A stretch of 64,000 bases of DNA from an uncultured Flavobacterium sp. (GTDB lineage: Bacteria; Bacteroidota; Bacteroidia; Flavobacteriales; Flavobacteriaceae), in the NCBI RefSeq assembly GCF_947632075.1, contig NZ_CANRNX010000004.1:1-64000 (forward strand). The letters are read 5' to 3'. The notes beneath the pieces were generated by a model that saw only the letters and a program-made list of their open reading frames with translations, was not told the origin of the DNA and searched no databases. Below are positions 1 to 64,000 of the stretch, piece after piece; position 1 is the stretch's first letter, and each line of letters starts with the position of its first letter. The position numbers and the translations under genes are program-made.

Positions 1-70
1 ATTATATTTTATTCAGCTTCTAATTGTTATTGATTATTTTATTGCGTTTTTAATGTTAAAAAAATAAAAA

Positions 71-100
71 AAAACGCCCAACTGAAAATTCGGGCGTTTT
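71..100 (-). terminator. Rho-independent terminator of gcvP
   Basis: aaaacgccc...gggcgtttt stem with A-tract on the left, which is a U-tract for the minus-strand transcript. Confidence 0.8.
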
Positions 101-119
101 AAACTATTTTTAAAAACAA

Positions 120-2969
120 TTAAGCTTCCATGTAAGCTTCAATTGGAGCACAAGAACAGATTAGATTTCTGTCTCCATAAGCATCATCAACTCTGCGAAC
201 TGAAGGCCAGAATTTGTTTTCTGAAACATATTCTAACGGATAAGCCGCTTGTTGGCGAGAGTATGGTTGTTCCCAAGTTTCAGCAGTTAACATTGCTAAT
301 GTATGAGGCGCATTTTTTAATACGTTGTTTGTATCTTCTGCAGTTGCAGCTTCAATCTCTTTACGTATAGAAAGCATTGCATCACAGAAACGATTTAATT
401 CAGCTAAATCTTCAGATTCAGTTGGTTCAATCATTAAAGTTCCAGCAACAGGGAAAGAAACCGTTGGTGCGTGGAATCCGTAATCCATTAAACGTTTAGC
501 AATATCAGTTACTTCAATTCCTTGAGATTTAAACATACGACAATCGATAATCATTTCGTGAGCTGCACGTCCGCGCTCTCCAGAATATAATACTTCAAAA
601 CCTTCTTGTAAGCGAGCTTTCATGTAGTTAGCATTTAAGATAGCAGTTTCTGTAGATTTTCTTAAACCTTCAGCTCCTAACATTGAAATGTAACCGTAAG
701 AAATTAAACATACCAATGCAGATCCGTAAGGTGCAGCAGAAATTGCAGTGATTGCCTTATCTCCTCCAACTTTAACGATTGGGTTCGTTGGTAAAAACTC
801 AACTAAATGTTTTGCAACACAAATTGGTCCAACACCAGGTCCACCACCACCGTGAGGAATAGCAAAGGTTTTGTGTAAGTTTAAGTGACAAACGTCTGCA
901 CCAATAGTAGCTGGGTTTGTTAATCCAACTTGTGCGTTCATGTTTGCGCCATCCATATAAACTTGACCACCGTTTTCGTGGATTAAGTTTGTAATTTCGA
1001 TAATTGATGATTCGTAAACTCCGTGTGTAGATGGATAAGTAATCATTACACAAGATAAGCTGTCTTTGTATTGTTCAGCTTTAGCTCTTAAATCTTCAAC
1101 GTCGATATTTCCTTCTTCTGTAGTTTTAGTAACCACAACTTTCATTCCTGCCATAGCAGCAGATGCTGGGTTTGTTCCGTGTGCAGAAGCAGGGATCAAA
1201 GCAATGTTACGATGTCCTTCTCCACGTGATTCATGATACGCACGAATAACCATTAATCCTGCATATTCTCCTTGAGCACCAGAGTTTGGTTGTAATGTTG
1301 TTCCAGCGAATCCTGTAATAACATTTAATTGTTGCTCTAATTTATGTAACATTGTTAAATAACCTTCTGCTTGAGAAGCTGGAGCAAATGGGTGGATATT
1401 TCCCCAGTTTGGTGAGCTTAAAGGAAGCATTTCTGCAGCAGCATTTAATTTCATTGTACATGATCCTAAAGAAATCATAGAATGATTTAAAGCTAAATCT
1501 TTACGCTCTAATTTTTTGATGTATCGCATTAATTGCGATTCAGATTGGTATGTGTTGAAAACTTCGTGTTCTAAGAAAGTAGATGTTCTTTCTAAACTAA
1601 CTGGTACTACTGATAAACCAGCTAATTCTGTAACTGCATCAAAAGATTTTCCAGCTAATTCTGCAAAAATAGCTACGATGTTATTGATATCTTTTAATGA
1701 AGTAGTTTCGTTTACAGAAATAGAAACGTGATTTTCATCTGCATAGAAGAAGTTGTAACCGTTTTTCTCAGCAATTTCTTTAACTTTAGCTGCGTTAGCT
1801 TTTATTAAAATTGTATCGAAATACGCATCGTTAACTTGTTCAAAACCTAATTTAGTTAATTCAGTTTCAATTGTAACAGTTGTTGCATGAACATTGTTTG
1901 CGATAAAACGTAATCCATTTGGTCCGTGATAAACTGCATACATACCAGCCATTACAGCTAATAAAACTTGAGCTGTACAAATGTTTGAAGTGGCTTTTTC
2001 ACGTTTAATATGTTGTTCACGAGTTTGTAAAGCCATACGTAATGCACGGTTACCGTTTGCATCTTGAGAAACTCCGATGATACGACCTGGCATTGAACGT
2101 TTGTATTCTTCTTTCGTTGCGAAGAAACCAGCGTGTGGTCCACCAAATCCTAATGGAATACCAAAACGTTGTGTAGTTCCTACAACAACATCAGCTCCCA
2201 TTTCACCTGGTGATTTTAAACGTACTAACGATAAAATATCTGCAGCAACTGCTACTTTAATATCTTTAGTTTTAGCTGTATTAATAAAATCTCCGTAATC
2301 GTGAACTTGTCCGTATTTACCAGGATATTGTAACATTACTCCGAAGAAATCTTCTGAGAAATCAAATGTTTCGTGATTTCCTACAACTAATTCAACACCG
2401 ATTGGAGTAGAACGTGTTTGTAATACAGATAAGGTTTGAGGTAAAATTTCTTCAGAAACGAAGAATTTATTAACGTTGTTTTTCTTTTGGTCTCTTGTTC
2501 TTACATCAAATAAAAGAGCCATTGCTTCTGCAGCAGCAGTACTTTCATCTAATAAAGAAGCATTCGCAATTTCCATTCCTGTTAATTCAATAACTGTAGT
2601 TTGGAAGTTCAATAAAGCTTCTAAACGACCTTGAGCAATTTCTGCTTGGTAAGGTGTATAAGCTGTATACCATCCTGGGTTTTCAAAAATATTACGTTGA
2701 ATAACAGCAGGAACAATTGCTTCATTGTATCCTAAACCAATCATAGAACGGAAAACTTTATTTTTAGCTCCCAATTCAGTTATATGAGAAATGTACTCAT
2801 ATTCTGTCATTGCAGGATCTAATTCTAAATCTTTTTGTAAACGTATTTTATCTGGGAAGGTCTCAAATAATAACTGATCTATGTTTTTAACACCCACTGT
2901 GTCAAACATGTGTTGTAAATCGGTTGCTCTAGGTCCGATGTGTCTTAAAGCAAATGCATTTGTCTTCAT
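120..2969 (-). CDS. gcvP: Glycine dehydrogenase (aminomethyl-transferring), P protein of the glycine cleavage system
   Basis: 949-aa ORF starting MKTNAFALRHIGP; PLP-lysine region HLNLHKTFAIPHGGGGPGVGPI; full-length GcvP architecture. Confidence 0.97.
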   Translation of the reverse strand: MKTNAFALRHIGPRATDLQHMFDTVGVKNIDQLLFETFPDKIRLQKDLELDPAMTEYEYISHITELGAKNKVFRSMIGLGYNEAIVPAVIQRNIFENPGWYTAYTPYQAEIAQGRLEALLNFQTTVIELTGMEIANASLLDESTAAAEAMALLFDVRTRDQKKNNVNKFFVSEEILPQTLSVLQTRSTPIGVELVVGNHETFDFSEDFFGVMLQYPGKYGQVHDYGDFINTAKTKDIKVAVAADILSLVRLKSPGEMGADVVVGTTQRFGIPLGFGGPHAGFFATKEEYKRSMPGRIIGVSQDANGNRALRMALQTREQHIKREKATSNICTAQVLLAVMAGMYAVYHGPNGLRFIANNVHATTVTIETELTKLGFEQVNDAYFDTILIKANAAKVKEIAEKNGYNFFYADENHVSISVNETTSLKDINNIVAIFAELAGKSFDAVTELAGLSVVPVSLERTSTFLEHEVFNTYQSESQLMRYIKKLERKDLALNHSMISLGSCTMKLNAAAEMLPLSSPNWGNIHPFAPASQAEGYLTMLHKLEQQLNVITGFAGTTLQPNSGAQGEYAGLMVIRAYHESRGEGHRNIALIPASAHGTNPASAAMAGMKVVVTKTTEEGNIDVEDLRAKAEQYKDSLSCVMITYPSTHGVYESSIIEITNLIHENGGQVYMDGANMNAQVGLTNPATIGADVCHLNLHKTFAIPHGGGGPGVGPICVAKHLVEFLPTNPIVKVGGDKAITAISAAPYGSALVCLISYGYISMLGAEGLRKSTETAILNANYMKARLQEGFEVLYSGERGRAAHEMIIDCRMFKSQGIEVTDIAKRLMDYGFHAPTVSFPVAGTLMIEPTESEDLAELNRFCDAMLSIRKEIEAATAEDTNNVLKNAPHTLAMLTAETWEQPYSRQQAAYPLEYVSENKFWPSVRRVDDAYGDRNLICSCAPIEAYMEA

Positions 2970-3134
2970 CTACAATAAAAATTAATTTTAGTTGTGTAAT
3001 TCACAAAATTAATACTTTTTATTCGGATATGAATAATTTATACTTGTTTAAATGACCGTTTCTTTTCTAATTATTGATTTTAAAAGGCTTTGAAAAAAAA
3101 CATTGTTTTTATTTGGACTTTGTCTAAATAAGTT

Positions 3135-3142
3135 TAATTTTG
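3135..3142 (+). promoter_or_regulatory. Bacteroidota -7 promoter element candidate (TAATTTTG)
   Basis: Matches TAnnTTTG just upstream of ATG 3157. Confidence 0.45.
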
Positions 3143-3156
3143 TTAAAAAAAATATA

Positions 3157-5568
3157 ATGCAAATCAATAAGCTTTTTTTATTTGTGGTAACACTGATGTT
3201 TACACAAGTTGTATTAGCTCAATATAAAGTTAACGGATTTATTTTTGATGGTTCTGGAAATGTACTGCCAAATGTAAAAGTGACCTTAGTTGGTAACGGG
3301 AAGTCAAAATCTATTCAGTCAACAGAAAATGGTCATTACGAATTTAATGATGTTGCTAATGGAATTTATCAATTAAACGTTGGAATTGATAATTTTAAAG
3401 AGAAAGAAAAAATAGAAATTAAAAATACTGATTTGAGTAAAGATTTCTATTTGACGGATTTAAACAACGGGCAACTTTTAGATGATTTAGTAATACAATT
3501 AGAATCGGATAAAGAAAAACTTGAAAAACAAGGTTATGCAATAAATGTAATCGAAACTAAAGAAGCCTCATTACGAAACATGCAAACCAACGAGTTGTTA
3601 GATCGAATTGCAGGTGTTAAAATTAGACAAGATGGAGGTTTAGGTTCAAGAATTAACTATAATCTAAACGGAATGACAGGAAATGCAATCAAAATTTTTA
3701 TCGATGGTGTTCCTTCAACAAACTTTGGGCAGTCGTTCTCGTTAAATAGTATTTCTCCTGCTTTGATTGAAAGAATCGAAGTATATAAAGGAGTGGTTCC
3801 AGGATATTTGTCTGAAGATGCTTTGGGTGGAGCGATTAATATCATACTTAAGAAAAATAATAGAAATATTTTAACAGGTTCTTATTCTTACGGATCATTC
3901 AATACTCATCAAGCTAACCTAAACGGAAGTTTTCAGACTGAAAAAGGATTTTTAATAGATTTTTCATCTTTCTATAATCATAGTGATAATAATTACGAAG
4001 TATGGGGAGAGGATATTACTTTTAGAGATTACCAAGGTTCGTTAACTCGAAATCATAAAGCGAAACGTTTTCATGACGCCTATACTTCTTTAGGTTCAAA
4101 AATAGATGTTGGTTGGGCAGATGTAAAATGGGCAGATCGATTTACAATTGGAGGTGTTTTTTCTGAAGATTATAAAGAAATCCAACATGGAGTTACGATG
4201 CAACGCGTTTTTGGTGACAGACATACAAGACGCCATGCAAATATTGCTACCTTAAATTATAAGAAAAATAATTTTATTACTGAAGGCTTGTCGTTGAATT
4301 TAGATGCAAGTTATTCTAAATTAAAAAATCAAGCAATTGATACTGTTGGAATTATGTATGATTGGCGTGGACCAATTTTGTATCCAGACGGAACTCCAGT
4401 AAGATATTCTTCTGGTTCTGAATTAGGAAGTAGAAAAACTGCCGAAGTAAATATTAATAAAACCTTCGTGTTTCGTGGAAATATTGGTTACCAAATAAAT
4501 GATAAAAATGCGGTATTTGTAAATTATTTGTTCAACGATTTTAAGAGAGAAGTTTCTGACGAATTTTTACCTTTAGGATTGCAATTACTTCAGAATACAC
4601 GTGATTTGCGTAAAAATATTACAACAGTAACTTACGAAAATTTAGCCTTTGATGCAAGATTAAAAACAAACATTTTTTTTAAACATTATAAGCAAACAGT
4701 TACATCAAATGAACCAATTCAAGTTCAAGCGAATCCAGTACCAATTTACGATATAAAGAAGTTCGAAAAAACAGAAGAATTTAATGGATATGGTGGAGCT
4801 TTATCTTACGAATTAACGCCTAAGATTTTTATTCTTGCCTCTGCTGAAAGAGCGATTCGTTTTCCGAATGAAACAGAAATTTTTGGAAATGTAGCTTCGC
4901 TTTTAAACCCTGGAAATGTACATGCAGAAAAAAGTTTTAATGCTAATTTAGGGTTTAACATTGGATTGTTTTCTTACAAAAAACATGGATTGAAATCGAA
5001 TATTTCTTTCTTTTACCGAGATACAGAAGGTATGATTAGACAAGCCGAAACACCTGGTAATAGTGGAACTTCTTACTATGAAAATTTAGATGACGTTTTA
5101 ACAACCGGATTCGATGCTGAGATAACCTATACTTATGCAAACAAGTTTAATTTAACCTTGAATATTTCAAAATTCGATGTGTTGTTCAATACAAAGTATA
5201 ATGAAAAAGGAGAGGAGTATTTATACTATAGACAACAAATTAGAAACGAACCTTCGTTCAAATATAATTTAAGTGCAGCTTATTATTTTGAAGGTGTTTT
5301 CTTAAAAAAATCTAAAGCATCAGTTTACTACAATATAAATTATGTAAAAGGATTTAGAAGAAACTGGTCTAATGTTGGGTTAACCAATTTAGATAATATT
5401 CCAACTCAATTTTCAAACGATGCCGGATTTATGTATTCATTCCCTTCTCAGAAAGTAACTTTTGGATTTGATGTTAAAAACATATTCAATAAACAATTGT
5501 ATGATAATTATGGTTTGCAAAAACCAGGTAGAGCATTTTACGGAAAAATAACTTTTAATATATTATAA
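3157..5568 (+). CDS. TonB-dependent outer membrane receptor with N-terminal carboxypeptidase-regulatory-like domain
   Basis: Signal peptide MQINKLFLFVVTLMFTQVVLAQ, CarboxypepD-reg-like domain, plug region (NVIETKEASLRNMQTNELLDRIAGVKIRQDGGLGSRINYNLNG), C-terminal beta-barrel. The ORF track starts at 3103, but ATG 3157 fits the signal peptide and lies downstream of a TAATTTTG -7-like box at about 3135-3142. Confidence 0.9.
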   Translation: MQINKLFLFVVTLMFTQVVLAQYKVNGFIFDGSGNVLPNVKVTLVGNGKSKSIQSTENGHYEFNDVANGIYQLNVGIDNFKEKEKIEIKNTDLSKDFYLTDLNNGQLLDDLVIQLESDKEKLEKQGYAINVIETKEASLRNMQTNELLDRIAGVKIRQDGGLGSRINYNLNGMTGNAIKIFIDGVPSTNFGQSFSLNSISPALIERIEVYKGVVPGYLSEDALGGAINIILKKNNRNILTGSYSYGSFNTHQANLNGSFQTEKGFLIDFSSFYNHSDNNYEVWGEDITFRDYQGSLTRNHKAKRFHDAYTSLGSKIDVGWADVKWADRFTIGGVFSEDYKEIQHGVTMQRVFGDRHTRRHANIATLNYKKNNFITEGLSLNLDASYSKLKNQAIDTVGIMYDWRGPILYPDGTPVRYSSGSELGSRKTAEVNINKTFVFRGNIGYQINDKNAVFVNYLFNDFKREVSDEFLPLGLQLLQNTRDLRKNITTVTYENLAFDARLKTNIFFKHYKQTVTSNEPIQVQANPVPIYDIKKFEKTEEFNGYGGALSYELTPKIFILASAERAIRFPNETEIFGNVASLLNPGNVHAEKSFNANLGFNIGLFSYKKHGLKSNISFFYRDTEGMIRQAETPGNSGTSYYENLDDVLTTGFDAEITYTYANKFNLTLNISKFDVLFNTKYNEKGEEYLYYRQQIRNEPSFKYNLSAAYYFEGVFLKKSKASVYYNINYVKGFRRNWSNVGLTNLDNIPTQFSNDAGFMYSFPSQKVTFGFDVKNIFNKQLYDNYGLQKPGRAFYGKITFNIL

Positions 5569-5585
5569 AACTAAAACAAATAAGA

Positions 5586-6884
5586 ATGAAAAATTTCAAC
5601 TTCAAAACACTTTCAGCATTAAGCTTTGCTGTGTTAGGATTAGTTTCATGTTCAGATGATTCTAAAGATGATATTGTTGATCCAACTCCTTCGGATAAGA
5701 AAGAATTTCAATTAGCTTTTGCAAGTGGTTCAGGATCAATTTCAGGTTCATATTTACAAGGTGTTTCTGATGTTAGTACAGGAACCATTTCTTTTGAAAA
5801 CGCTGGGTCTTTAATTAGTACAGGACGTACTTCTCGTATTTTCCCTTCTGCAGATGGAAAATATGTTTACAGTCTTACTTATACTCAAGGAACTGTTGAT
5901 AAATGGGAGTTTAAAGGAGGTAGTAATTATGTGAAATTACAAACAATTGATGCATCTGTTCCTTTAGGAGCTACAGCTTTACGTATGTACAAATTAAATG
6001 AAGAAGTTGCTTCATTACATTACATCACAAGTGAACCTCAATATGAAGAAACAGAATATGTTGGTAATAAAATGACTGTGACTCTTGGTATTTTAGATTT
6101 TCAATCGATGACATTAAATCCAGGTTTCCGTTCAGATATTAACTTAGAGTTACCTGGTAATTTAGGAGCTCAAGGATATAATATTACTAGAATTGACTGT
6201 CCTGTTCTTTCTAACGGAAAATTATATTATGGAGCTGCAGTAAGTAAATTCAATACAAGTACTGGTAAAAATGCAGAAACTGATAAAACATTAACTTTGG
6301 TTGTTGATTACCCAAGTTTATCTAATGCTACGGTAATTGAAACCACTTTAGCAATTGGTTCAACAAACGGATATCGTACGCCGACTCAACAAGTAAATGA
6401 AAATGGTGATATTTACCAAATGGTTAATGGTGGAAACAAAACAAGTATTCTAAAATTAAGAAATGGACAATATGATCCTTCTTTCAAATATAGTTTAGAT
6501 GAGTTGTTAGGAAATCCAACTTCAAGTAACGGTTTCTTCTATGCAGGAAATGGAATTGCTTATATTCCATATGAGAAAAAACATTTACCAGAAATTCAAA
6601 TTGGCGTGAATCCACAAGGAGAGCCTTCATATTCTTCTGCTTGGGGAATTGCAAGAATGGACTTAAATAATAATACCGTAGTTGATTTAAATGTGCCAGA
6701 TGGTTTATGGTTAACACAATGGCAAAACTCAATTGTAAGAGATGGCAAATTCTATATCGCATTATCTCCAGTTGGAGCACCAGGACATATTTATATGTTC
6801 GATGTAAACTCTACAAGTCCTGATGGTGTAAAAGGAGCAGCAACTGTTTCTGGAGCAGATCAATATTTCATAGGAATTTACTAA
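5586..6884 (+). CDS. DUF4374-like lipoprotein, partner of the upstream TonB-dependent receptor
   Basis: Lipoprotein signal (AVLGLVSCSDD), 432 aa, 17 bp downstream of the receptor. The DUF4374 assignment is by eye. Confidence 0.6.
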   Translation: MKNFNFKTLSALSFAVLGLVSCSDDSKDDIVDPTPSDKKEFQLAFASGSGSISGSYLQGVSDVSTGTISFENAGSLISTGRTSRIFPSADGKYVYSLTYTQGTVDKWEFKGGSNYVKLQTIDASVPLGATALRMYKLNEEVASLHYITSEPQYEETEYVGNKMTVTLGILDFQSMTLNPGFRSDINLELPGNLGAQGYNITRIDCPVLSNGKLYYGAAVSKFNTSTGKNAETDKTLTLVVDYPSLSNATVIETTLAIGSTNGYRTPTQQVNENGDIYQMVNGGNKTSILKLRNGQYDPSFKYSLDELLGNPTSSNGFFYAGNGIAYIPYEKKHLPEIQIGVNPQGEPSYSSAWGIARMDLNNNTVVDLNVPDGLWLTQWQNSIVRDGKFYIALSPVGAPGHIYMFDVNSTSPDGVKGAATVSGADQYFIGIY

Positions 6885-6907
6885 AAAATATTTTGTTTTT
6901 TATATTT

Positions 6908-6940
6908 AAACCTCAAGAATATATTCTTTGAGGTTTTTTT
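6908..6940 (+). terminator. Rho-independent terminator
   Basis: aacctcaagaat/attctttgaggtt stem followed by a T-run. Confidence 0.75.
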
Positions 6941-6972
6941 ATTAAATTTAGCTGTTAATAAAAAAAGTTACT

Positions 6973-7464
6973 ATGAAGAAAATTGTATTATTCGCACTTT
7001 TAATAAGTGTTGGAAGTTTAACATCTTGCAAGTCTAAAAAGAAAAGTGCTGAACAAAAAGTTCCAGAAGTGGAAGAGGTTGTTGTTGTTGAAACCGTAGA
7101 AACTGTGAAAACAGATGAAGGTTTGAAATTAACTTTTTCAGCAGATTTACTTTTTCCTACAGATTCTTATTCTTTAAATGATCAAGAGAAAGAAAGTTTA
7201 GATGAATTAGCAAATAAATTAAAAAAGAAAAAGAAAAATAAAATTAGGATTGACGGTTATACAGATGGTACAGGTTCAGTAGAGTATAATAACACCTTAT
7301 CTGAAAAAAGAGCGAATTCAGTAAAAGAATATTTAGAGAAACAAGGAATTGAGAGTTCTCGAATGACTACAAAAGGTTATGGATCTTCAAACCCAATTGC
7401 TGATAATAAAACAGCAGAAGGAAGAAAGAAAAACAGAAGAGTTGAAGTTATTATTTTAAAGTAA
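6973..7464 (+). CDS. OmpA-family lipoprotein (peptidoglycan-binding C-terminal domain)
   Basis: Lipobox LTSCKSK; OmpA motif IRIDGYTDGTGSVEYNNTLSEKRANSVKEYL...GRKKNRRVEVIIL. Confidence 0.9.
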   Translation: MKKIVLFALLISVGSLTSCKSKKKSAEQKVPEVEEVVVVETVETVKTDEGLKLTFSADLLFPTDSYSLNDQEKESLDELANKLKKKKKNKIRIDGYTDGTGSVEYNNTLSEKRANSVKEYLEKQGIESSRMTTKGYGSSNPIADNKTAEGRKKNRRVEVIILK

Positions 7465-7470
7465 TCATAG

Positions 7471-7510
7471 AAAAGGAAAAATTATATTTATAGTTTTTCC
7501 TTTTTCTTTT
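7471..7510 (+). terminator. Rho-independent terminator
   Basis: aaaaggaaaaa...tttttcctttt inverted repeat plus T-run after the OmpA gene. Confidence 0.55.
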
Positions 7511-7554
7511 TAGAAAATTTGAAGATTAATATTTTTACTTTGTAAATAAAATAC

Positions 7555-8367
7555 GTGAACTTTTTAAAAAAGATTTTTGATTTTTATATAAATTCGAGCA
7601 TCCATGTTTCTGTGGCAACTGCTTCATTAGTTGTTATAACTTATTTTTTTATAAATCTAACTGTTAATCCAAAGGTACTTTTCTTTGTTTTCTTTGGAAC
7701 TTTAATCAGTTATAATATTATAAAATATTCTGGGTTTGTATTGAATTTTGTTAAGCTTAAAATAACTTTGAAGTTAATATTCGTATTAACTTTTTTTTCA
7801 TTTTTTATTGAGATTTTTCTTTTTTTTAGATTAAATTTTTTAACTCAATTGTGTGCTGTTTTTTTTGGTTTTTTGAGTTTTCTTTATTTAGTTCCTTTTA
7901 AAAAAAACAATAAAAATCTTCGAAATTTAGCTGGAGTTAAAGTATACATAGTATCTTTTTGTTGGGCAGGAGTAACTCTTTTGCTTCCTTTGTTAGATGC
8001 AGAGCTGCCTATTCAGAATGATGTGTTTTGTAAGTTTCTACAACGTTTTATTCTTACTCTGATTCTTATTCTGATTTTCGAAATTAAAGACCTAAAATAT
8101 GATGATTTTAGTTTAAAAACTGTGCCTCAATTAATAGGTGTGCTACGAACTAAAAAAGTTATCTTTCTATTGCTTTTGATTTTCTATATTTTAGAATTTT
8201 TTAAAAATAATACTTACACTAATCAGTGGTTTGTAAATTTAATTCTAATTATAATAACTTCCTTATTTGTTTGTTTTGTGAATGAAAATCGATCTAAGTA
8301 CTTTACTTCGTTTTGGGTAGAAAGTATTCCAATACTTTGGTTATTGTTGATTTTAATTTTTGAATAA
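7555..8367 (+). CDS. Polytopic membrane protein resembling UbiA prenyltransferases (GTG start)
   Basis: Multiple hydrophobic helices; EIKDLKYDDFSLKTVPQLIGV resembles the second Asp motif of UbiA; no clear first NDxxDxxxD motif. Confidence 0.5.
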   Translation: MNFLKKIFDFYINSSIHVSVATASLVVITYFFINLTVNPKVLFFVFFGTLISYNIIKYSGFVLNFVKLKITLKLIFVLTFFSFFIEIFLFFRLNFLTQLCAVFFGFLSFLYLVPFKKNNKNLRNLAGVKVYIVSFCWAGVTLLLPLLDAELPIQNDVFCKFLQRFILTLILILIFEIKDLKYDDFSLKTVPQLIGVLRTKKVIFLLLLIFYILEFFKNNTYTNQWFVNLILIIITSLFVCFVNENRSKYFTSFWVESIPILWLLLILIFE

Positions 8368-8429
8368 TATTTTTCGGTGATAATTGTTTTTAATAAAAGC
8401 TTTAAATTTGTTTTTTAAAAATGTTTATT

Positions 8430-8846
8430 ATGAAAAAAGTTATCTTATTACTTTCTTTAGTTGCAACTTTAGGAAGTTGCTCTTCAACAGCAAATTCATC
8501 TGTTAATAATACTATGACAGGAGTTGTTAATACTGCAAATACAATTGCAGAAATTAGTAATTTATTAAACTCAATGAATTTGACACCTTCTCAATATTCG
8601 GTTATAAGTTCTACTTTATCTGATTATGTAAATCAATATAATAGTTTGGGTGATTTAAAACAAAATTCTCAAGAGTATAAAACTCAAATTAAAAAATACA
8701 AATCAAGTGCTTTAAATAGTTTGTCTTCTTCATTAGAAGGAAATGAGTATAACCAGTTTTTAAATGCATTAACTGTAATCGCAAATTCTAACAATTCTAA
8801 TTTCTCAAATGGTACTATTAACGTATTATCTAGTTTAGTTAATTAG
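8430..8846 (+). CDS. Small lipoprotein of unknown function
   Basis: Lipobox VATLGSCSS; the second ATG (8430) starts MKKVILLLSLV; otherwise Ser/Asn-rich. Confidence 0.55.
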   Translation: MKKVILLLSLVATLGSCSSTANSSVNNTMTGVVNTANTIAEISNLLNSMNLTPSQYSVISSTLSDYVNQYNSLGDLKQNSQEYKTQIKKYKSSALNSLSSSLEGNEYNQFLNALTVIANSNNSNFSNGTINVLSSLVN

Positions 8847-8870
8847 AGTTATTATTTGATTTATAAAATA

Positions 8871-8902
8871 AAAAAAACCAGGATGAAAATCCTGGTTTTT
8901 TT
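8871..8902. terminator. Bidirectional terminator between convergent genes
   Basis: aaaaaccagga tgaaaa tcctggttttt. Confidence 0.85.
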
Positions 8903-8907
8903 ATTGA

Positions 8908-11900
8908 TTATTTCTTAACAATTTTAATGAACTGTTCTTTAGTTTCTGATTTCAACTGAATCATATAAGTTCCAGATGATAGGTCAGATAAATCTAGTTC
9001 AACATTATTATCATTTACATTTAGAGTTTTAATTCGTTTACCTAATAAATCGAAAACCTCAATTTGAGTGAATTTCTCTGAGTAACTTAAGTTCAAAATG
9101 TCAACTACTGGGTTAGGGTAATATTTCAATTCTGATTTTACAAACTCATCATTAGATAAATAAATGTCAACTTTTACTTCTAACGGTAAACTTGGACAAC
9201 CATTCGTTCCAATCAACACACCGTAATATGTACTTCCGTTTACTAACGGCATGTTAGAAGATAAAGGATTGTTACCGTTTTGAGAATCATTGAATGTAGC
9301 ATACCAAACAACGTTTGATTGATTCGTTCTCAAATAAGAGATTGTCGTACCTTCAATAAACGTTTGAACTGCATCTCCAGTAGGAGAGTTTGGAATATCT
9401 CCAATTGTTACTTGTACAGCAGTTCTTTCTGAAATACAACCATAATGATTTCTCTCTACAAAGTAAACACCTGTTGTTAATGGTGTATTCTGAGCCAATG
9501 CATTTGTGCTTGTAGGAGAAGTATACCAACTATGTGTTACTCCAGTTGCTGCCGGAATAATTAAGTCTGATATTGTTCCTGATCCACAAATTACGAATGA
9601 TGAAACTTGTGGTGCAGTAATTGAAATTACTCGAACAGCTACTGCTCTTCTTTCAGAATAACATCCATTCATTGTTTGCGCCACATAATAAGTTCCTGAA
9701 GTTACAGGAGCGTTTGTAGCCAATGGAACATTAGATGTTGCTGAAGTATACCATACAAATTCAGCGCCTTGAACTCCTTCTGCTTCTAAATCTGAAACAG
9801 TTCCTGAGCCACAAATTGTTTGTGTGCCAGCAATTGGTTTGTTTAAAGCACCTGTAACAGTTAAAGTTATTGGCAATCTTGGAGATTCACAACCATTCAT
9901 TGTTTGTGAAATAAAGTATGTTCCAGATTCAGCTAAGCCATTTAATGGTAATAATGTAGTACCATTTGATGCATACCAATTAACTGTACTTCCAGCAGTT
10001 GCACCTATAGAAATATCTTCAAATCTGAAAGTTCCACAAAGCAATTGAGTAGTATTATTTAAGTTAGCTGGTATATCATTAACTGTTATTTGAACACGAA
10101 CTTTTTCTGACCAACAATGAGCATTACGCTGAGCAACAAAGTACGTACCTGATTGTACTAAATTAGTCATGCTTTGCGGTGTTGTACTATCTAAAGAAGT
10201 AAACCAACCTATAACTCCTGTTGTAGGTGTAACGTCTAAATCTGCAAAAGTTGTTCTGCCACAGTAAAATTGTGTTGTTTCCACTTGTGGTGCAATAAGT
10301 GTTTCTGCAACTTCAAATGAAACTTGAACTCTGTCAGATTCACAACCTCCAACAACTTGACTAACATAATAAATACCAGTTACTAATGGTGTTGTTAATT
10401 CAATCGTTGTAGTAGATGTAGCTGAAGTATAGAACTTAAGAGTTGCACCTGTTGCTTGTCCTAGATTAGCATCTGCTAATGTAAATACACCACAAAGTTG
10501 TTGTGTAGCATTGTTTAAAGCTAACGGTTTTTGATTCACAGTTACTTTTACCTCAGTTTTAGGTGACCAACAAGCTCCATTAAATTGAGCAACGTAATAA
10601 GTACCAGTAGTTACTTGTGCCGTTAAAGTTAAATCTGGTTCTGCTAATGTAGCAGAGCTAAACCATCCTTTAACTCCATTAGATGCTATATTAACTTCTA
10701 AATTATCAAATATTACAGCTTCACAATATAATATATTTGTTGGTGCTGTTGGAGCAGGTAATGTTGGGATTACTGCAATTTGAAGTAATACTCGTGCTGA
10801 CTCACAACTTCCTACCGATTGCGAGATATAGTAAGTTCTGTTAGAAATTATATCTGTTAACGGTAATTTGTTAGTGCTTGTTTCACTGTCATACCAATTG
10901 ATTATTCCACCAGGAACAACTGTTAAAGGTACGTCTGCTAAATTTAAAGCACCACAAAACGATTGAGATCCTCCTATTGGAGCTACAGGAATGATTCCTG
11001 ATTCTATTTCTACAGCCGTTTTTTCTGACCAACAGTTACCGTTAAATTGAGCTACATAATATGTACCTGTTACCAATTCATCAGTTAATTCTAATGGTGT
11101 TTCACCTGCTTCTGTTAAGAACCATCCAATTGTTCCTGTAACGCCTGTTGCTACTAAATCTGCAACTGTTGCTAAGTTAGTTACCTCACAGAATATTTGA
11201 TCTTCTGCTAAAGGAGCTGGTAATGTTGGATTATAAGTAATAACTACAGATACTAGATCTGATTTACATTCTCCTACAACTTGTTCAACATAATATGTAC
11301 CAGTTTCTGTAATAGAAGTGATTTCTTCTGTTGCATCTTCAGTTGCATACCATTTGAATACACCTCCTTGATCTTGTCCAGAAATTACGATGTTTGCAAT
11401 TTCAGGTTCACAAATGGTTTGATTTGCAATCACAGGTTCTGTTACATCAATAACTGTGATTGCTGTAGTTTGTGTAATAGAACAATTATCGTTAGATGTA
11501 ACTGCTGTATATGTTATAGCAGCTGTACCTTCTGCTGCTTTAAAGTATACTTTATCAGTAGGGGTTTCTGCTAAATAAGGTATTGTAGCAGCTGCATCTG
11601 TATATAAATTAGTTACTGGTGACCATACTGTTTCCGAATTTTTGTCTCCAATTATTCTTACGTTATCAATGAACCAACCTTCATATTGTGTACCACTATC
11701 TCCATCTAAAGTAAATCTTAATTTGAAATTACTTAAATTACTATTTGGAGGTAAAATAAAGGTTTCTTCTTTCCATAGATTATTAGTAGGAACACTTGAA
11801 CTTCCTCTTATAATATCTATCCATTCACTATATGAAGTTGTACTAAAAAATTTATAATTGCTGAAATCACTAGAACTACCACCTGTTGGATTTTCTGCTT

Positions 11901-14900
11901 GTCCTTCATATTCAGTTTTTAAGAAAGTATTCCATGTTATTCCGCCATCTAAGCTGTATTCAACTAATCCAAGATCCCATGGTGATAAATAACTTTCAAG
12001 GGCTGCAATGTTATCAAATTTTAATTTTAGGTTTGTATAACTTGATAAATTTAAAGCATCGTTCATTGTTAAATGACCAAGCGGATTTGCACCTGAATTT
12101 TTGAATTGTATTGAAGAACTACCTGTGGTATATAAATCACTGTTAACAGAAATTGACGTACCTGTACCACTATGTGTAAAGCCTAAATTGTTTGGGTCAT
12201 CAAAATTGAAAGAAAACAATGTAGCTCCTACAAGGTTGCTGCTTGCGTCTAAAGTTAATACTTCATTAACGCAAGTAATATATTCTTCTTCAATAATTTT
12301 ATAACTTGGGTTTTCATTAACAACTACATTTAAATTAACTGTAGTAACACAGTCACCATTAGCTGTTGAAACTCGTAAGGTGTAATTAGTACTTTCTGTA
12401 GGAGCAAATGTCCAACCAGTAGTTGCATTTCCTGTAATTCCTGTGTTAGGTGACCATACGTAATTTTCAATATTTGTATAGCTTGTAAGACCTTCAGTTA
12501 CTGTAACTAATTGTGATTGTCCTTCACATATTTCAATATTATCATGAGATAATTCTAAAGCAGGAGGTGCAGTAACAGTAGCAATAACTTCTGTACGCGG
12601 TGAAGAACAAATTCCAGTTCCGTTGAAATATGTGTTAGGTCTTGAAGAACTAGTTGATGTACCTCCATTTGTTGAACCGGTTGGACCTTCTGCTGGCGCA
12701 CCAGTTATTACCTCTAAGATTTGTTGAGGTGTTCTTCTATCTCCATTCGTATAGGTTGTACTAACCCAACTTGTAGTATGATATTCAACTGATGCTGATG
12801 TTCCTGATGACGCGTCTACTTTACTCCAAGAAATTTGAAGCACAATATTACTTTCCCCGTCCCATGTAAAAGTATCAGGAGTATTAAAATCGAAATTTTG
12901 AACACCAAGTTGTAAAGCTTGGTTTTCATTCGAATACACATGAGTTAATTGCTCTAAAGGTATATGAGAGGTTGTAGCAACGCTTTGAGTGGTATTGCCA
13001 ATGTAAATTGTAAAACCAGGTCTAGGTGCTGTTGCATTTGCAGTAATATTAAAGCCAATTGATGAAATTTCTCCTTGAGCTAAACCAAATGATAATAATT
13101 CTTCTGCAGTAAAAATGTATTGAAACTTGTATCCTCCCCATCCAAAAGTAAATGGCGATCCAGGTGCTGAAGATGTTGTAGTAGTTCCATTACCAACTTT
13201 AACTGTAGTATTTGGTACAGTCTGTTGTGTTTGTACCCAGAAAGAAGTAGTCTCGTTTAACTCATCAGTAGTGTAAGAGTTTGTAGATGCTAAAGGTGTA
13301 CCACCAGTTTCGCTAGCAAACCAAGATACCGAACCGTTGTTCGCTGCAATAGCAGATAATTCAACTGTTCCGACCCCACAACGAGTAGCTGGAGTACTTG
13401 AAACTAGATCTGGATAGTTACATAGCGTAGTAAAACTACCAATTTCTAACCAATCTGTTTGTTCGTCTGCACTACAAACCGATCTAACTTTTAAAATATA
13501 TCCTGTTGATGGTATTAAGTTAGTAAATTGTTTTGTAGTTTCTGTTGATAACATTGTTCCAGTAATGGCAACCTCTGATGTTGCAGCATTTATCAGTTGG
13601 TATTCGTATCCTTGAGCAGGAGCAATGATTGGAGTGCCAAAATTATAAACGGCACTGTTTTTGGTTACGTTAGTGATTTCATTGTTAATTGGTAAGAAAC
13701 AATCTGGACCTAAATTAACAGAGATATTTCCAACATATAAAGCACCCTGTGATGCTTGAGCATAACCATGGAAACCTATGTAGTAAGTTGCAGTTGCAGA
13801 AGGAATAAAGTCAACATAAACTGTTTGTTCAGCTAAATTGTTTTCAAAAACAACATCTGTAAGCAAAGTAGTCATTTCGGTACTAGTATTATCTGTACCA
13901 TACATAACCTTAAGTTTTTGATTTGCAGTAGTTGTTCCTTTTTTATAAGTAAACTTTAAACGATATACTTGGTTTTGTTCAAGTGTTAAACCTCTTGTGT
14001 AAAACCAATCATCAGATGCAATACTTGAGCTTGCTCCTAAATACATTGAACGTAAGCTTGCAACTGTTGTTGCTGAGTTCGCCCAATTCGTACCATCGTT
14101 ATTGTTGTTTTCAAGTACAACACATTCTGGTAGTCCAGAAGTAGGTACAGTTAAAGTATATGGTATAGATGAAGGATCACAATCTGTTTTAAATTTAATA
14201 GGTCTAGACCAATTGCTTGAATCTGTTGTTGAACAAACTGAACGTACATAGAATGTATATTCTATATTTGGATTTAAACCTGTAATATTTGCAAATAGCT
14301 GTCCTGCAGGTGCTGTACCTTCTAATACAAAACCTGTAGCTCCAGATTCTGGTAAGCCAGTAGTTCTTATTTCATAAGCATAACCATTTGCAGGAGTTAC
14401 TTCAGGTAGTTCCCACTCAATTCTTGCAGAGTTGTTTGTGATAGTAGGTATTCTAATAACTTCTACTTCTCTACAAGTTGGCGAAACCTTAACTTCTACT
14501 TCACCTAGGTATAAGTAGCTATAGTTTGATGCGCTAGCTCCTTCAAATCCAATATAATAAATACCCGTAGTGGTTGGAGTAAAATCTTTATATTTTACGT
14601 GTACATCTGCGGTATTTGTTCGTAAAGAATCTATTGCAGTGTTCATTGCACTAGCCTTCGTTTCTGTACCAAGTTTAATACGTAAAAACTGTGCTGTAGT
14701 ACTTGAAGCTTTTGCTTTATATTCTAAACGGTAACTTTGACCAGCTGTTAAGTTTAATCCACGAGAAAAAATCCAATTGCTTGGGCCATTTGAATTAGAA
14801 TAATATCTTAAAACTCTTCCTTCAATGCCGGCCTGAGTAGTTGTTGTGGTCCAAGTCGAAGTGTTAGATCTTTCATTAATAATACATTCAGGTAAATCGC

Positions 14901-17538
14901 TACCTGTTGTTTCATTAATAGGCATTATATAAGGTATTTCAGTTGGTGCGCACAATGTATTAAATTCTAAACCTTGAGACCAATAGCTTATTTCTCCAAC
15001 ACCACAGTCAGAAATTAAATAAACCTTATAAACAGTATTAGGACTTAAGCCTGTTATTGTAGTGGTAAATGTATTTGTTGGAATATTTCCAGATAATACA
15101 AGACCTTCACTACCAGAACCAGCTTCACCTGAGGTTCTAACCTCACATCTATATCCTAATGAAGGATTAGTAGTTGGTTGATCCCAAGCTATTGTTATTG
15201 AATTCGATGTTATATTAGTTTGTGTTAAACCTTCCGCGTCTGAGCAGGTAGGAATTCTCTCAACAATAACATTATCTAACCAATAATAATAATTTGCATC
15301 AGCACCAGATTGTTTAAAAACAATTCTTTTATTTGGCCCAGTAATTACCTCATTGTCTAATTCGATTATATAGTCATTGGTGCCCCAAGTGCTTGCTGTT
15401 GTCAGGTTTACGGTGCTAATTGGGTGGAAGTTACTTAAATCGCCTCCTTCAGCAACTACACCTACAGTAAAAGTTCCTGACCTTGTAGTATTTTCCATTC
15501 TTAATCTAAATCTTACACGCAAATCTTCTATATTATCTGTGAAAGCTGGTGTTGCTACATATAAAGGCGTTTCAGCTATAGGTGCAAACCTTAACGAGTT
15601 AGGAGAACTCACATATTGACTAGTTGTGATGCCAAAATTACTGTGCCCTACAGTGTGTGACCAACAATCTGGAAAAGATGTTGATGCATCAAAGTTCATA
15701 CTGTAAGGAGTTGGTATTGGATTACATGAAGTTTTAAAAGTAAAACCATCACTCCAAATTCCTAATTGATTTGTACCACAGCTAGATTGCATGTAAATTT
15801 TGTATTCTGTATTGGCAAGTAAACCATTTGCGGTTGCAGTGTAAGTACCAGTTGGTACGTTGCCACTTGCCGCAAGACCTGCAGCACCAGAGCCTGGTTC
15901 ACCTTCAGATCTTATTTCATATAAATATCCACCTGCTGGTGCCGTAGTAGGTTCAGTCCAAGCAAAATTTATACTGTTCGAGGTAGGGTTACTTGTTTGT
16001 ATGCCAAGTACATCTATACATAAAGGAATAGTTTCTACAACAAAGTCATCGATATAAAAATATGAAGTTGTAGATGTATTCTCTATTTGTCTTAACGCAA
16101 TATAATTATTTCCACCACTAACTAATGTTGTTGAATTAAATTGGTAAGATATTGGGTTAAAACTAGTATTGGTAGGGTCAATTGTAGTTAACGGAATAAA
16201 TGTCGCTACATCTGTAGGGTCTGTTAAAATTCCTAACTCTAGTTTACCAGCACTAGCAGCAGATCTTTTATAATTAAACTTTACACGTAACGTTTCAATG
16301 TTCTGTGAAAATTGTGGAGAAATTGCGTAACTAGATTCAGCAAGAGCTGATCGTATCCTTAATGACTTTGTTCCACTAGTAGCATTTGTAGCTGAATTTT
16401 GAATTGAAACATAGTCTGGAACAGCCTCATATCTAAACCAACAATATGGGAAAGTGATAGTTTCTGTGTAATCAAAATTTTCTGTATATGGTAAGTCAGT
16501 TACAGGAACACATAAGGTTCTAAAAGTACTATAAATCCAATTACCTAAAGTTCCATCTCCACAATTGGTTTTTAAAAAAACATGGTATAGAGTGTTTGGT
16601 AATAAATTTGTAATGTTTGCTGATAACGTTGAACCTGAGATTGTATTTGAAGCTATAGCTCCAGGAGTTCCTAAGTTCGTATCTAATCTTACTTCATAAG
16701 CGTATCCAATTGCTGCCTCAGAACTTGATGCTTGCCAAGTTAAAGTTGCAGAATTCGATGTTGTAGTATTTTCAAAATTAGTTGGTATATAACAAGTTGA
16801 TGGAGTGAATACATAAGTTAAACCATCAGAAAAACCTGTTTCTCCGTTGAAAATACATAGCGAAGTTGAAGCCACGTTTGATGACGATGTAATTGCATTT
16901 GACCAAGAGTTATTAGTTCCTAAAATTAGATACTGATAATCAGACGGACTATTTTTTATACCAATTTGTGGCTGAAAACTTGTACTAATTGCAAAAGGAG
17001 GTGTGCCTTTATAGATAAATTTAATTACACCTGTTGAGTGATTTAATCTTATCTGAAAACTAAAAGACTCTGTTAGTCCATATCGTCTAAAATTATTCCA
17101 TTCTACTACTGTTTCATTTTCAATAGTTTGATGTTTAATATTTGATACACCTATAGCACCTACATTTAAATCTGCTCCAAATGGTGCTAAAACCTTATTG
17201 TCAGCAAAAGTCGAACTTATTGCTTGGTAAGTTGACGTAGGTACTGAACCAGTTTCTCCAAATACTAAATGACCATTTGAAGTGACTCTTATTTCTGTAT
17301 AAATAACTCCAGCGAATGTAAAGGCTGGAATTGTTACAGGTTTTGAAGCCTTTGAGTCATGAGATGGTGAGGCATCTACTGAAGAAATTGGATCATTATT
17401 AGTGGCAATAAAAACTGTACCTCCAGTTAAAGGGGTGTAAGTGTTAGTCTCTTTTGTGAAAACATACGAGCTTGATTGAGCGTACATTCTCAGCATTGAG
17501 AGTAACAACACGAGAAATACTAAGTAAATTTTCCTCAT
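8908..17538 (-). CDS. Giant secreted surface protein/adhesin (2876 aa): FN3 and MAM-like (jelly-roll) modules, tandem Ig-like array, T9SS type A C-terminal sorting domain
   Basis: Signal peptide MRKIYLVFLVLLLSMLRMYAQ; five FN3-like units; Cys-containing Ig-like units ending (G/R)TYYVAQ..GC.S; C-terminus LKYYPNPVVDILNLSYSEKFTQIEVFDLLGKRIKTL...LSSGTYMIQLKSETKEQFIKIVKK. Confidence 0.9.
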   Translation of the reverse strand: MRKIYLVFLVLLLSMLRMYAQSSSYVFTKETNTYTPLTGGTVFIATNNDPISSVDASPSHDSKASKPVTIPAFTFAGVIYTEIRVTSNGHLVFGETGSVPTSTYQAISSTFADNKVLAPFGADLNVGAIGVSNIKHQTIENETVVEWNNFRRYGLTESFSFQIRLNHSTGVIKFIYKGTPPFAISTSFQPQIGIKNSPSDYQYLILGTNNSWSNAITSSSNVASTSLCIFNGETGFSDGLTYVFTPSTCYIPTNFENTTTSNSATLTWQASSSEAAIGYAYEVRLDTNLGTPGAIASNTISGSTLSANITNLLPNTLYHVFLKTNCGDGTLGNWIYSTFRTLCVPVTDLPYTENFDYTETITFPYCWFRYEAVPDYVSIQNSATNATSGTKSLRIRSALAESSYAISPQFSQNIETLRVKFNYKRSAASAGKLELGILTDPTDVATFIPLTTIDPTNTSFNPISYQFNSTTLVSGGNNYIALRQIENTSTTSYFYIDDFVVETIPLCIDVLGIQTSNPTSNSINFAWTEPTTAPAGGYLYEIRSEGEPGSGAAGLAASGNVPTGTYTATANGLLANTEYKIYMQSSCGTNQLGIWSDGFTFKTSCNPIPTPYSMNFDASTSFPDCWSHTVGHSNFGITTSQYVSSPNSLRFAPIAETPLYVATPAFTDNIEDLRVRFRLRMENTTRSGTFTVGVVAEGGDLSNFHPISTVNLTTASTWGTNDYIIELDNEVITGPNKRIVFKQSGADANYYYWLDNVIVERIPTCSDAEGLTQTNITSNSITIAWDQPTTNPSLGYRCEVRTSGEAGSGSEGLVLSGNIPTNTFTTTITGLSPNTVYKVYLISDCGVGEISYWSQGLEFNTLCAPTEIPYIMPINETTGSDLPECIINERSNTSTWTTTTTQAGIEGRVLRYYSNSNGPSNWIFSRGLNLTAGQSYRLEYKAKASSTTAQFLRIKLGTETKASAMNTAIDSLRTNTADVHVKYKDFTPTTTGIYYIGFEGASASNYSYLYLGEVEVKVSPTCREVEVIRIPTITNNSARIEWELPEVTPANGYAYEIRTTGLPESGATGFVLEGTAPAGQLFANITGLNPNIEYTFYVRSVCSTTDSSNWSRPIKFKTDCDPSSIPYTLTVPTSGLPECVVLENNNNDGTNWANSATTVASLRSMYLGASSSIASDDWFYTRGLTLEQNQVYRLKFTYKKGTTTANQKLKVMYGTDNTSTEMTTLLTDVVFENNLAEQTVYVDFIPSATATYYIGFHGYAQASQGALYVGNISVNLGPDCFLPINNEITNVTKNSAVYNFGTPIIAPAQGYEYQLINAATSEVAITGTMLSTETTKQFTNLIPSTGYILKVRSVCSADEQTDWLEIGSFTTLCNYPDLVSSTPATRCGVGTVELSAIAANNGSVSWFASETGGTPLASTNSYTTDELNETTSFWVQTQQTVPNTTVKVGNGTTTTSSAPGSPFTFGWGGYKFQYIFTAEELLSFGLAQGEISSIGFNITANATAPRPGFTIYIGNTTQSVATTSHIPLEQLTHVYSNENQALQLGVQNFDFNTPDTFTWDGESNIVLQISWSKVDASSGTSASVEYHTTSWVSTTYTNGDRRTPQQILEVITGAPAEGPTGSTNGGTSTSSSRPNTYFNGTGICSSPRTEVIATVTAPPALELSHDNIEICEGQSQLVTVTEGLTSYTNIENYVWSPNTGITGNATTGWTFAPTESTNYTLRVSTANGDCVTTVNLNVVVNENPSYKIIEEEYITCVNEVLTLDASSNLVGATLFSFNFDDPNNLGFTHSGTGTSISVNSDLYTTGSSSIQFKNSGANPLGHLTMNDALNLSSYTNLKLKFDNIAALESYLSPWDLGLVEYSLDGGITWNTFLKTEYEGQAENPTGGSSSDFSNYKFFSTTSYSEWIDIIRGSSSVPTNNLWKEETFILPPNSNLSNFKLRFTLDGDSGTQYEGWFIDNVRIIGDKNSETVWSPVTNLYTDAAATIPYLAETPTDKVYFKAAEGTAAITYTAVTSNDNCSITQTTAITVIDVTEPVIANQTICEPEIANIVISGQDQGGVFKWYATEDATEEITSITETGTYYVEQVVGECKSDLVSVVITYNPTLPAPLAEDQIFCEVTNLATVADLVATGVTGTIGWFLTEAGETPLELTDELVTGTYYVAQFNGNCWSEKTAVEIESGIIPVAPIGGSQSFCGALNLADVPLTVVPGGIINWYDSETSTNKLPLTDIISNRTYYISQSVGSCESARVLLQIAVIPTLPAPTAPTNILYCEAVIFDNLEVNIASNGVKGWFSSATLAEPDLTLTAQVTTGTYYVAQFNGACWSPKTEVKVTVNQKPLALNNATQQLCGVFTLADANLGQATGATLKFYTSATSTTTIELTTPLVTGIYYVSQVVGGCESDRVQVSFEVAETLIAPQVETTQFYCGRTTFADLDVTPTTGVIGWFTSLDSTTPQSMTNLVQSGTYFVAQRNAHCWSEKVRVQITVNDIPANLNNTTQLLCGTFRFEDISIGATAGSTVNWYASNGTTLLPLNGLAESGTYFISQTMNGCESPRLPITLTVTGALNKPIAGTQTICGSGTVSDLEAEGVQGAEFVWYTSATSNVPLATNAPVTSGTYYVAQTMNGCYSERRAVAVRVISITAPQVSSFVICGSGTISDLIIPAATGVTHSWYTSPTSTNALAQNTPLTTGVYFVERNHYGCISERTAVQVTIGDIPNSPTGDAVQTFIEGTTISYLRTNQSNVVWYATFNDSQNGNNPLSSNMPLVNGSTYYGVLIGTNGCPSLPLEVKVDIYLSNDEFVKSELKYYPNPVVDILNLSYSEKFTQIEVFDLLGKRIKTLNVNDNNVELDLSDLSSGTYMIQLKSETKEQFIKIVKK
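9170..11440 (-). repeat. Tandem array of about 10 Ig-like modules encoded in the giant adhesin gene
   Basis: Units start at VIANQTICEP, LAEDQIFCEV, IGGSQSFCGA, APTNILYCEA, NATQQLCGV, VETTQFYCGR, NNTTQLLCGT, IAGTQTICGS, VSSFVICGS and a degenerate last unit, GDAVQTFIEG. Confidence 0.85.
13420..16800 (-). repeat. Five FN3-like domains interleaved with MAM/jelly-roll-like modules
   Basis: Recurring pattern SNSxxxxWxxPxxxPxxGYxYEIR..G.PGSG..GL..SGN.PT......GL.PNT.YK.Y..S.CG....WS. Confidence 0.8.
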
Positions 17539-17757
17539 TTTAAATGATTTTTAAAGTTAATATAAACAAAAATATAGTTTTTTTTAACATTACAAACAAA
17601 ATGCGTTAAAAAAAGTATAAAATGTATTTTTTGATTAAAAAACATGATTTGTTAATAATTTATAGGATGTTGAGTTTTAAGTATTGTTGGAAGTTTGGTT
17701 TTGGTTTTTAGTTAATAATTTAGTTGATAAAATGTTTTTTTTGCAAGAATCTATATG

Positions 17758-17797
17758 AAAAAATCCCTAACCGAAATTTCGGTTAGGGATTTTTTTA
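17758..17797 (-). terminator. Rho-independent terminator downstream of the OsmC gene
   Basis: aaatccctaaccgaaatttcggttagggattt, a perfect inverted repeat flanked by A/T runs. Confidence 0.85.
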
Positions 17798-17813
17798 TTA
17801 TTAAAATTTAATT

Positions 17814-18230
17814 TTAATTAAACTTGACCTGAATTTCAATTTCAGCAAAGGCACGAAACATTTCTAAAACGCCACAATATTTTTCTACTGATAAATCTAC
17901 TGCACGTTTTAATTTTTCCTGATTTAAATTTTTACCAATAAAATTATAAGTAACAATTACCTTATTATATACTGCAGGTTCAGTATCGGTTAAAAAACCT
18001 TCGGTATCAATGGTGAAATCTTCAACTTCTAATCTCATTTTTTTTATTAATGAGGCTACATCTAAACCAGAACAACCTGCAAGTGCCGATAACATTAAAG
18101 CTTTTGGACGTAAGCCCTTATTATTACCACCTAATTCTTCAGCAGCATCAATTTTTAATGAACCTCCCGGATTGGTAGATTCAAATTGCATGTTTCCTTT
18201 CCAAGTAGTACTAATCTTGTGTGTTGCCAT
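17814..18230 (-). CDS. OsmC-family protein
   Basis: 138 aa; LRPKALMLSALAGCSGLDVASLIKKM and VEKYCGVLEMF carry the OsmC-type cysteines. Confidence 0.9.
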   Translation of the reverse strand: MATHKISTTWKGNMQFESTNPGGSLKIDAAEELGGNNKGLRPKALMLSALAGCSGLDVASLIKKMRLEVEDFTIDTEGFLTDTEPAVYNKVIVTYNFIGKNLNQEKLKRAVDLSVEKYCGVLEMFRAFAEIEIQVKFN

Positions 18231-18918
18231 TTTTTTCTTTTTTAGTTTTTTCTTTTCCTGCTACAATAACCACAATTTCTCCCTTAGGAGGTTTTGCTTC
18301 AAAATGTGCTAGAACTTCAGTTACTGTTCCGCGAACTGTTTCTTCATGTAATTTAGATAATTCACGAGAAACCGATACCTGTCTGTCTGCCCCAAAATAT
18401 TCGATAAACTCTGTTAATGTTTTAACTAGTTTGTGTGGAGAAACATACAAAATCATGGTTCTAGTTTCTTCTGCCAAAATTAAAAAACGAGTTTGTCTTC
18501 CTTTTTTATCAGGTAAAAAACCTTCGAATACAAATTTGTCGTTTGGTAAGCCACTATTTACTAAGGCAGGTACAAAAGCAGTCGCACCAGGAAGACATTC
18601 AACGGCGATTCCTTTTTCAACACATGCTCTGGTTAGTAAAAAACCCGGATCTGAAATTGCTGGAGTTCCTGCATCAGAAATTAAAGCAATATTTAAACCT
18701 TGTTCTAATTTTTGAATTACTCCTTCAACGGTTTTATGTTCGTTATGCATGTGATGACTGTGCATTTGTGTAGCAATTTCAAAATGCTTTAATAATTTTG
18801 CACTGGTTCTAGTGTCTTCGGCCAAAATTAAATCTACGTCTTTTAAAACCTGAATGGCTCTAAAAGTCATATCGTCTAAATTTCCAATGGGTGTGGGTAC
18901 TAAATATAATTTACTCAC
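18211..18918 (-). CDS. rsmI: 16S rRNA (cytidine(1402)-2'-O)-methyltransferase
   Basis: MSKLYLVPTPIGNLDDMTFRAIQVLKDVDLILAEDTRTSAKLLKHF...LISDAGTPAISDPG; 20-bp overlap with the OsmC gene. Confidence 0.95.
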   Translation of the reverse strand: MSKLYLVPTPIGNLDDMTFRAIQVLKDVDLILAEDTRTSAKLLKHFEIATQMHSHHMHNEHKTVEGVIQKLEQGLNIALISDAGTPAISDPGFLLTRACVEKGIAVECLPGATAFVPALVNSGLPNDKFVFEGFLPDKKGRQTRFLILAEETRTMILYVSPHKLVKTLTEFIEYFGADRQVSVSRELSKLHEETVRGTVTEVLAHFEAKPPKGEIVVIVAGKEKTKKEKNGNTQD

Positions 18919-18919
18919 T

Positions 18920-19774
18920 TTAAAATCTTTTTTGAATTAACTCCATAAATCGCAATTCATATTCTTCTTTTCCTTTCCAATAATTGAAATCAGGTTTTAC
19001 CAAATCGTCAATAAAATCTTGAGCTTCTTGAAAAGTAGTCATGGTGTTTAACTGAGAAATTACTCGGTTTAAATCTTCTGAACTTCCGTTAAATAAATTT
19101 TTCTCAAATGCTATTCGGTCGTTTAAACCTATAATTATTGTGTGAGAAAAAGCATCATTGATTGTTTTGTTTAATGGGATTTCATGAAACGGAACTTCAT
19201 TTTTATCTGTAGTGTCAATAAAATGCTGATTTTCTAAAACAGTGTTTTTTGTTGTTTCTGTTTGCTTCTCAACAAAAATATCTTCAGTTGGTAAACTATA
19301 AATTGAATCTATTTCTACTTCTACAATGTTTTTCTTTTCAAGAACAATTTCTTCTGAAACGTTTTCAATGGTTGATTCTTCTTTTGAAATATTTTCAGAT
19401 TCGACTATAGGAGTTTCGGTTATTTCTTCTTCTTCATTAAACGAAACAGGTTCATCAAATGAAATAATTTCTGAACTTTCAGAATCTTCAATCAATTCAT
19501 TAATCAAATCAATATTCATATTCGGATCGTCAAAGTTCATTTCTTTTACGATCGAAAAATCCATGTTAGAATTATGCAACAAAGCTTTTTCTAAATTTTC
19601 TTCCGTGATCGATGGGTCGATTCTAAATTTATTTTCTTCGTAAAATTTTAAAACAGATAATTTCTCGAACAAATTTTTCGATTCGTTATATAAAATGTCA
19701 ATATCAGATTTATCCTTAAGTTTTAAAATACGATGTGCAATACTGATTAATTCCGATTCAATTATTTTCTTCAT
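18920..19774 (-). CDS. Conserved hypothetical acidic protein
   Basis: 284-aa ORF with Glu/Asp-rich centre; adjacent to rsmI on the same strand. Confidence 0.6.
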   Translation of the reverse strand: MKKIIESELISIAHRILKLKDKSDIDILYNESKNLFEKLSVLKFYEENKFRIDPSITEENLEKALLHNSNMDFSIVKEMNFDDPNMNIDLINELIEDSESSEIISFDEPVSFNEEEEITETPIVESENISKEESTIENVSEEIVLEKKNIVEVEIDSIYSLPTEDIFVEKQTETTKNTVLENQHFIDTTDKNEVPFHEIPLNKTINDAFSHTIIIGLNDRIAFEKNLFNGSSEDLNRVISQLNTMTTFQEAQDFIDDLVKPDFNYWKGKEEYELRFMELIQKRF

Positions 19775-19874
19775 AACTTTTTTGAGATTTGAAATATTAC
19801 CAATCTTTTTTTGATAAATTTGTCTTTTACAAAGTAACAGAAAAATCTGTTTTAAGCAACCCGAAATTTAGAAA

Positions 19875-20486
19875 ATGTTTCTTGAAAATCCCGTAAATCA
19901 TAAAGAGCAATTTGGTTGGATCGAAGTAATCTGTGGTTCGATGTTTTCTGGTAAGACCGAGGAATTGATTCGAAGATTAAAACGAGCACAATTTGCAAAA
20001 CAACGCGTTGAAATTTTTAAACCTTCTGTAGATACAAGATACGATGTAGAAAATGTGGTTTCTCATGAAGGAAATGCAATCCGTTCTACACCAGTTCCGG
20101 CAGCAGCTAATATTAGAATTCTTGCTGATGGTTGTGATGTGGTTGGTATTGACGAAGCTCAGTTTTTTGATGATGAAATTGTACGTGTTTGTAATGATTT
20201 AGCAAATGCTGGTGTGCGTGTAATTGTTGCTGGTTTAGATATGGATTTTAAAGGAAATCCATTCGGGCCTATGCCTGCACTTATGGCAACGGCAGAATAT
20301 GTTACTAAGGTTCATGCAGTTTGTACAAGAACCGGAAATTTAGCTAACTACAGTTTTAGAAAGGCTCAAAACCAAGATATTGTAATGCTTGGTGAAACCG
20401 AAGAATACGAACCTTTGAGTAGAGCTGCTTATTATAAAGCCATGCATGAACAGCGTGCTGAAGAAATTGATAGACCAACCAAATAG
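19875..20486 (+). CDS. tdk: Thymidine kinase
   Basis: GWIEVICGSMFSGKTEELIRRLKRA P-loop; VVGIDEAQFF; GLDMDFKGNPFGPMP. Confidence 0.95.
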   Translation: MFLENPVNHKEQFGWIEVICGSMFSGKTEELIRRLKRAQFAKQRVEIFKPSVDTRYDVENVVSHEGNAIRSTPVPAAANIRILADGCDVVGIDEAQFFDDEIVRVCNDLANAGVRVIVAGLDMDFKGNPFGPMPALMATAEYVTKVHAVCTRTGNLANYSFRKAQNQDIVMLGETEEYEPLSRAAYYKAMHEQRAEEIDRPTK

Positions 20487-20500
20487 TTGGTCTTTTTTAT
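20472..20500 (+). terminator. Rho-independent terminator overlapping the tdk stop
   Basis: agaccaacc...ttggtcttttttatt. Confidence 0.65.
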
Positions 20501-20555
20501 TATATGATTTTTTTTCTTTGTATTTTTATGTGAGTTTCACTAATACCTATATATA

Positions 20556-22001
20556 ATGAGTGATTATAAAAAATTGATTTTCGAGAAGTCTTTTATTAAT
20601 GGTGAATGGATTAATGAAAGCACTGAAAAATTAGATATACGAAATCCGTTTGATTTGAGTGTGGTGTCTCAGGTTTATAACGAAAACCGTTCAATGGTAA
20701 AAAAGGCCATTGATGTTGCACATGTTGCATTTGCATCTTGGAAAAAAACTTCTGCTAAAGAACGTAGTGCATTACTAATGAAATGGTATGAGTTGATTTT
20801 AGATTATAAGCAAGAAATTGCAACCATCATGACTTTAGAATCTGGTAAACCGATAAAGGAAAGTTTAGGAGAAATTGATTATGGTGCAAATTATATTCAA
20901 TGGTTTGCAGAAGAAGCAAAACGTTTGTATGGTGACGTAATTCCTGGATTTACTTCAGATAAACGCATTATGGTTTTAAAACAACCTGTTGGTGTTGTTG
21001 GGGCAATTACACCTTGGAATTTTCCTATCGCTATGATTACTCGTAAAATTGCTCCGGCTTTAGCTGCTGGTTGTACCGTAGTTGTACGTCCGAGTGAAGA
21101 AACTCCGTTAACAGCACTTGCATTAAACTACTTGGCTCAACTTGCGGGTTTTCCAAATGGTGTTATTAATACAGTGGTTGGAAATGATGCTTCTGAAATG
21201 GGAAAAGAACTATGTGAAAATTCTAAAGTTGCCAAAGTTTCTTTTACAGGTTCTACCAAAGTAGGAAAAATATTAATGGAACAATGTTCTGAAACTTTAA
21301 AAAAGTTAAGTTTAGAATTAGGTGGAAATGCACCTTTCATTGTTTTTGATGATGCAGATATTGATTTAGCTGTTAAAGGTGCAATTGCAGGAAAGTTCAG
21401 ATTTAGCGGGCAAACCTGTGTTTGCGTAAATCGGATTTTAGTTCAAGAAAACGTTTACGATTTATTTGTAGAAAAATTCACAGAAGCAACGAAAAAGCTA
21501 AATGTAGGAAATGGTTTAGATTCTGATATAAATGTTGGTCCGTTAATTAATCAAAGAGCAATCGAGCGTATGAAACAAATGATTCAAGATGCCATTAGAA
21601 AAGGAGCCGAAATAAAACTTGGTGGAAATTTTATCGAGCCTCAATTTTTTGAACCAACAATTATTACAAATGCAACCACTGAGATGCTTTTTGCTAAAGA
21701 AGAAATTTTTGGACCTATAGCCCCAATTTTTAAGTTTAAAACCGAGGAAGAAGCTGTTGAAATGGCTAACGATACCATTTATGGTTTAGCTAGTTATTTT
21801 TATACAAACGATTTAAATAGAACCTGGCGAGTTCGTGAAGCTTTAGAATATGGAATGGTAGGGATTAATGATGGATTAATATCTTCTGAAATGATACCGT
21901 TTGGAGGAATAAAACAATCGGGGCAGGGTAGAGAAGGTTCTAAATATGGAATAGACTATTATATTGATTTAAAGTATATTTGTATTGGTAATATAGAATA
22001 A
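20556..22001 (+). CDS. gabD: NAD(P)-dependent aldehyde dehydrogenase, succinate-semialdehyde dehydrogenase type
   Basis: ALDH motifs LELGGNAPFIVFDDAD and FRFSGQTCVCVNRILV; GGIKQSGQGREGSKYGIDYYIDLKYICIG C-terminus. Confidence 0.85.
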   Translation: MSDYKKLIFEKSFINGEWINESTEKLDIRNPFDLSVVSQVYNENRSMVKKAIDVAHVAFASWKKTSAKERSALLMKWYELILDYKQEIATIMTLESGKPIKESLGEIDYGANYIQWFAEEAKRLYGDVIPGFTSDKRIMVLKQPVGVVGAITPWNFPIAMITRKIAPALAAGCTVVVRPSEETPLTALALNYLAQLAGFPNGVINTVVGNDASEMGKELCENSKVAKVSFTGSTKVGKILMEQCSETLKKLSLELGGNAPFIVFDDADIDLAVKGAIAGKFRFSGQTCVCVNRILVQENVYDLFVEKFTEATKKLNVGNGLDSDINVGPLINQRAIERMKQMIQDAIRKGAEIKLGGNFIEPQFFEPTIITNATTEMLFAKEEIFGPIAPIFKFKTEEEAVEMANDTIYGLASYFYTNDLNRTWRVREALEYGMVGINDGLISSEMIPFGGIKQSGQGREGSKYGIDYYIDLKYICIGNIE

Positions 22002-22030
22002 AAAAATCCGACATTCGTCGGATTTTTTTA
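22001..22030. terminator. Bidirectional terminator between convergent genes
   Basis: aaaaaatccgac attc gtcggatttttt. Confidence 0.85.
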
Positions 22031-22038
22031 TTCTAATA

Positions 22039-23967
22039 CTATAAATCTGTAATAATAAATTCGCTTCGTCGGTTTTTCTGATGTTGTTCTTCAGTACATT
22101 CAACACCGTCTGTGCAATCATTAACTAATACAGTTTCACCATAACCTTTACCAGTAAGTCGGTTTTTGGCAATACCTTCGTTTACTAACCAATCTATTGT
22201 ACCTTTGGCACGTTGATCGGAAAGTTTTTGATTGTAGGCATCTGAACCTCTACTATCGGTATAAGAACGAACGTCAATTTTCATTTTAGGGTATTCAGAC
22301 AATACTTCGTAAACTTTAGCCAACTCAACTGCAGCGTCAGGTCTAATGTTTGATTTGTCGTAGTCGAAATAAATAACGTTTTCAATTTCAAAAACTTTAG
22401 CTAAATCATCTCCTCTTCCAACTTCAACTATACGTTTATCTAACTTAATTTCTACTTTTGTTTCACCAATTGTTTCTGGTAGAATTATACGTTTTTCGTC
22501 TGTAATGTAATCTTCATGTTCTGCTCTAATGTAAACTATAGCTCCAGGTTCACCTGAAATGTTTATGGTTTTATAACTTCCATCATTTACAGTTATCGTT
22601 TCTGTTAGAGGTTTAAAGTTCGCATCTAAAACCGTGATTTTTACATTCGCAATTTTATCACTGTTTAATCTGTCGAGTACAATTCCTGAAAAAGATTGTG
22701 TATACGGAATTTCTTTTGGAGCATGATAAATATCTGTGATTGTGTAAATATCATCGGCACCTAAACCATTTGGGCGATTAGAACTAAAAAAACCTGTTTT
22801 GTTGTCTTCGTTTATAAAAACTGCAAAATCATCAAATGAACTATTTACAGGTTCACCAACGTTTTTCACAACAGTATCAGCTTCTTTCAAATCGATATAA
22901 AAAATATCTAACCCACCTAAACCTAAATGACCGTTACTTGAAAAGTATAATTCATTTTCTACAGTTACAAATGGAAAGCTTTCTTTTGCTTCAGTGTTGA
23001 TTTTAGATCCTAAATTCTCAGGTTTTCCAAAAGTATCATTTCCTAAAATGGCTACTTTGTAAATGTCAGAATCACCTAATGTCCCTGGCATATCTGATGC
23101 GAAGTACAATGTTTTTTCATCAGAACTTAAAGCAGGATGAGCACAGCTGTATTCGTTACTGTTAAAAGGAAGCTCAGTAATGTTTGTCCATTTTCCGTTT
23201 AAGAATTCAGCTTTATAAATCTTTAAAAAAGTTGAATGATCTTCGCTATATCCACGTTTTTTTCCAATAACATTATTTTGTGTAAAATAAACTGTGTTTC
23301 CGTCTTTAGTAAAAACAGGTGTTGAAATATTAAATTTCGAAGTTAGTTTTTTGAATGATTTTATCTTATCATTTTCTTTAAAAAACAAGGCAGATAAAGG
23401 TTGACCATCCCATGAACTAGTTTTTTCGTGCATTAATCGTTCTGGTCGGTTTGAACCAAAGATCAAATTATTTTGCCAAAAAGCTATTCCAAAATCAGAA
23501 TAGCTTGAATTAAAATTTACATTTCCAATGGTGTATTTATCTTTCTGATTTTCAATGTCTTTTAGATAATTTGGTTTTTTTAGAAAACTTGTTGCACGAG
23601 AATCTGTTTTATTGGTTTCTGAAAATTTCTTTAAATAAAGTTCAGCTTTTTCAAATTCTCCAATCGATTTAAGTGCATTTGAATATCTAAAATAAATTTC
23701 TGGTTCTACTTCAGAATTCATTTCTAGTAATTGTTCATACCATTTTGCAGCTTCGGGATAATTTGCAGAAAAGTAATTAGCATTACCTAATTTACGTAAC
23801 ATGTTTTCTGATTTATATCCTCGGTTTGCTAAACGTGTGTAGATTGCAATTGCATCTATGTAAGCATAATCGTTGTAGTTTCGGTCTGCTTTTAACTCTT
23901 TGTTTTCTTGCGCACTTCCTAGAACCGTGAACAAGCAAAACAAACTCAGTATAATTTTTTTTATCAT
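22039..23967 (-). CDS. OmpA-family outer membrane protein with TPR-like, PD40-like and CarboxypepD-reg regions (T9SS surface-module companion)
   Basis: N-terminal TPR-like YFSANYPEAAKWYEQLLEMN; PD40-like LYFASDMPGTLGDSDIYKV and LYFSSNGHLGLGGLDIFYI; C-terminal OmpA IYFDYDKSNIRPDAAVELAKV...NRRSEFIITDL. Confidence 0.85.
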   Translation of the reverse strand: MIKKIILSLFCLFTVLGSAQENKELKADRNYNDYAYIDAIAIYTRLANRGYKSENMLRKLGNANYFSANYPEAAKWYEQLLEMNSEVEPEIYFRYSNALKSIGEFEKAELYLKKFSETNKTDSRATSFLKKPNYLKDIENQKDKYTIGNVNFNSSYSDFGIAFWQNNLIFGSNRPERLMHEKTSSWDGQPLSALFFKENDKIKSFKKLTSKFNISTPVFTKDGNTVYFTQNNVIGKKRGYSEDHSTFLKIYKAEFLNGKWTNITELPFNSNEYSCAHPALSSDEKTLYFASDMPGTLGDSDIYKVAILGNDTFGKPENLGSKINTEAKESFPFVTVENELYFSSNGHLGLGGLDIFYIDLKEADTVVKNVGEPVNSSFDDFAVFINEDNKTGFFSSNRPNGLGADDIYTITDIYHAPKEIPYTQSFSGIVLDRLNSDKIANVKITVLDANFKPLTETITVNDGSYKTINISGEPGAIVYIRAEHEDYITDEKRIILPETIGETKVEIKLDKRIVEVGRGDDLAKVFEIENVIYFDYDKSNIRPDAAVELAKVYEVLSEYPKMKIDVRSYTDSRGSDAYNQKLSDQRAKGTIDWLVNEGIAKNRLTGKGYGETVLVNDCTDGVECTEEQHQKNRRSEFIITDL

Positions 23968-23969
23968 AG

Positions 23970-24887
23970 TTAGAAGAATCTAGGTGAAGTTAAACGCTTG
24001 TATTTGTTGAATAACTCAAAACGTAACAAGATTTCGTGCGAACCATTGTTATAGTTAGCCAATTTTGTTACTTCAGAATCGTAGCTATATCCAATAAAAA
24101 CTTGATCTGATAATTGGAATCCTGCTAAAGCACTAAATGCTGAACTTAATCGGTATGAAGCTCCAAGTGTTAATTTATTACTGATTAAAGCATTTGCAGA
24201 AATATCTAGTTGTAACGGAGCGTTCTGAATTACTTTAGCCAATAAAGCTGGCTTCAGTTTAAATTCAGGACTAATATCAAATACATGACCTGCCATAGCA
24301 TAAATATGCATGGTTTGTTTCATAGTTGCGTAGTTGTTATCTCCATTTCTGTCTTGTTCTAAAAAGTACGGAACAGATAAGCCGAAATACGTTTTATCAG
24401 AATATAAATAAGCACCCGCACCAATATTTGGTGTGAATTGGTTTGTGATGTTTGAAGTTCCTTCTGTTGGATCGTAAATGGTTAATTTATCATAATCAAC
24501 ATTTAAGAAATTCCCAGAAACTTTAACTCCTAAAGCTAATTTATAATCATAAGAAACATCAATTGTGTAAGATAAATCTACTGCAATTGTGTTATCTGAC
24601 ATGGCACCAAGTTTATCTGAAATAAATGAAACACCGTAACCTAATTTTGAGTAGTTAATAGGTGCATTTAATGTTAACGATGTTGTTTTTGGTGCTCCTT
24701 CTAAACCAACCCATTGCGAACGGTATTGTCCGAAAAGGGTTAATCCTCCACGTGAACCCGCATAAGCAGGGTTTATGGTTGACGTATTGTACATATATTG
24801 GGTAAACTGTGCTTCTTGTTGTGCGAAACCAACTGAAGAGGTAATACCCAAAAGTGCCAATACGATATGTTTGAACTGTAATTTCAT
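23970..24887 (-). CDS. PorP/SprF-family type IX secretion system membrane protein
   Basis: QQEAQFTQYMYNTSTINPAYAGSRGGLTLFGQYRSQWVGLEGAPKTTSLTLNAPI, the hallmark PorP/SprF N-terminus. Confidence 0.93.
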   Translation of the reverse strand: MKLQFKHIVLALLGITSSVGFAQQEAQFTQYMYNTSTINPAYAGSRGGLTLFGQYRSQWVGLEGAPKTTSLTLNAPINYSKLGYGVSFISDKLGAMSDNTIAVDLSYTIDVSYDYKLALGVKVSGNFLNVDYDKLTIYDPTEGTSNITNQFTPNIGAGAYLYSDKTYFGLSVPYFLEQDRNGDNNYATMKQTMHIYAMAGHVFDISPEFKLKPALLAKVIQNAPLQLDISANALISNKLTLGASYRLSSAFSALAGFQLSDQVFIGYSYDSEVTKLANYNNGSHEILLRFELFNKYKRLTSPRFF

Positions 24888-24888
24888 A

Positions 24889-26151
24889 TTAATTATTTTC
24901 TAAATGAATATATCCTGCTTTCTTAACTGATTGTGATCCTTCTGGACCATCTGTTTTTTCATAAGTTAAGATGTAATAATACGTTCCGGTAGGAAGCTTA
25001 TCGTTTCCGATAGTCATTCTTCCTTCAGAATATCCAGTAAATACATTTCCGTTAGAACCGTAAGCAGTAGTTTCGTAAACTTTAACTCCGTATCTATTGA
25101 AAATTTCTAAACGGTTATTGGGATAGCGCTCAATATTATCAATAATTAAATAATCATTTTTATTGTTGTCATTCGTTGTAAGATAGTTGTAAACTACTAC
25201 ATCACCTGGTAAAATAACCTCAGGTTTAATTAATCCTAAAGTAAAAATTCCGAAGTCTTCAACTGCCACAGGAGTTGTTACAGTTTTGGCTGCATAATCT
25301 ACAATTCCACCTTCGTTAACCCAAAGGTTTTGTTTAGTGTCCCAACGGATAACACGTAAGTTTTCAGCTTCAGAAACCAATTCAGCAGGTGTTACTTCAT
25401 CGTGCCAAGTTAATGTAAGAATTACATGGCTTTGTTCGTTATTACGAGAAATTGTCCAAAATTCTTTATTATCAATTAAACGAATTACACCAGTTCTATT
25501 TTCATGTGAATGAATTGCATTAGAATTCTCTAAAAAGTATTCGGCCTTAAACGTGTCTGCAATATTTTTAGGAGCTCCGATGGCTGCAGCTCTGTAATAT
25601 TGTCCTTTTCCAATGGGAAAAGTGAACGCTTTATTACCTTCTTTTTCAACCATTCCTTCTGCATAACTTTTATCTGAGGCATTGATTTGTTTTGCTTTTT
25701 CTGTAAAAAGCATAGCACCTTCTTGGTTCGGATTAATTTTTACAATTCCGTTAGAGAAGTTTGCTGTACCATCGATGATAAAATCGTTATTTAATTGAAA
25801 TGCATAAGCTGTTGAATTATTATTAAATAACAAATCGAAATGTTTTGAAGGTTGTGAACCCGCAATTGTTTGCGGTTCACTTCCTTGAAATACGGTATAA
25901 CCTGTTGTTGCATTTGTTGTATGCGTAAACATTCCGTTGTTGTTATAATTTTTATAAAACTGAAACTCTCCATCATTAAAGACCACACCAGAAGTTGAGT
26001 TTTCAAAATTTGAGTGTGAGGAAACTAAGGTGTTTGGTAACACATAAAAAGTTCCGTTGTTTACGGTAATTGTTTGATTGTTCTGTGCTAAACTTAATCC
26101 ACTAATAAGTACTAGAGATAAACGAATAGCTTGATATATTCTATTTTTCAT
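24889..26151 (-). CDS. Secreted protein with gliding-motility-associated (T9SS type B) C-terminal sorting domain
   Basis: C-terminus NDNNKNDYLIIDNIERYPNNRLEIFNRYGVKVYETTAYGSNGNVFTGYSEG...LPTGTYYYILTYEKTDG...KKAGYIHLENN; signal peptide at the N-terminus. Confidence 0.88.
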   Translation of the reverse strand: MKNRIYQAIRLSLVLISGLSLAQNNQTITVNNGTFYVLPNTLVSSHSNFENSTSGVVFNDGEFQFYKNYNNNGMFTHTTNATTGYTVFQGSEPQTIAGSQPSKHFDLLFNNNSTAYAFQLNNDFIIDGTANFSNGIVKINPNQEGAMLFTEKAKQINASDKSYAEGMVEKEGNKAFTFPIGKGQYYRAAAIGAPKNIADTFKAEYFLENSNAIHSHENRTGVIRLIDNKEFWTISRNNEQSHVILTLTWHDEVTPAELVSEAENLRVIRWDTKQNLWVNEGGIVDYAAKTVTTPVAVEDFGIFTLGLIKPEVILPGDVVVYNYLTTNDNNKNDYLIIDNIERYPNNRLEIFNRYGVKVYETTAYGSNGNVFTGYSEGRMTIGNDKLPTGTYYYILTYEKTDGPEGSQSVKKAGYIHLENN

Positions 26152-26163
26152 GATTTATTAGTT

Positions 26164-29100
26164 TTAATAATTAGCATTTGATTTTAATACAGGATTAACA
26201 ACTGATTCTTCACAATTTACAATATTAACCCTTAGATATTGAGGTTCACCATATAAACAGCCTTGACGCTTTGTTGTAATTTTAATTAACATTTTATTAT
26301 CAAAAGCCTCACCTACAAAAAGCTTTGTAAGATTTAAATCAAAAGCCTCAATATTAGCTTGTGTATTACTAGGAATTAACGCAAGATTACTATTTGCAAT
26401 ATCTTCAATTGCTTTAATCATTTTAATAGGTTTTCCATTGTAATCTAACATAGGTGAGCCATCAGCATTTTGATAAGTACCTCCATATTCAGTAACTCTT
26501 GCAAACGAAACTTGGTAAGATGTACAAGCATCTGGCTTTTGTATTAACAAAGACTCTGTTGCGCAAAGTTTAGTTACCTCTTTAGGATCTGTCATCCCTA
26601 CAAACGATTTTAATGGATTGATTCTAATGTCGTGTACGTGTAAACCGTCACCTAAATTCACCGAAACCGTATTGAACTGCTGCAACTCAACAGCATCAAA
26701 CATAAAATTAACTGGTCTTGATAAAACAGCTCTTCTCTTGTTATTGAATCTAAACAATCCTAAATCTAAAACTCTAAACTTCTCTAATTTTTCCTCTCCT
26801 ACTTTAGCACCGTTTAAGTAATAAACAATCTTAAAGTTACCCAACTGCAACAAACTCAAGTTTAATACATTGATATTAGGATACGCCAAAGTAATTTGCA
26901 CTTGATCTCCTGGACGAGCTCTTTGTTTTAATTTCGCTTGTAAAAATTGTTTATTTAAAACCCCTGCAGTGGCATTAAATAAAGTATAACTATCGTAGTC
27001 GTTATCTACTGAGTAATATGGAAAAACTACCGAAGATAAAGAAGAAGCTACGTTTAAAACTTCTGAATAATTACCCCATATTGCATCTTCTACAAAAGGA
27101 TTTAACTTAATATTTTCGTTTTCGATTAAAGGGTCTGAGTCTTGTTTTACATACGAGCCGTCAACATCTCGTTGATTAGTTGGATACTGTAACGAAGAAG
27201 GAGGAGATACTTTTATTTGGTTTTCAATCAATGCACAATAATCAGTTTGGTTGATATTATTTGTATTTGAAGTACTTACTCCATCAGCTACGATTTCTCC
27301 TTCTTCTGCAATGTACGCATAGAATACAGAACCTAAATCAGCAACTCCAATCAAAGAACCTAGTTGAATACGAACACCATTAAAATCAACTAAACTTCCA
27401 TTCGTATTTGCCGGAGTAAAGCTAAATTCAAAAACATTATCCCCTTTTAATGCATCTAAAACACCACCTTTAACTCCAAATGTTTTACCAACATTTTTAT
27501 TTACTCTACCAATAGGAATACCACTTGTAAGACCAATATCGCCTGGAGTTGGTGCATTTGTGAAACGTCCAATAACAGTTAAACCACCTGCTACTTTTAA
27601 GCCTGAATATTGTTCACCTAACTTCAAAACAATTTTCTTACCTCTTAATTCGGCACCTGAGTAAAGTGAACCATTTGGTTTTGTAAAATACAAATCAATA
27701 CCTACGGTACCGATTCCTAATAAAACAACACCACCAGTTAAAGTTGCTGCATTTGCTCTATTAAGTGTACTTGGATCATTTGGATTAGAAGGGACTGCTT
27801 GATTTGGATTTGTTACTCCACTTAATCCAGACGACCAAGGAATAGCTTTGGTCGCAAAATTACGCTTGGTATAAAAAACACAATCTGCAGGGTCGTATAC
27901 TAAAACTTTAATTACACTAGAAGTTACACAACCAAGAGCTGGTGCAATTTGCAATGTATTATTTCCGCCTGTGTTTACCGTTGTAACTTCTACAATAAAT
28001 TCATGAAACCCTTCAGGCAAGTTCATAGCTACAGTTGGATCTAAAATTTCACTACTGTTTCCACTTAAAGGATCAACACTATAATACTTAACTGCTGATT
28101 TATAAGTTGTATTAACTATTGGCAAGGTAAAAGGATCACCTAAAGGCAACGAAAAGCTGTTTGTGTCGTTATCAAAAATAATCTCATTTTTAATTACATT
28201 CACCTCAAGCGAAGGTGTCCAAGAAAATAATTCAGTTTGCCCAGCATTGTAAACATACCTCCTAATTAAAAAATCTGAAGTTATATTGCGTAATTCAATT
28301 GTATTTGTATTCTGAAATACAGCGTCACTCATCGGATTCGAGTTAGAACTTAAATTAGGGTCCAATGCTAAATCGTATACTCCAGTAGCTATTCGACTTC
28401 CGTTTTTAAGAGTTTCCCAAGTAAGGCCTCCATCATTGCTTATTTGATATTTATAATCAATATTCGCCAAAGTAACGGTAGAAGAAGCGGCTTCAAAATT
28501 TCTTACAAAAACAATTCCTTCATTACACGTGTAGGTCTGCGTTGTTTGTTGTTCATCAACAAAGGTTATTTTCCCTGGATTTGGTGAATTCCGTTGGCTA
28601 ACAGTGGAGGTGTTATTGATACTATTTTGATCTGCCGCATAATTTAAAGTAAAATTATGTGTATAAACCTGACCTCCTGAAGTACTTAATCCGTTTTTAG
28701 AAAATCTAAATTCACGGTATTCACCTGGAGCCAAACTAATGCCATTATTCAACACAAACTCTCTTTTAACAATAAGTTCTAAAGGTGGATTATCTACTGT
28801 AAAATCACCACTTACAACATTATTTAAATTTTCACTCCCATCAATTGAAACTTTTACTTTAATATTATTACCTGTAGATGTTAATGTGTGCGTACCTACA
28901 TTGGTTACCCTTACAGTAATCATATTATTATTTGCAATAGAGTATGGATTTTCTATTTGTGAGGTAACCGCTAAATCCGATTGAAAAAGCTGTAAATTTA
29001 AATCAGCACTAGCTGTATTATTTGCAAATACATTTTCAGATCCATTTAAAGCAGTAGCTTTTGAAACAGTTTTTAAAGGACTTGTTAAAACAGCATTTAA

Positions 29101-29850
29101 TTTAATTTTAATAGTAATCGTCACTGATTTTGTTCCTGGAATCGTAAATGAACCATTTAATTCATTATTCTGATTAACTGTTAATAAAGTACTTGGCATT
29201 GGAGTAGCTCCTTCGGCTAATGCCCATGAAACAAAAGAAGCTTGAGTAGCTGTTTGAGTAATTTCATTTACCTTAAGAATTTCCTCAAAATCTGTTGAAA
29301 CAGGAGCAATTGCTTTATTTTCAATTGTTACAACATACGTATATTCTTCTCCATTTTTTAAAGTACTTGTTGAATCATCTGTTTTGGTTACAATTAAAAC
29401 ATCTGTTTCATTCTGGTATGTTAATGAATTAATTTTACAAATACCACCTACACAAACTGTATATTGCAATGGCATATCTGGCTTTTCAGTAGCAGTTGTT
29501 GAAATAACCCCAGTAGCAGTATCTAAAGAAAAACCTGAAGGCCATGTTCCGAAAATTTCAATAGTTGCGTTTCCGTTTGCACCTAGTATTATGGCATGTT
29601 CTACTCCTTGATCATCGATGTATTTATCGTTTGCTATTACATTAACAGAAGTATAATTACCTAAGCCCCAAATTACATTATCAAAGTTTAACATTAATTC
29701 TGGGTCTTGAACAAAAAAGTTTGTTTCTGTAACCTTTTTAACTTTTGAAAAAAGATTCAGATCATCTGTTTTGGTTATGTATGCATATAGTTGCACCTGC
29801 AATAAAGCAAATACAACAAACACCATATATTTAAATATATTTTTTTTCAT
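26164..29850 (-). CDS. Large exported surface protein with DUF11/CARDB-like repeats and no recognisable T9SS C-terminal domain
   Basis: 1228 aa; signal peptide MKKNIFKYMVFVVFALLQVQLYAY; VTKTDDSTSTLKNGEEYTYVVTIENKAIAPVS-type DUF11 segment; C-terminus ...NIVNCEESVVNPVLKSNANY. Confidence 0.75.
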   Translation of the reverse strand: MKKNIFKYMVFVVFALLQVQLYAYITKTDDLNLFSKVKKVTETNFFVQDPELMLNFDNVIWGLGNYTSVNVIANDKYIDDQGVEHAIILGANGNATIEIFGTWPSGFSLDTATGVISTTATEKPDMPLQYTVCVGGICKINSLTYQNETDVLIVTKTDDSTSTLKNGEEYTYVVTIENKAIAPVSTDFEEILKVNEITQTATQASFVSWALAEGATPMPSTLLTVNQNNELNGSFTIPGTKSVTITIKIKLNAVLTSPLKTVSKATALNGSENVFANNTASADLNLQLFQSDLAVTSQIENPYSIANNNMITVRVTNVGTHTLTSTGNNIKVKVSIDGSENLNNVVSGDFTVDNPPLELIVKREFVLNNGISLAPGEYREFRFSKNGLSTSGGQVYTHNFTLNYAADQNSINNTSTVSQRNSPNPGKITFVDEQQTTQTYTCNEGIVFVRNFEAASSTVTLANIDYKYQISNDGGLTWETLKNGSRIATGVYDLALDPNLSSNSNPMSDAVFQNTNTIELRNITSDFLIRRYVYNAGQTELFSWTPSLEVNVIKNEIIFDNDTNSFSLPLGDPFTLPIVNTTYKSAVKYYSVDPLSGNSSEILDPTVAMNLPEGFHEFIVEVTTVNTGGNNTLQIAPALGCVTSSVIKVLVYDPADCVFYTKRNFATKAIPWSSGLSGVTNPNQAVPSNPNDPSTLNRANAATLTGGVVLLGIGTVGIDLYFTKPNGSLYSGAELRGKKIVLKLGEQYSGLKVAGGLTVIGRFTNAPTPGDIGLTSGIPIGRVNKNVGKTFGVKGGVLDALKGDNVFEFSFTPANTNGSLVDFNGVRIQLGSLIGVADLGSVFYAYIAEEGEIVADGVSTSNTNNINQTDYCALIENQIKVSPPSSLQYPTNQRDVDGSYVKQDSDPLIENENIKLNPFVEDAIWGNYSEVLNVASSLSSVVFPYYSVDNDYDSYTLFNATAGVLNKQFLQAKLKQRARPGDQVQITLAYPNINVLNLSLLQLGNFKIVYYLNGAKVGEEKLEKFRVLDLGLFRFNNKRRAVLSRPVNFMFDAVELQQFNTVSVNLGDGLHVHDIRINPLKSFVGMTDPKEVTKLCATESLLIQKPDACTSYQVSFARVTEYGGTYQNADGSPMLDYNGKPIKMIKAIEDIANSNLALIPSNTQANIEAFDLNLTKLFVGEAFDNKMLIKITTKRQGCLYGEPQYLRVNIVNCEESVVNPVLKSNANY

Positions 29851-29890
29851 ATTGTATTATTTTAAAGATTAATAATTTAATTAACGAAAG

Positions 29891-30655
29891 TTAATTTTTA
29901 ACCTTCAATACAATATTCATAAAAGAACCTGTTCTTATTATTGCGTCAGCTTTAACTTCATATTCTAATATTCCATCGTTATTTAATGAAACAAATGTGA
30001 ATACATTTTCATCTAAATAAGTAACATAATATTCAAAAGAGTTAGCGTCAAGTACAAAAGAGTTTAATCCTGTTGCATTAGCACTTTGTCCTTTTGGAGT
30101 AACAAATTGATGTTTAAAAACATTATATAAATTAACTGTACATTTTGCTGGTGTAGTAATTGTAACAACTGGAGGGTTTACAGAAGTGTCTGTATTAACA
30201 ACAGCAGGCGTATATGTAAAATAATTTGGAGTTACCGGATTTGTCGTTGGTGGTACGTATGCATTATTTAATGCGATTACTTGATCTTCATTAGTTGGTA
30301 AAACAACCGACGGCATGTAAAAGAACTTTGGTAAAGCAGATGTTTCCGATCCGACAGCGATCCAACTTCCAGTACCATCATTTTGATTTTGAGTATCAAA
30401 ATTTGCTTTCCAATAATAAAATCCTTGAGGTAAATCTGTTCCGTTATTAAACACTAATAAGGCATCAGCGTTATTTACGTTTGTATTTAATTTTTGAGTA
30501 GTAGATGTTAAAGCAATTCGTGGAATTAAAACACCCTTATCCGTAGCTTTAATTTCTACTTCTGCCGATAGATCTGGGGTTGGTGTTCCGAATCCTACTT
30601 GAGCTTGGGCAACAGTTACACCAAGTAAGAAGCTTAAAAGTATTATTTTTTTCAT
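29891..30655 (-). CDS. Exported surface protein with conserved VGxGTPTPxxSAxxxIxxTDKGVLIPRIALT N-terminus
   Basis: 254 aa; signal peptide MKKIILLSFLLGVTVAQAQ; same N-terminal module as the upstream interrupted gene. Confidence 0.75.
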   Translation of the reverse strand: MKKIILLSFLLGVTVAQAQVGFGTPTPDLSAEVEIKATDKGVLIPRIALTSTTQKLNTNVNNADALLVFNNGTDLPQGFYYWKANFDTQNQNDGTGSWIAVGSETSALPKFFYMPSVVLPTNEDQVIALNNAYVPPTTNPVTPNYFTYTPAVVNTDTSVNPPVVTITTPAKCTVNLYNVFKHQFVTPKGQSANATGLNSFVLDANSFEYYVTYLDENVFTFVSLNNDGILEYEVKADAIIRTGSFMNIVLKVKN

Positions 30656-30703
30656 AATTGGGCATTTATGTGTTGAAATAAAATATTGTTTAGTTTATGT
30701 AGA

Positions 30704-30739
30704 AAAAACCAAAACAGAAAAATTTCCTGTTTTGGTTTT
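30704..30739 (-). terminator. Terminator/attenuator hairpin between the first and second genes of the surface cluster
   Basis: aaaaccaaaacag...ctgttttggtttt with A-rich left flank (U-run in the minus-strand transcript). Confidence 0.75.
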
Positions 30740-30761
30740 AAATTATTTAGCAAATAAATTA

Positions 30762-32549
30762 TTATGGTTGTGGAGTAGCCGAGAACTCAATTAATACTTT
30801 TACTTCTAAATCAGCAGTTGTACTTAAAACATTATACATTTTACCTGTACCGATTCTGAATTTCAACCCTGTAGTACCAAAAGTTACATCGGTTACAGAT
30901 GTAGTAATTAAAGAATTAGTTGCTTTATCTAAAATCTTAACACTAATTACATCTCCTAAAACTGTACCTGTTGGTGCCGTAATAGCAATTTCTCCAACTG
31001 CTGTTGCAGTACCTCCAGTAATATTAGCAGTACCTTTTAAAACAGTTGTTTCATAAATACCTTTATAGATAGCACCACCATCAACCCAAGTATCTCCTGT
31101 ATTTACAACAGTTGTGGTAGAATAAGTATCACCTAAAATGTTTTTAACTGTTTCTGAATTATTCGTAATTGCTGTTATAACAGTTCCAGAAATATCAATT
31201 GGAGTTTTAACATCATTTCCGTTAACATTCTTAATAATATAAAGAGTTTTAGCAGGAACCAATGTACCATTATTATCAGCAGCTGCAATTTCAGTTTCTG
31301 TATAATAAACCGATCCACCAGCATTTAAGATATTTTGAATTGCATTTCGAACATCTGTATTATTGGTAATTGAAGATAAAATATCAGCAGTAATATTAAT
31401 ATCTGTTCCTGCTACATTATTTTTAATAGCATTTTCGTTTTTATATGTATAAATAATGTCTGTAGATCCAGTTGAATTATTTTTCTCTAATGTTGTGTTT
31501 GTTTCGTTAGCTTTAACTAAATCTGAAAAAGTTATAGGAGGAGACACTGTTCCGTCAGCTAAAATGTAAGTAAATGAAGAAGAAGCTAATTTATCTGCAG
31601 TTGAAGTTCCCGTACCTTGTGTAAAAGTCATTGATCCTACTGGTTGATTAGACTCAGATATAATATATTCAATGTATTCTTGAACAGTTTCAAAAGTTTG
31701 CTGATTTAATTCTCCTTCATTGATAACAATTGTAGTCTCTGTTGTAAAGATTTCTTCAATGTTATTAACCACACCACCAACTACGTCAATTTTGTAAACA
31801 CCTATAGCTGGTGTACCTGAAGTTGGGAACAATACAAGAAATTTTTCTTCGTCAGTTGTAGCAGCAGCTAATTCTGTAGATTTATTGAATGACTCCGACA
31901 AATAGTATTGAACATTATTAATAGTTACAATCTTTGTTTTTGTTTCTGATGCATTGATTAAATCGGTAATTACAGTAGTAATATCTGATTTTTTGTAACC
32001 TCCATCACCATTATTTAAAGTAGGATCCCATGTAACGTATTCAAATTTAGGCGCAACATAATCTTGAGCCCCAGGTGTCCCAACAGCAGGAGTATAAACC
32101 ATACCTCCCCAAGGATTATTTGTAGCTGCATCACCTAAATTATTTGAACCGTAAGCAGCATCTAATAAATCTTTAATTTTAGTAATATCTCCTCCTTGAT
32201 TAGAGATTGCTTGGTTTAAATGTGTTTGATCAACAATACGTTCCCATTTATTAATATTCCAATATTAGAAACCAGCTTCTAGTCCACCAGAAACTAATGT
32301 TTTGTCTTCAACTTTCTTTCCTGTAGCGTAAACCAATAAGCTTTGAACAGGTTCGGTAGTACCCCCTTCTAAGTTTATTAAATGAGATGTTTCACTAGTT
32401 AAGGCAACTCTAGGTATTAACACCCCTTTGTCTGTTGAATCAATGTCTAACATTGCAGAGGTAGATGGTGTAGGAGTACCAATACCTACTTGGGCATTTG
32501 CAAAGTAAATTGAGCCTACTAGGGCAGCAGATAAAATAATTTTTTTCAT
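30762..32549 (-). pseudogene. Large beta-strand-repeat surface protein gene interrupted by one in-frame TAA (ORFs 32265..32549 and 30762..32102 are one frame)
   Basis: 32549 and 32102 differ by 447 nt (149 codons), so the frame is the same. Translation reads ...VSGGLEAGF*YWNINKWERIVDQTHLNQAISNQGGDITKIKDLLDAAYGSNNLGDAATNNPWGGMVYTPAVG..., with only one stop (32265-32267) between the parts. Confidence 0.85.
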
Positions 32550-32628
32550 TTTCTAAAAGTATTTAATTTAACAATTTGTCTAGAATTTATATTCTATTTT
32601 TACATCAAAAAAAAAATATTTTTTTCAG

Positions 32629-32659
32629 CAAGTTAAATGGTAACCAATCATTTAACTTG
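32629..32659. promoter_or_regulatory. Perfect 11-bp inverted repeat in the leader of the surface-protein cluster
   Basis: caagttaaatg-gtaaccaat-catttaacttg, between the -7-like box (32690-32697, minus) and the start codon at 32549. Confidence 0.55.
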
Positions 32660-32689
32660 TTGTATGATTTTTGAATATAAAAGACCTTG

Positions 32690-32697
32690 CAAAATTA
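32690..32697 (-). promoter_or_regulatory. Bacteroidota -7 promoter element candidate for the surface-protein cluster
   Basis: caaaatta on +, which is TAATTTTG on -; matches TAnnTTTG. Confidence 0.45.
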
Positions 32698-32884
32698 GAG
32701 AAAAAAAACACAGTAAAATTTAAAATTGTAAATTTTTAAATATAATCTATGCTTTTTGTTAATATTATAGATATAATCTTATTCATCTTCTTTTTTTTGT
32801 AATATAGTGTTTTTTTTATTTAATTTATTAATCAAAAAAAATATTAAATTTAACTGGATTGTTAACATATTTTTACTTTTTAAA

Positions 32885-33646
32885 ATGCAAATTCAAGGAA
32901 CTATTGATGTTGTAATTTCTAAAAAAATTGCAACTATTACTTTTTATCACCCGCTTAGTAATTCATTTCCAAGTAATTTATTAACCGAATTGACTTTAGC
33001 TATTACTAGTTTAAATTCAACCTCTGACGTGAATGTAATTGTACTTAAAAGTCAGGGAGAAAAAGCTTTCTGTGCAGGAGCTTCGTTTGACGAATTACTT
33101 CAAATTGATAATCTTGAAAAAGGAGCTACATTTTTTAATGGATTCGCAAGTGTGATTAATGCCATGCGAACTTCAAATAAATTAATTGTTGGTCGTGTTC
33201 AAGGAAAAACCGTTGGTGGCGGCGTTGGTTTAGCTGCAGCTTGTGACTATTGTTTTGCAACTGATGCTGCCTCTATAAAATTATCTGAACTTGCAATTGG
33301 TATTGGTCCGTTTGTGATCGAACCTGCCGTTAGTAGAAAAATTGGGATGCCAGCCATGAGTGAAATGACTTTAGAAGCAGAAACTTGGAAAACGGCGCAA
33401 TGGGCAAAAGAAAAACAATTGTTCACGCAAGTTTTTTCAACTATTGAAGAAATGGACGAAGCAGTTGAAGCTTTTTCTAAAAGGTTAAGTTCTTACAACC
33501 CAGAAGCATTATATGAAATGAAAAAAGTGTTATGGAAAGGAACTGAAAACTGGGATGTTTTACTTAAAGAAAGAGCTGCAATTTCAGGAAGGTTAGTTTT
33601 ATCTGATTTTACTGTAAATGCTTTAAATGCTTTTAAAAAGAAATAA
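32885..33646 (+). CDS. Enoyl-CoA hydratase/isomerase family protein
   Basis: Crotonase motifs GEKAFCAGASFDEL and GRVQGKTVGGGVGLAAACDYCFATDAASIKLSELAIGIGP; ORF track starts at 32807, but ATG 32885 (MQIQGTIDVV) is a better start. Confidence 0.85.
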   Translation: MQIQGTIDVVISKKIATITFYHPLSNSFPSNLLTELTLAITSLNSTSDVNVIVLKSQGEKAFCAGASFDELLQIDNLEKGATFFNGFASVINAMRTSNKLIVGRVQGKTVGGGVGLAAACDYCFATDAASIKLSELAIGIGPFVIEPAVSRKIGMPAMSEMTLEAETWKTAQWAKEKQLFTQVFSTIEEMDEAVEAFSKRLSSYNPEALYEMKKVLWKGTENWDVLLKERAAISGRLVLSDFTVNALNAFKKK

Positions 33647-33680
33647 TTTACTATTTATATTTGATTTTTGTTTTTATTGA

Positions 33681-33710
33681 AAAAGACTTCCAAACGGAAG
33701 TCTTTTTTTA
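33681..33710. terminator. Bidirectional terminator
   Basis: aaaagacttcc aaac ggaagtctttt. Confidence 0.85.
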
Positions 33711-34136
33711 TGCATTCTTTTCTAAGGTTTGAATTTTATTTTCAATTTCATAAGCTTTTTTAATTTGATTTTTTATTAGAAAAGTGCCATATTGTTTTTG
33801 ATGTTTTTCAATTGTTCTATTTAAATGTGCAGTAAATAAAACGCTGTATTCAGATTTTGAATATTTTTCAAGCAACTGATAACAAAGTTTAATTTCAGAA
33901 CAATTTTCTTCTGTGATTTCTGTTTTATGAAGTGATAAAAATAACTGATTTAAATATTCAGTTTTATCTTGCTCTAAAGCCTCAATTTTTTCTTTATAAA
34001 GATTTACGGTAGCTTCATCGTTAATCTCTTCCCAAGTTGATTTCTGAATGGAATAATCAGCAATTTTCATATCAAATTGCAAAATGTTTAATTGGTGTCT
34101 ATAATAGGTTTTCATAACTTTAAATCTTTGATGCAA
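33708..34136 (-). CDS. Hypothetical protein
   Basis: 142-aa ORF bounded by a terminator and a divergent gene; charged, helical-looking. Confidence 0.5.
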   Translation of the reverse strand: MHQRFKVMKTYYRHQLNILQFDMKIADYSIQKSTWEEINDEATVNLYKEKIEALEQDKTEYLNQLFLSLHKTEITEENCSEIKLCYQLLEKYSKSEYSVLFTAHLNRTIEKHQKQYGTFLIKNQIKKAYEIENKIQTLEKNA

Positions 34137-34188
34137 AGGTCAACTTCATAAAAGACAAAACATGACGTTATAAAACATAAAAGTTAAA

Positions 34189-34196
34189 TATCTTTG
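34189..34196 (+). promoter_or_regulatory. Bacteroidota -7 promoter element candidate (TATCTTTG)
   Basis: TAnnTTTG match just upstream of the alkB-like start codon. Confidence 0.5.
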
Positions 34197-34211
34197 TAAA
34201 AATGTAAAGCA

Positions 34212-34817
34212 ATGGAATTATTTTCAGATTTAGAAAACAATCAAAATTTACTTCCTTATGATGGTGAAGTAGTATATCACGGAATTTTATTAGATGATCA
34301 AGAATCAGAAAAGTTTTTTAATGATTTATTTGAAAAAATAGAATGGTACCATGATAAAGCAATTGTAAACGGACAAGAAATTGAGACCAAACGCAAAGTT
34401 GCTTGGTACGGTTCACGTGATTTTTCTTATACCTATTCTGGAGTTACTCGTATTGCTACTCCTTGGATTGAAGAGCTTTTGGCTTTGAAACAATTAATTG
34501 AATTGTACACCGATGCTATGTATAATTCGTGCCTAATTAATTTGTATCACAACGGAGAAGAAGGTGTGAGTTGGCATAGTGACGATGAAAAAGATTTGAT
34601 TAAAAACGGATCTATTGCTTGTTTGAGTTTAGGTGCAACCCGAAAATTTGTATTTAAGCACAAACAAACCTCAGAAAAACGAGAGTTCGATTTGGTAAAA
34701 GGATCGTTAATTGAAATGAAAGGAGAAACCCAGCAACATTGGTTACATCAAATTACAACCACTAAAAAAGTGAGCACGCCTCGTATTAGCTTAACGTTTA
34801 GGCAAATGAAAGTTTAG
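34212..34817 (+). CDS. alkB: Alpha-ketoglutarate-dependent dioxygenase, AlkB family
   Basis: NLYHNGEEGVSWHSDDEKDL (HxD) and TTKKVSTPRISLTFRQM (RxxxxxR). Confidence 0.93.
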   Translation: MELFSDLENNQNLLPYDGEVVYHGILLDDQESEKFFNDLFEKIEWYHDKAIVNGQEIETKRKVAWYGSRDFSYTYSGVTRIATPWIEELLALKQLIELYTDAMYNSCLINLYHNGEEGVSWHSDDEKDLIKNGSIACLSLGATRKFVFKHKQTSEKREFDLVKGSLIEMKGETQQHWLHQITTTKKVSTPRISLTFRQMKV

Positions 34818-34825
34818 TTGTTAAG

Positions 34826-35836
34826 CTATTTTTGAAAAATATTCAGATTGTATTTTTTAGATAAGGCTAATAAAATATGATAACCCGCTGTTGAATTACC
34901 GTTTGAATCTAAAGGTGCGCTGAAAACGCCAATGCCTATTTTACCAGGAACGCTAACGGTAATTCCGCCGCCAACACCAGATTTACTTGGTAAACCAACA
35001 GTTCGAGCGTATTCTCCACTAAATTCATACATACCGGCAATTAACATTTGTGATTGAATTAAATTTGCTAATTCGGCATTTTTGTAAGTCGCATCACCAT
35101 CAAAACGAACACATTGATTGGCGAAGAAATATCCAATTTTAGCTAAATCTTCGGCTGTAATTTCAATAGAACATTCTTTAAAATAATTATCTAATAGATT
35201 TTCTTCACCTTGAATTAGGTTGTTGTTTTTCATGATATGAAACATTCCACGATTTCGATGACCAGTTTCTTTTTCAGATAAATAAACCGCTTCGTTATAA
35301 TTTATTAAATCATTTTTAGTAATGTATCTTACCATATTTAAAATTTTCTGAAAGCCAATTTCATCTTCTCCAGAAATCATTGAAGTGGTTAAAATAGCTC
35401 CTGCATTCATCATCGGATTTAATGGTTTACCAGAAGTTTCTAAACTTTCGAACGAATTAAAAGGACGATCGGTGCCAAAATAACCCATTTTGTTAAAAAC
35501 AGCATCTTCACCATTTTCTTGTACAGCTACAAAAAGGGCAATAGTTTTTGCAATACTTTGCATGGTGAATTTCTGATTTACGTCGCCAACATTGATGATT
35601 TTTCCATTTTTTGTTACAACAGAAAGTGCAATAGCTTCTGCATTCATTTTACCTAATTCCGGAATGTAATCTGCTACTTTTCCATCTTTAGCAAAATGTT
35701 TGTTTTGTTCCAAAATGCTAATTAAACTTTCTTTCGTTATAGTCTCGCTAACAGATTTTACTTTGCTTTTCGGTTGACCAAAAACATGTAATGAACTAAA
35801 GAAAATGAAAAATTTTAAAAAGCTTGAATAAATCAT
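34826..35836 (-). CDS. glsA: Glutaminase (serine-dependent), with an N-terminal hydrophobic signal-like segment
   Basis: FTMQSIAKTIALFVAVQENGEDAVF (SxxK), NPMMNAGAILTTSMI, SKSGVGGGITVSVPGKIGIGVFSAPLDSNGNSTAG. Confidence 0.9.
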   Translation of the reverse strand: MIYSSFLKFFIFFSSLHVFGQPKSKVKSVSETITKESLISILEQNKHFAKDGKVADYIPELGKMNAEAIALSVVTKNGKIINVGDVNQKFTMQSIAKTIALFVAVQENGEDAVFNKMGYFGTDRPFNSFESLETSGKPLNPMMNAGAILTTSMISGEDEIGFQKILNMVRYITKNDLINYNEAVYLSEKETGHRNRGMFHIMKNNNLIQGEENLLDNYFKECSIEITAEDLAKIGYFFANQCVRFDGDATYKNAELANLIQSQMLIAGMYEFSGEYARTVGLPSKSGVGGGITVSVPGKIGIGVFSAPLDSNGNSTAGYHILLALSKKYNLNIFQK

Positions 35837-35996
35837 ATCATCGAAATTAATAATACGTCAAAGATAGTAGTAAAATTATATTTTCACAGTAATGTTTTTT
35901 TTGAAGAAAATTTTAAAACAACGAAATGTAAAAATCAATTTGACTTTACTTTTAATTGAAATTTAGTATTTTTGAAATCAGATAAAAAACAATAAC

Positions 35997-37388
35997 ATGT
36001 TACAATTAACAAATACATTAAATACAGATGCGGTTGTTTACATTGTAAACGAGCAAACAAGTATCGACGCACAATTTCCACAATATATACAAGAAACTTT
36101 TGAAGCATTTAAAACTTCAGAAGCTAACGAAGATTTTATTAAAGTAGGAAACAAAAATTATTTCTTCGTTAAAGAAAATCAAGATTTAGAAAAAATGCGT
36201 GTTGCCGGATTTGCAATTCGTCAAAAATTAGATAAAAAAGCTACAGCAATTACCATTGTTGGAAACAACGAAACTACATTAGCTTTAGCAGAAGGATTGG
36301 CATTATCAAACTATCAATTCTTAAAATATTTCAAAGATGCAGATGATCGTGAATATCAATTAGAAAACATTTTTGTTTTAGGAAACGTTTCTCAAGCTTC
36401 AATTACAGAAATGAATAACGTTATAAAAGCTGTTTTTTGGGCACGTGATATGGTAAACGAACCATCATCTTATTTATCGGCACAACAACTTTCTAAAGAA
36501 ATACAAGAAATCGGAGACGAAGCAGGTTTCTTAGTTGAAGTTTTAGGAAAATCAGAAATCCAAAAACTAAAAATGGGGGGATTGTTAGCTGTAAACATGG
36601 GCTCAATCGAACCACCAACATTTACCATCTTAGAACACAAACCAGAAAATCCAATCAACGACAAACCAATCGTTTTAGTTGGTAAAGGAGTTGTTTACGA
36701 TACCGGAGGATTATCTTTAAAACCAACTGCAGGTTCAATGGATTTAATGAAATCTGATATGGGTGGAGCAGCTATGATGGCCGGAACTATTTACGCAGCA
36801 GCTTTAAACAAATCAAACGTTCATATTATCGGATTAATTCCAGCAACAGATAACCGCCCTGGACAAAACGCTTATGCGCCGGGTGATGTTATTACAATGA
36901 TGGACGGAACTACAGTTGAAGTTTTAAACACCGATGCAGAAGGACGTATGATTTTGGCAGATGCTATTTCGTATGCAGATCGTTTCAATCCAGAATTAAT
37001 CATCAATGCAGCAACTTTAACCGGAGCAGCCTTGGTTGCAGCAGGTTCACGCGCAGCTTGTTTAATGAGTAACGCAGATGAAGCGGTTAACAAACAAATC
37101 TTAGATGCCGGAACAAAAGTTTACGAGCGCATGGTTCAGTTACCTTTATGGGATGATTATAAAGAGCAGATTAAATCGTCAATTGCCGACTTAAAAAATA
37201 TCGGAGGGCGTTTCGCCGGAACCATCACAGCAGGTAAATTCTTAGAGCATTTCGCAAAACAGCCTTTTGTTCATATCGATATTGCCGGACCAGCTTTCAC
37301 TGAAGCTCCAGAAAATTATAGAGGACATGGAGGAACAGGAACAGGAATCCGTACTTTATCTGAGTTTTTTGCAAACTATAAAAAATAA
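35997..37388 (+). CDS. pepA: Leucyl aminopeptidase, M17 family
   Basis: VGKGVVYDTGGLSLKP, MKSDMGGAA and the signature NTDAEGRMILADA. Confidence 0.95.
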   Translation: MLQLTNTLNTDAVVYIVNEQTSIDAQFPQYIQETFEAFKTSEANEDFIKVGNKNYFFVKENQDLEKMRVAGFAIRQKLDKKATAITIVGNNETTLALAEGLALSNYQFLKYFKDADDREYQLENIFVLGNVSQASITEMNNVIKAVFWARDMVNEPSSYLSAQQLSKEIQEIGDEAGFLVEVLGKSEIQKLKMGGLLAVNMGSIEPPTFTILEHKPENPINDKPIVLVGKGVVYDTGGLSLKPTAGSMDLMKSDMGGAAMMAGTIYAAALNKSNVHIIGLIPATDNRPGQNAYAPGDVITMMDGTTVEVLNTDAEGRMILADAISYADRFNPELIINAATLTGAALVAAGSRAACLMSNADEAVNKQILDAGTKVYERMVQLPLWDDYKEQIKSSIADLKNIGGRFAGTITAGKFLEHFAKQPFVHIDIAGPAFTEAPENYRGHGGTGTGIRTLSEFFANYKK

Positions 37389-37392
37389 TATC

Positions 37393-37424
37393 AAATCCGT
37401 TAGCTTTTCAGTTAGCGGATTTTG
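37393..37424 (+). terminator. Rho-independent terminator of pepA
   Basis: aaatccgttagc ttttca gttagcggattttg. Confidence 0.7.
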
Positions 37425-37428
37425 TTTT

Positions 37429-37539
37429 TTAGGGTGTTGCGCTCACTTTTGGCTAATCGCCAACCCTCGCGCCGGGCTTTCCGCTAAATCTTTTTTTTCG
37501 CTTCGCTACAAAAAAGGATATCGCTTCAATCCCTAACAC
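37429..37539. repeat. GC-rich REP/MITE-like intergenic element
   Basis: ttagggtgttgcgctcacttttggctaatcgccaaccctcgcgccgggctttccgctaaatctttttttt...aaaaaaggatatcgcttcaatccctaacac; TTAGGG/CCCTAA ends, internal imperfect stem, GC-richer than its surroundings. Confidence 0.6.
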
Positions 37540-37544
37540 AGAAC

Positions 37545-37577
37545 AAAAAAATGAAGCTCTAAAGCTTCATTTTTTTG
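37545..37577 (-). terminator. Rho-independent terminator of the NlpE-like gene
   Basis: aaaaaatgaagct ctaa agcttcattttttt. Confidence 0.8.
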
Positions 37578-37580
37578 TTA

Positions 37581-38030
37581 TTAGTTTTTCTTTAAAATGT
37601 ACAAATCTTTCATTGCACCTTCAATTTCTTTACCATCTTGATCTAAAACAAAAACTTGATTTTCACCAACCTTTAATTTCATGTCAATAGTGTTTCCTTT
37701 TAAGTGAGCGATAGTTCCATCATGCCACATGATTTTTCCGTTTTCCTCAACAGGAGCACCTTCTTTTCCTAAGTACGTTTGTTTTACAACAAAAGTATCA
37801 TCATCATTTAAAGCAATTTCTGTTTGAATACCTTCACAATCAGCACAAGGTAAAGCTCCAACATAAATTCCAGCCCAGTCAACTGCTGTTTGAGATGTGT
37901 GATCATCTACAACTTGAGTTGTATCTACTTGATTTAAAGTATCATTTGTAGATTCATTTGCATCTGCTTTTTTGTTACAAGAAGCGAAACCAATAGCTAA
38001 AACAGCCACTGCTAAAACCATTTTTTTCAT
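37581..38030 (-). CDS. Lipoprotein with NlpE N-terminal-like (copper resistance) domain
   Basis: Lipobox AIGFASCNK; GIYVGALPCADCEGIQTEIALNDDDTF. Confidence 0.85.
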   Translation of the reverse strand: MKKMVLAVAVLAIGFASCNKKADANESTNDTLNQVDTTQVVDDHTSQTAVDWAGIYVGALPCADCEGIQTEIALNDDDTFVVKQTYLGKEGAPVEENGKIMWHDGTIAHLKGNTIDMKLKVGENQVFVLDQDGKEIEGAMKDLYILKKN

Positions 38031-38162
38031 ATCGAAATATTTTTTATTAGTATAAAGGTAGATAAAAAAATATTCAATTTTATATTTGATGGTCTTTTTT
38101 TTGAATAGCTTATGTTTTTTTTGAAATTTTTAATTCAAAAATTGTAAATTGTAAACAAAAAG

Positions 38163-39536
38163 ATGCATTCTTCAGAAATAATTAATCAGCAAAGAAAGTT
38201 TTTTTATAGCGGAAAAACTCAAGAATTAGCTTTCAGAAAAGAGGCTTTATTGAAGTTAAAAAAAGTAATAAATGTATTTGAAAATGATTTAATTGCTGCA
38301 GTACATGCTGATTTTAAAAAGTCAGAATTTGAAACGATATTGACTGAAATTTCCATGATTAAGTTAGAATTGAGTAAGCATATTTCTAATCTAAACAATT
38401 GGAGTAAACCTCAAAAGGTTCGCGCATCTATTTTAAATTTTCCTTCTAAAGAATATATTTATAAACAACCTTTTGGTATTGTACTAATTATCTCACCTTG
38501 GAATTATCCGTTGTTGTTAGCTATTCAGCCGTTAATTTCTGCTATAGCTGCCGGAAATTGTGTGGTTTTAAAACCATCTGAAATTTCTTCAAACACATCT
38601 GCTGTTATTGCCAAAATGATTAACGAAATTTTTCCAACAGAGTTTGTTTCGGTTATTCTTGGTGATGTTAAAAAAACAACTGAAATTCTAGAAAATAAAT
38701 TCGATAAAATATTTTTTACAGGAAGTACTTTTGTCGGCAAAATTATCCAAAAGAAAGCAGCAGAAACATTAACGCCGACCATTTTAGAATTAGGAGGGAA
38801 GAGTCCGTGTGTGATAACTAAATCGGCTAATCTTGAAATTGCAGCAAAACGAATCACTTTTGGAAAATTCGTGAACGCTGGGCAAACTTGTATTGCACCA
38901 GATTTTCTGTGGATAGATGAATCGATAAAAGATAAATTTTTAGCTATATTAAAACGAACAATTGTTGAGTTTTACGGAAACGATATCCAAAATAATCCCG
39001 ATTTTCCAAGAGTAATAAATAACAAACAATTTTTAAGATTAGAAAAATATTTAAACTGCGGAAAATTATATTTTGGCGGAAAAACAAACGCATCCGAAAA
39101 TTATATAGAACCAACGATTCTCGACGCAATTTCTTTTGATGATGCAGTAATGCAAGAAGAAATTTTTGGGCCTATTTTACCTGTCTTAACATATAAAAAG
39201 TTAGCTGAGGTTATTACTCATAATCATCAAAATGAAAAACCTTTGGCTATGTATTTGTTTTCTACAAACGAAACTGAGATTAAAAATTTCATGACGCAAA
39301 CTCAATTTGGTGGTGGTTGCATTAACGATATTTTATCGCATATTATAAATGACAGAGTTCCGTTCGGTGGTTTTGGTGCAAGTGGTATAGGAAATTATCA
39401 TGGGAAATTTGGCTTTGATGCGTTTGTGCATTTTAAAACGGTTGTTCATCGCAAAAATTGGTTGGATTTTAAGATTAAATATGCGCCTTATGCAAAAAAA
39501 ACTGTATTAATTAAGAAGTTACTATCGAAATTTTAG
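38163..39536 (+). CDS. Aldehyde dehydrogenase, class 3-like
   Basis: LILGGK-type motif LELGGKSPCVI; FVNAGQTCIAPDFLWI; QEEIFGPILPV; PFGGFGASGIGNYHGKFGFDAFVHFKTV. Confidence 0.9.
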   Translation: MHSSEIINQQRKFFYSGKTQELAFRKEALLKLKKVINVFENDLIAAVHADFKKSEFETILTEISMIKLELSKHISNLNNWSKPQKVRASILNFPSKEYIYKQPFGIVLIISPWNYPLLLAIQPLISAIAAGNCVVLKPSEISSNTSAVIAKMINEIFPTEFVSVILGDVKKTTEILENKFDKIFFTGSTFVGKIIQKKAAETLTPTILELGGKSPCVITKSANLEIAAKRITFGKFVNAGQTCIAPDFLWIDESIKDKFLAILKRTIVEFYGNDIQNNPDFPRVINNKQFLRLEKYLNCGKLYFGGKTNASENYIEPTILDAISFDDAVMQEEIFGPILPVLTYKKLAEVITHNHQNEKPLAMYLFSTNETEIKNFMTQTQFGGGCINDILSHIINDRVPFGGFGASGIGNYHGKFGFDAFVHFKTVVHRKNWLDFKIKYAPYAKKTVLIKKLLSKF

Positions 39537-39570
39537 TCCTAAAATCGTAATTTTGCACAAATAAATTTTT

Positions 39571-40821
39571 ATGGAATTATATTACACGTTCTCAATTCTA
39601 ATTGTATTAGCCTCGTTTTTTGCGTACTTAAATGTGCGTTTTCTAAAGTTACCCGGAACCATTGGTATCATGATTATTGCTATGTTGGTTTCTGTTGCCA
39701 TTCGTATGGTTGGCGACCAGTTTTTTCCAGAAACTACTCACGAGTTTTTTGATTTAATTAAAGAATTTGATTTTACTGAAATTTTAATGGGAGCCATGCT
39801 TAATTTTTTACTTTTTGCAGGAGCTTTACACGTTAACGTTTCAGACTTAAAAGAACATAAATGGCCCATTTTTACCTATGCAACCATAAGTGTGGTTTTA
39901 TCTGCATTTATCATAGCAGGCTTGTTATTTTACGCTGCACCAATTTTAGGAATTAATATTCCGTTTATATACTGTTTACTTTTCGGAACCTTGATTTCTC
40001 CTACAGATCCAATTGTTGTTTTGGGAGTTTTAAAAGAAGCTAAAGTTCCAAAAATGATTGAAACTAAAATTACAGGAGAATCTTTATTTAATGATGGGGT
40101 TGCGGTTGTAATGTTTGCAGTAGTTTTGAAAATGGCCACAGATACTTCGTTTGAAGCTACTTTCGCTTCAGTTTCTTGGTTGTTTTTATTAGAAGCAGGA
40201 GGTGGAATTTTACTTGGAGCCTTGTTAGGATATTCTGCTTCGCGTGTAATGAAAAAAATTGACGATTATAAAGTAACTGTTTTAATCACGCTTTCTATTG
40301 TAATGGGTGGTTTCTTAATTGCTTCTCAGTTGCATTTTTCTTCGCCTTTAGCAATGGTTATTGCCGGATTAATTATTGGAAATTATGGTAAGAAACATTC
40401 AATGAACGAAACTACAAGAGATTATTTAGGTAAGTTTTGGGAACTGATTGACGAAATTTTAAATGCTATTTTATTCTTATTTATCGGATTTGAATTGTTG
40501 GTTTTACCAGATTTACAAGATCAATTATTCTTAGGTGTTGTAGCTATTTTTATTGGATTGTTAGCAAGAACACTTTCGATATTTATACCCGCATCAACCA
40601 TTTTAAGAAAAAATACCTATTCAAAAGGATCGTTAATTACTATGGTTTGGGGAGGAATTCGTGGAGGAGTTTCTATTGCATTGGTTATGTCAATACCAAA
40701 TTCAGCCGGTGAAATCAAAGATGTTTTATTAGAGATTACTTATATTGTGGTATTATTCTCAATCGTAGTTCAAGGATTAACGGTTGGTAAAGTTGCCAAA
40801 AAAGTTTTAAAAGAAGAATAA
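39571..40821 (+). CDS. Sodium:proton antiporter (CPA1/NhaP type)
   Basis: 416 aa polytopic; [61 protein letters not shown]. Confidence 0.93.
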
Positions 40822-40825
40822 TTTT

Positions 40826-40852
40826 AAGAGGAATGAAAGTTCCTCTTTTTTT
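40826..40852 (+). terminator. Rho-independent terminator
   Basis: aagaggaa tgaaag ttcctctttttt. Confidence 0.65.
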
Positions 40853-40857
40853 ATGTT

Positions 40858-41202
40858 ATGGAAAAAGAAGTTTATTTAAGCGAGCTTAAAGATTTATTAA
40901 ACGCTGAAAAATTCGATTTTTTTGAAGAAGAATTACTAATCATTTCAGATGTTTTTTATGTGAATGAGGTAGAAGTAAAATTGTGTTTTAACTTTTTTAA
41001 ATTGATTTTAGAAACTAGAAATTTACTTTATAAATACAACTTACATTTGGTTTATGAACCTTTTAATTCTAATGATACAAAAGACAAAAATTGGCAATGC
41101 TTTAAAATCACAGATGGAGTTCAAACCAAACTCGAAGTGTTTTACAATAGCAATTATTCATTCATGCGAATTGAAGATAATATTTCGGCATTGTATTTTT
41201 AA
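40858..41202 (+). CDS. Hypothetical protein
   Basis: 114-aa ORF ending at a clear terminator. Confidence 0.5.
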   Translation: MEKEVYLSELKDLLNAEKFDFFEEELLIISDVFYVNEVEVKLCFNFFKLILETRNLLYKYNLHLVYEPFNSNDTKDKNWQCFKITDGVQTKLEVFYNSNYSFMRIEDNISALYF

Positions 41203-41206
41203 AAAG

Positions 41207-41236
41207 AGAACGCTTCTTAATTAGGAAGCGTTTTTT
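41207..41236. terminator. Bidirectional terminator
   Basis: gaacgcttctt aatt aggaagcgttttt. Confidence 0.75.
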
Positions 41237-41576
41237 GGTTTAAATATTTATAATACATCAATCCGCTACTAATAGAAATAAAGAATAAATAAACTCCCAT
41301 AAATAAACTCATTTTTAATGCATCATTATCAAATGTTGTAAAATCTCTTAACTCCGATATTAATGCAAAAAACAAAAATAAGGATGAAAACGAAAACAAA
41401 GTTGCAAGTATAATTCCCAATATTTTATTGCGAATTACAATTTGTAATAAAGCTAATATAAGTAAACCAATCGCAACCGGATTCCAAAGTTCGGATGTGT
41501 TTATCCAATAAAAGAATATGATCGGAAGCATTAATACATCCGAGAATTTAATAACAATTTCTAAAACTTTTTTCAT
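41217..41576 (-). CDS. Hypothetical small membrane protein
   Basis: 119 aa with about four hydrophobic segments. Confidence 0.55.
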   Translation of the reverse strand: MKKVLEIVIKFSDVLMLPIIFFYWINTSELWNPVAIGLLILALLQIVIRNKILGIILATLFSFSSLFLFFALISELRDFTTFDNDALKMSLFMGVYLFFISISSGLMYYKYLNQKTLPN

Positions 41577-41634
41577 AATTCGTTTTGTTAATTAAATTAG
41601 AAACGATTTAGAACTTATTTTATTGTGTTATAAA

Positions 41635-41665
41635 AAAACGAGCTAACTTTTAAGCCAGCTCGTTT
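41635..41665 (-). terminator. Rho-independent terminator
   Basis: aaacgagct...agctcgttt with A-run on the left. Confidence 0.75.
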
Positions 41666-41673
41666 AACTGTTA

Positions 41674-43692
41674 TTAAATTAAACCAGCACGTTTTAAAAG
41701 TGCTTCAGGTTTAGGTTCTTGTCCTCTGAATTTTTTGTATAATTCCATTGGTGGTTGCGTGCCTCCTTGAGATAGTACGTTGTCTTTAAACTTGGTTGCG
41801 ATTTCTCTGTTGAAAATACCATTTTGTTTAAAGTAATCAAACGCATCTGCATCTAAAACTTCTGCCCATTTGTAGCTGTAATATCCTGATGAATATCCGC
41901 CGGCAAAAATATGTGAGAATGCAGTACTCATTGCATTTTCTGTAACATCTGGATATAGCTTAGTACTTTCGAATTGTTCGTTTTCAAATGCTTTTAAGTT
42001 GCTGATGTTTTCTGGATTTTGTGAATGCCATCCCATATCTAATAATCCAAAACTTAACTGACGAACGGTTGCCATTCCTTCTAAGAAGCTAGCACTTTCT
42101 TTGATTTTTTCAATCAATTCCATTGGAATGGTTTCTCCAGTTTCGTAATGTTTCGCAAACAACTCTAAAGCTTCTTTTTCGTAGCACCAATTTTCCATTA
42201 CTTGAGAAGGTAATTCAACAAAATCCCAAAAAACAGAAGTTCCAGATAAACTTGGATAAACGGTATTTGCAAGCATTCCGTGTAAAGCATGACCAAATTC
42301 GTGGAATAACGTAGTTACTTCGTTAAAAGTTAATAACGATGGTTTTGTTGGCGTTGGTTTCGTGAAGTTACAAACAATCGAAACGTGTGGGCGTTCGTTG
42401 ATTCCGTCTTTGATATATTGTGGTTTAAATGAAGTCATCCAAGCACCGTTTCTTTTTCCTTTACGTGGGAAGAAATCGGCGTAGAATAACGCAACTAAAT
42501 TATTGTTTTCGTCTTTTACTTCATAGGTTTCAACATCTTCATGGTAAACATCAATGTTAGAAACTTTTTCAAAACGAATTCCGAATAATTTATTAGCTAC
42601 TTCAAAAGCTCCATTTAAAACGTTTTCTAATTTGAAATATGGTTTTAGTATTTCATCATCTAAATTGAATCTTTCTTGTTTCAATTTTTCAGAATAATAA
42701 GCACCATCCCATTTTTCCAATTGCTCAATGTTATCTAAGTTTTTGGCAAAAGTAGCTAATTCTTCAAATTCTTTTGTTGCAGCAGGTTTTGCCTTAACTA
42801 ACAAATCGTTTAAGAAATCTAAAACTTTTGTAGGATTTTGTGCCATGCGTTCTTCCAAAACAAAATCGGCATGAGTTGTATATCCTAATAAATTCGCACG
42901 TTGCTGACGTAAATTTACAATACGTAAAACGTTTGCTTCGTTATTGAATTCGTTATCTTGAAACGCTTTTTTTCCTGCTGCAATGGCAATTTCTTTACGT
43001 AATTCACGATTTTTAGCATAGGTTACAAAAGGTAAATAGCTTGGGAAATCTAAAGTAAAAATCCAACCTTCTTTATTTTCAGATTCAGCCAATTGTTTTG
43101 CCATGATTTTTGTGTCTTCTGGTAAACCATCTAAATCATTTTCGTTTGTGATATGTAATTGGTACGCATTTGTTTCTGCTAAAACGTTTTCTCCAAATTT
43201 TAAAGACAATAAAGATAATTCGGCATCAATAGCGCGTAATTGTTCTTTTTCAGTATCTGATAAAAGTGCTCCGTTTCTTACAAAACCTTTGTATGATTTT
43301 TCTAACAACATCAATTGTTCTGCTGTTAAGTTTAAAGTGTCTTTTTTATCGTAAACGGATTTTACTCGTTTAAATAAATCTGGATTTAAGGTGATATCGT
43401 TTCCAAATTCAGATAATTTAGGAGCAACTACTTGAGCAATTTTTTGTAATTCTTCGTTAGTTTCTGCCGAATTTAAGTTAAAGAAGATGTTTGAAATACG
43501 GTCTAATTGCATTCCGGAAAATGCCATAGCTTCTAATGTATTTTCAAAAGTAGCTTCTTCAGGATTGTTGATGATATCTTGAACTTCTTGTTTTGCATCT
43601 TTAATAGCTTGTTCAAAAGCTGGCTCAAAATCTTCATTTTTGATTTGAGAGAAAGGTGCCGTATCGAATTTTTGTAATAAAATATTTTCCAT
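41674..43692 (-). CDS. M3-family metallopeptidase (oligopeptidase A / dipeptidyl carboxypeptidase type)
   Basis: LFHEFGHALHGMLANTVYPSLSGTSVFWDFVELPSQ (HEFGH zinc motif). Confidence 0.93.
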   Translation of the reverse strand: MENILLQKFDTAPFSQIKNEDFEPAFEQAIKDAKQEVQDIINNPEEATFENTLEAMAFSGMQLDRISNIFFNLNSAETNEELQKIAQVVAPKLSEFGNDITLNPDLFKRVKSVYDKKDTLNLTAEQLMLLEKSYKGFVRNGALLSDTEKEQLRAIDAELSLLSLKFGENVLAETNAYQLHITNENDLDGLPEDTKIMAKQLAESENKEGWIFTLDFPSYLPFVTYAKNRELRKEIAIAAGKKAFQDNEFNNEANVLRIVNLRQQRANLLGYTTHADFVLEERMAQNPTKVLDFLNDLLVKAKPAATKEFEELATFAKNLDNIEQLEKWDGAYYSEKLKQERFNLDDEILKPYFKLENVLNGAFEVANKLFGIRFEKVSNIDVYHEDVETYEVKDENNNLVALFYADFFPRKGKRNGAWMTSFKPQYIKDGINERPHVSIVCNFTKPTPTKPSLLTFNEVTTLFHEFGHALHGMLANTVYPSLSGTSVFWDFVELPSQVMENWCYEKEALELFAKHYETGETIPMELIEKIKESASFLEGMATVRQLSFGLLDMGWHSQNPENISNLKAFENEQFESTKLYPDVTENAMSTAFSHIFAGGYSSGYYSYKWAEVLDADAFDYFKQNGIFNREIATKFKDNVLSQGGTQPPMELYKKFRGQEPKPEALLKRAGLI

Positions 43693-43704
43693 ATAAATAA
43701 AAAA

Positions 43705-43732
43705 AAGCTGTCGGTTTTATTTGACAGCTTAA
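43705..43732 (-). terminator. Rho-independent terminator
   Basis: aagctgtc...gacagctt with A-run on the left. Confidence 0.7.
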
Positions 43733-43741
43733 AATTACGAA

Positions 43742-44236
43742 TTATTCCGTTAACGAATTGTGAAATGGTATTTTTTGCATTTGACAAATTTCACGTACTA
43801 TTTTGTTTATTCCTTTTGGATTTTGAGTTCCAATCATTAATTTCTTTCCGTTCTTGAAATACAATTTTAAACCAATATTACCTTTGATGTTGTAGGCTTT
43901 ATCATCTCCAAGTCCGCGTATTCCGTATCCGCCATATTCAACCAAAGGTTGGTATTTTTTTAACTCTATTTTCTGAATATCTTTCCAAAGAAAAACTTTA
44001 GGCTTTCTGATAAATGGGTAAAATTGAATATGAACTCCTTTTTGATTAATTACGGTTTTTAAATTCATTAAGAAAAAAAGTGCCATAATTAATAACATTG
44101 GAATAACACTAATTGCAAGAGCTAACGGATTGTTTTTGGCTTCATTAAGAACTGGAACTACGCTTAGGGCTAAAATTCCGAAAAGCATAAACCAAAGCCA
44201 TTTTTGTTTAAAATATTGTTTTTCTGTAAAATGCAT
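43742..44236 (-). CDS. Two-TM protein with a PH-like domain, hypothetical
   Basis: Two hydrophobic segments, then GVHIQFYPFIRKPKVFLWKDIQKIELKKYQPLVEYGGYGIRG...LKLYFKNGKKLMIGTQNP. Confidence 0.55.
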   Translation of the reverse strand: MHFTEKQYFKQKWLWFMLFGILALSVVPVLNEAKNNPLALAISVIPMLLIMALFFLMNLKTVINQKGVHIQFYPFIRKPKVFLWKDIQKIELKKYQPLVEYGGYGIRGLGDDKAYNIKGNIGLKLYFKNGKKLMIGTQNPKGINKIVREICQMQKIPFHNSLTE

Positions 44237-44263
44237 GATTTTATTGTTTACTCAAAGATAAAA

Positions 44264-44297
44264 AAATAAGCCAACTAAAAGTTGACTTATTTTTTTG
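44264..44297 (-). terminator. Rho-independent terminator downstream of susD-like gene
   Basis: aaataagccaact aaa agttgacttattttt. Confidence 0.8.
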
Positions 44298-44304
44298 AAA
44301 TTTA

Positions 44305-45750
44305 TTAGTTGATGTCCCACCAAACTTTTACGTTTAAGTCGTCACCACCCATGTTTTGTACTGCTTTTAAGTACTCCTCTTTATTTTGTTGTTTAATATT
44401 TGGAGGATAAGGATAACGTGATGGCATAACACCGTTGTTTGAAATGTTATCTACTAAAGGCATGATTGGGAAACCAGTTCTTCTGTAGTTATTCCATTGC
44501 TGGTTATCGTTAAAATGTAAAGCAAAATGTTTGTGAAGCATAATTTGCTCTAATGTATTGTTGAATTTGTTGTTAGGATTTTCAAAATAATTTTCAGGTA
44601 CTTGAACTTCCCAAGTTTCAATAGCTGCTTTTATACCGTTTTCGTAAGCCGTTTGTGCGTCACCTGCGATTAAGCCTTTAAACATCAATTCAGCTTTTAT
44701 GAATTCAATTTCAGCATACGTCATGATAAAGTTTTTCATTGGTGCAAGTGCTTGCTTATCATTCGGTTCTGAAGGAGCATAATCTATTAAAGCTTCGTTA
44801 CCAAAGAAACCACTTGGCACACCTTTGTAACCAATATCTACCGTATTTTTTTTAGCTTTGGTAGCCCAAATTGGTAAACGAGGATCTTCCATTGCAACTA
44901 AATTATCGATGAAGAATGTAGATAATTTACGAGCTCCACCTCTAAAATCTTGAATACGTGGCCAAGGTGTAGTGTTTGGAGTGATGCCAGTATTTATTAA
45001 AATTGCATTATCTGTATTGCTAGCTATTATCGGATAAGTTTCAGCATTATTTAAAATTACATTTATTTTCTCGAATGATATTCCTGGCTGTGCATCTGAA
45101 ACTTGTAGCAACAATCTTAGGTGGATTGAGTTTGTAAGTTTTCTCCATTTTGTAAAATCATTTGCGAATAGTAAATCTGCTGTATAATTACTTTTTTTAG
45201 AAGTGTCGTATAATGAATTTGCTTCTTCTAAATATTCGAAAATGGTTTTATAGATTTCACGTTGATCATCAAATTTTGGTTGATCTATTCCTAATTCACC
45301 TTTTGATGCTTCTGAAAACGGAATATCTCCAAAACAATCTACCAAGTTTGCGTAGCACCAAGCTTTTAAAGTTAAGGCAACCGCTTTATAGTTTGCATCT
45401 CCTGCTGCTTCTGAAGCTTGAAGCATTTCTTCAATGTTTTTAAGCCAACGGTAGTGGTTATTCCACATGGTTGTTCCAATATTTTCAGTTACGTGATAAC
45501 GATCATATCTTTCCTCAACATCTGAGGGAAACGGAACAACAGTTTGCATTAAAAATGCATTTCTATAGTAAAAAGCAGAATATGAGTTGTGGTTTGTAAC
45601 ACCGTATAAAATTGGATTTAATAAAGTACTAGGACTAATTGCATCTAATCTGTTAGGATCGGTATTAATTTCTTCAAAGTTATTTGTACAACTGTTTAAA
45701 CTTAATGCAGCTATTGCAATAACTAGTATAGATTTTTTTAAATTTTTCAT
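44305..45750 (-). CDS. SusD/RagB-family nutrient-binding outer membrane lipoprotein
   Basis: Lipobox LSLNSCTNNFEEINTDPNRLDAISPSTLLNPIL; SusD-like fold. Confidence 0.93.
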   Translation of the reverse strand: MKNLKKSILVIAIAALSLNSCTNNFEEINTDPNRLDAISPSTLLNPILYGVTNHNSYSAFYYRNAFLMQTVVPFPSDVEERYDRYHVTENIGTTMWNNHYRWLKNIEEMLQASEAAGDANYKAVALTLKAWCYANLVDCFGDIPFSEASKGELGIDQPKFDDQREIYKTIFEYLEEANSLYDTSKKSNYTADLLFANDFTKWRKLTNSIHLRLLLQVSDAQPGISFEKINVILNNAETYPIIASNTDNAILINTGITPNTTPWPRIQDFRGGARKLSTFFIDNLVAMEDPRLPIWATKAKKNTVDIGYKGVPSGFFGNEALIDYAPSEPNDKQALAPMKNFIMTYAEIEFIKAELMFKGLIAGDAQTAYENGIKAAIETWEVQVPENYFENPNNKFNNTLEQIMLHKHFALHFNDNQQWNNYRRTGFPIMPLVDNISNNGVMPSRYPYPPNIKQQNKEEYLKAVQNMGGDDLNVKVWWDIN

Positions 45751-45762
45751 TTTAATAATGTT

Positions 45763-48700
45763 TTATAAACTTACTTTAATGTTGAAACCATAAGTTGCAG
45801 GTGATGGCATTTGTCCCATTTCAACTCCAGGAACCATGTTTCCTCCATTTAATGCTGCAGTTTCAGGATCGTAGATAGGGAAGTCTGACCAAGTGTATAA
45901 GTTTCTTCCGTAAATACTTAATGATAAATGTTTAAGTTTTGCTTTTTCTAAGAAAGATTTAGGGAAAGTGTAAGTGAAGCTAATCTCTCTAAGCTTAATA
46001 TAAGTGGCATCGAAGCTATTTGATTCAACGTTTGCTCGACGGTAATAATCTGCATAATAACCAGGAAGATCTACTTTAGTTGTGTTTGGACTAAAAGTTC
46101 CGTCTGCATTTTGGATAACTCCATCGCCAATGATGTAGCCATCTTCACGACCAGGTAAAGTACCGTTTAATTTACCGTGTTCCATCATTTTATGATATGA
46201 TTGAGAATATAAAGTACCTCCGAAAGAACCATCTAAAGTAACACCTAATGTAAAGTTTTTATATTTAAAGTTGTTTGACCAACCACCTTTCCAATCAGCG
46301 TAAGCATTTCCAATTTTTTGAACTTCAGTTGGTCTAATTGGTAAACCAGTTGTTTCGTTGTATATGATTTTACCTTCGTCATTTCTTACGAAACCATATC
46401 CGTACATATCACCAGTAGAACCTCCAACTTTACCAATAATACTAACAGTTCCAGAAGTTGCTAAAGTTTGTTCGTCTCCACCTTCAACACCAGCAGCCAA
46501 TTCTAAAATTTCGTTATGGTTTTTAGAATAAGTAAATGAAGTTTTCCATTCAAAATCAGGTGATTTTATTGGTGTAGCATGTACCATAAGTTCAACACCA
46601 CGGTTTAATACTTTACCTGCATTAATATACTTACTTGTGTATCCGGTTGAATAATCTACAGGTACGCGGATAATTTGGTTTTCAGAAATAGTATTGTAGT
46701 AACTGAAATCGAATCCAATACGATCATGTAAGAAACGCATATCTGCTCCAATTTCGAATGAAGTAGTTAACTCAGGTTTTAAATCTCCATTGAATAAGTT
46801 TGTATCAACAACTGCAGAAGCTGCAAAATCGTTATTGTTGTAATATTTATTAACTAAGTATGGGTTTGAATCATTTCCAACCTGTGCCCAAGATCCGCGT
46901 ACTTTTGCGAAATCTATAAATAATGGCATGTTGATGATGTCACTCATAATCACACTTAAATTTGCAGAAGGGTAGAAGTATGAATTATTTTTTGCAGGTA
47001 ATGTTGAAGACCAATCGTTACGAGCTGTTAAATCTAAGAACACACGGTTTTTATATGAGAACGAACCTAAAGCATACATACTGTTTACTGTTTGGTAAGC
47101 ATCATTAGTATTAGTAATTACCGTGTTTAGTGCGTTTGCGAATTTGTAAATTCCAGGAACAACTAAACCGTTCGCTTTAGAAGTCATTTGTTGGAATTTG
47201 TTTACCATGTTGTTTCCTCCTACAGATAAGCTATAGTTAAATACATCTGATTCGTTTCCTTTATAGGTAAGTAAGAAATCTGTGTTAACTTCTTCTTGTT
47301 GAATCATACTTTTTGAGTAGAATCCTTGTGCGAATTTATTTAAATCGTACGGACGCTTTAGTTCACGAACTTCTTGAGAAGTGTTGATTCCTGAACGAAC
47401 CATTAATTTTAAATTCTTAGTGAAGTCAATATCTAAACTTAAATTACCTGTTAAGGTATTGTTGTTCATGCTGTTTAGAACTTCGTAAGCTAATACGTAA
47501 GGATTTTCTAAATATGAACTGAATGGACTGATTTGTTCTGTTTTACTTCCGTCTTTCCATAATGCATATTTATACCAATCTAAATTTGTGTTGGCATTAG
47601 TAAGAATCATGAAGTAAGCGATAGTTTGGTTGTTATAACCTGTAAGTGGTAGGTTATCACTTCCTCTATTTGAGAAGTTGACAGTAGAATTAAGTTTAAT
47701 ATTTTTCGATATTTGATAGTTTGCTTTTGTAGAAATTACAGTTCTATCAAATCCTGTATTAGGCATAACCCATTCGTTTTTACTATGAGTTATCGAAGCT
47801 CTCATTCCACCTTTTTCATTTCCACCTTCAAATGAAATAGTATTGGTTACGGTGTTTCCAGTTCTCCAGAATCCTTTTCTTGAATTCTCGAAATTTTGCC
47901 ACAAAGTTCTTTCGGTACCTTGAGTTTGAGTGACTGGATCATATTGAAAATAATATTGTCCGTCAAACTTTGGACCCCATCCGTGATTACTTTGTGTTCC
48001 AGGACCATCTGCACTTGCACCGAAGGAATAATATAAATCTCCATCTGCATTAAAAGCTTTTCCTGTTCCAGAACCGTATTGTGTTTGGTAATCTGGCCAA
48101 CGTTGAATAACATCAAAAGAAGTATTGTTGTTATAAGTAATTCCTAAACCTGTACTTTTTTTACCAGATTTTGTTGTAATCATGATAGCACCGTTCGCAG
48201 CACGTGAACCATATAAAGCTGTTGCACCTGCACCTTTAAGTACAGTTACAGATTCTATGTCTTCTGGATTAATGTCTGACATTCCGTTACCGAAATCCAC
48301 AGGCGAATCTGCTGATAAATAACCATTTGACTCTCCTGAAGATACCATTCCTGAGTTGATTGGAATACCGTCAACAACGATTAAAGCTCCATTTGCGTTT
48401 GAATCAATAGAACGATTTCCTCTTAATACAACCTGTGTAGAACTCATAGGGCCAGAACCTGCAGAAGTAAATGTCATACCTGCAACTTTTCCTTTCATGT
48501 TATCTACCCAGTTATTAGAGCGTGCGTCTGTAAAATCGTCAGCACCTAATTTTTGTTGTGCATATCCTAATTGTTTTTCTTCACGTTTAATACCTAATGC
48601 AGTAATAACCATTTCTTCCATCTGGTCATTTAAATCTGGAAGCATTCTAATTTCAATATCTTTTTGCCCAGAATAAAACATTTCAAATTCAACGTAACCT

Positions 48701-48993
48701 AAATAGTTTACTACAAGAGTTACCTCATTATTCAAGCTTTCTAAACTAAAAACACCTAATGCATCTGTTTCTGTACCAATAGTTGTTCCTTTGATATGAA
48801 CAGAGGCTCCTTCTAATGGTTTTCCGTTTTCATCTAATACAATACCAGTGATTTGTGTTTCGTTAATATTTAAATTAGAAACAAAAGTGTAATTTGTTTG
48901 ATTTGCATAAATATCTAACGAATTACAAAATACGAGCGATCCCAGTGAGAAAATTCGAATTAGCGTTTTTAAATCGCAGTAATTTTTTTTCAT
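45763..48993 (-). CDS. SusC/RagA-family TonB-linked outer membrane protein
   Basis: CarboxypepD-reg ITGIVLDENGKPLEGASVHIKGTTIGTETDALGVFSL; plug motifs VLRGNRSIDSNANGALIVVDGIPI and SVTVLKGAGATALYGSRAANGAIMITTK. Confidence 0.97.
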   Translation of the reverse strand: MKKNYCDLKTLIRIFSLGSLVFCNSLDIYANQTNYTFVSNLNINETQITGIVLDENGKPLEGASVHIKGTTIGTETDALGVFSLESLNNEVTLVVNYLGYVEFEMFYSGQKDIEIRMLPDLNDQMEEMVITALGIKREEKQLGYAQQKLGADDFTDARSNNWVDNMKGKVAGMTFTSAGSGPMSSTQVVLRGNRSIDSNANGALIVVDGIPINSGMVSSGESNGYLSADSPVDFGNGMSDINPEDIESVTVLKGAGATALYGSRAANGAIMITTKSGKKSTGLGITYNNNTSFDVIQRWPDYQTQYGSGTGKAFNADGDLYYSFGASADGPGTQSNHGWGPKFDGQYYFQYDPVTQTQGTERTLWQNFENSRKGFWRTGNTVTNTISFEGGNEKGGMRASITHSKNEWVMPNTGFDRTVISTKANYQISKNIKLNSTVNFSNRGSDNLPLTGYNNQTIAYFMILTNANTNLDWYKYALWKDGSKTEQISPFSSYLENPYVLAYEVLNSMNNNTLTGNLSLDIDFTKNLKLMVRSGINTSQEVRELKRPYDLNKFAQGFYSKSMIQQEEVNTDFLLTYKGNESDVFNYSLSVGGNNMVNKFQQMTSKANGLVVPGIYKFANALNTVITNTNDAYQTVNSMYALGSFSYKNRVFLDLTARNDWSSTLPAKNNSYFYPSANLSVIMSDIINMPLFIDFAKVRGSWAQVGNDSNPYLVNKYYNNNDFAASAVVDTNLFNGDLKPELTTSFEIGADMRFLHDRIGFDFSYYNTISENQIIRVPVDYSTGYTSKYINAGKVLNRGVELMVHATPIKSPDFEWKTSFTYSKNHNEILELAAGVEGGDEQTLATSGTVSIIGKVGGSTGDMYGYGFVRNDEGKIIYNETTGLPIRPTEVQKIGNAYADWKGGWSNNFKYKNFTLGVTLDGSFGGTLYSQSYHKMMEHGKLNGTLPGREDGYIIGDGVIQNADGTFSPNTTKVDLPGYYADYYRRANVESNSFDATYIKLREISFTYTFPKSFLEKAKLKHLSLSIYGRNLYTWSDFPIYDPETAALNGGNMVPGVEMGQMPSPATYGFNIKVSL

Positions 48994-49202
48994 TATTAGT
49001 TGTTTGATTTTGTTTCAGCAAATTTCATTCAACTCGACGGCTTAATTCGAATTTTTTCGATTATCAAAAAAGCATTAAATTGTTATGTAAATATTAGAGA
49101 ATATGTGATGTTTCTTAACTTTTTTAAAGATTTGTTAATCTTTATTTTTTTTATACTCTATTAAAATTTATCAGTTTTGCTCAAACTAAAAAACAAATAA
49201 AA

Positions 49203-50768
49203 ATGAATATTAGAAAAATTATCTTGGCAACTTTACTGATGTCTTTTTCAATAGTTCAAGCTCAAGAAAAAGCTCAAGGATATGTTTTTAATGATGGTAA
49301 CCAAAACGGAAAAAAAGAATCAAGAGAAAAAGGAATTCCTAATGTATTAGTAAGTAACGGAGTCGATGTTGTTTCAACTGACGCAAAAGGTAAATACGAA
49401 ATTTCTCTTACAGATGGACAAACACTTTTTGTTATTAAACCAACTTCGTATCAGTTTTTATTAGATGAATATAATTTACCTCAGTTTTATTATAATTATC
49501 GTCCTAATGGTTCACCAAAATCAAAATATAAAGCAATTGAACCAACAGGGAAATTACCAAAAGAAATCAATTTTTCTTTAGTTCCAACAACTGAATCAGA
49601 TGAATTTACAATTTATGCATTTGGTGATCCGCAAGCCTATACTTTAGAGGAAATTGAATTCTTTAAAGATGGAATTGTTAATGAAATTGATCAAAATAAG
49701 GCTGTTTTTGGAATAAGTTTAGGTGATTTAGTAGGTGACGATTTAGATTTACACCTTCCGTACAAAAATGTTATGAAGCAAATTGATTTGCCTTGGTATA
49801 ACGTGATAGGAAATCATGATATGAATTACGATGCAACGATCGATGAGCATTCAGATGAATCTTTTGAATACAATTTCGGACCTGCAAATTATTCATACAA
49901 TTACGGTAAAGTTCACTTTATAATTTTAGATAATATCTTGTATCCAGATCCACGCGACGGAAAAGGTTATTGGGGAGGTTTTAGAGAAGATCAATTAAAA
50001 TTTATCGAGAATGATTTAAAATATGTTCCAAAAGATCATTTAATTGTACTTTCTCATCATATTCCGTTAGAAGATAATAACAGTGAATGGTATAGAGTAG
50101 AGGACAGAAACAAATTATTCGATTTATTGAAAGACTATCCAAATACTTTATCTCTATCTGCTCATACGCATCTTCAGCAACAAATTTTCTACGGAAAAGA
50201 TAAAGGATTTAATCGTACAAAACCTCATCATGAATATAATGTTGGGACAACTTCAGGAGATTGGTATTCTGGTGTAAAAAATGAACAAGGAGTTCCGGTT
50301 TCTACTATGAGAGATGGCACACCAAAAGGTTATGCTTTTATCCATTTTGATGGAAATGAATATCAAGTAGATTATAAAGTAGCTGGAAAACCATTAGAAT
50401 ATCAAATCAATGTATTCGCACCGAAGGCAGTTAAACAAAATAAGCGTAGTCGTCATTTCGTATATGCGAATGTTTTTATGGGTACACCAACTGATGAGGT
50501 TTTGTTTAGTGTAAATGATGGTGAATGGAAGAAAATGAAATATACTAATGAAGATGATCCTGCTTATGAAAGTACTTATTATAAATGGGATGTTTCTGAA
50601 AAAGCAATGGACGGACGTAGACCTTCGAAAGCAATGAAATCAACACATTTGTGGTCTGGGAAAATTCCAACAGATTTACCTGTAGGAGAATATAAAGTAA
50701 AAATTAAAGCTACCGATATGTATGGGAAAGTACATTTAGGAGAAACTGTATATAAGATTACTGAATAA
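49203..50768 (+). CDS. Exported calcineurin-like phosphoesterase with N- and C-terminal accessory domains
   Basis: Signal peptide; AFGDPQ, GISLGDLVGDD, VIGNHDMN, LSHHIPL and LSAHTHLQQQ metallophosphoesterase motifs; N-terminal SdrD-B-like GYVFNDGNQNGKKESREKGIPNVLVSNG. Confidence 0.92.
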   Translation: MNIRKIILATLLMSFSIVQAQEKAQGYVFNDGNQNGKKESREKGIPNVLVSNGVDVVSTDAKGKYEISLTDGQTLFVIKPTSYQFLLDEYNLPQFYYNYRPNGSPKSKYKAIEPTGKLPKEINFSLVPTTESDEFTIYAFGDPQAYTLEEIEFFKDGIVNEIDQNKAVFGISLGDLVGDDLDLHLPYKNVMKQIDLPWYNVIGNHDMNYDATIDEHSDESFEYNFGPANYSYNYGKVHFIILDNILYPDPRDGKGYWGGFREDQLKFIENDLKYVPKDHLIVLSHHIPLEDNNSEWYRVEDRNKLFDLLKDYPNTLSLSAHTHLQQQIFYGKDKGFNRTKPHHEYNVGTTSGDWYSGVKNEQGVPVSTMRDGTPKGYAFIHFDGNEYQVDYKVAGKPLEYQINVFAPKAVKQNKRSRHFVYANVFMGTPTDEVLFSVNDGEWKKMKYTNEDDPAYESTYYKWDVSEKAMDGRRPSKAMKSTHLWSGKIPTDLPVGEYKVKIKATDMYGKVHLGETVYKITE

Positions 50769-50792
50769 ATTATTTTTATTCAAGTGTGTGTG

Positions 50793-50826
50793 AAAAAAGC
50801 CAATCCTGCGGGATTGGCTTTTTTGT
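50793..50826. terminator. Bidirectional terminator
   Basis: aaaaaagccaatcc tgc gggattggctttttt. Confidence 0.9.
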
Positions 50827-50829
50827 ATT

Positions 50830-51312
50830 TTAATTGTTTAAATCTTCGGCTGCTTTTAAAACAGCTTCTTTTAAACCTAATTTATATTGAATCATTTTTT
50901 CTAATAACTCTGCATTTTGACTTGCAAGAATTTGACTTGCTAATAAACCTGCGTTTTTAGCTCCGTTTAAAGCTACGGTTGCAACTGGAACTCCACCTGG
51001 CATTTGTAAGATTGATAAAACAGAATCCCATCCATCTATTGAATTTGATGATTTTACAGGAACTCCAATTACAGGAAGCGGACTCATAGAAGCTACCATT
51101 CCTGGTAAATGTGCTGCACCACCAGCGCCAGCGATAATCACGTTGATTCCGTTTTTATGTGCGTTGTTAGAAAAATCTACTAATTTTTCTGGAGTTCTGT
51201 GAGCTGAAACAATATCAACATGTGTTTCAATTCCAAATTCTTTTAATACGTCGATGGCTTGTTGCATTACTGGCATATCAGAAATGCTTCCCATTACTAC
51301 TGCTACTTTCAT
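50830..51312 (-). CDS. purE: 5-(carboxyamino)imidazole ribonucleotide mutase
   Basis: MKVAVVMGSISDMPVMQQAIDVLKEFGIETHVDIVSAHRTPEKL...AGAGGAAHLPGMVASMSPLPVIGVPV. Confidence 0.97.
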   Translation of the reverse strand: MKVAVVMGSISDMPVMQQAIDVLKEFGIETHVDIVSAHRTPEKLVDFSNNAHKNGINVIIAGAGGAAHLPGMVASMSPLPVIGVPVKSSNSIDGWDSVLSILQMPGGVPVATVALNGAKNAGLLASQILASQNAELLEKMIQYKLGLKEAVLKAAEDLNN

Positions 51313-51332
51313 TTATTGTTGTGTTGTTTATT

Positions 51333-51911
51333 TTATATTTGTTCTGGAATCATATTCCAAATGTCAATCTTAAACTCTTCTTGAATGGCTCTCAGATATT
51401 TTATAGAATCTATTTCTAAATCAATTTTTTCTTGAAAATAATCTTCCGCAGAAATGCCTCTTTCGTTAATTCGGTCTTTTCTTCTTTCTATATATTTCTT
51501 TCTGTTTTTTACAAAAATTTCGTCGTTAAGGTTTAATAAGGTTATTAAATTTTTTGTTTTAACGTCATCAGGTTCGTGTAAAAAATATCCGTCAAAATAA
51601 ATTAGCTTGTTCTCAAAGTTTACGTCGTAAGGATTCAAAATCGGCTCAATCCAGTTTGTTCTTTTTAGATTATTTGGTTTATGTTTGACCATATACCAAT
51701 TATAATATGAGTCAGTATCTGAATATTTTAAATTAGGGTTAAAGTGTTCGATATCGACTGCATCATTATCTCCAATATATTCTTCAGTATAGGCACAAAA
51801 GTTTTTTTGTTCTTTAAGAAGAATACTTTTTAGTTTTTGATTTCCTGATTTTTTATATTTAAGTCCGTTTTTGATGATTTCAGAATCAGGTTTTTTAATA
51901 ATTCGCTTCAT
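51333..51911 (-). CDS. HNH endonuclease of PtuB/TIGR02646-like type (putative anti-phage effector)
   Basis: NFCAYTEEYIGDNDAVDIEHFNPNLKYSDTDSYYNWYMVKHKPNNLKRTNW...KTKNLITLLNLNDEIFVKNRKKYIERR; 3-bp gap to the upstream ATPase gene. Confidence 0.75.
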   Translation of the reverse strand: MKRIIKKPDSEIIKNGLKYKKSGNQKLKSILLKEQKNFCAYTEEYIGDNDAVDIEHFNPNLKYSDTDSYYNWYMVKHKPNNLKRTNWIEPILNPYDVNFENKLIYFDGYFLHEPDDVKTKNLITLLNLNDEIFVKNRKKYIERRKDRINERGISAEDYFQEKIDLEIDSIKYLRAIQEEFKIDIWNMIPEQI

Positions 51912-51914
51912 AAT

Positions 51915-53204
51915 CTAGAAGTTATATTCTTCACCTAATTTTTCTAATTTTTCTGAAATTTTTGCTTTTTTAATTTCATCCTTTTCAAAATATATTTGTT
52001 GTTTTAACTCAATATATTCTTCATATTTCTTTTGACCATATTTATTTATATAATTGATGTTAAAATCATTATTCAAAATATCATTTGGGTCATCTCCAAT
52101 TGGAGAACTTCCTCTACGGACTTTTACATTTCCTTCTTCATCAAAATAAAGGATAAAACGTTCGTCTGGTTCAAAAGCAGCTGCGATAAATGGAGAATGC
52201 GTTGCAATAATAAATTGTGAATTTGGCGCAATCTTTCTATAATTATCCATTAAGTCAATTTGTATATCTGGATATAACGAGCGTTCAGGTTCATCAATTA
52301 TAACAATAGATTCTCTTTCTTTTAATTTATAAAGTGGTAAAAAGGATAATAATAAACCCTTCGTTCCAGTACTTGTGTTCTGGAATGCAATGACCTCGTC
52401 GTTATTTTTTCTTTTGATTGGAATTGAATATTCTGCATTTATAGTATCTACTTCTAAATGAAGTTTTTCTAATAGCGGATTTAATTTATCTGCTAATAAT
52501 TTTAATTCATTAGGATTTTCGCTTTGCCATTTTTCAAATTCTTTTTGTAATTTTTTTGTATCTGCTAAAAGTCCTTTATAAATTAATTCAGTCATTTTTT
52601 GATTGAATTTTTTTCTATAATTGAGTATTTCTGATAACAGATAGAGCCAAACCTCAACTTCAACTTTGTTATCAAAAGTCATATGAGATGTTGTTTTGTA
52701 GTAATTTAATATTTTTTGTTTTTCTTTGATTTCATCATTGGTTAAATTATCTGATATCTCAAGAGGGCTTAAAGAATAAAAATTGATATTATGGTCAGAT
52801 ATAATATTCGATTTAATATAAATAACTTCTTTTTTATCTTTAAAATTAATCAAAGAAGTAACAAGACCTCCATTCGAATTATTAGTGAAGGTTTGATTTC
52901 TATAGTTAATTGTATTATTTATGTAAGATAATTTTTCATTTTTGATATCTAGTGTGAAATTAACTTTGGTTATATTTTGTGAATTAAAAGAAATGTACTT
53001 GTTTTCTATAATTTCAACTTCTAAAGCATATTTCAAGCAATTTGAAATCAATTCAAGAAGATTCGTTTTACCAGTAGCACTTTGTCCAATAAAACAAATT
53101 TTTTCAAGAGGTTGTCCTTTCTTTTCACCTGATTGGTAGGTGAAGTCAAACTCTAAATTTTCTAAATGTTTATATTTTTCAATATGTAAATTCGTAATTT
53201 TCAT
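51915..53204 (-). CDS. AAA family ATPase (ABC/SMC-type, AAA_21-like; PtuA-like)
   Basis: Walker A CFIGQSATGKTNLLELI; signature-like NTSTGTKGLLLSFLPLY; Walker B SIVIIDEPERSLYPDIQ; H-loop QFIIATHSPFIAAAF; no TOPRIM domain in the remaining sequence. Confidence 0.85.
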   Translation of the reverse strand: MKITNLHIEKYKHLENLEFDFTYQSGEKKGQPLEKICFIGQSATGKTNLLELISNCLKYALEVEIIENKYISFNSQNITKVNFTLDIKNEKLSYINNTINYRNQTFTNNSNGGLVTSLINFKDKKEVIYIKSNIISDHNINFYSLSPLEISDNLTNDEIKEKQKILNYYKTTSHMTFDNKVEVEVWLYLLSEILNYRKKFNQKMTELIYKGLLADTKKLQKEFEKWQSENPNELKLLADKLNPLLEKLHLEVDTINAEYSIPIKRKNNDEVIAFQNTSTGTKGLLLSFLPLYKLKERESIVIIDEPERSLYPDIQIDLMDNYRKIAPNSQFIIATHSPFIAAAFEPDERFILYFDEEGNVKVRRGSSPIGDDPNDILNNDFNINYINKYGQKKYEEYIELKQQIYFEKDEIKKAKISEKLEKLGEEYNF

Positions 53205-53270
53205 AAGGCTACTTTTATTAATGATAAATATAATTAATTTAACTCAATACTAAATTCTGATATCTAATTT

Positions 53271-54425
53271 CTATCTAGAAATTACTCGAATCGTTTCTTT
53301 AACTTGTTGTGCAACTTTACGAGCTTCAGTCATATTTTCGTTTACAATAGTTACGTGCCCCATTTTACGGAACGGACGAGTTTCGCGTTTTCCGTAAATG
53401 TGCGGAGTTACTCCATCAATCGCCATGATTTTTTCGATGTTTTCATAAACTACTTGTCCAGAAAAACCTTCTTCACCAACTAAGTTTACCATAATTCCGG
53501 CAGCTTTACTATCGGTATTTCCTAAAGGTAAATCTAAAATAGCACGAATGTGTTGTTCAAATTGCGAAGTATAACTAGCCTCTATAGAATAATGTCCTGA
53601 ATTATGTGGGCGAGGAGCAACCTCATTTACTAAAATTTGGTCGTCTTGTGTTTGAAACATTTCAACAGCTAATAAACCAACATGATTATAAGCTTCTGAA
53701 ACTTTTAATGCAATTTCACGCGCGTTATTTGCAACCGTTTCGTCAATACGAGCTGGGCAAATTACATATTCTACTTGATTTGCTTCTGGATGGAATTCCA
53801 TTTCAACTACCGGATACGTTTTAATTTCTCCTGAAGCTGAACGCGCAACAATAACTGCTAATTCGTTTTTAAACGGAATCATCGTTTCTGCAATACATTC
53901 CGTTTCTGGAAGCGTATCTAAATCTTCAATTTTACGAACTACTTTTACTCCGTTTCCGTCGTAACCACCTTCGGTAGCTTTCCATACAAAAGGAATTTCA
54001 ATGTTTCCGTTCGCAACTTCAGCTTTTAAAGCAGTTAAAGTTAAAAAACGTTCATAAGGTGCTGTTGGAATATTATGTTGTGTATAAAAATCTTTTTGGT
54101 TGCCTTTGTTCGAGATTAAACGTAGCGTTTTAGGAGAAGGATAAACTTTTTTGCCTTCAGCTTCTAAAGTTTCTAAAGCTTCAAGATTAACGTTTTCAAT
54201 TTCAATGGTTAAAACGTCAACTTGGTTTCCTAAATCAATAACGGTTTGGTAATCGTTTAATGAACCCTGAAAGAATTTTGTAGCACCAAATTGGCAAGGA
54301 GCCTCAGAACTTGGATCAACTACATAAGTTTGAATATCGAATTTTCTGGTTTCAGTCAACATCATTTTACCTAATTGGCCACCACCTAAAATTCCTAATT
54401 TAAAATCTGAAGAAAAATAACTCAT
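53271..54425 (-). CDS. purK: 5-(carboxyamino)imidazole ribonucleotide synthase
   Basis: LGILGGGQLGKMMLTETRKFDIQTYVVDPSSEAPC; ATP-grasp VEMFQTQDDQILVNEVAPRPHNSGHYSIEA. Confidence 0.97.
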   Translation of the reverse strand: MSYFSSDFKLGILGGGQLGKMMLTETRKFDIQTYVVDPSSEAPCQFGATKFFQGSLNDYQTVIDLGNQVDVLTIEIENVNLEALETLEAEGKKVYPSPKTLRLISNKGNQKDFYTQHNIPTAPYERFLTLTALKAEVANGNIEIPFVWKATEGGYDGNGVKVVRKIEDLDTLPETECIAETMIPFKNELAVIVARSASGEIKTYPVVEMEFHPEANQVEYVICPARIDETVANNAREIALKVSEAYNHVGLLAVEMFQTQDDQILVNEVAPRPHNSGHYSIEASYTSQFEQHIRAILDLPLGNTDSKAAGIMVNLVGEEGFSGQVVYENIEKIMAIDGVTPHIYGKRETRPFRKMGHVTIVNENMTEARKVAQQVKETIRVISR

Positions 54426-54573
54426 CGTTAAATTTTTAATTGTGTTGTTTAATTTGCAAAGATAAAGTTTTAAATTGTACTTTTAAGTTGCTTTTTTAAC
54501 TCAATATCATATTGTAAAATATAAAGCTTGGTTAGCTTATAAAACTAGGTTTAACTCTTAATAAAAATTCAGT

Positions 54574-55002
54574 TTAAGTTTTTTTATATTCCATAACTGT
54601 TTCTAGCTCGCCTGTATTTTCTTCAATTTGTTCGTTTTTGATTAGAAAGTCTTGACTTATATAAAAAGCAATTGACTTTTTGTTTTTTGAATATACGTTT
54701 AAGATGAGTTCTGGATATAATTCTTTAGCATGTTGTAATAATTTTTTTCCAAAACCTTTTCCTTGGCTTATGGGATGAACAAAAATAGCGGCAATGTAAT
54801 TTTCTACTAAAGATATAAAGCCTACGACAAAGTTGTTTTCTTCGATTACATACGAGTTACTTTGAGGCAAGTAAATATCACGCATATCGTTTATCTTTTC
54901 TAACCAATAGCTTTGGGGTATAAAATCGTGTGAAATTACAGATGCATTTAACCAAATTTCTAAAACGCTATCAGTATCTTTTTTTTCAAATGGTCTAATC
55001 AT
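54574..55002 (-). CDS. GNAT-family N-acetyltransferase
   Basis: MIRPFEKKDTDSVLEIWLNASVISHDFI; AAIFVHPISQGKGFGKKLLQHAKELYPELILNVYSKNKKSIAFY. Confidence 0.9.
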   Translation of the reverse strand: MIRPFEKKDTDSVLEIWLNASVISHDFIPQSYWLEKINDMRDIYLPQSNSYVIEENNFVVGFISLVENYIAAIFVHPISQGKGFGKKLLQHAKELYPELILNVYSKNKKSIAFYISQDFLIKNEQIEENTGELETVMEYKKT

Positions 55003-55043
55003 GATCTTTAAAGAAGATAATATCTTTATATTAAGTTGATTTT

Positions 55044-55631
55044 TTATGGTTTTTGGTGTTTTTCTTCCTTAGAAATTTTAGAAAGAATTTTTTTTGCTCT
55101 ACTTACAAATGAAGGTTCTTTTGATTGTACTTGCCGATCAATTATTGCTAGTAATTCAGATGTAATCCATTCGGCTTCGTTTCTTAGTTCAAATAAAACA
55201 CTTAAACAATTCACTCGAGTTGCTACAAATGAATTTGATATTAACCAATCAAAATGTGTATTTACCAGAGTGTCTTTTTGATTTTTTGTAAATTGTGATG
55301 GATTTTTCATTAAGATATGATAGAAAATTCTGCTACTTGTACGTTTGCAAGTTTCATTTGTAAACTTCTTTTGCAACTCAATGAAACGACTTAAACAGTT
55401 GTTTAAATAATCAGTATGCTCATCAATAATGAGATCTAAAACACAACAAAATAAAATTTGTGTTCTTTCATCAGAATTTTCAATATGGTCTAAAATTTTT
55501 TCGGCAGAAATATTAGAGTCTAAGATTATATTCTTAGCTAATTTTCTACTATTTATACTCATATCAATTTTTAAATTTGATAAAATTTCCGAATCTGTCA
55601 TGTAAATCTTTTTTTCGATAATTTTAAACAA
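55044..55631 (-). CDS. Hypothetical HEAT-like alpha-helical repeat protein
   Basis: 195 aa, predominantly helical pattern with repeated short helices. Confidence 0.45.
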   Translation of the reverse strand: MFKIIEKKIYMTDSEILSNLKIDMSINSRKLAKNIILDSNISAEKILDHIENSDERTQILFCCVLDLIIDEHTDYLNNCLSRFIELQKKFTNETCKRTSSRIFYHILMKNPSQFTKNQKDTLVNTHFDWLISNSFVATRVNCLSVLFELRNEAEWITSELLAIIDRQVQSKEPSFVSRAKKILSKISKEEKHQKP

Positions 55632-55689
55632 AGAAAAAACAAATAATCATAAAATTGTGTATAAATAAATGAAACTCATCTCAATTTCA

Positions 55690-55697
55690 TATATTTG
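55690..55697 (+). promoter_or_regulatory. Bacteroidota -7 promoter element candidate for hpt-adk (TATATTTG)
   Basis: TAnnTTTG match about 24 nt upstream of the hpt start. Confidence 0.55.
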
Positions 55698-55720
55698 CAC
55701 TTTATAAGAAATTAGATGAT

Positions 55721-56251
55721 ATGGAAATTCAAATTTTAGATAAAGTTTTTGTGCCTTACATTTCTGAAGAAGAAATTCAAACGCGTTTAAAAAACGTTGC
55801 AAAAGATATGATGCGCGATCTTGAAGGAGAAAATCTGGTTTTCATTGGAGTTTTAAACGGTTCGTTTATGGTACTTTCTGATTTAATGAAGTATTTTACG
55901 AATCCGTGCGAAGTATCTTTTGTGAAAATGGCTTCATATGAAGGAACTCAATCTACAAATGAAGTAAAACAATTGATTGGTTTAGATGTTGATTTAACTG
56001 ATAAAACTGTTGTCATTGTTGAAGATATTGTAGATACTGGAAATACCATCGAAGTTCTTGTACAACTATTTAATAGATATAAAATTAAAGGTCTAAAAAT
56101 TGCTACTTTGTTTCATAAACCTGAAGCTTATACCAAACAAATTCCGTTAGATTATGTTGGATTTAATATTCCTAATAAATTTATCGTTGGTTTTGGTTTA
56201 GACTACAACAAACAAGGAAGAAATTTAACTGCTATTTATCAAATAAAATAA
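55721..56251 (+). CDS. hpt: Hypoxanthine phosphoribosyltransferase
   Basis: LVFIGVLNGSFMVLSDLMKYF; VVIVEDIVDTGNTIEVLVQLF (PRPP loop); PLDYVGFNIPNKFIVGFGLDYN. Confidence 0.95.
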   Translation: MEIQILDKVFVPYISEEEIQTRLKNVAKDMMRDLEGENLVFIGVLNGSFMVLSDLMKYFTNPCEVSFVKMASYEGTQSTNEVKQLIGLDVDLTDKTVVIVEDIVDTGNTIEVLVQLFNRYKIKGLKIATLFHKPEAYTKQIPLDYVGFNIPNKFIVGFGLDYNKQGRNLTAIYQIK

Positions 56252-56264
56252 CGAAAATATTATT

Positions 56265-56837
56265 ATGATTGCTATTGTTTTATTCGGAAAACCTGGTGCT
56301 GGTAAAGGTACACAGGCCGAGTTTTTAAAGGAGAAGTATAATTTAACTCATATTTCCACTGGAGATATTTTTCGTTTCAACATTAAAAATGAAACGGAAT
56401 TAGGAAAAAAAGCTCAAGAGTTCATCAACAAAGGTGAATTGGTTCCTGATGAAATAACAATCAATATGTTAAAAGCTGAGGTTGAAAAGAACATGGATAA
56501 AGCAGGTTTTTTATTTGATGGTTTCCCAAGAACAATTCCTCAGGCTGATGCTTTAGATGCTTTCTTAAAATCAATAAATTTAGAAATCACCGCAACTGTT
56601 GGTTTAGATGCTAATGATGATGTTTTAGTAGCTCGTATTCTTGAAAGAGGAAAAACTTCTGGAAGAGCAGATGATCAAGACGAAGCTAAAATTAGAACTC
56701 GTTATGAAGAGTACAACGAAAAAACAGCTCCGCTTATCGAGTACTATCAAAAACAAAATAAATATTACGCGGTTGACGGAATCGGTACTATTGCCGAGGT
56801 TACAGAGCGTTTAAGTAATGTTATTGATAAATTATAA
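56265..56837 (+). CDS. adk: Adenylate kinase
   Basis: IVLFGKPGAGKGTQAEFLKEKYNLTHISTGDIFR; FLFDGFPRTIPQADAL. Confidence 0.97.
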   Translation: MIAIVLFGKPGAGKGTQAEFLKEKYNLTHISTGDIFRFNIKNETELGKKAQEFINKGELVPDEITINMLKAEVEKNMDKAGFLFDGFPRTIPQADALDAFLKSINLEITATVGLDANDDVLVARILERGKTSGRADDQDEAKIRTRYEEYNEKTAPLIEYYQKQNKYYAVDGIGTIAEVTERLSNVIDKL

Positions 56838-56924
56838 AAATAACATAAAGTAAATTCACTTTAATCTTATCTTTGTTAATCAGAGATAAGATTTTTGTGT
56901 TTAAATAACTTTAATCAGAACAAC

Positions 56925-58199
56925 TTGGAAATACTCATTATTTTCTTCTTAATTATTTTAAACGGTATATTTTCTATGTCGGAAATGGCATTGGTTTCCG
57001 CTCGAAAAAACCGATTAGAAATTGCTGCCAAAAAAGGAAGTTCAAGTGCTAAAGCTGCTTTAGAATTAGCAAATAATCCAAATAACTTTTTTTCAACTGT
57101 GCAAATCGGTATAACCTTAATCGGAATTTTAACCGGTATTTATTCCGGTGATAATATCACAACTGATGTTAAGGATTATATTTCACAGATTCCGCAATTG
57201 CAGCCTTACGCAGCTTCGTTAAGTGTTGGATTAGTATTGTTTATTCTAACTTTCTTTACATTAATTTTAGGAGAATTAGTACCTAAACGTTTGGGATTAA
57301 ATTTCCCTGAAGCTATATCAAAGATGGTAGCTTTACCAATGACGTTGATTTCTAAAATCGCAGCGCCTTTTGTTTGGTTACTAACAAAATCTACAGATGG
57401 CGTATTAAAGGTTTTAAACATTCGTCCTACTGCAGACGGAAAAGTAACAGAAGAAGAAATACGTTCAATTATTCGTGAAAGTACTGAAGATGGTGAAGTT
57501 CAAGAAATTGAACAAGATATTGTAGAACGTGTTTTTAACGTAGGTGACCGTAAAGTAAATTCGTTAATGACACATAGAAAGTCAGTAGTTTTTCTTGAAT
57601 GTGATGATGATTTACAAACCATAAAAAATAAGGTTGTTGATGAATTACATTCATTTTATCCGGTTTGTGAAAACGGATTAGATGAAGTGATTGGGATTGT
57701 AACTTTAAAAGATTTATTTTTGCTGTTCGAAAATCAAAATACCGATATTCGAAATATTATAAAAGAACCAATCTTTATAATCGAACATACATCAGCGTAT
57801 AAAGCGTTAGAAATGTTCAAGTCAACAAAGGTTCATTACGCTTTAATCACCGATGAATACGGTGTAATTCAAGGAATTATTACTCTGAATGATATTTTGG
57901 AAGCTTTGGTTGGAGACGCTTCTGAATTTGATGAAGAAGAATATCAACTTCAAGAAATTGGAGATGGAAAATATATAGTTGATGGATTTTATCCATTACA
58001 TGATTTGTTTGCTTATTTTGAATTAGATGAGTTAATGCAAGATTACGATGTAACTACCGTTAGTGGTTTGGTTATGAAAGAATTAACTTATATTCCAAAA
58101 ACAGGTGAAAAACTTATTTGGAATAAAATGGAATTTGAAATTCTGGAATCTAACGGTGTTAAAATAAGCAAAATAGAAATAAATTTATTAAAAGAATAA
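56925..58199 (+). CDS. Hemolysin/CNNM-CorC family protein (DUF21, CBS pair, CorC_HlyC)
   Basis: DUF21 NGIFSMSEMALVSARKNRLEIAAKKGSSSAK...LGELVPKRLGLNFPE; CBS region; ORF track starts at 56895 (TTG), a second TTG at 56925 (MEILIIFFLIILNGIFSMSEMA) fits the family better. Confidence 0.85.
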   Translation: MEILIIFFLIILNGIFSMSEMALVSARKNRLEIAAKKGSSSAKAALELANNPNNFFSTVQIGITLIGILTGIYSGDNITTDVKDYISQIPQLQPYAASLSVGLVLFILTFFTLILGELVPKRLGLNFPEAISKMVALPMTLISKIAAPFVWLLTKSTDGVLKVLNIRPTADGKVTEEEIRSIIRESTEDGEVQEIEQDIVERVFNVGDRKVNSLMTHRKSVVFLECDDDLQTIKNKVVDELHSFYPVCENGLDEVIGIVTLKDLFLLFENQNTDIRNIIKEPIFIIEHTSAYKALEMFKSTKVHYALITDEYGVIQGIITLNDILEALVGDASEFDEEEYQLQEIGDGKYIVDGFYPLHDLFAYFELDELMQDYDVTTVSGLVMKELTYIPKTGEKLIWNKMEFEILESNGVKISKIEINLLKE

Positions 58200-58226
58200 C
58201 TTGTTTTACAAGTAAAATAAAACAAA

Positions 58227-59228
58227 ATGACAGAAGGGAATTTCGTAGATTACGTTAAAATATATGTAGCGTCTGGTAAAGGTGGTAAAGGCTCTACACA
58301 CTTACACCGTGAGAAATTTATTGACAAAGGAGGTCCAGATGGTGGAGATGGTGGTCGTGGAGGTCACGTGTATTTAGAGGGTAACGAAAGTTTATGGACG
58401 TTACATCACTTAAAATTTGCACGCCATATTAAAGCCGGTCACGGTGGTGATGGTGCAAGTGCGCGTAGTACTGGTGCAGATGGTGAAGATAAAATTATTG
58501 AAGTTCCATTAGGTACTGTTGTAAAAGATAAAGAAACTGGAGAAGTTTTATTTGAAATCACAGAACATGGTGAGAAAAGAATTCTTGCTAAAGGTGGTAA
58601 AGGAGGTTTAGGAAACTGGCATTTTAGAAGTTCTACAAATCAAACACCACGTTATTCGCAACCTGGAATTCCAGGTGAAGAATTGGATGTAATTTTAGAA
58701 TTGAAAGTACTTGCAGATGTTGGTTTAGTAGGATTTCCTAACGCAGGAAAGTCTACATTGCTTTCTGTTTTAACTTCTGCAAAACCAAAAATTGGAGACT
58801 ATCCGTTTACTACATTAAAACCAAATTTAGGAATTGTAGCTTATCGTGATTTTAAATCGTTTGTAATTGCTGATATTCCTGGTATTATCGAAGGTGCTGC
58901 AGAAGGAAAAGGATTAGGACATTATTTCCTACGCCATATTGAACGTAACTCAACTTTATTATTTTTAATTCCGGCCGATGCTCCAGATATTAAAAAAGAA
59001 TATGAAATTTTGATTGGGGAATTAAGTCAATACAATCCTGAAATGTTAGATAAAGATCGTTTAATTGCTATTTCAAAATCTGACATGTTAGATGATGAAC
59101 TTAAAGCAGAAATGAGCGTTCAGTTAGATAAAGATTTTGATGGTGTACCTTATATGTTTATTTCATCGGTTGCACAACAAGGATTAACTGAGTTGAAAGA
59201 CAAACTTTGGTTAATGCTTAACAAATAG
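58227..59228 (+). CDS. obgE: GTPase Obg/CgtA
   Basis: Obg Gly-rich domain [27 protein letters not shown]1 [38 protein letters not shown]. Confidence 0.97.
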
Positions 59229-59234
59229 TTTATG

Positions 59235-59265
59235 AAAATCTCTTCTTTTGAAGAGATTTTTTTTA
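59235..59265 (+). terminator. Rho-independent terminator of obgE
   Basis: aaaatctcttc ttttgaagagattttttttat. Confidence 0.75.
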
Positions 59266-59301
59266 TTTTTAATAGTGAAAAAGAAATTTATTTAAAACGC
59301 T

Positions 59302-60579
59302 ATGAAAAAAATTAAACTATTGTTTTTGTTGCTGTTGTTTCCTTTAGCAATTAATGCACAAATAATTAAAGCCGAGACTGCTTATTACAGTGATCCAAGA
59401 ATTGAAATTGATACATTGCACTTTTATTCAGGTAAACCTCAAGTTTTTTTAATACAAATTAAAGATCCTTCAGATTATTTAGATTCGAGTGAACTTGTTG
59501 AGAGAAATGAACTTAGAAGAAATTTTGATTCCTCAGATTTCGAATTTAATTTTATTACTAAACACAGTTTTCTTCGTTTTGAAAATGGTCAATTTATTGA
59601 TGTTAGTGACCCAAATAATACTTACGGTGCTGTTGTTTTCTGGACAGGAAACTCATCAGATAAAGTAAAACTACAAGAAGGTGTAAGATTAGCAACTGAA
59701 TTTGTTTCAGCTCAACTAAATCTTAATAAAAAGTCTTCTTACATCGTAAATTCTGAATTCTACAAAAAAGAGATTGCTCAACTTTCTAAAAAAGATGATT
59801 TCACAAAAGATTCAGAAAAAGTGATGAATCTATTTCTGGAAAAATATTCAGTTCCAGAGGTTTGTACTATCAACGATCAAAATATTTTTAATCGAAATTC
59901 CGACAAAGTAAAAACACTTACTGGTTTCCTTGTTAATTCAAAAGGAAAAAAAATTAAACATGAAGAGTTTTCATTCAACGAAAAAGGTCATCCAACAAGA
60001 ATTATTCGATTTGATGACGACGGCAAAACAGTTTATTATACTACAACGTTTAATTACGAAAATGGAATTCTAAAATCTATTACAAAAAATGATCGAGTTG
60101 ACCACATAAAATACAATAATAATCAACTTTTTTATACTTCTGATTTGGGTGGCGGAAACGAAACTACAATATTTGAATTGAATGATGGAGCGTTATTGAT
60201 GAAACGAATTTTAATTATGAATAACGATGAAGGCCAAGAAGAACGAAATTTTATTGTAGAACAACGCATCGAGAACGATTGTATTCACTATTATATAAAC
60301 AACGAACTTTGGACAATTGATTGTTCTTCAGAAATCGGAAAATTTCCATATACTCATAAATATACTTCATTTCAAAACGGTGAAGTTCTCCAAACAATTG
60401 ATTATAAAGTAAACAAAATAGATAATTCTAAATTTCAAATACAATCAAAAAGTTCAGAATCTAATTCAAACGGCACAACTACAATTCTTTTAAATGATCA
60501 TGGTTTAGTAGAATCTTTGACTTATAAAGAAGGAAATGAAACAGAAAAATATCAAATCGAATATTCATATTATGAATAG
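59302..60579 (+). CDS. Exported hypothetical protein
   Basis: Signal peptide MKKIKLLFLLLLFPLAINAQ; 425 aa; YD/MORN-like HEEFSFNEKGHPTRIIRFDDDGKTVYYTTTFNYENG region. Confidence 0.6.
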   Translation: MKKIKLLFLLLLFPLAINAQIIKAETAYYSDPRIEIDTLHFYSGKPQVFLIQIKDPSDYLDSSELVERNELRRNFDSSDFEFNFITKHSFLRFENGQFIDVSDPNNTYGAVVFWTGNSSDKVKLQEGVRLATEFVSAQLNLNKKSSYIVNSEFYKKEIAQLSKKDDFTKDSEKVMNLFLEKYSVPEVCTINDQNIFNRNSDKVKTLTGFLVNSKGKKIKHEEFSFNEKGHPTRIIRFDDDGKTVYYTTTFNYENGILKSITKNDRVDHIKYNNNQLFYTSDLGGGNETTIFELNDGALLMKRILIMNNDEGQEERNFIVEQRIENDCIHYYINNELWTIDCSSEIGKFPYTHKYTSFQNGEVLQTIDYKVNKIDNSKFQIQSKSSESNSNGTTTILLNDHGLVESLTYKEGNETEKYQIEYSYYE

Positions 60580-60717
60580 TTTTGAGATATTTTAAAAAAT
60601 ATATGTTTTTATACACTAAAAATATAAATAGAAGTTAAAAAACAGGTTTCTGTTATATATAATTCGTTTTTTTTATAAAATCGATTATCTTCGCAAGAGA
60701 AATCATTTAATATAAAT

Positions 60718-62874
60718 ATGAAAAAATTAGTTCTAATCTTCACAATGGCTTTAATGGCATTACCATTAAAAGTAAAAGCTGATGAAGGTATGTGGTTTTT
60801 AATGTTCATTGAACGTTTAAATCACCGCGATATGCAAAAAATGGGTCTTCAGTTAACTGCTGAAGAAATTTACAGCATCAATAACCATTCATTAAAAGAT
60901 GCAATTGTTCAATTTGATGGAGGTTGTACAGCTGAAATTATTTCTAATCAAGGATTGGTTTTAACAAACCACCACTGTGGATATGATAAAATTGCTGAGT
61001 TATCAACTCCAGAAGATGATATTTTAACTAACGGATTTTGGGCTAAAAACAAAACTGAAGAACGTGCTCCAAAAGAAATCTCTGTTCGTTTCTTCGTTCG
61101 TATGGATGATGTTACTAAACGTATTTTAGGAGTTACAAACCCAAACATGACAGAAGCTGAGCGCGAAAAAGCGATCAAAGCTGAAATTGCTAAAATTGAA
61201 GAAGAAAATAATGAAGGCGGAAAATATACTGTTTCAGTTCGTTCTTTTTTCCAAGGAAATGAATATTACTATTTCGTTTATCAAGATTTTGAAGATGTTC
61301 GTTTAGTAGGAACACCTCCAAATGCAATTGGTAAATTCGGTGGAGATACTGATAACTGGGAATGGCCACGTCATACAGGAGACTTCTCGTTATTCCGTGT
61401 TTACACTGATAATGATGGTAACCCAGCTCCTTACTCACCAGAAAATATTCCAATGAAACCTAAGCATCATTTACCAGTTTCTATGGCGGGTATTGATGAA
61501 GGTGATTTTTCAATGATTTTAGGATATCCTGGTCGTACCAACCGTTGGATGCCAGCTCAAGGAATCTCTCAAAATGTTTATTTTGCTTATCCTGCTTGGG
61601 TTGAAGGTTCAAGACTTGGAATGGATGTAATGAAAAAGCACATGGATCAGAATGATCAAGTACGTTTAAATTACGCAAGTAAATATGCAAGTGTTGCTAA
61701 CTATTGGAAAAACCGTCAAGGTATGATTGATGCTTTAAAAGAGCACAAAACTGTAGATAAGAAAACTAAAGAAGAAAAAGATTTCAATAAGTGGGCAAAT
61801 AAAAAAGCAAATAAAGCGACTTACGGTGATGTAATTGAAAATATTAATAAATATTATGCAGCAACAAACGAAAAAGCACGTCATGATAATTATTTAATGT
61901 TAGCTCTAGTCCGTACATCAGATATGGGAGCTTTACCATACAGCTTTGGAAATGCATTCTTACAATATGCTGAAGCTGATGCAGAAACGAAAGCTCAAAT
62001 GAAACCTGTATTAGAAAATGCAATTAAGGAATCATACGCTACTATTTACATGCCTTTAGAAGAAGAAATGTTAGCAAGACAATTAAATTTATATGCTACA
62101 AAATCTACAGGTTATGATATTGCACCTTATGTAAAAGAAGTTGGTTCAAAATCAAATAACGATTTTACAGCTTACATTAATAATGCTTTTGCAAATAGTA
62201 TTTTCTCTTCAGAACAAAAAGCTTTAGCTTATTTAGAAAATCCAAATGCAGAATTAGTAAGCAACGACGAATTGTTTAAGTTATCATCTGACTTAGTAAG
62301 ACAATACAATACTGTTCCTGAAAATATTAAAGCGTTACAAAACGATTATCAAAAATCTTATCGTTTATTAGTTGACGGATTAAGAAAAGCAAATCCAGAT
62401 AAAAAATATTATCCAGATGCCAACTCAACGTTACGTTTAACTTATGGTACAGTTCGTGATTTACCAAGAGGAAACAAAGTTAACGATGCAAAAGAAAACT
62501 GGTACACAACTTTAGAAGGAACTATTGCTAAACATAAAGCAGGTGACGAAGAGTTCGAAAATCCACAACGTTTAATTGATTTATACAACGCTAAAGATTA
62601 CGGACCTTATGCTGATAAAGACGGAACTTTACACGTAAACTTCTTAACAGATCATGATATTACAGGTGGTAACTCTGGTTCTCCAGTTTTAAACGGAAAA
62701 GGTGAATTAATTGGTTTAGCTTTCGACGGAAACATTGAAGCTATGGCTGGTGACGTAATCTTTGATCCAGAATTACAACGTACAATTAACGTTGATATTC
62801 GTTACGTATTATTCATTATCGATAAATACGCAGGTGCAACAAACTTAATTGAAGAAATGACTATTGTGAAGTAA
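60718..62874 (+). CDS. S46-family dipeptidyl-peptidase (DPP7/DPP11 family)
   Basis: Signal peptide; TNHHCGYDKIAEL, GGDTDNWEWPRHTGDFSLFRVY, ITGGNSGSPVLNGKGELIGLAFDGN. Confidence 0.95.
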   Translation: MKKLVLIFTMALMALPLKVKADEGMWFLMFIERLNHRDMQKMGLQLTAEEIYSINNHSLKDAIVQFDGGCTAEIISNQGLVLTNHHCGYDKIAELSTPEDDILTNGFWAKNKTEERAPKEISVRFFVRMDDVTKRILGVTNPNMTEAEREKAIKAEIAKIEEENNEGGKYTVSVRSFFQGNEYYYFVYQDFEDVRLVGTPPNAIGKFGGDTDNWEWPRHTGDFSLFRVYTDNDGNPAPYSPENIPMKPKHHLPVSMAGIDEGDFSMILGYPGRTNRWMPAQGISQNVYFAYPAWVEGSRLGMDVMKKHMDQNDQVRLNYASKYASVANYWKNRQGMIDALKEHKTVDKKTKEEKDFNKWANKKANKATYGDVIENINKYYAATNEKARHDNYLMLALVRTSDMGALPYSFGNAFLQYAEADAETKAQMKPVLENAIKESYATIYMPLEEEMLARQLNLYATKSTGYDIAPYVKEVGSKSNNDFTAYINNAFANSIFSSEQKALAYLENPNAELVSNDELFKLSSDLVRQYNTVPENIKALQNDYQKSYRLLVDGLRKANPDKKYYPDANSTLRLTYGTVRDLPRGNKVNDAKENWYTTLEGTIAKHKAGDEEFENPQRLIDLYNAKDYGPYADKDGTLHVNFLTDHDITGGNSGSPVLNGKGELIGLAFDGNIEAMAGDVIFDPELQRTINVDIRYVLFIIDKYAGATNLIEEMTIVK

Positions 62875-62895
62875 TTCATTTTATAAATAAATTTT

Positions 62896-62932
62896 AAAAA
62901 CCGTTTCAGTTTATCCTGAAGCGGTTTTTTAT
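62896..62932 (+). terminator. Rho-independent terminator
   Basis: aaaaaccgtttcag tttatc ctgaagcggtttttt. Confidence 0.8.
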
Positions 62933-62957
62933 GCGTTTATTTTCGTAAATTTAGTCT

Positions 62958-63956
62958 ATGAAAAAAATCTATTGCCTTTTAACTCTATTGATATTTTTAA
63001 GTTGTTCAAAGAAAGAAAATGACATTCAAACATCATTCTATTATTGGAAAACCAATTTTAATGTAGATGCGTCTGAAGTCGATTTCTTACAGCAAAACGA
63101 TATCAATAAAATGTACGTTCGGTATTTTGATGTGGTTTTAAAAGGTGGAATTCCAATTCCAAATTCAGCAATAACTTTCGATTCAATTCCTAACAATCTT
63201 CAAATCACACCAGTTGTTTACATTAAGAATGAAGTAGTTTTAAAACCCAATTTAAATGTAAAAGAATTGGCATCTCAAATGGTAAATTACATAGGGCAAA
63301 TTAATGAAGCTAATCACATTAGTATAAATGAAATTCAGCTTGATTGCGATTGGAGCTTAAACAGCAAGAATCATTTTTTTGCTTTAGTTGACGAAATAAA
63401 AAAGCAAACCAAATTAAAAATGAGTGCAACCATTCGATTGCATCAAGTTAAATATTTTGAAAAAACAGGAGTTCCAAATGTAGATGAAGGTGTTTTGATG
63501 TATTACAATATGGGAATAATTTCTGCCGATTCGTTAAATTCAATTTATGATCGCGAAGTTGCTCTGAAATATATTAATACATTAAATCGTTATCCGTTGA
63601 AATTAAACATCGCGTTGCCCGTGTACTCTTGGCTGGTTCATACCCGAAATAAAAGGCCGATAAACTTAATAAGTCGAATAAGAACAGAGCAATTAGATAC
63701 CATTTCAAATTTCAAAAAGATTGATAACAACCGTTATTTAGTTTTAGAACCAACTTCACGATTTGGAACCTACTTTAAGAAAAACGATTTACTTAAAATT
63801 GAACACACAACTGCAGAACAAGTTCAAGAAATGATTTCAGATTTGAGTAAGAACATGAATGAAAAACCAAACGATATTATTTTCTACGATTTCGATAAAA
63901 CCAATACCAACAACTATGAAAATGAATTTTTTAAAAAAATGCTTCGTAGCTTTTAG
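62958..63956 (+). CDS. Lipoprotein with TIM-barrel-like (DUF3142/glycoside-hydrolase-like) fold, hypothetical
   Basis: Lipobox LLIFLSCSKK; NEIQLDCDWSLNSKNHFFALVDEIKK; LMYYNMG; LNIALPVYSW. Confidence 0.55.
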   Translation: MKKIYCLLTLLIFLSCSKKENDIQTSFYYWKTNFNVDASEVDFLQQNDINKMYVRYFDVVLKGGIPIPNSAITFDSIPNNLQITPVVYIKNEVVLKPNLNVKELASQMVNYIGQINEANHISINEIQLDCDWSLNSKNHFFALVDEIKKQTKLKMSATIRLHQVKYFEKTGVPNVDEGVLMYYNMGIISADSLNSIYDREVALKYINTLNRYPLKLNIALPVYSWLVHTRNKRPINLISRIRTEQLDTISNFKKIDNNRYLVLEPTSRFGTYFKKNDLLKIEHTTAEQVQEMISDLSKNMNEKPNDIIFYDFDKTNTNNYENEFFKKMLRSF

Positions 63957-64000
63957 TGCAACTGCCATTTTTGGTTACGGAATCTACGCTTACGGCTGTG
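63922..64000 (+). CDS. Start of an exported protein gene, truncated by the window end
   Basis: ATG 63922 reads MNFLKKCFVAFSATAIFGYGIYAYGC with no stop; signal-peptide-like; overlaps the previous ORF in another frame. Confidence 0.55.
   Translation, partial: MNFLKKCFVAFSATAIFGYGIYAYGC

Follow-up and report, generated by a model that had tools for sequence, protein, structure and literature searches.

The closest described relatives of the locus analysed here are the type I Septu systems, represented by Escherichia coli Septu (PDB 8EEA) and Septu EcB88, and the PtuAB effectors of type I-A retrons (Ec78/Eco7 and Ec83/Eco4). Septu defence requires both the Walker residues and the HNH residues (PMC13096335; PMC11555353). 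Cleavage of tRNA-Tyr is reported for EcB88 and Eco7 (PMC13096335; PMC11555353), and Eco4 PtuAB does not lower tRNA (PMC11555353). A 6:2 PtuA:PtuB complex is described for E. coli Septu, and a review lists the Septu trigger as unclear. Two further systems are instructive by their organization: the cDHS1/2 loci of Pseudomonas aeruginosa, where immune genes are exchanged between fixed core-gene borders and tens of different systems occupy many kb (PMC10250203), and HsdS of type I restriction-modification, where variable segments between conserved ones are re-paired by recombination.

The window, a stretch of 64,000 nucleotides from a draft genome of an uncultured Flavobacterium sp., carries a PtuAB pair between the purine biosynthesis genes purK and purE. 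The locus includes the following features, with the subdivision into conserved anchors and variable cassettes discussed below.

53271..54425, minus strand: purK, 5-(carboxyamino)imidazole ribonucleotide synthase, the upstream border (TIGR01161 and NF004679 above cut-off)
53205..53270, minus strand: purK-ptuA spacer of 66 bp, with no exact match to TAnnTTTG in the window
51915..53204, minus strand: ptuA, 429-aa ABC/SMC-type ATPase of the Septu PtuA1 family (PDLC00274, AAA_15/AAA_21, fold matches)
53055..53204, minus strand: Anchor 1, PtuA residues 1-50 including Walker A; conserved, with weak tracking of PurK
52305..53054, minus strand: Cassette V1, PtuA residues 51-300, a hypervariable insertion and proposed sensor (distance scan and DNA mosaics)
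52095..52304, minus strand: Anchor 2, PtuA residues 301-370 (Walker B, H-loop, SPIGDDPND); conserved, correlated with neither V1 nor V2
51387..52094, minus strand: Cassette V2, PtuA C-terminal helices 371-429 with PtuB residues 1-175 (HNH); co-inherited
51333..51911, minus strand: ptuB, 192-aa HNH nuclease (PDLC00347, invariant H56/N71/N80, AF2 model and Foldseek)
51333..51386, minus strand: Anchor 3, PtuB residues 176-192 and stop, uncoupled from the remaining PtuB
50830..51312, minus strand: purE, 5-(carboxyamino)imidazole ribonucleotide mutase, the downstream border (TIGR01162 above cut-off)
50793..50824, strand not given: terminator-like stem-loop 3' of purE

The first-pass annotation of this DNA had placed a 429-aa ATPase and a 192-aa HNH protein, 3 bp apart, between purK and purE on one strand, and these coordinates proved exact. 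The open reading frame list gives the minus-strand order purK-ptuA-ptuB-purE with spacers of 66, 3 and 20 bp, and both border genes are confirmed by Pfam and NCBIfam. The gap holds PtuAB only, its neighbours are pur genes, and no integrase or transposase marks a mobile island. The pair is present in a single copy in the window's own genome. Elsewhere in the window, the sole Rfam match is a Flavo-1 RNA (RF01705; 37466-37549, minus strand). The window also encodes a secreted protein of 2876 aa that combines Ig-like and fibronectin III domains with a Por secretion tail domain (8908-17538, minus strand) and a 1228-aa ORF with no Pfam match at E 0.01 (26164-29850, minus strand).

The reading of the pair as a compact Septu-like system was borne out. 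The PADLOC profiles PDLC00274 (PtuA1; 518 bits) and PDLC00347 (PtuB1; 257 bits) match the two proteins end to end. Pfam finds AAA_15 and AAA_21 on PtuA and only a sub-threshold HNH_4 on PtuB. PtuA contains Walker A (GQSATGKT), Walker B (IVIIDEPE) and an H-loop (ATHSP), and residues K46, D304/E305 and H336 are invariant among five aligned PtuA proteins. In PtuB, the catalytic H and N are present, H56, N71 and N80 are invariant across 30 relatives, and the H/N spacing is comparable with H75/N91 of EcB88 (PMC13096335). The adjacent ptuA-ptuB order is kept in the relatives. A sequence search of PtuB against solved structures gave no meaningful match, but the fold search did find PtuB: with the AF2 model (pLDDT 92), the best Foldseek relatives in PDB are PtuB of retron Ec83, E. 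coli Septu and retron Eco7 (9e90_B, 8eea_G, 9vh1_F), followed by Cas9 HNH domains. An AlphaFold model of a fused PtuA-PtuB, with the in-frame TAG read through, has a good PtuA half that matches retron I-A and Septu PtuA in PDB; residues 430-520 are mostly below pLDDT 50 and the PtuB half is too poor to show an interface. As judged from full-length profile matches, modelled folds and conserved motifs, the window pair is a Septu (PtuAB) system. It shares with type I Septu the two-gene ATPase and HNH organization, the fold and the Walker and HNH residues, and differs in being tied to one chromosomal site; structural alignments with characterised PtuAB give a sequence identity of only about 13-18%. 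The effector fold is also that of retron type I-A PtuAB, but the window pair lacks an adjoining reverse transcriptase or msr-msd, and its PtuA has 429 aa against about 550.

The subfamily is accessory, yet tied to one site across Flavobacteriaceae. When 300 genomes of the genus were searched with the PtuA profile, strong matches (E <1e-130) were found in 20 (~7%, the window's genome included), with one further remote match (1e-52). All but one of these 20 are flanked by purK and purE. In the exception (genome G132, locus L178, 8121-10024), the pair lies on its neighbours' strand between two other genes, which we take from the sequence to be ribB-like and peptidase-T-like. In a named collection, 31/31 full-length Flavobacteriaceae loci, from Flavobacterium, Tenacibaculum, Paenimyroides tangerinum and one uncultured member, read purK-ptuA-ptuB-purE; in more distant relatives (Chitinophagaceae, Saprospiraceae and others) the pair is located elsewhere. 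Among 400 genomes of the family, only the window's and one other carry the subfamily, the other also at purK-purE. A different PtuA family, PDLC00271, served as a control: it gave 16 matches in 15 of 150 genomes of the genus, and neither purK nor purE occurs in the ~1.5 kb flanks retrieved around any of them. Searches of phage, plasmid and viral collections gave no near-full-length relatives, only short weak matches or none. The first-pass annotation had described the pair as inserted inside the purK-purE locus and suggested comparing this interval in related genomes. The comparison showed that the pair is accessory and not fixed in the genus; the location stands, whereas the notion of a casual insertion does not, since 19/20 genus loci and 31/31 family loci are found there. 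The site resembles cDHS1/2 in that immune genes are exchanged between fixed borders, but here one subfamily of ~2 kb recurs and no mobile-element genes were seen.

The strongest alternative sees in the purK-purE gap a generic hotspot for insertions, where PtuAB is one cargo among many that are interchangeable. The gap usually measures 6-400 bp in a sample of 81 genomes, and the variety of its content agrees with such a hotspot: 52 gaps are short, 18 hold another small gene, six hold PtuAB and five hold genes of toxin-antitoxin type (ParE or PemK/MazF). On the purK+purE tree of these 81 genomes, the six PtuAB genomes need six changes, with gain and loss indistinguishable. The nearest kin of the window in this sample (PurK ~90%) have antitoxin/ParE-type genes in the gap. 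In P. tangerinum (L112, PurK 98%) PtuAB adjoins an orphan antitoxin-like gene, and in genome G056 a short leftover similar to the tail of an antitoxin. These arrangements suggest turnover at the site; for the hotspot, it counts that loci L112 and L086 retain such antitoxin-like remnants next to PtuAB. What a generic hotspot leaves unexplained is the near-absence of the subfamily elsewhere in the family and the avoidance of the site by the other Septu family. We consider this alternative a serious one and lean modestly against it; the statements of a generic hotspot and of a dedicated site are compatible and can hold together.

Several other gene families were observed around the site. Toxin-antitoxin type genes, either PemK/MazF-like or ParE-like, the latter with an uncharacterised small partner, occupy the gap in L079, L097, L032, L034 and L033. 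A family of probable membrane proteins of ~70 aa, with a stretch resembling DKNEY.GERI.SF, recurs in the gap of many Flavobacterium species (L056, L069, L104, L092, L081, L067, L065, L047, L082 and L064). Upstream of purK, the window encodes a GNAT acetyltransferase (54574-55002, minus strand) that is missing there in P. tangerinum (L112), and thus the other side of purK varies too. A 195-aa protein encoded at 55044-55631 (minus strand) matches nothing in Pfam or PADLOC; a similar 182-aa ORF is located upstream of purK in L112.

The history of the pair was analysed by pairwise protein distances in 34 PtuAB pairs at purK-purE, with V1 scored as PtuA residues 60-240. Sampling was one genome per species, and the swapping is seen between species and near-species. 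In these 34 loci the distances of PurK and PurE are strongly correlated (rho 0.83). PurK is correlated neither with V1 (rho -0.09) nor with PtuB (rho -0.08), and V1 and PtuB are only weakly related to each other (rho 0.19). The last 60 residues of PtuA follow PtuB (rho 0.79, Mantel p 0.001), in contrast to the conserved core (0.13); after thinning to 13 well-separated representatives these values are 0.92 and 0.12. The coupling to the PtuA C-tail extends along PtuB residues 1-175 (rho 0.72-0.80). In sliding windows, PtuA residues 1-50 go weakly with PurK, 51-300 with V1 and 371-429 with PtuB, residues 301-370 follow neither cassette, and PtuB residues 176-192 are uncoupled from the remaining PtuB. 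The DNA identity of Anchor 1 is 78-85% over PtuA residues 1-40. The trees of PurK+PurE, of V1 with the core and of V2 each reject the other trees in AU tests (p <=0.0013).

The same boundaries are seen in DNA comparisons of close pairs. The window and P. tangerinum are 98% identical in PurK and 97% in V1, and 60% in PtuB. At the DNA level this pair shows 85-96% identity in purK and 87-100% over the initial 1.1 kb of ptuA. Identity then drops to 52-81% over the remainder of ptuA and the greater part of ptuB, and recovers to 87-99% from there into purE; the break lies at ~52100, and ~95% is reached again by 51301-51400. DNA profiles show such V2 block differences in window/L112, L141/L173 and L142/L173. 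V1 block differences are found in L131/L141, L147/L140 and L168/L136, and also between two genomes of Tenacibaculum finnmarkense (L125/L127). In L131/L141, DNA identity is 92-97% at the start of ptuA, 32-65% inside V1 and 81-97% after V1. Each of the four multi-member V1 groups is combined with two or more types of V2, and the reverse holds for the five multi-member V2 types, every one of which is seen with at least two V1 groups. V1 and V2 have therefore been exchanged independently between species, and the locus is a mosaic. Saturation was considered as a cause of this pattern and rejected, as the core windows, although well conserved, show no correlation with PtuB, and the DNA identity of close relatives shifts in blocks. 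Several records are from isolates, so a binning error in the window's fragmented draft cannot explain the mosaic. The variable segments between conserved ones, exchanged independently, are reminiscent of HsdS. The proteins are unrelated to HsdS, however, and the cassettes of the window are a proposed sensor and a nuclease module; a search for silent donor cassettes of PtuA or PtuB found none in the window's genome (~90% complete), in contrast to HsdS.

An ordinary Septu acquired once in an ancestor and mostly lost since then, with a fast-evolving part of PtuA and no recombination, is improbable. It agrees with the weak tracking of PurK by the anchor segments (rho 0.60 for PtuA residues 1-20 and 0.33 for PtuB residues 176-192), and with the lack of an integrase, phage or plasmid carrier among those sought. 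The frameshift of ptuB in two relatives with an intact ptuA (L163/L066 in genome G042, and L135 in F. covae) also fits it; frameshifts in ptuB only would be expected were the nuclease the costly one of the two proteins, with sequencing error as an alternative. Such a history does not account for the incongruent trees of the AU tests or for the block changes in DNA, where L131/L141 have 91-97% identity on both sides against 32-65% in V1 and the window differs from L112 by the V2 block. A recombining mosaic Septu could also have resided here ancestrally and been lost later; only the absence of recombination conflicts with it.

A housekeeping role tied to purine metabolism might fix the position, as the constant location, the shared strand and the tight spacing to purE would suggest, but ~93% of the genus genomes lack the pair, ptuB has decayed in two relatives, and the top HMM and fold matches are defence systems; we regard this explanation as very improbable. 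That the pair is a retron type I-A effector with a reverse transcriptase and RNA nearby is hardly credible and was rejected for the window: PtuAB pairs do serve as such effectors and weak NCBIfam similarity to the Ec78 PtuA and PtuB equivalogs exists (57 of 500 and 40 of 150 bits, far under cut-off), but only 66 bp separate purK from ptuA and 20 bp ptuB from purE, the neighbouring ORFs are pur genes, and neither a reverse transcriptase ORF among the window ORFs nor a retron RNA in the Rfam scan of the window was seen beside the pair.

A lower GC content of the ATPase gene had been taken in the first-pass annotation as a hint of horizontal origin. The difference is real (ptuA 25.6% and ptuB 27.3% versus purK 35.7% and purE 36.0%), but the hint fails at third codon positions, where GC is about the same (17.9/23.8% in ptuA/ptuB versus 20.5/18.6% in purK/purE). 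The difference thus reflects amino-acid make-up and does not point to foreign origin, and GC was rejected as a sign of the latter; horizontal exchange is indicated by the mosaic structure.

The suggestion that the pair may share a transcript with the purine genes needs refinement. TAnnTTTG is the -7 box of Bacteroidota. It occurs within 70 bp of ptuA in 28/34 loci, nearly always 22 nt before the start, compared with a mean of 2.3 and a maximum of 7 loci in shuffled sequences; the pair is thus normally more than a passenger on the pur transcript. The exact box before ptuA is absent in the window, P. tangerinum and Tenacibaculum, and a sigma-70 promoter scan performed no better than shuffles. 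The search for terminators in the window gave none in the ptuB-purE interval, and hence read-through into purE is likely on sequence grounds.

Taken together, we consider it likely that the locus is a stand-alone Septu at a dedicated purK-purE site, a mosaic whose two cassettes are exchanged independently, so that recombination re-pairs sensors and effectors. By analogy with known Septu, an oligomeric PtuA ATPase would sense infection and control the PtuB HNH nuclease; PtuB would then cut nucleic acid, which in characterised relatives is tRNA-Tyr or DNA, and phage growth would stop. V1 may recognise the trigger, as suggested by its variability and its insertion between Walker A and Walker B. 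V2 may be a matched nuclease module, with the C-tail of PtuA docking PtuB and the HNH domain cutting, to judge from their co-inheritance; this co-inheritance could be plain physical linkage rather than a protein interface. The cassettes are probably swapped by homologous recombination within the anchors and within purK and purE, which could thereby bring together new pairs of sensor and effector.

Septu membership of such pairs is already known. A position-locked Septu locus with two independently exchanged cassettes appears to be undescribed in the literature searched, which contained nothing relevant on a purK-purE hotspot or a recombining Septu and whose coverage did not extend to the main Septu structure papers. 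Naturally occurring recombinants with one cassette in common and the other different, at the same site in a near-identical background, offer ready-made tests of which part of PtuA senses: the window and P. tangerinum have a common V1 and different nuclease modules, and the T. finnmarkense genomes have a common nuclease module and different V1. The purK-purE gap is also a simple search handle, as flavobacterial gaps above ~200 bp may hold small immune or toxin-antitoxin genes. More broadly, and with a little less than even confidence, we propose that the site is a diversity-generating innate immune locus of these bacteria, a reserved position where the V1 sensor and the V2 nuclease are re-paired and detection and cutting may be changed independently.
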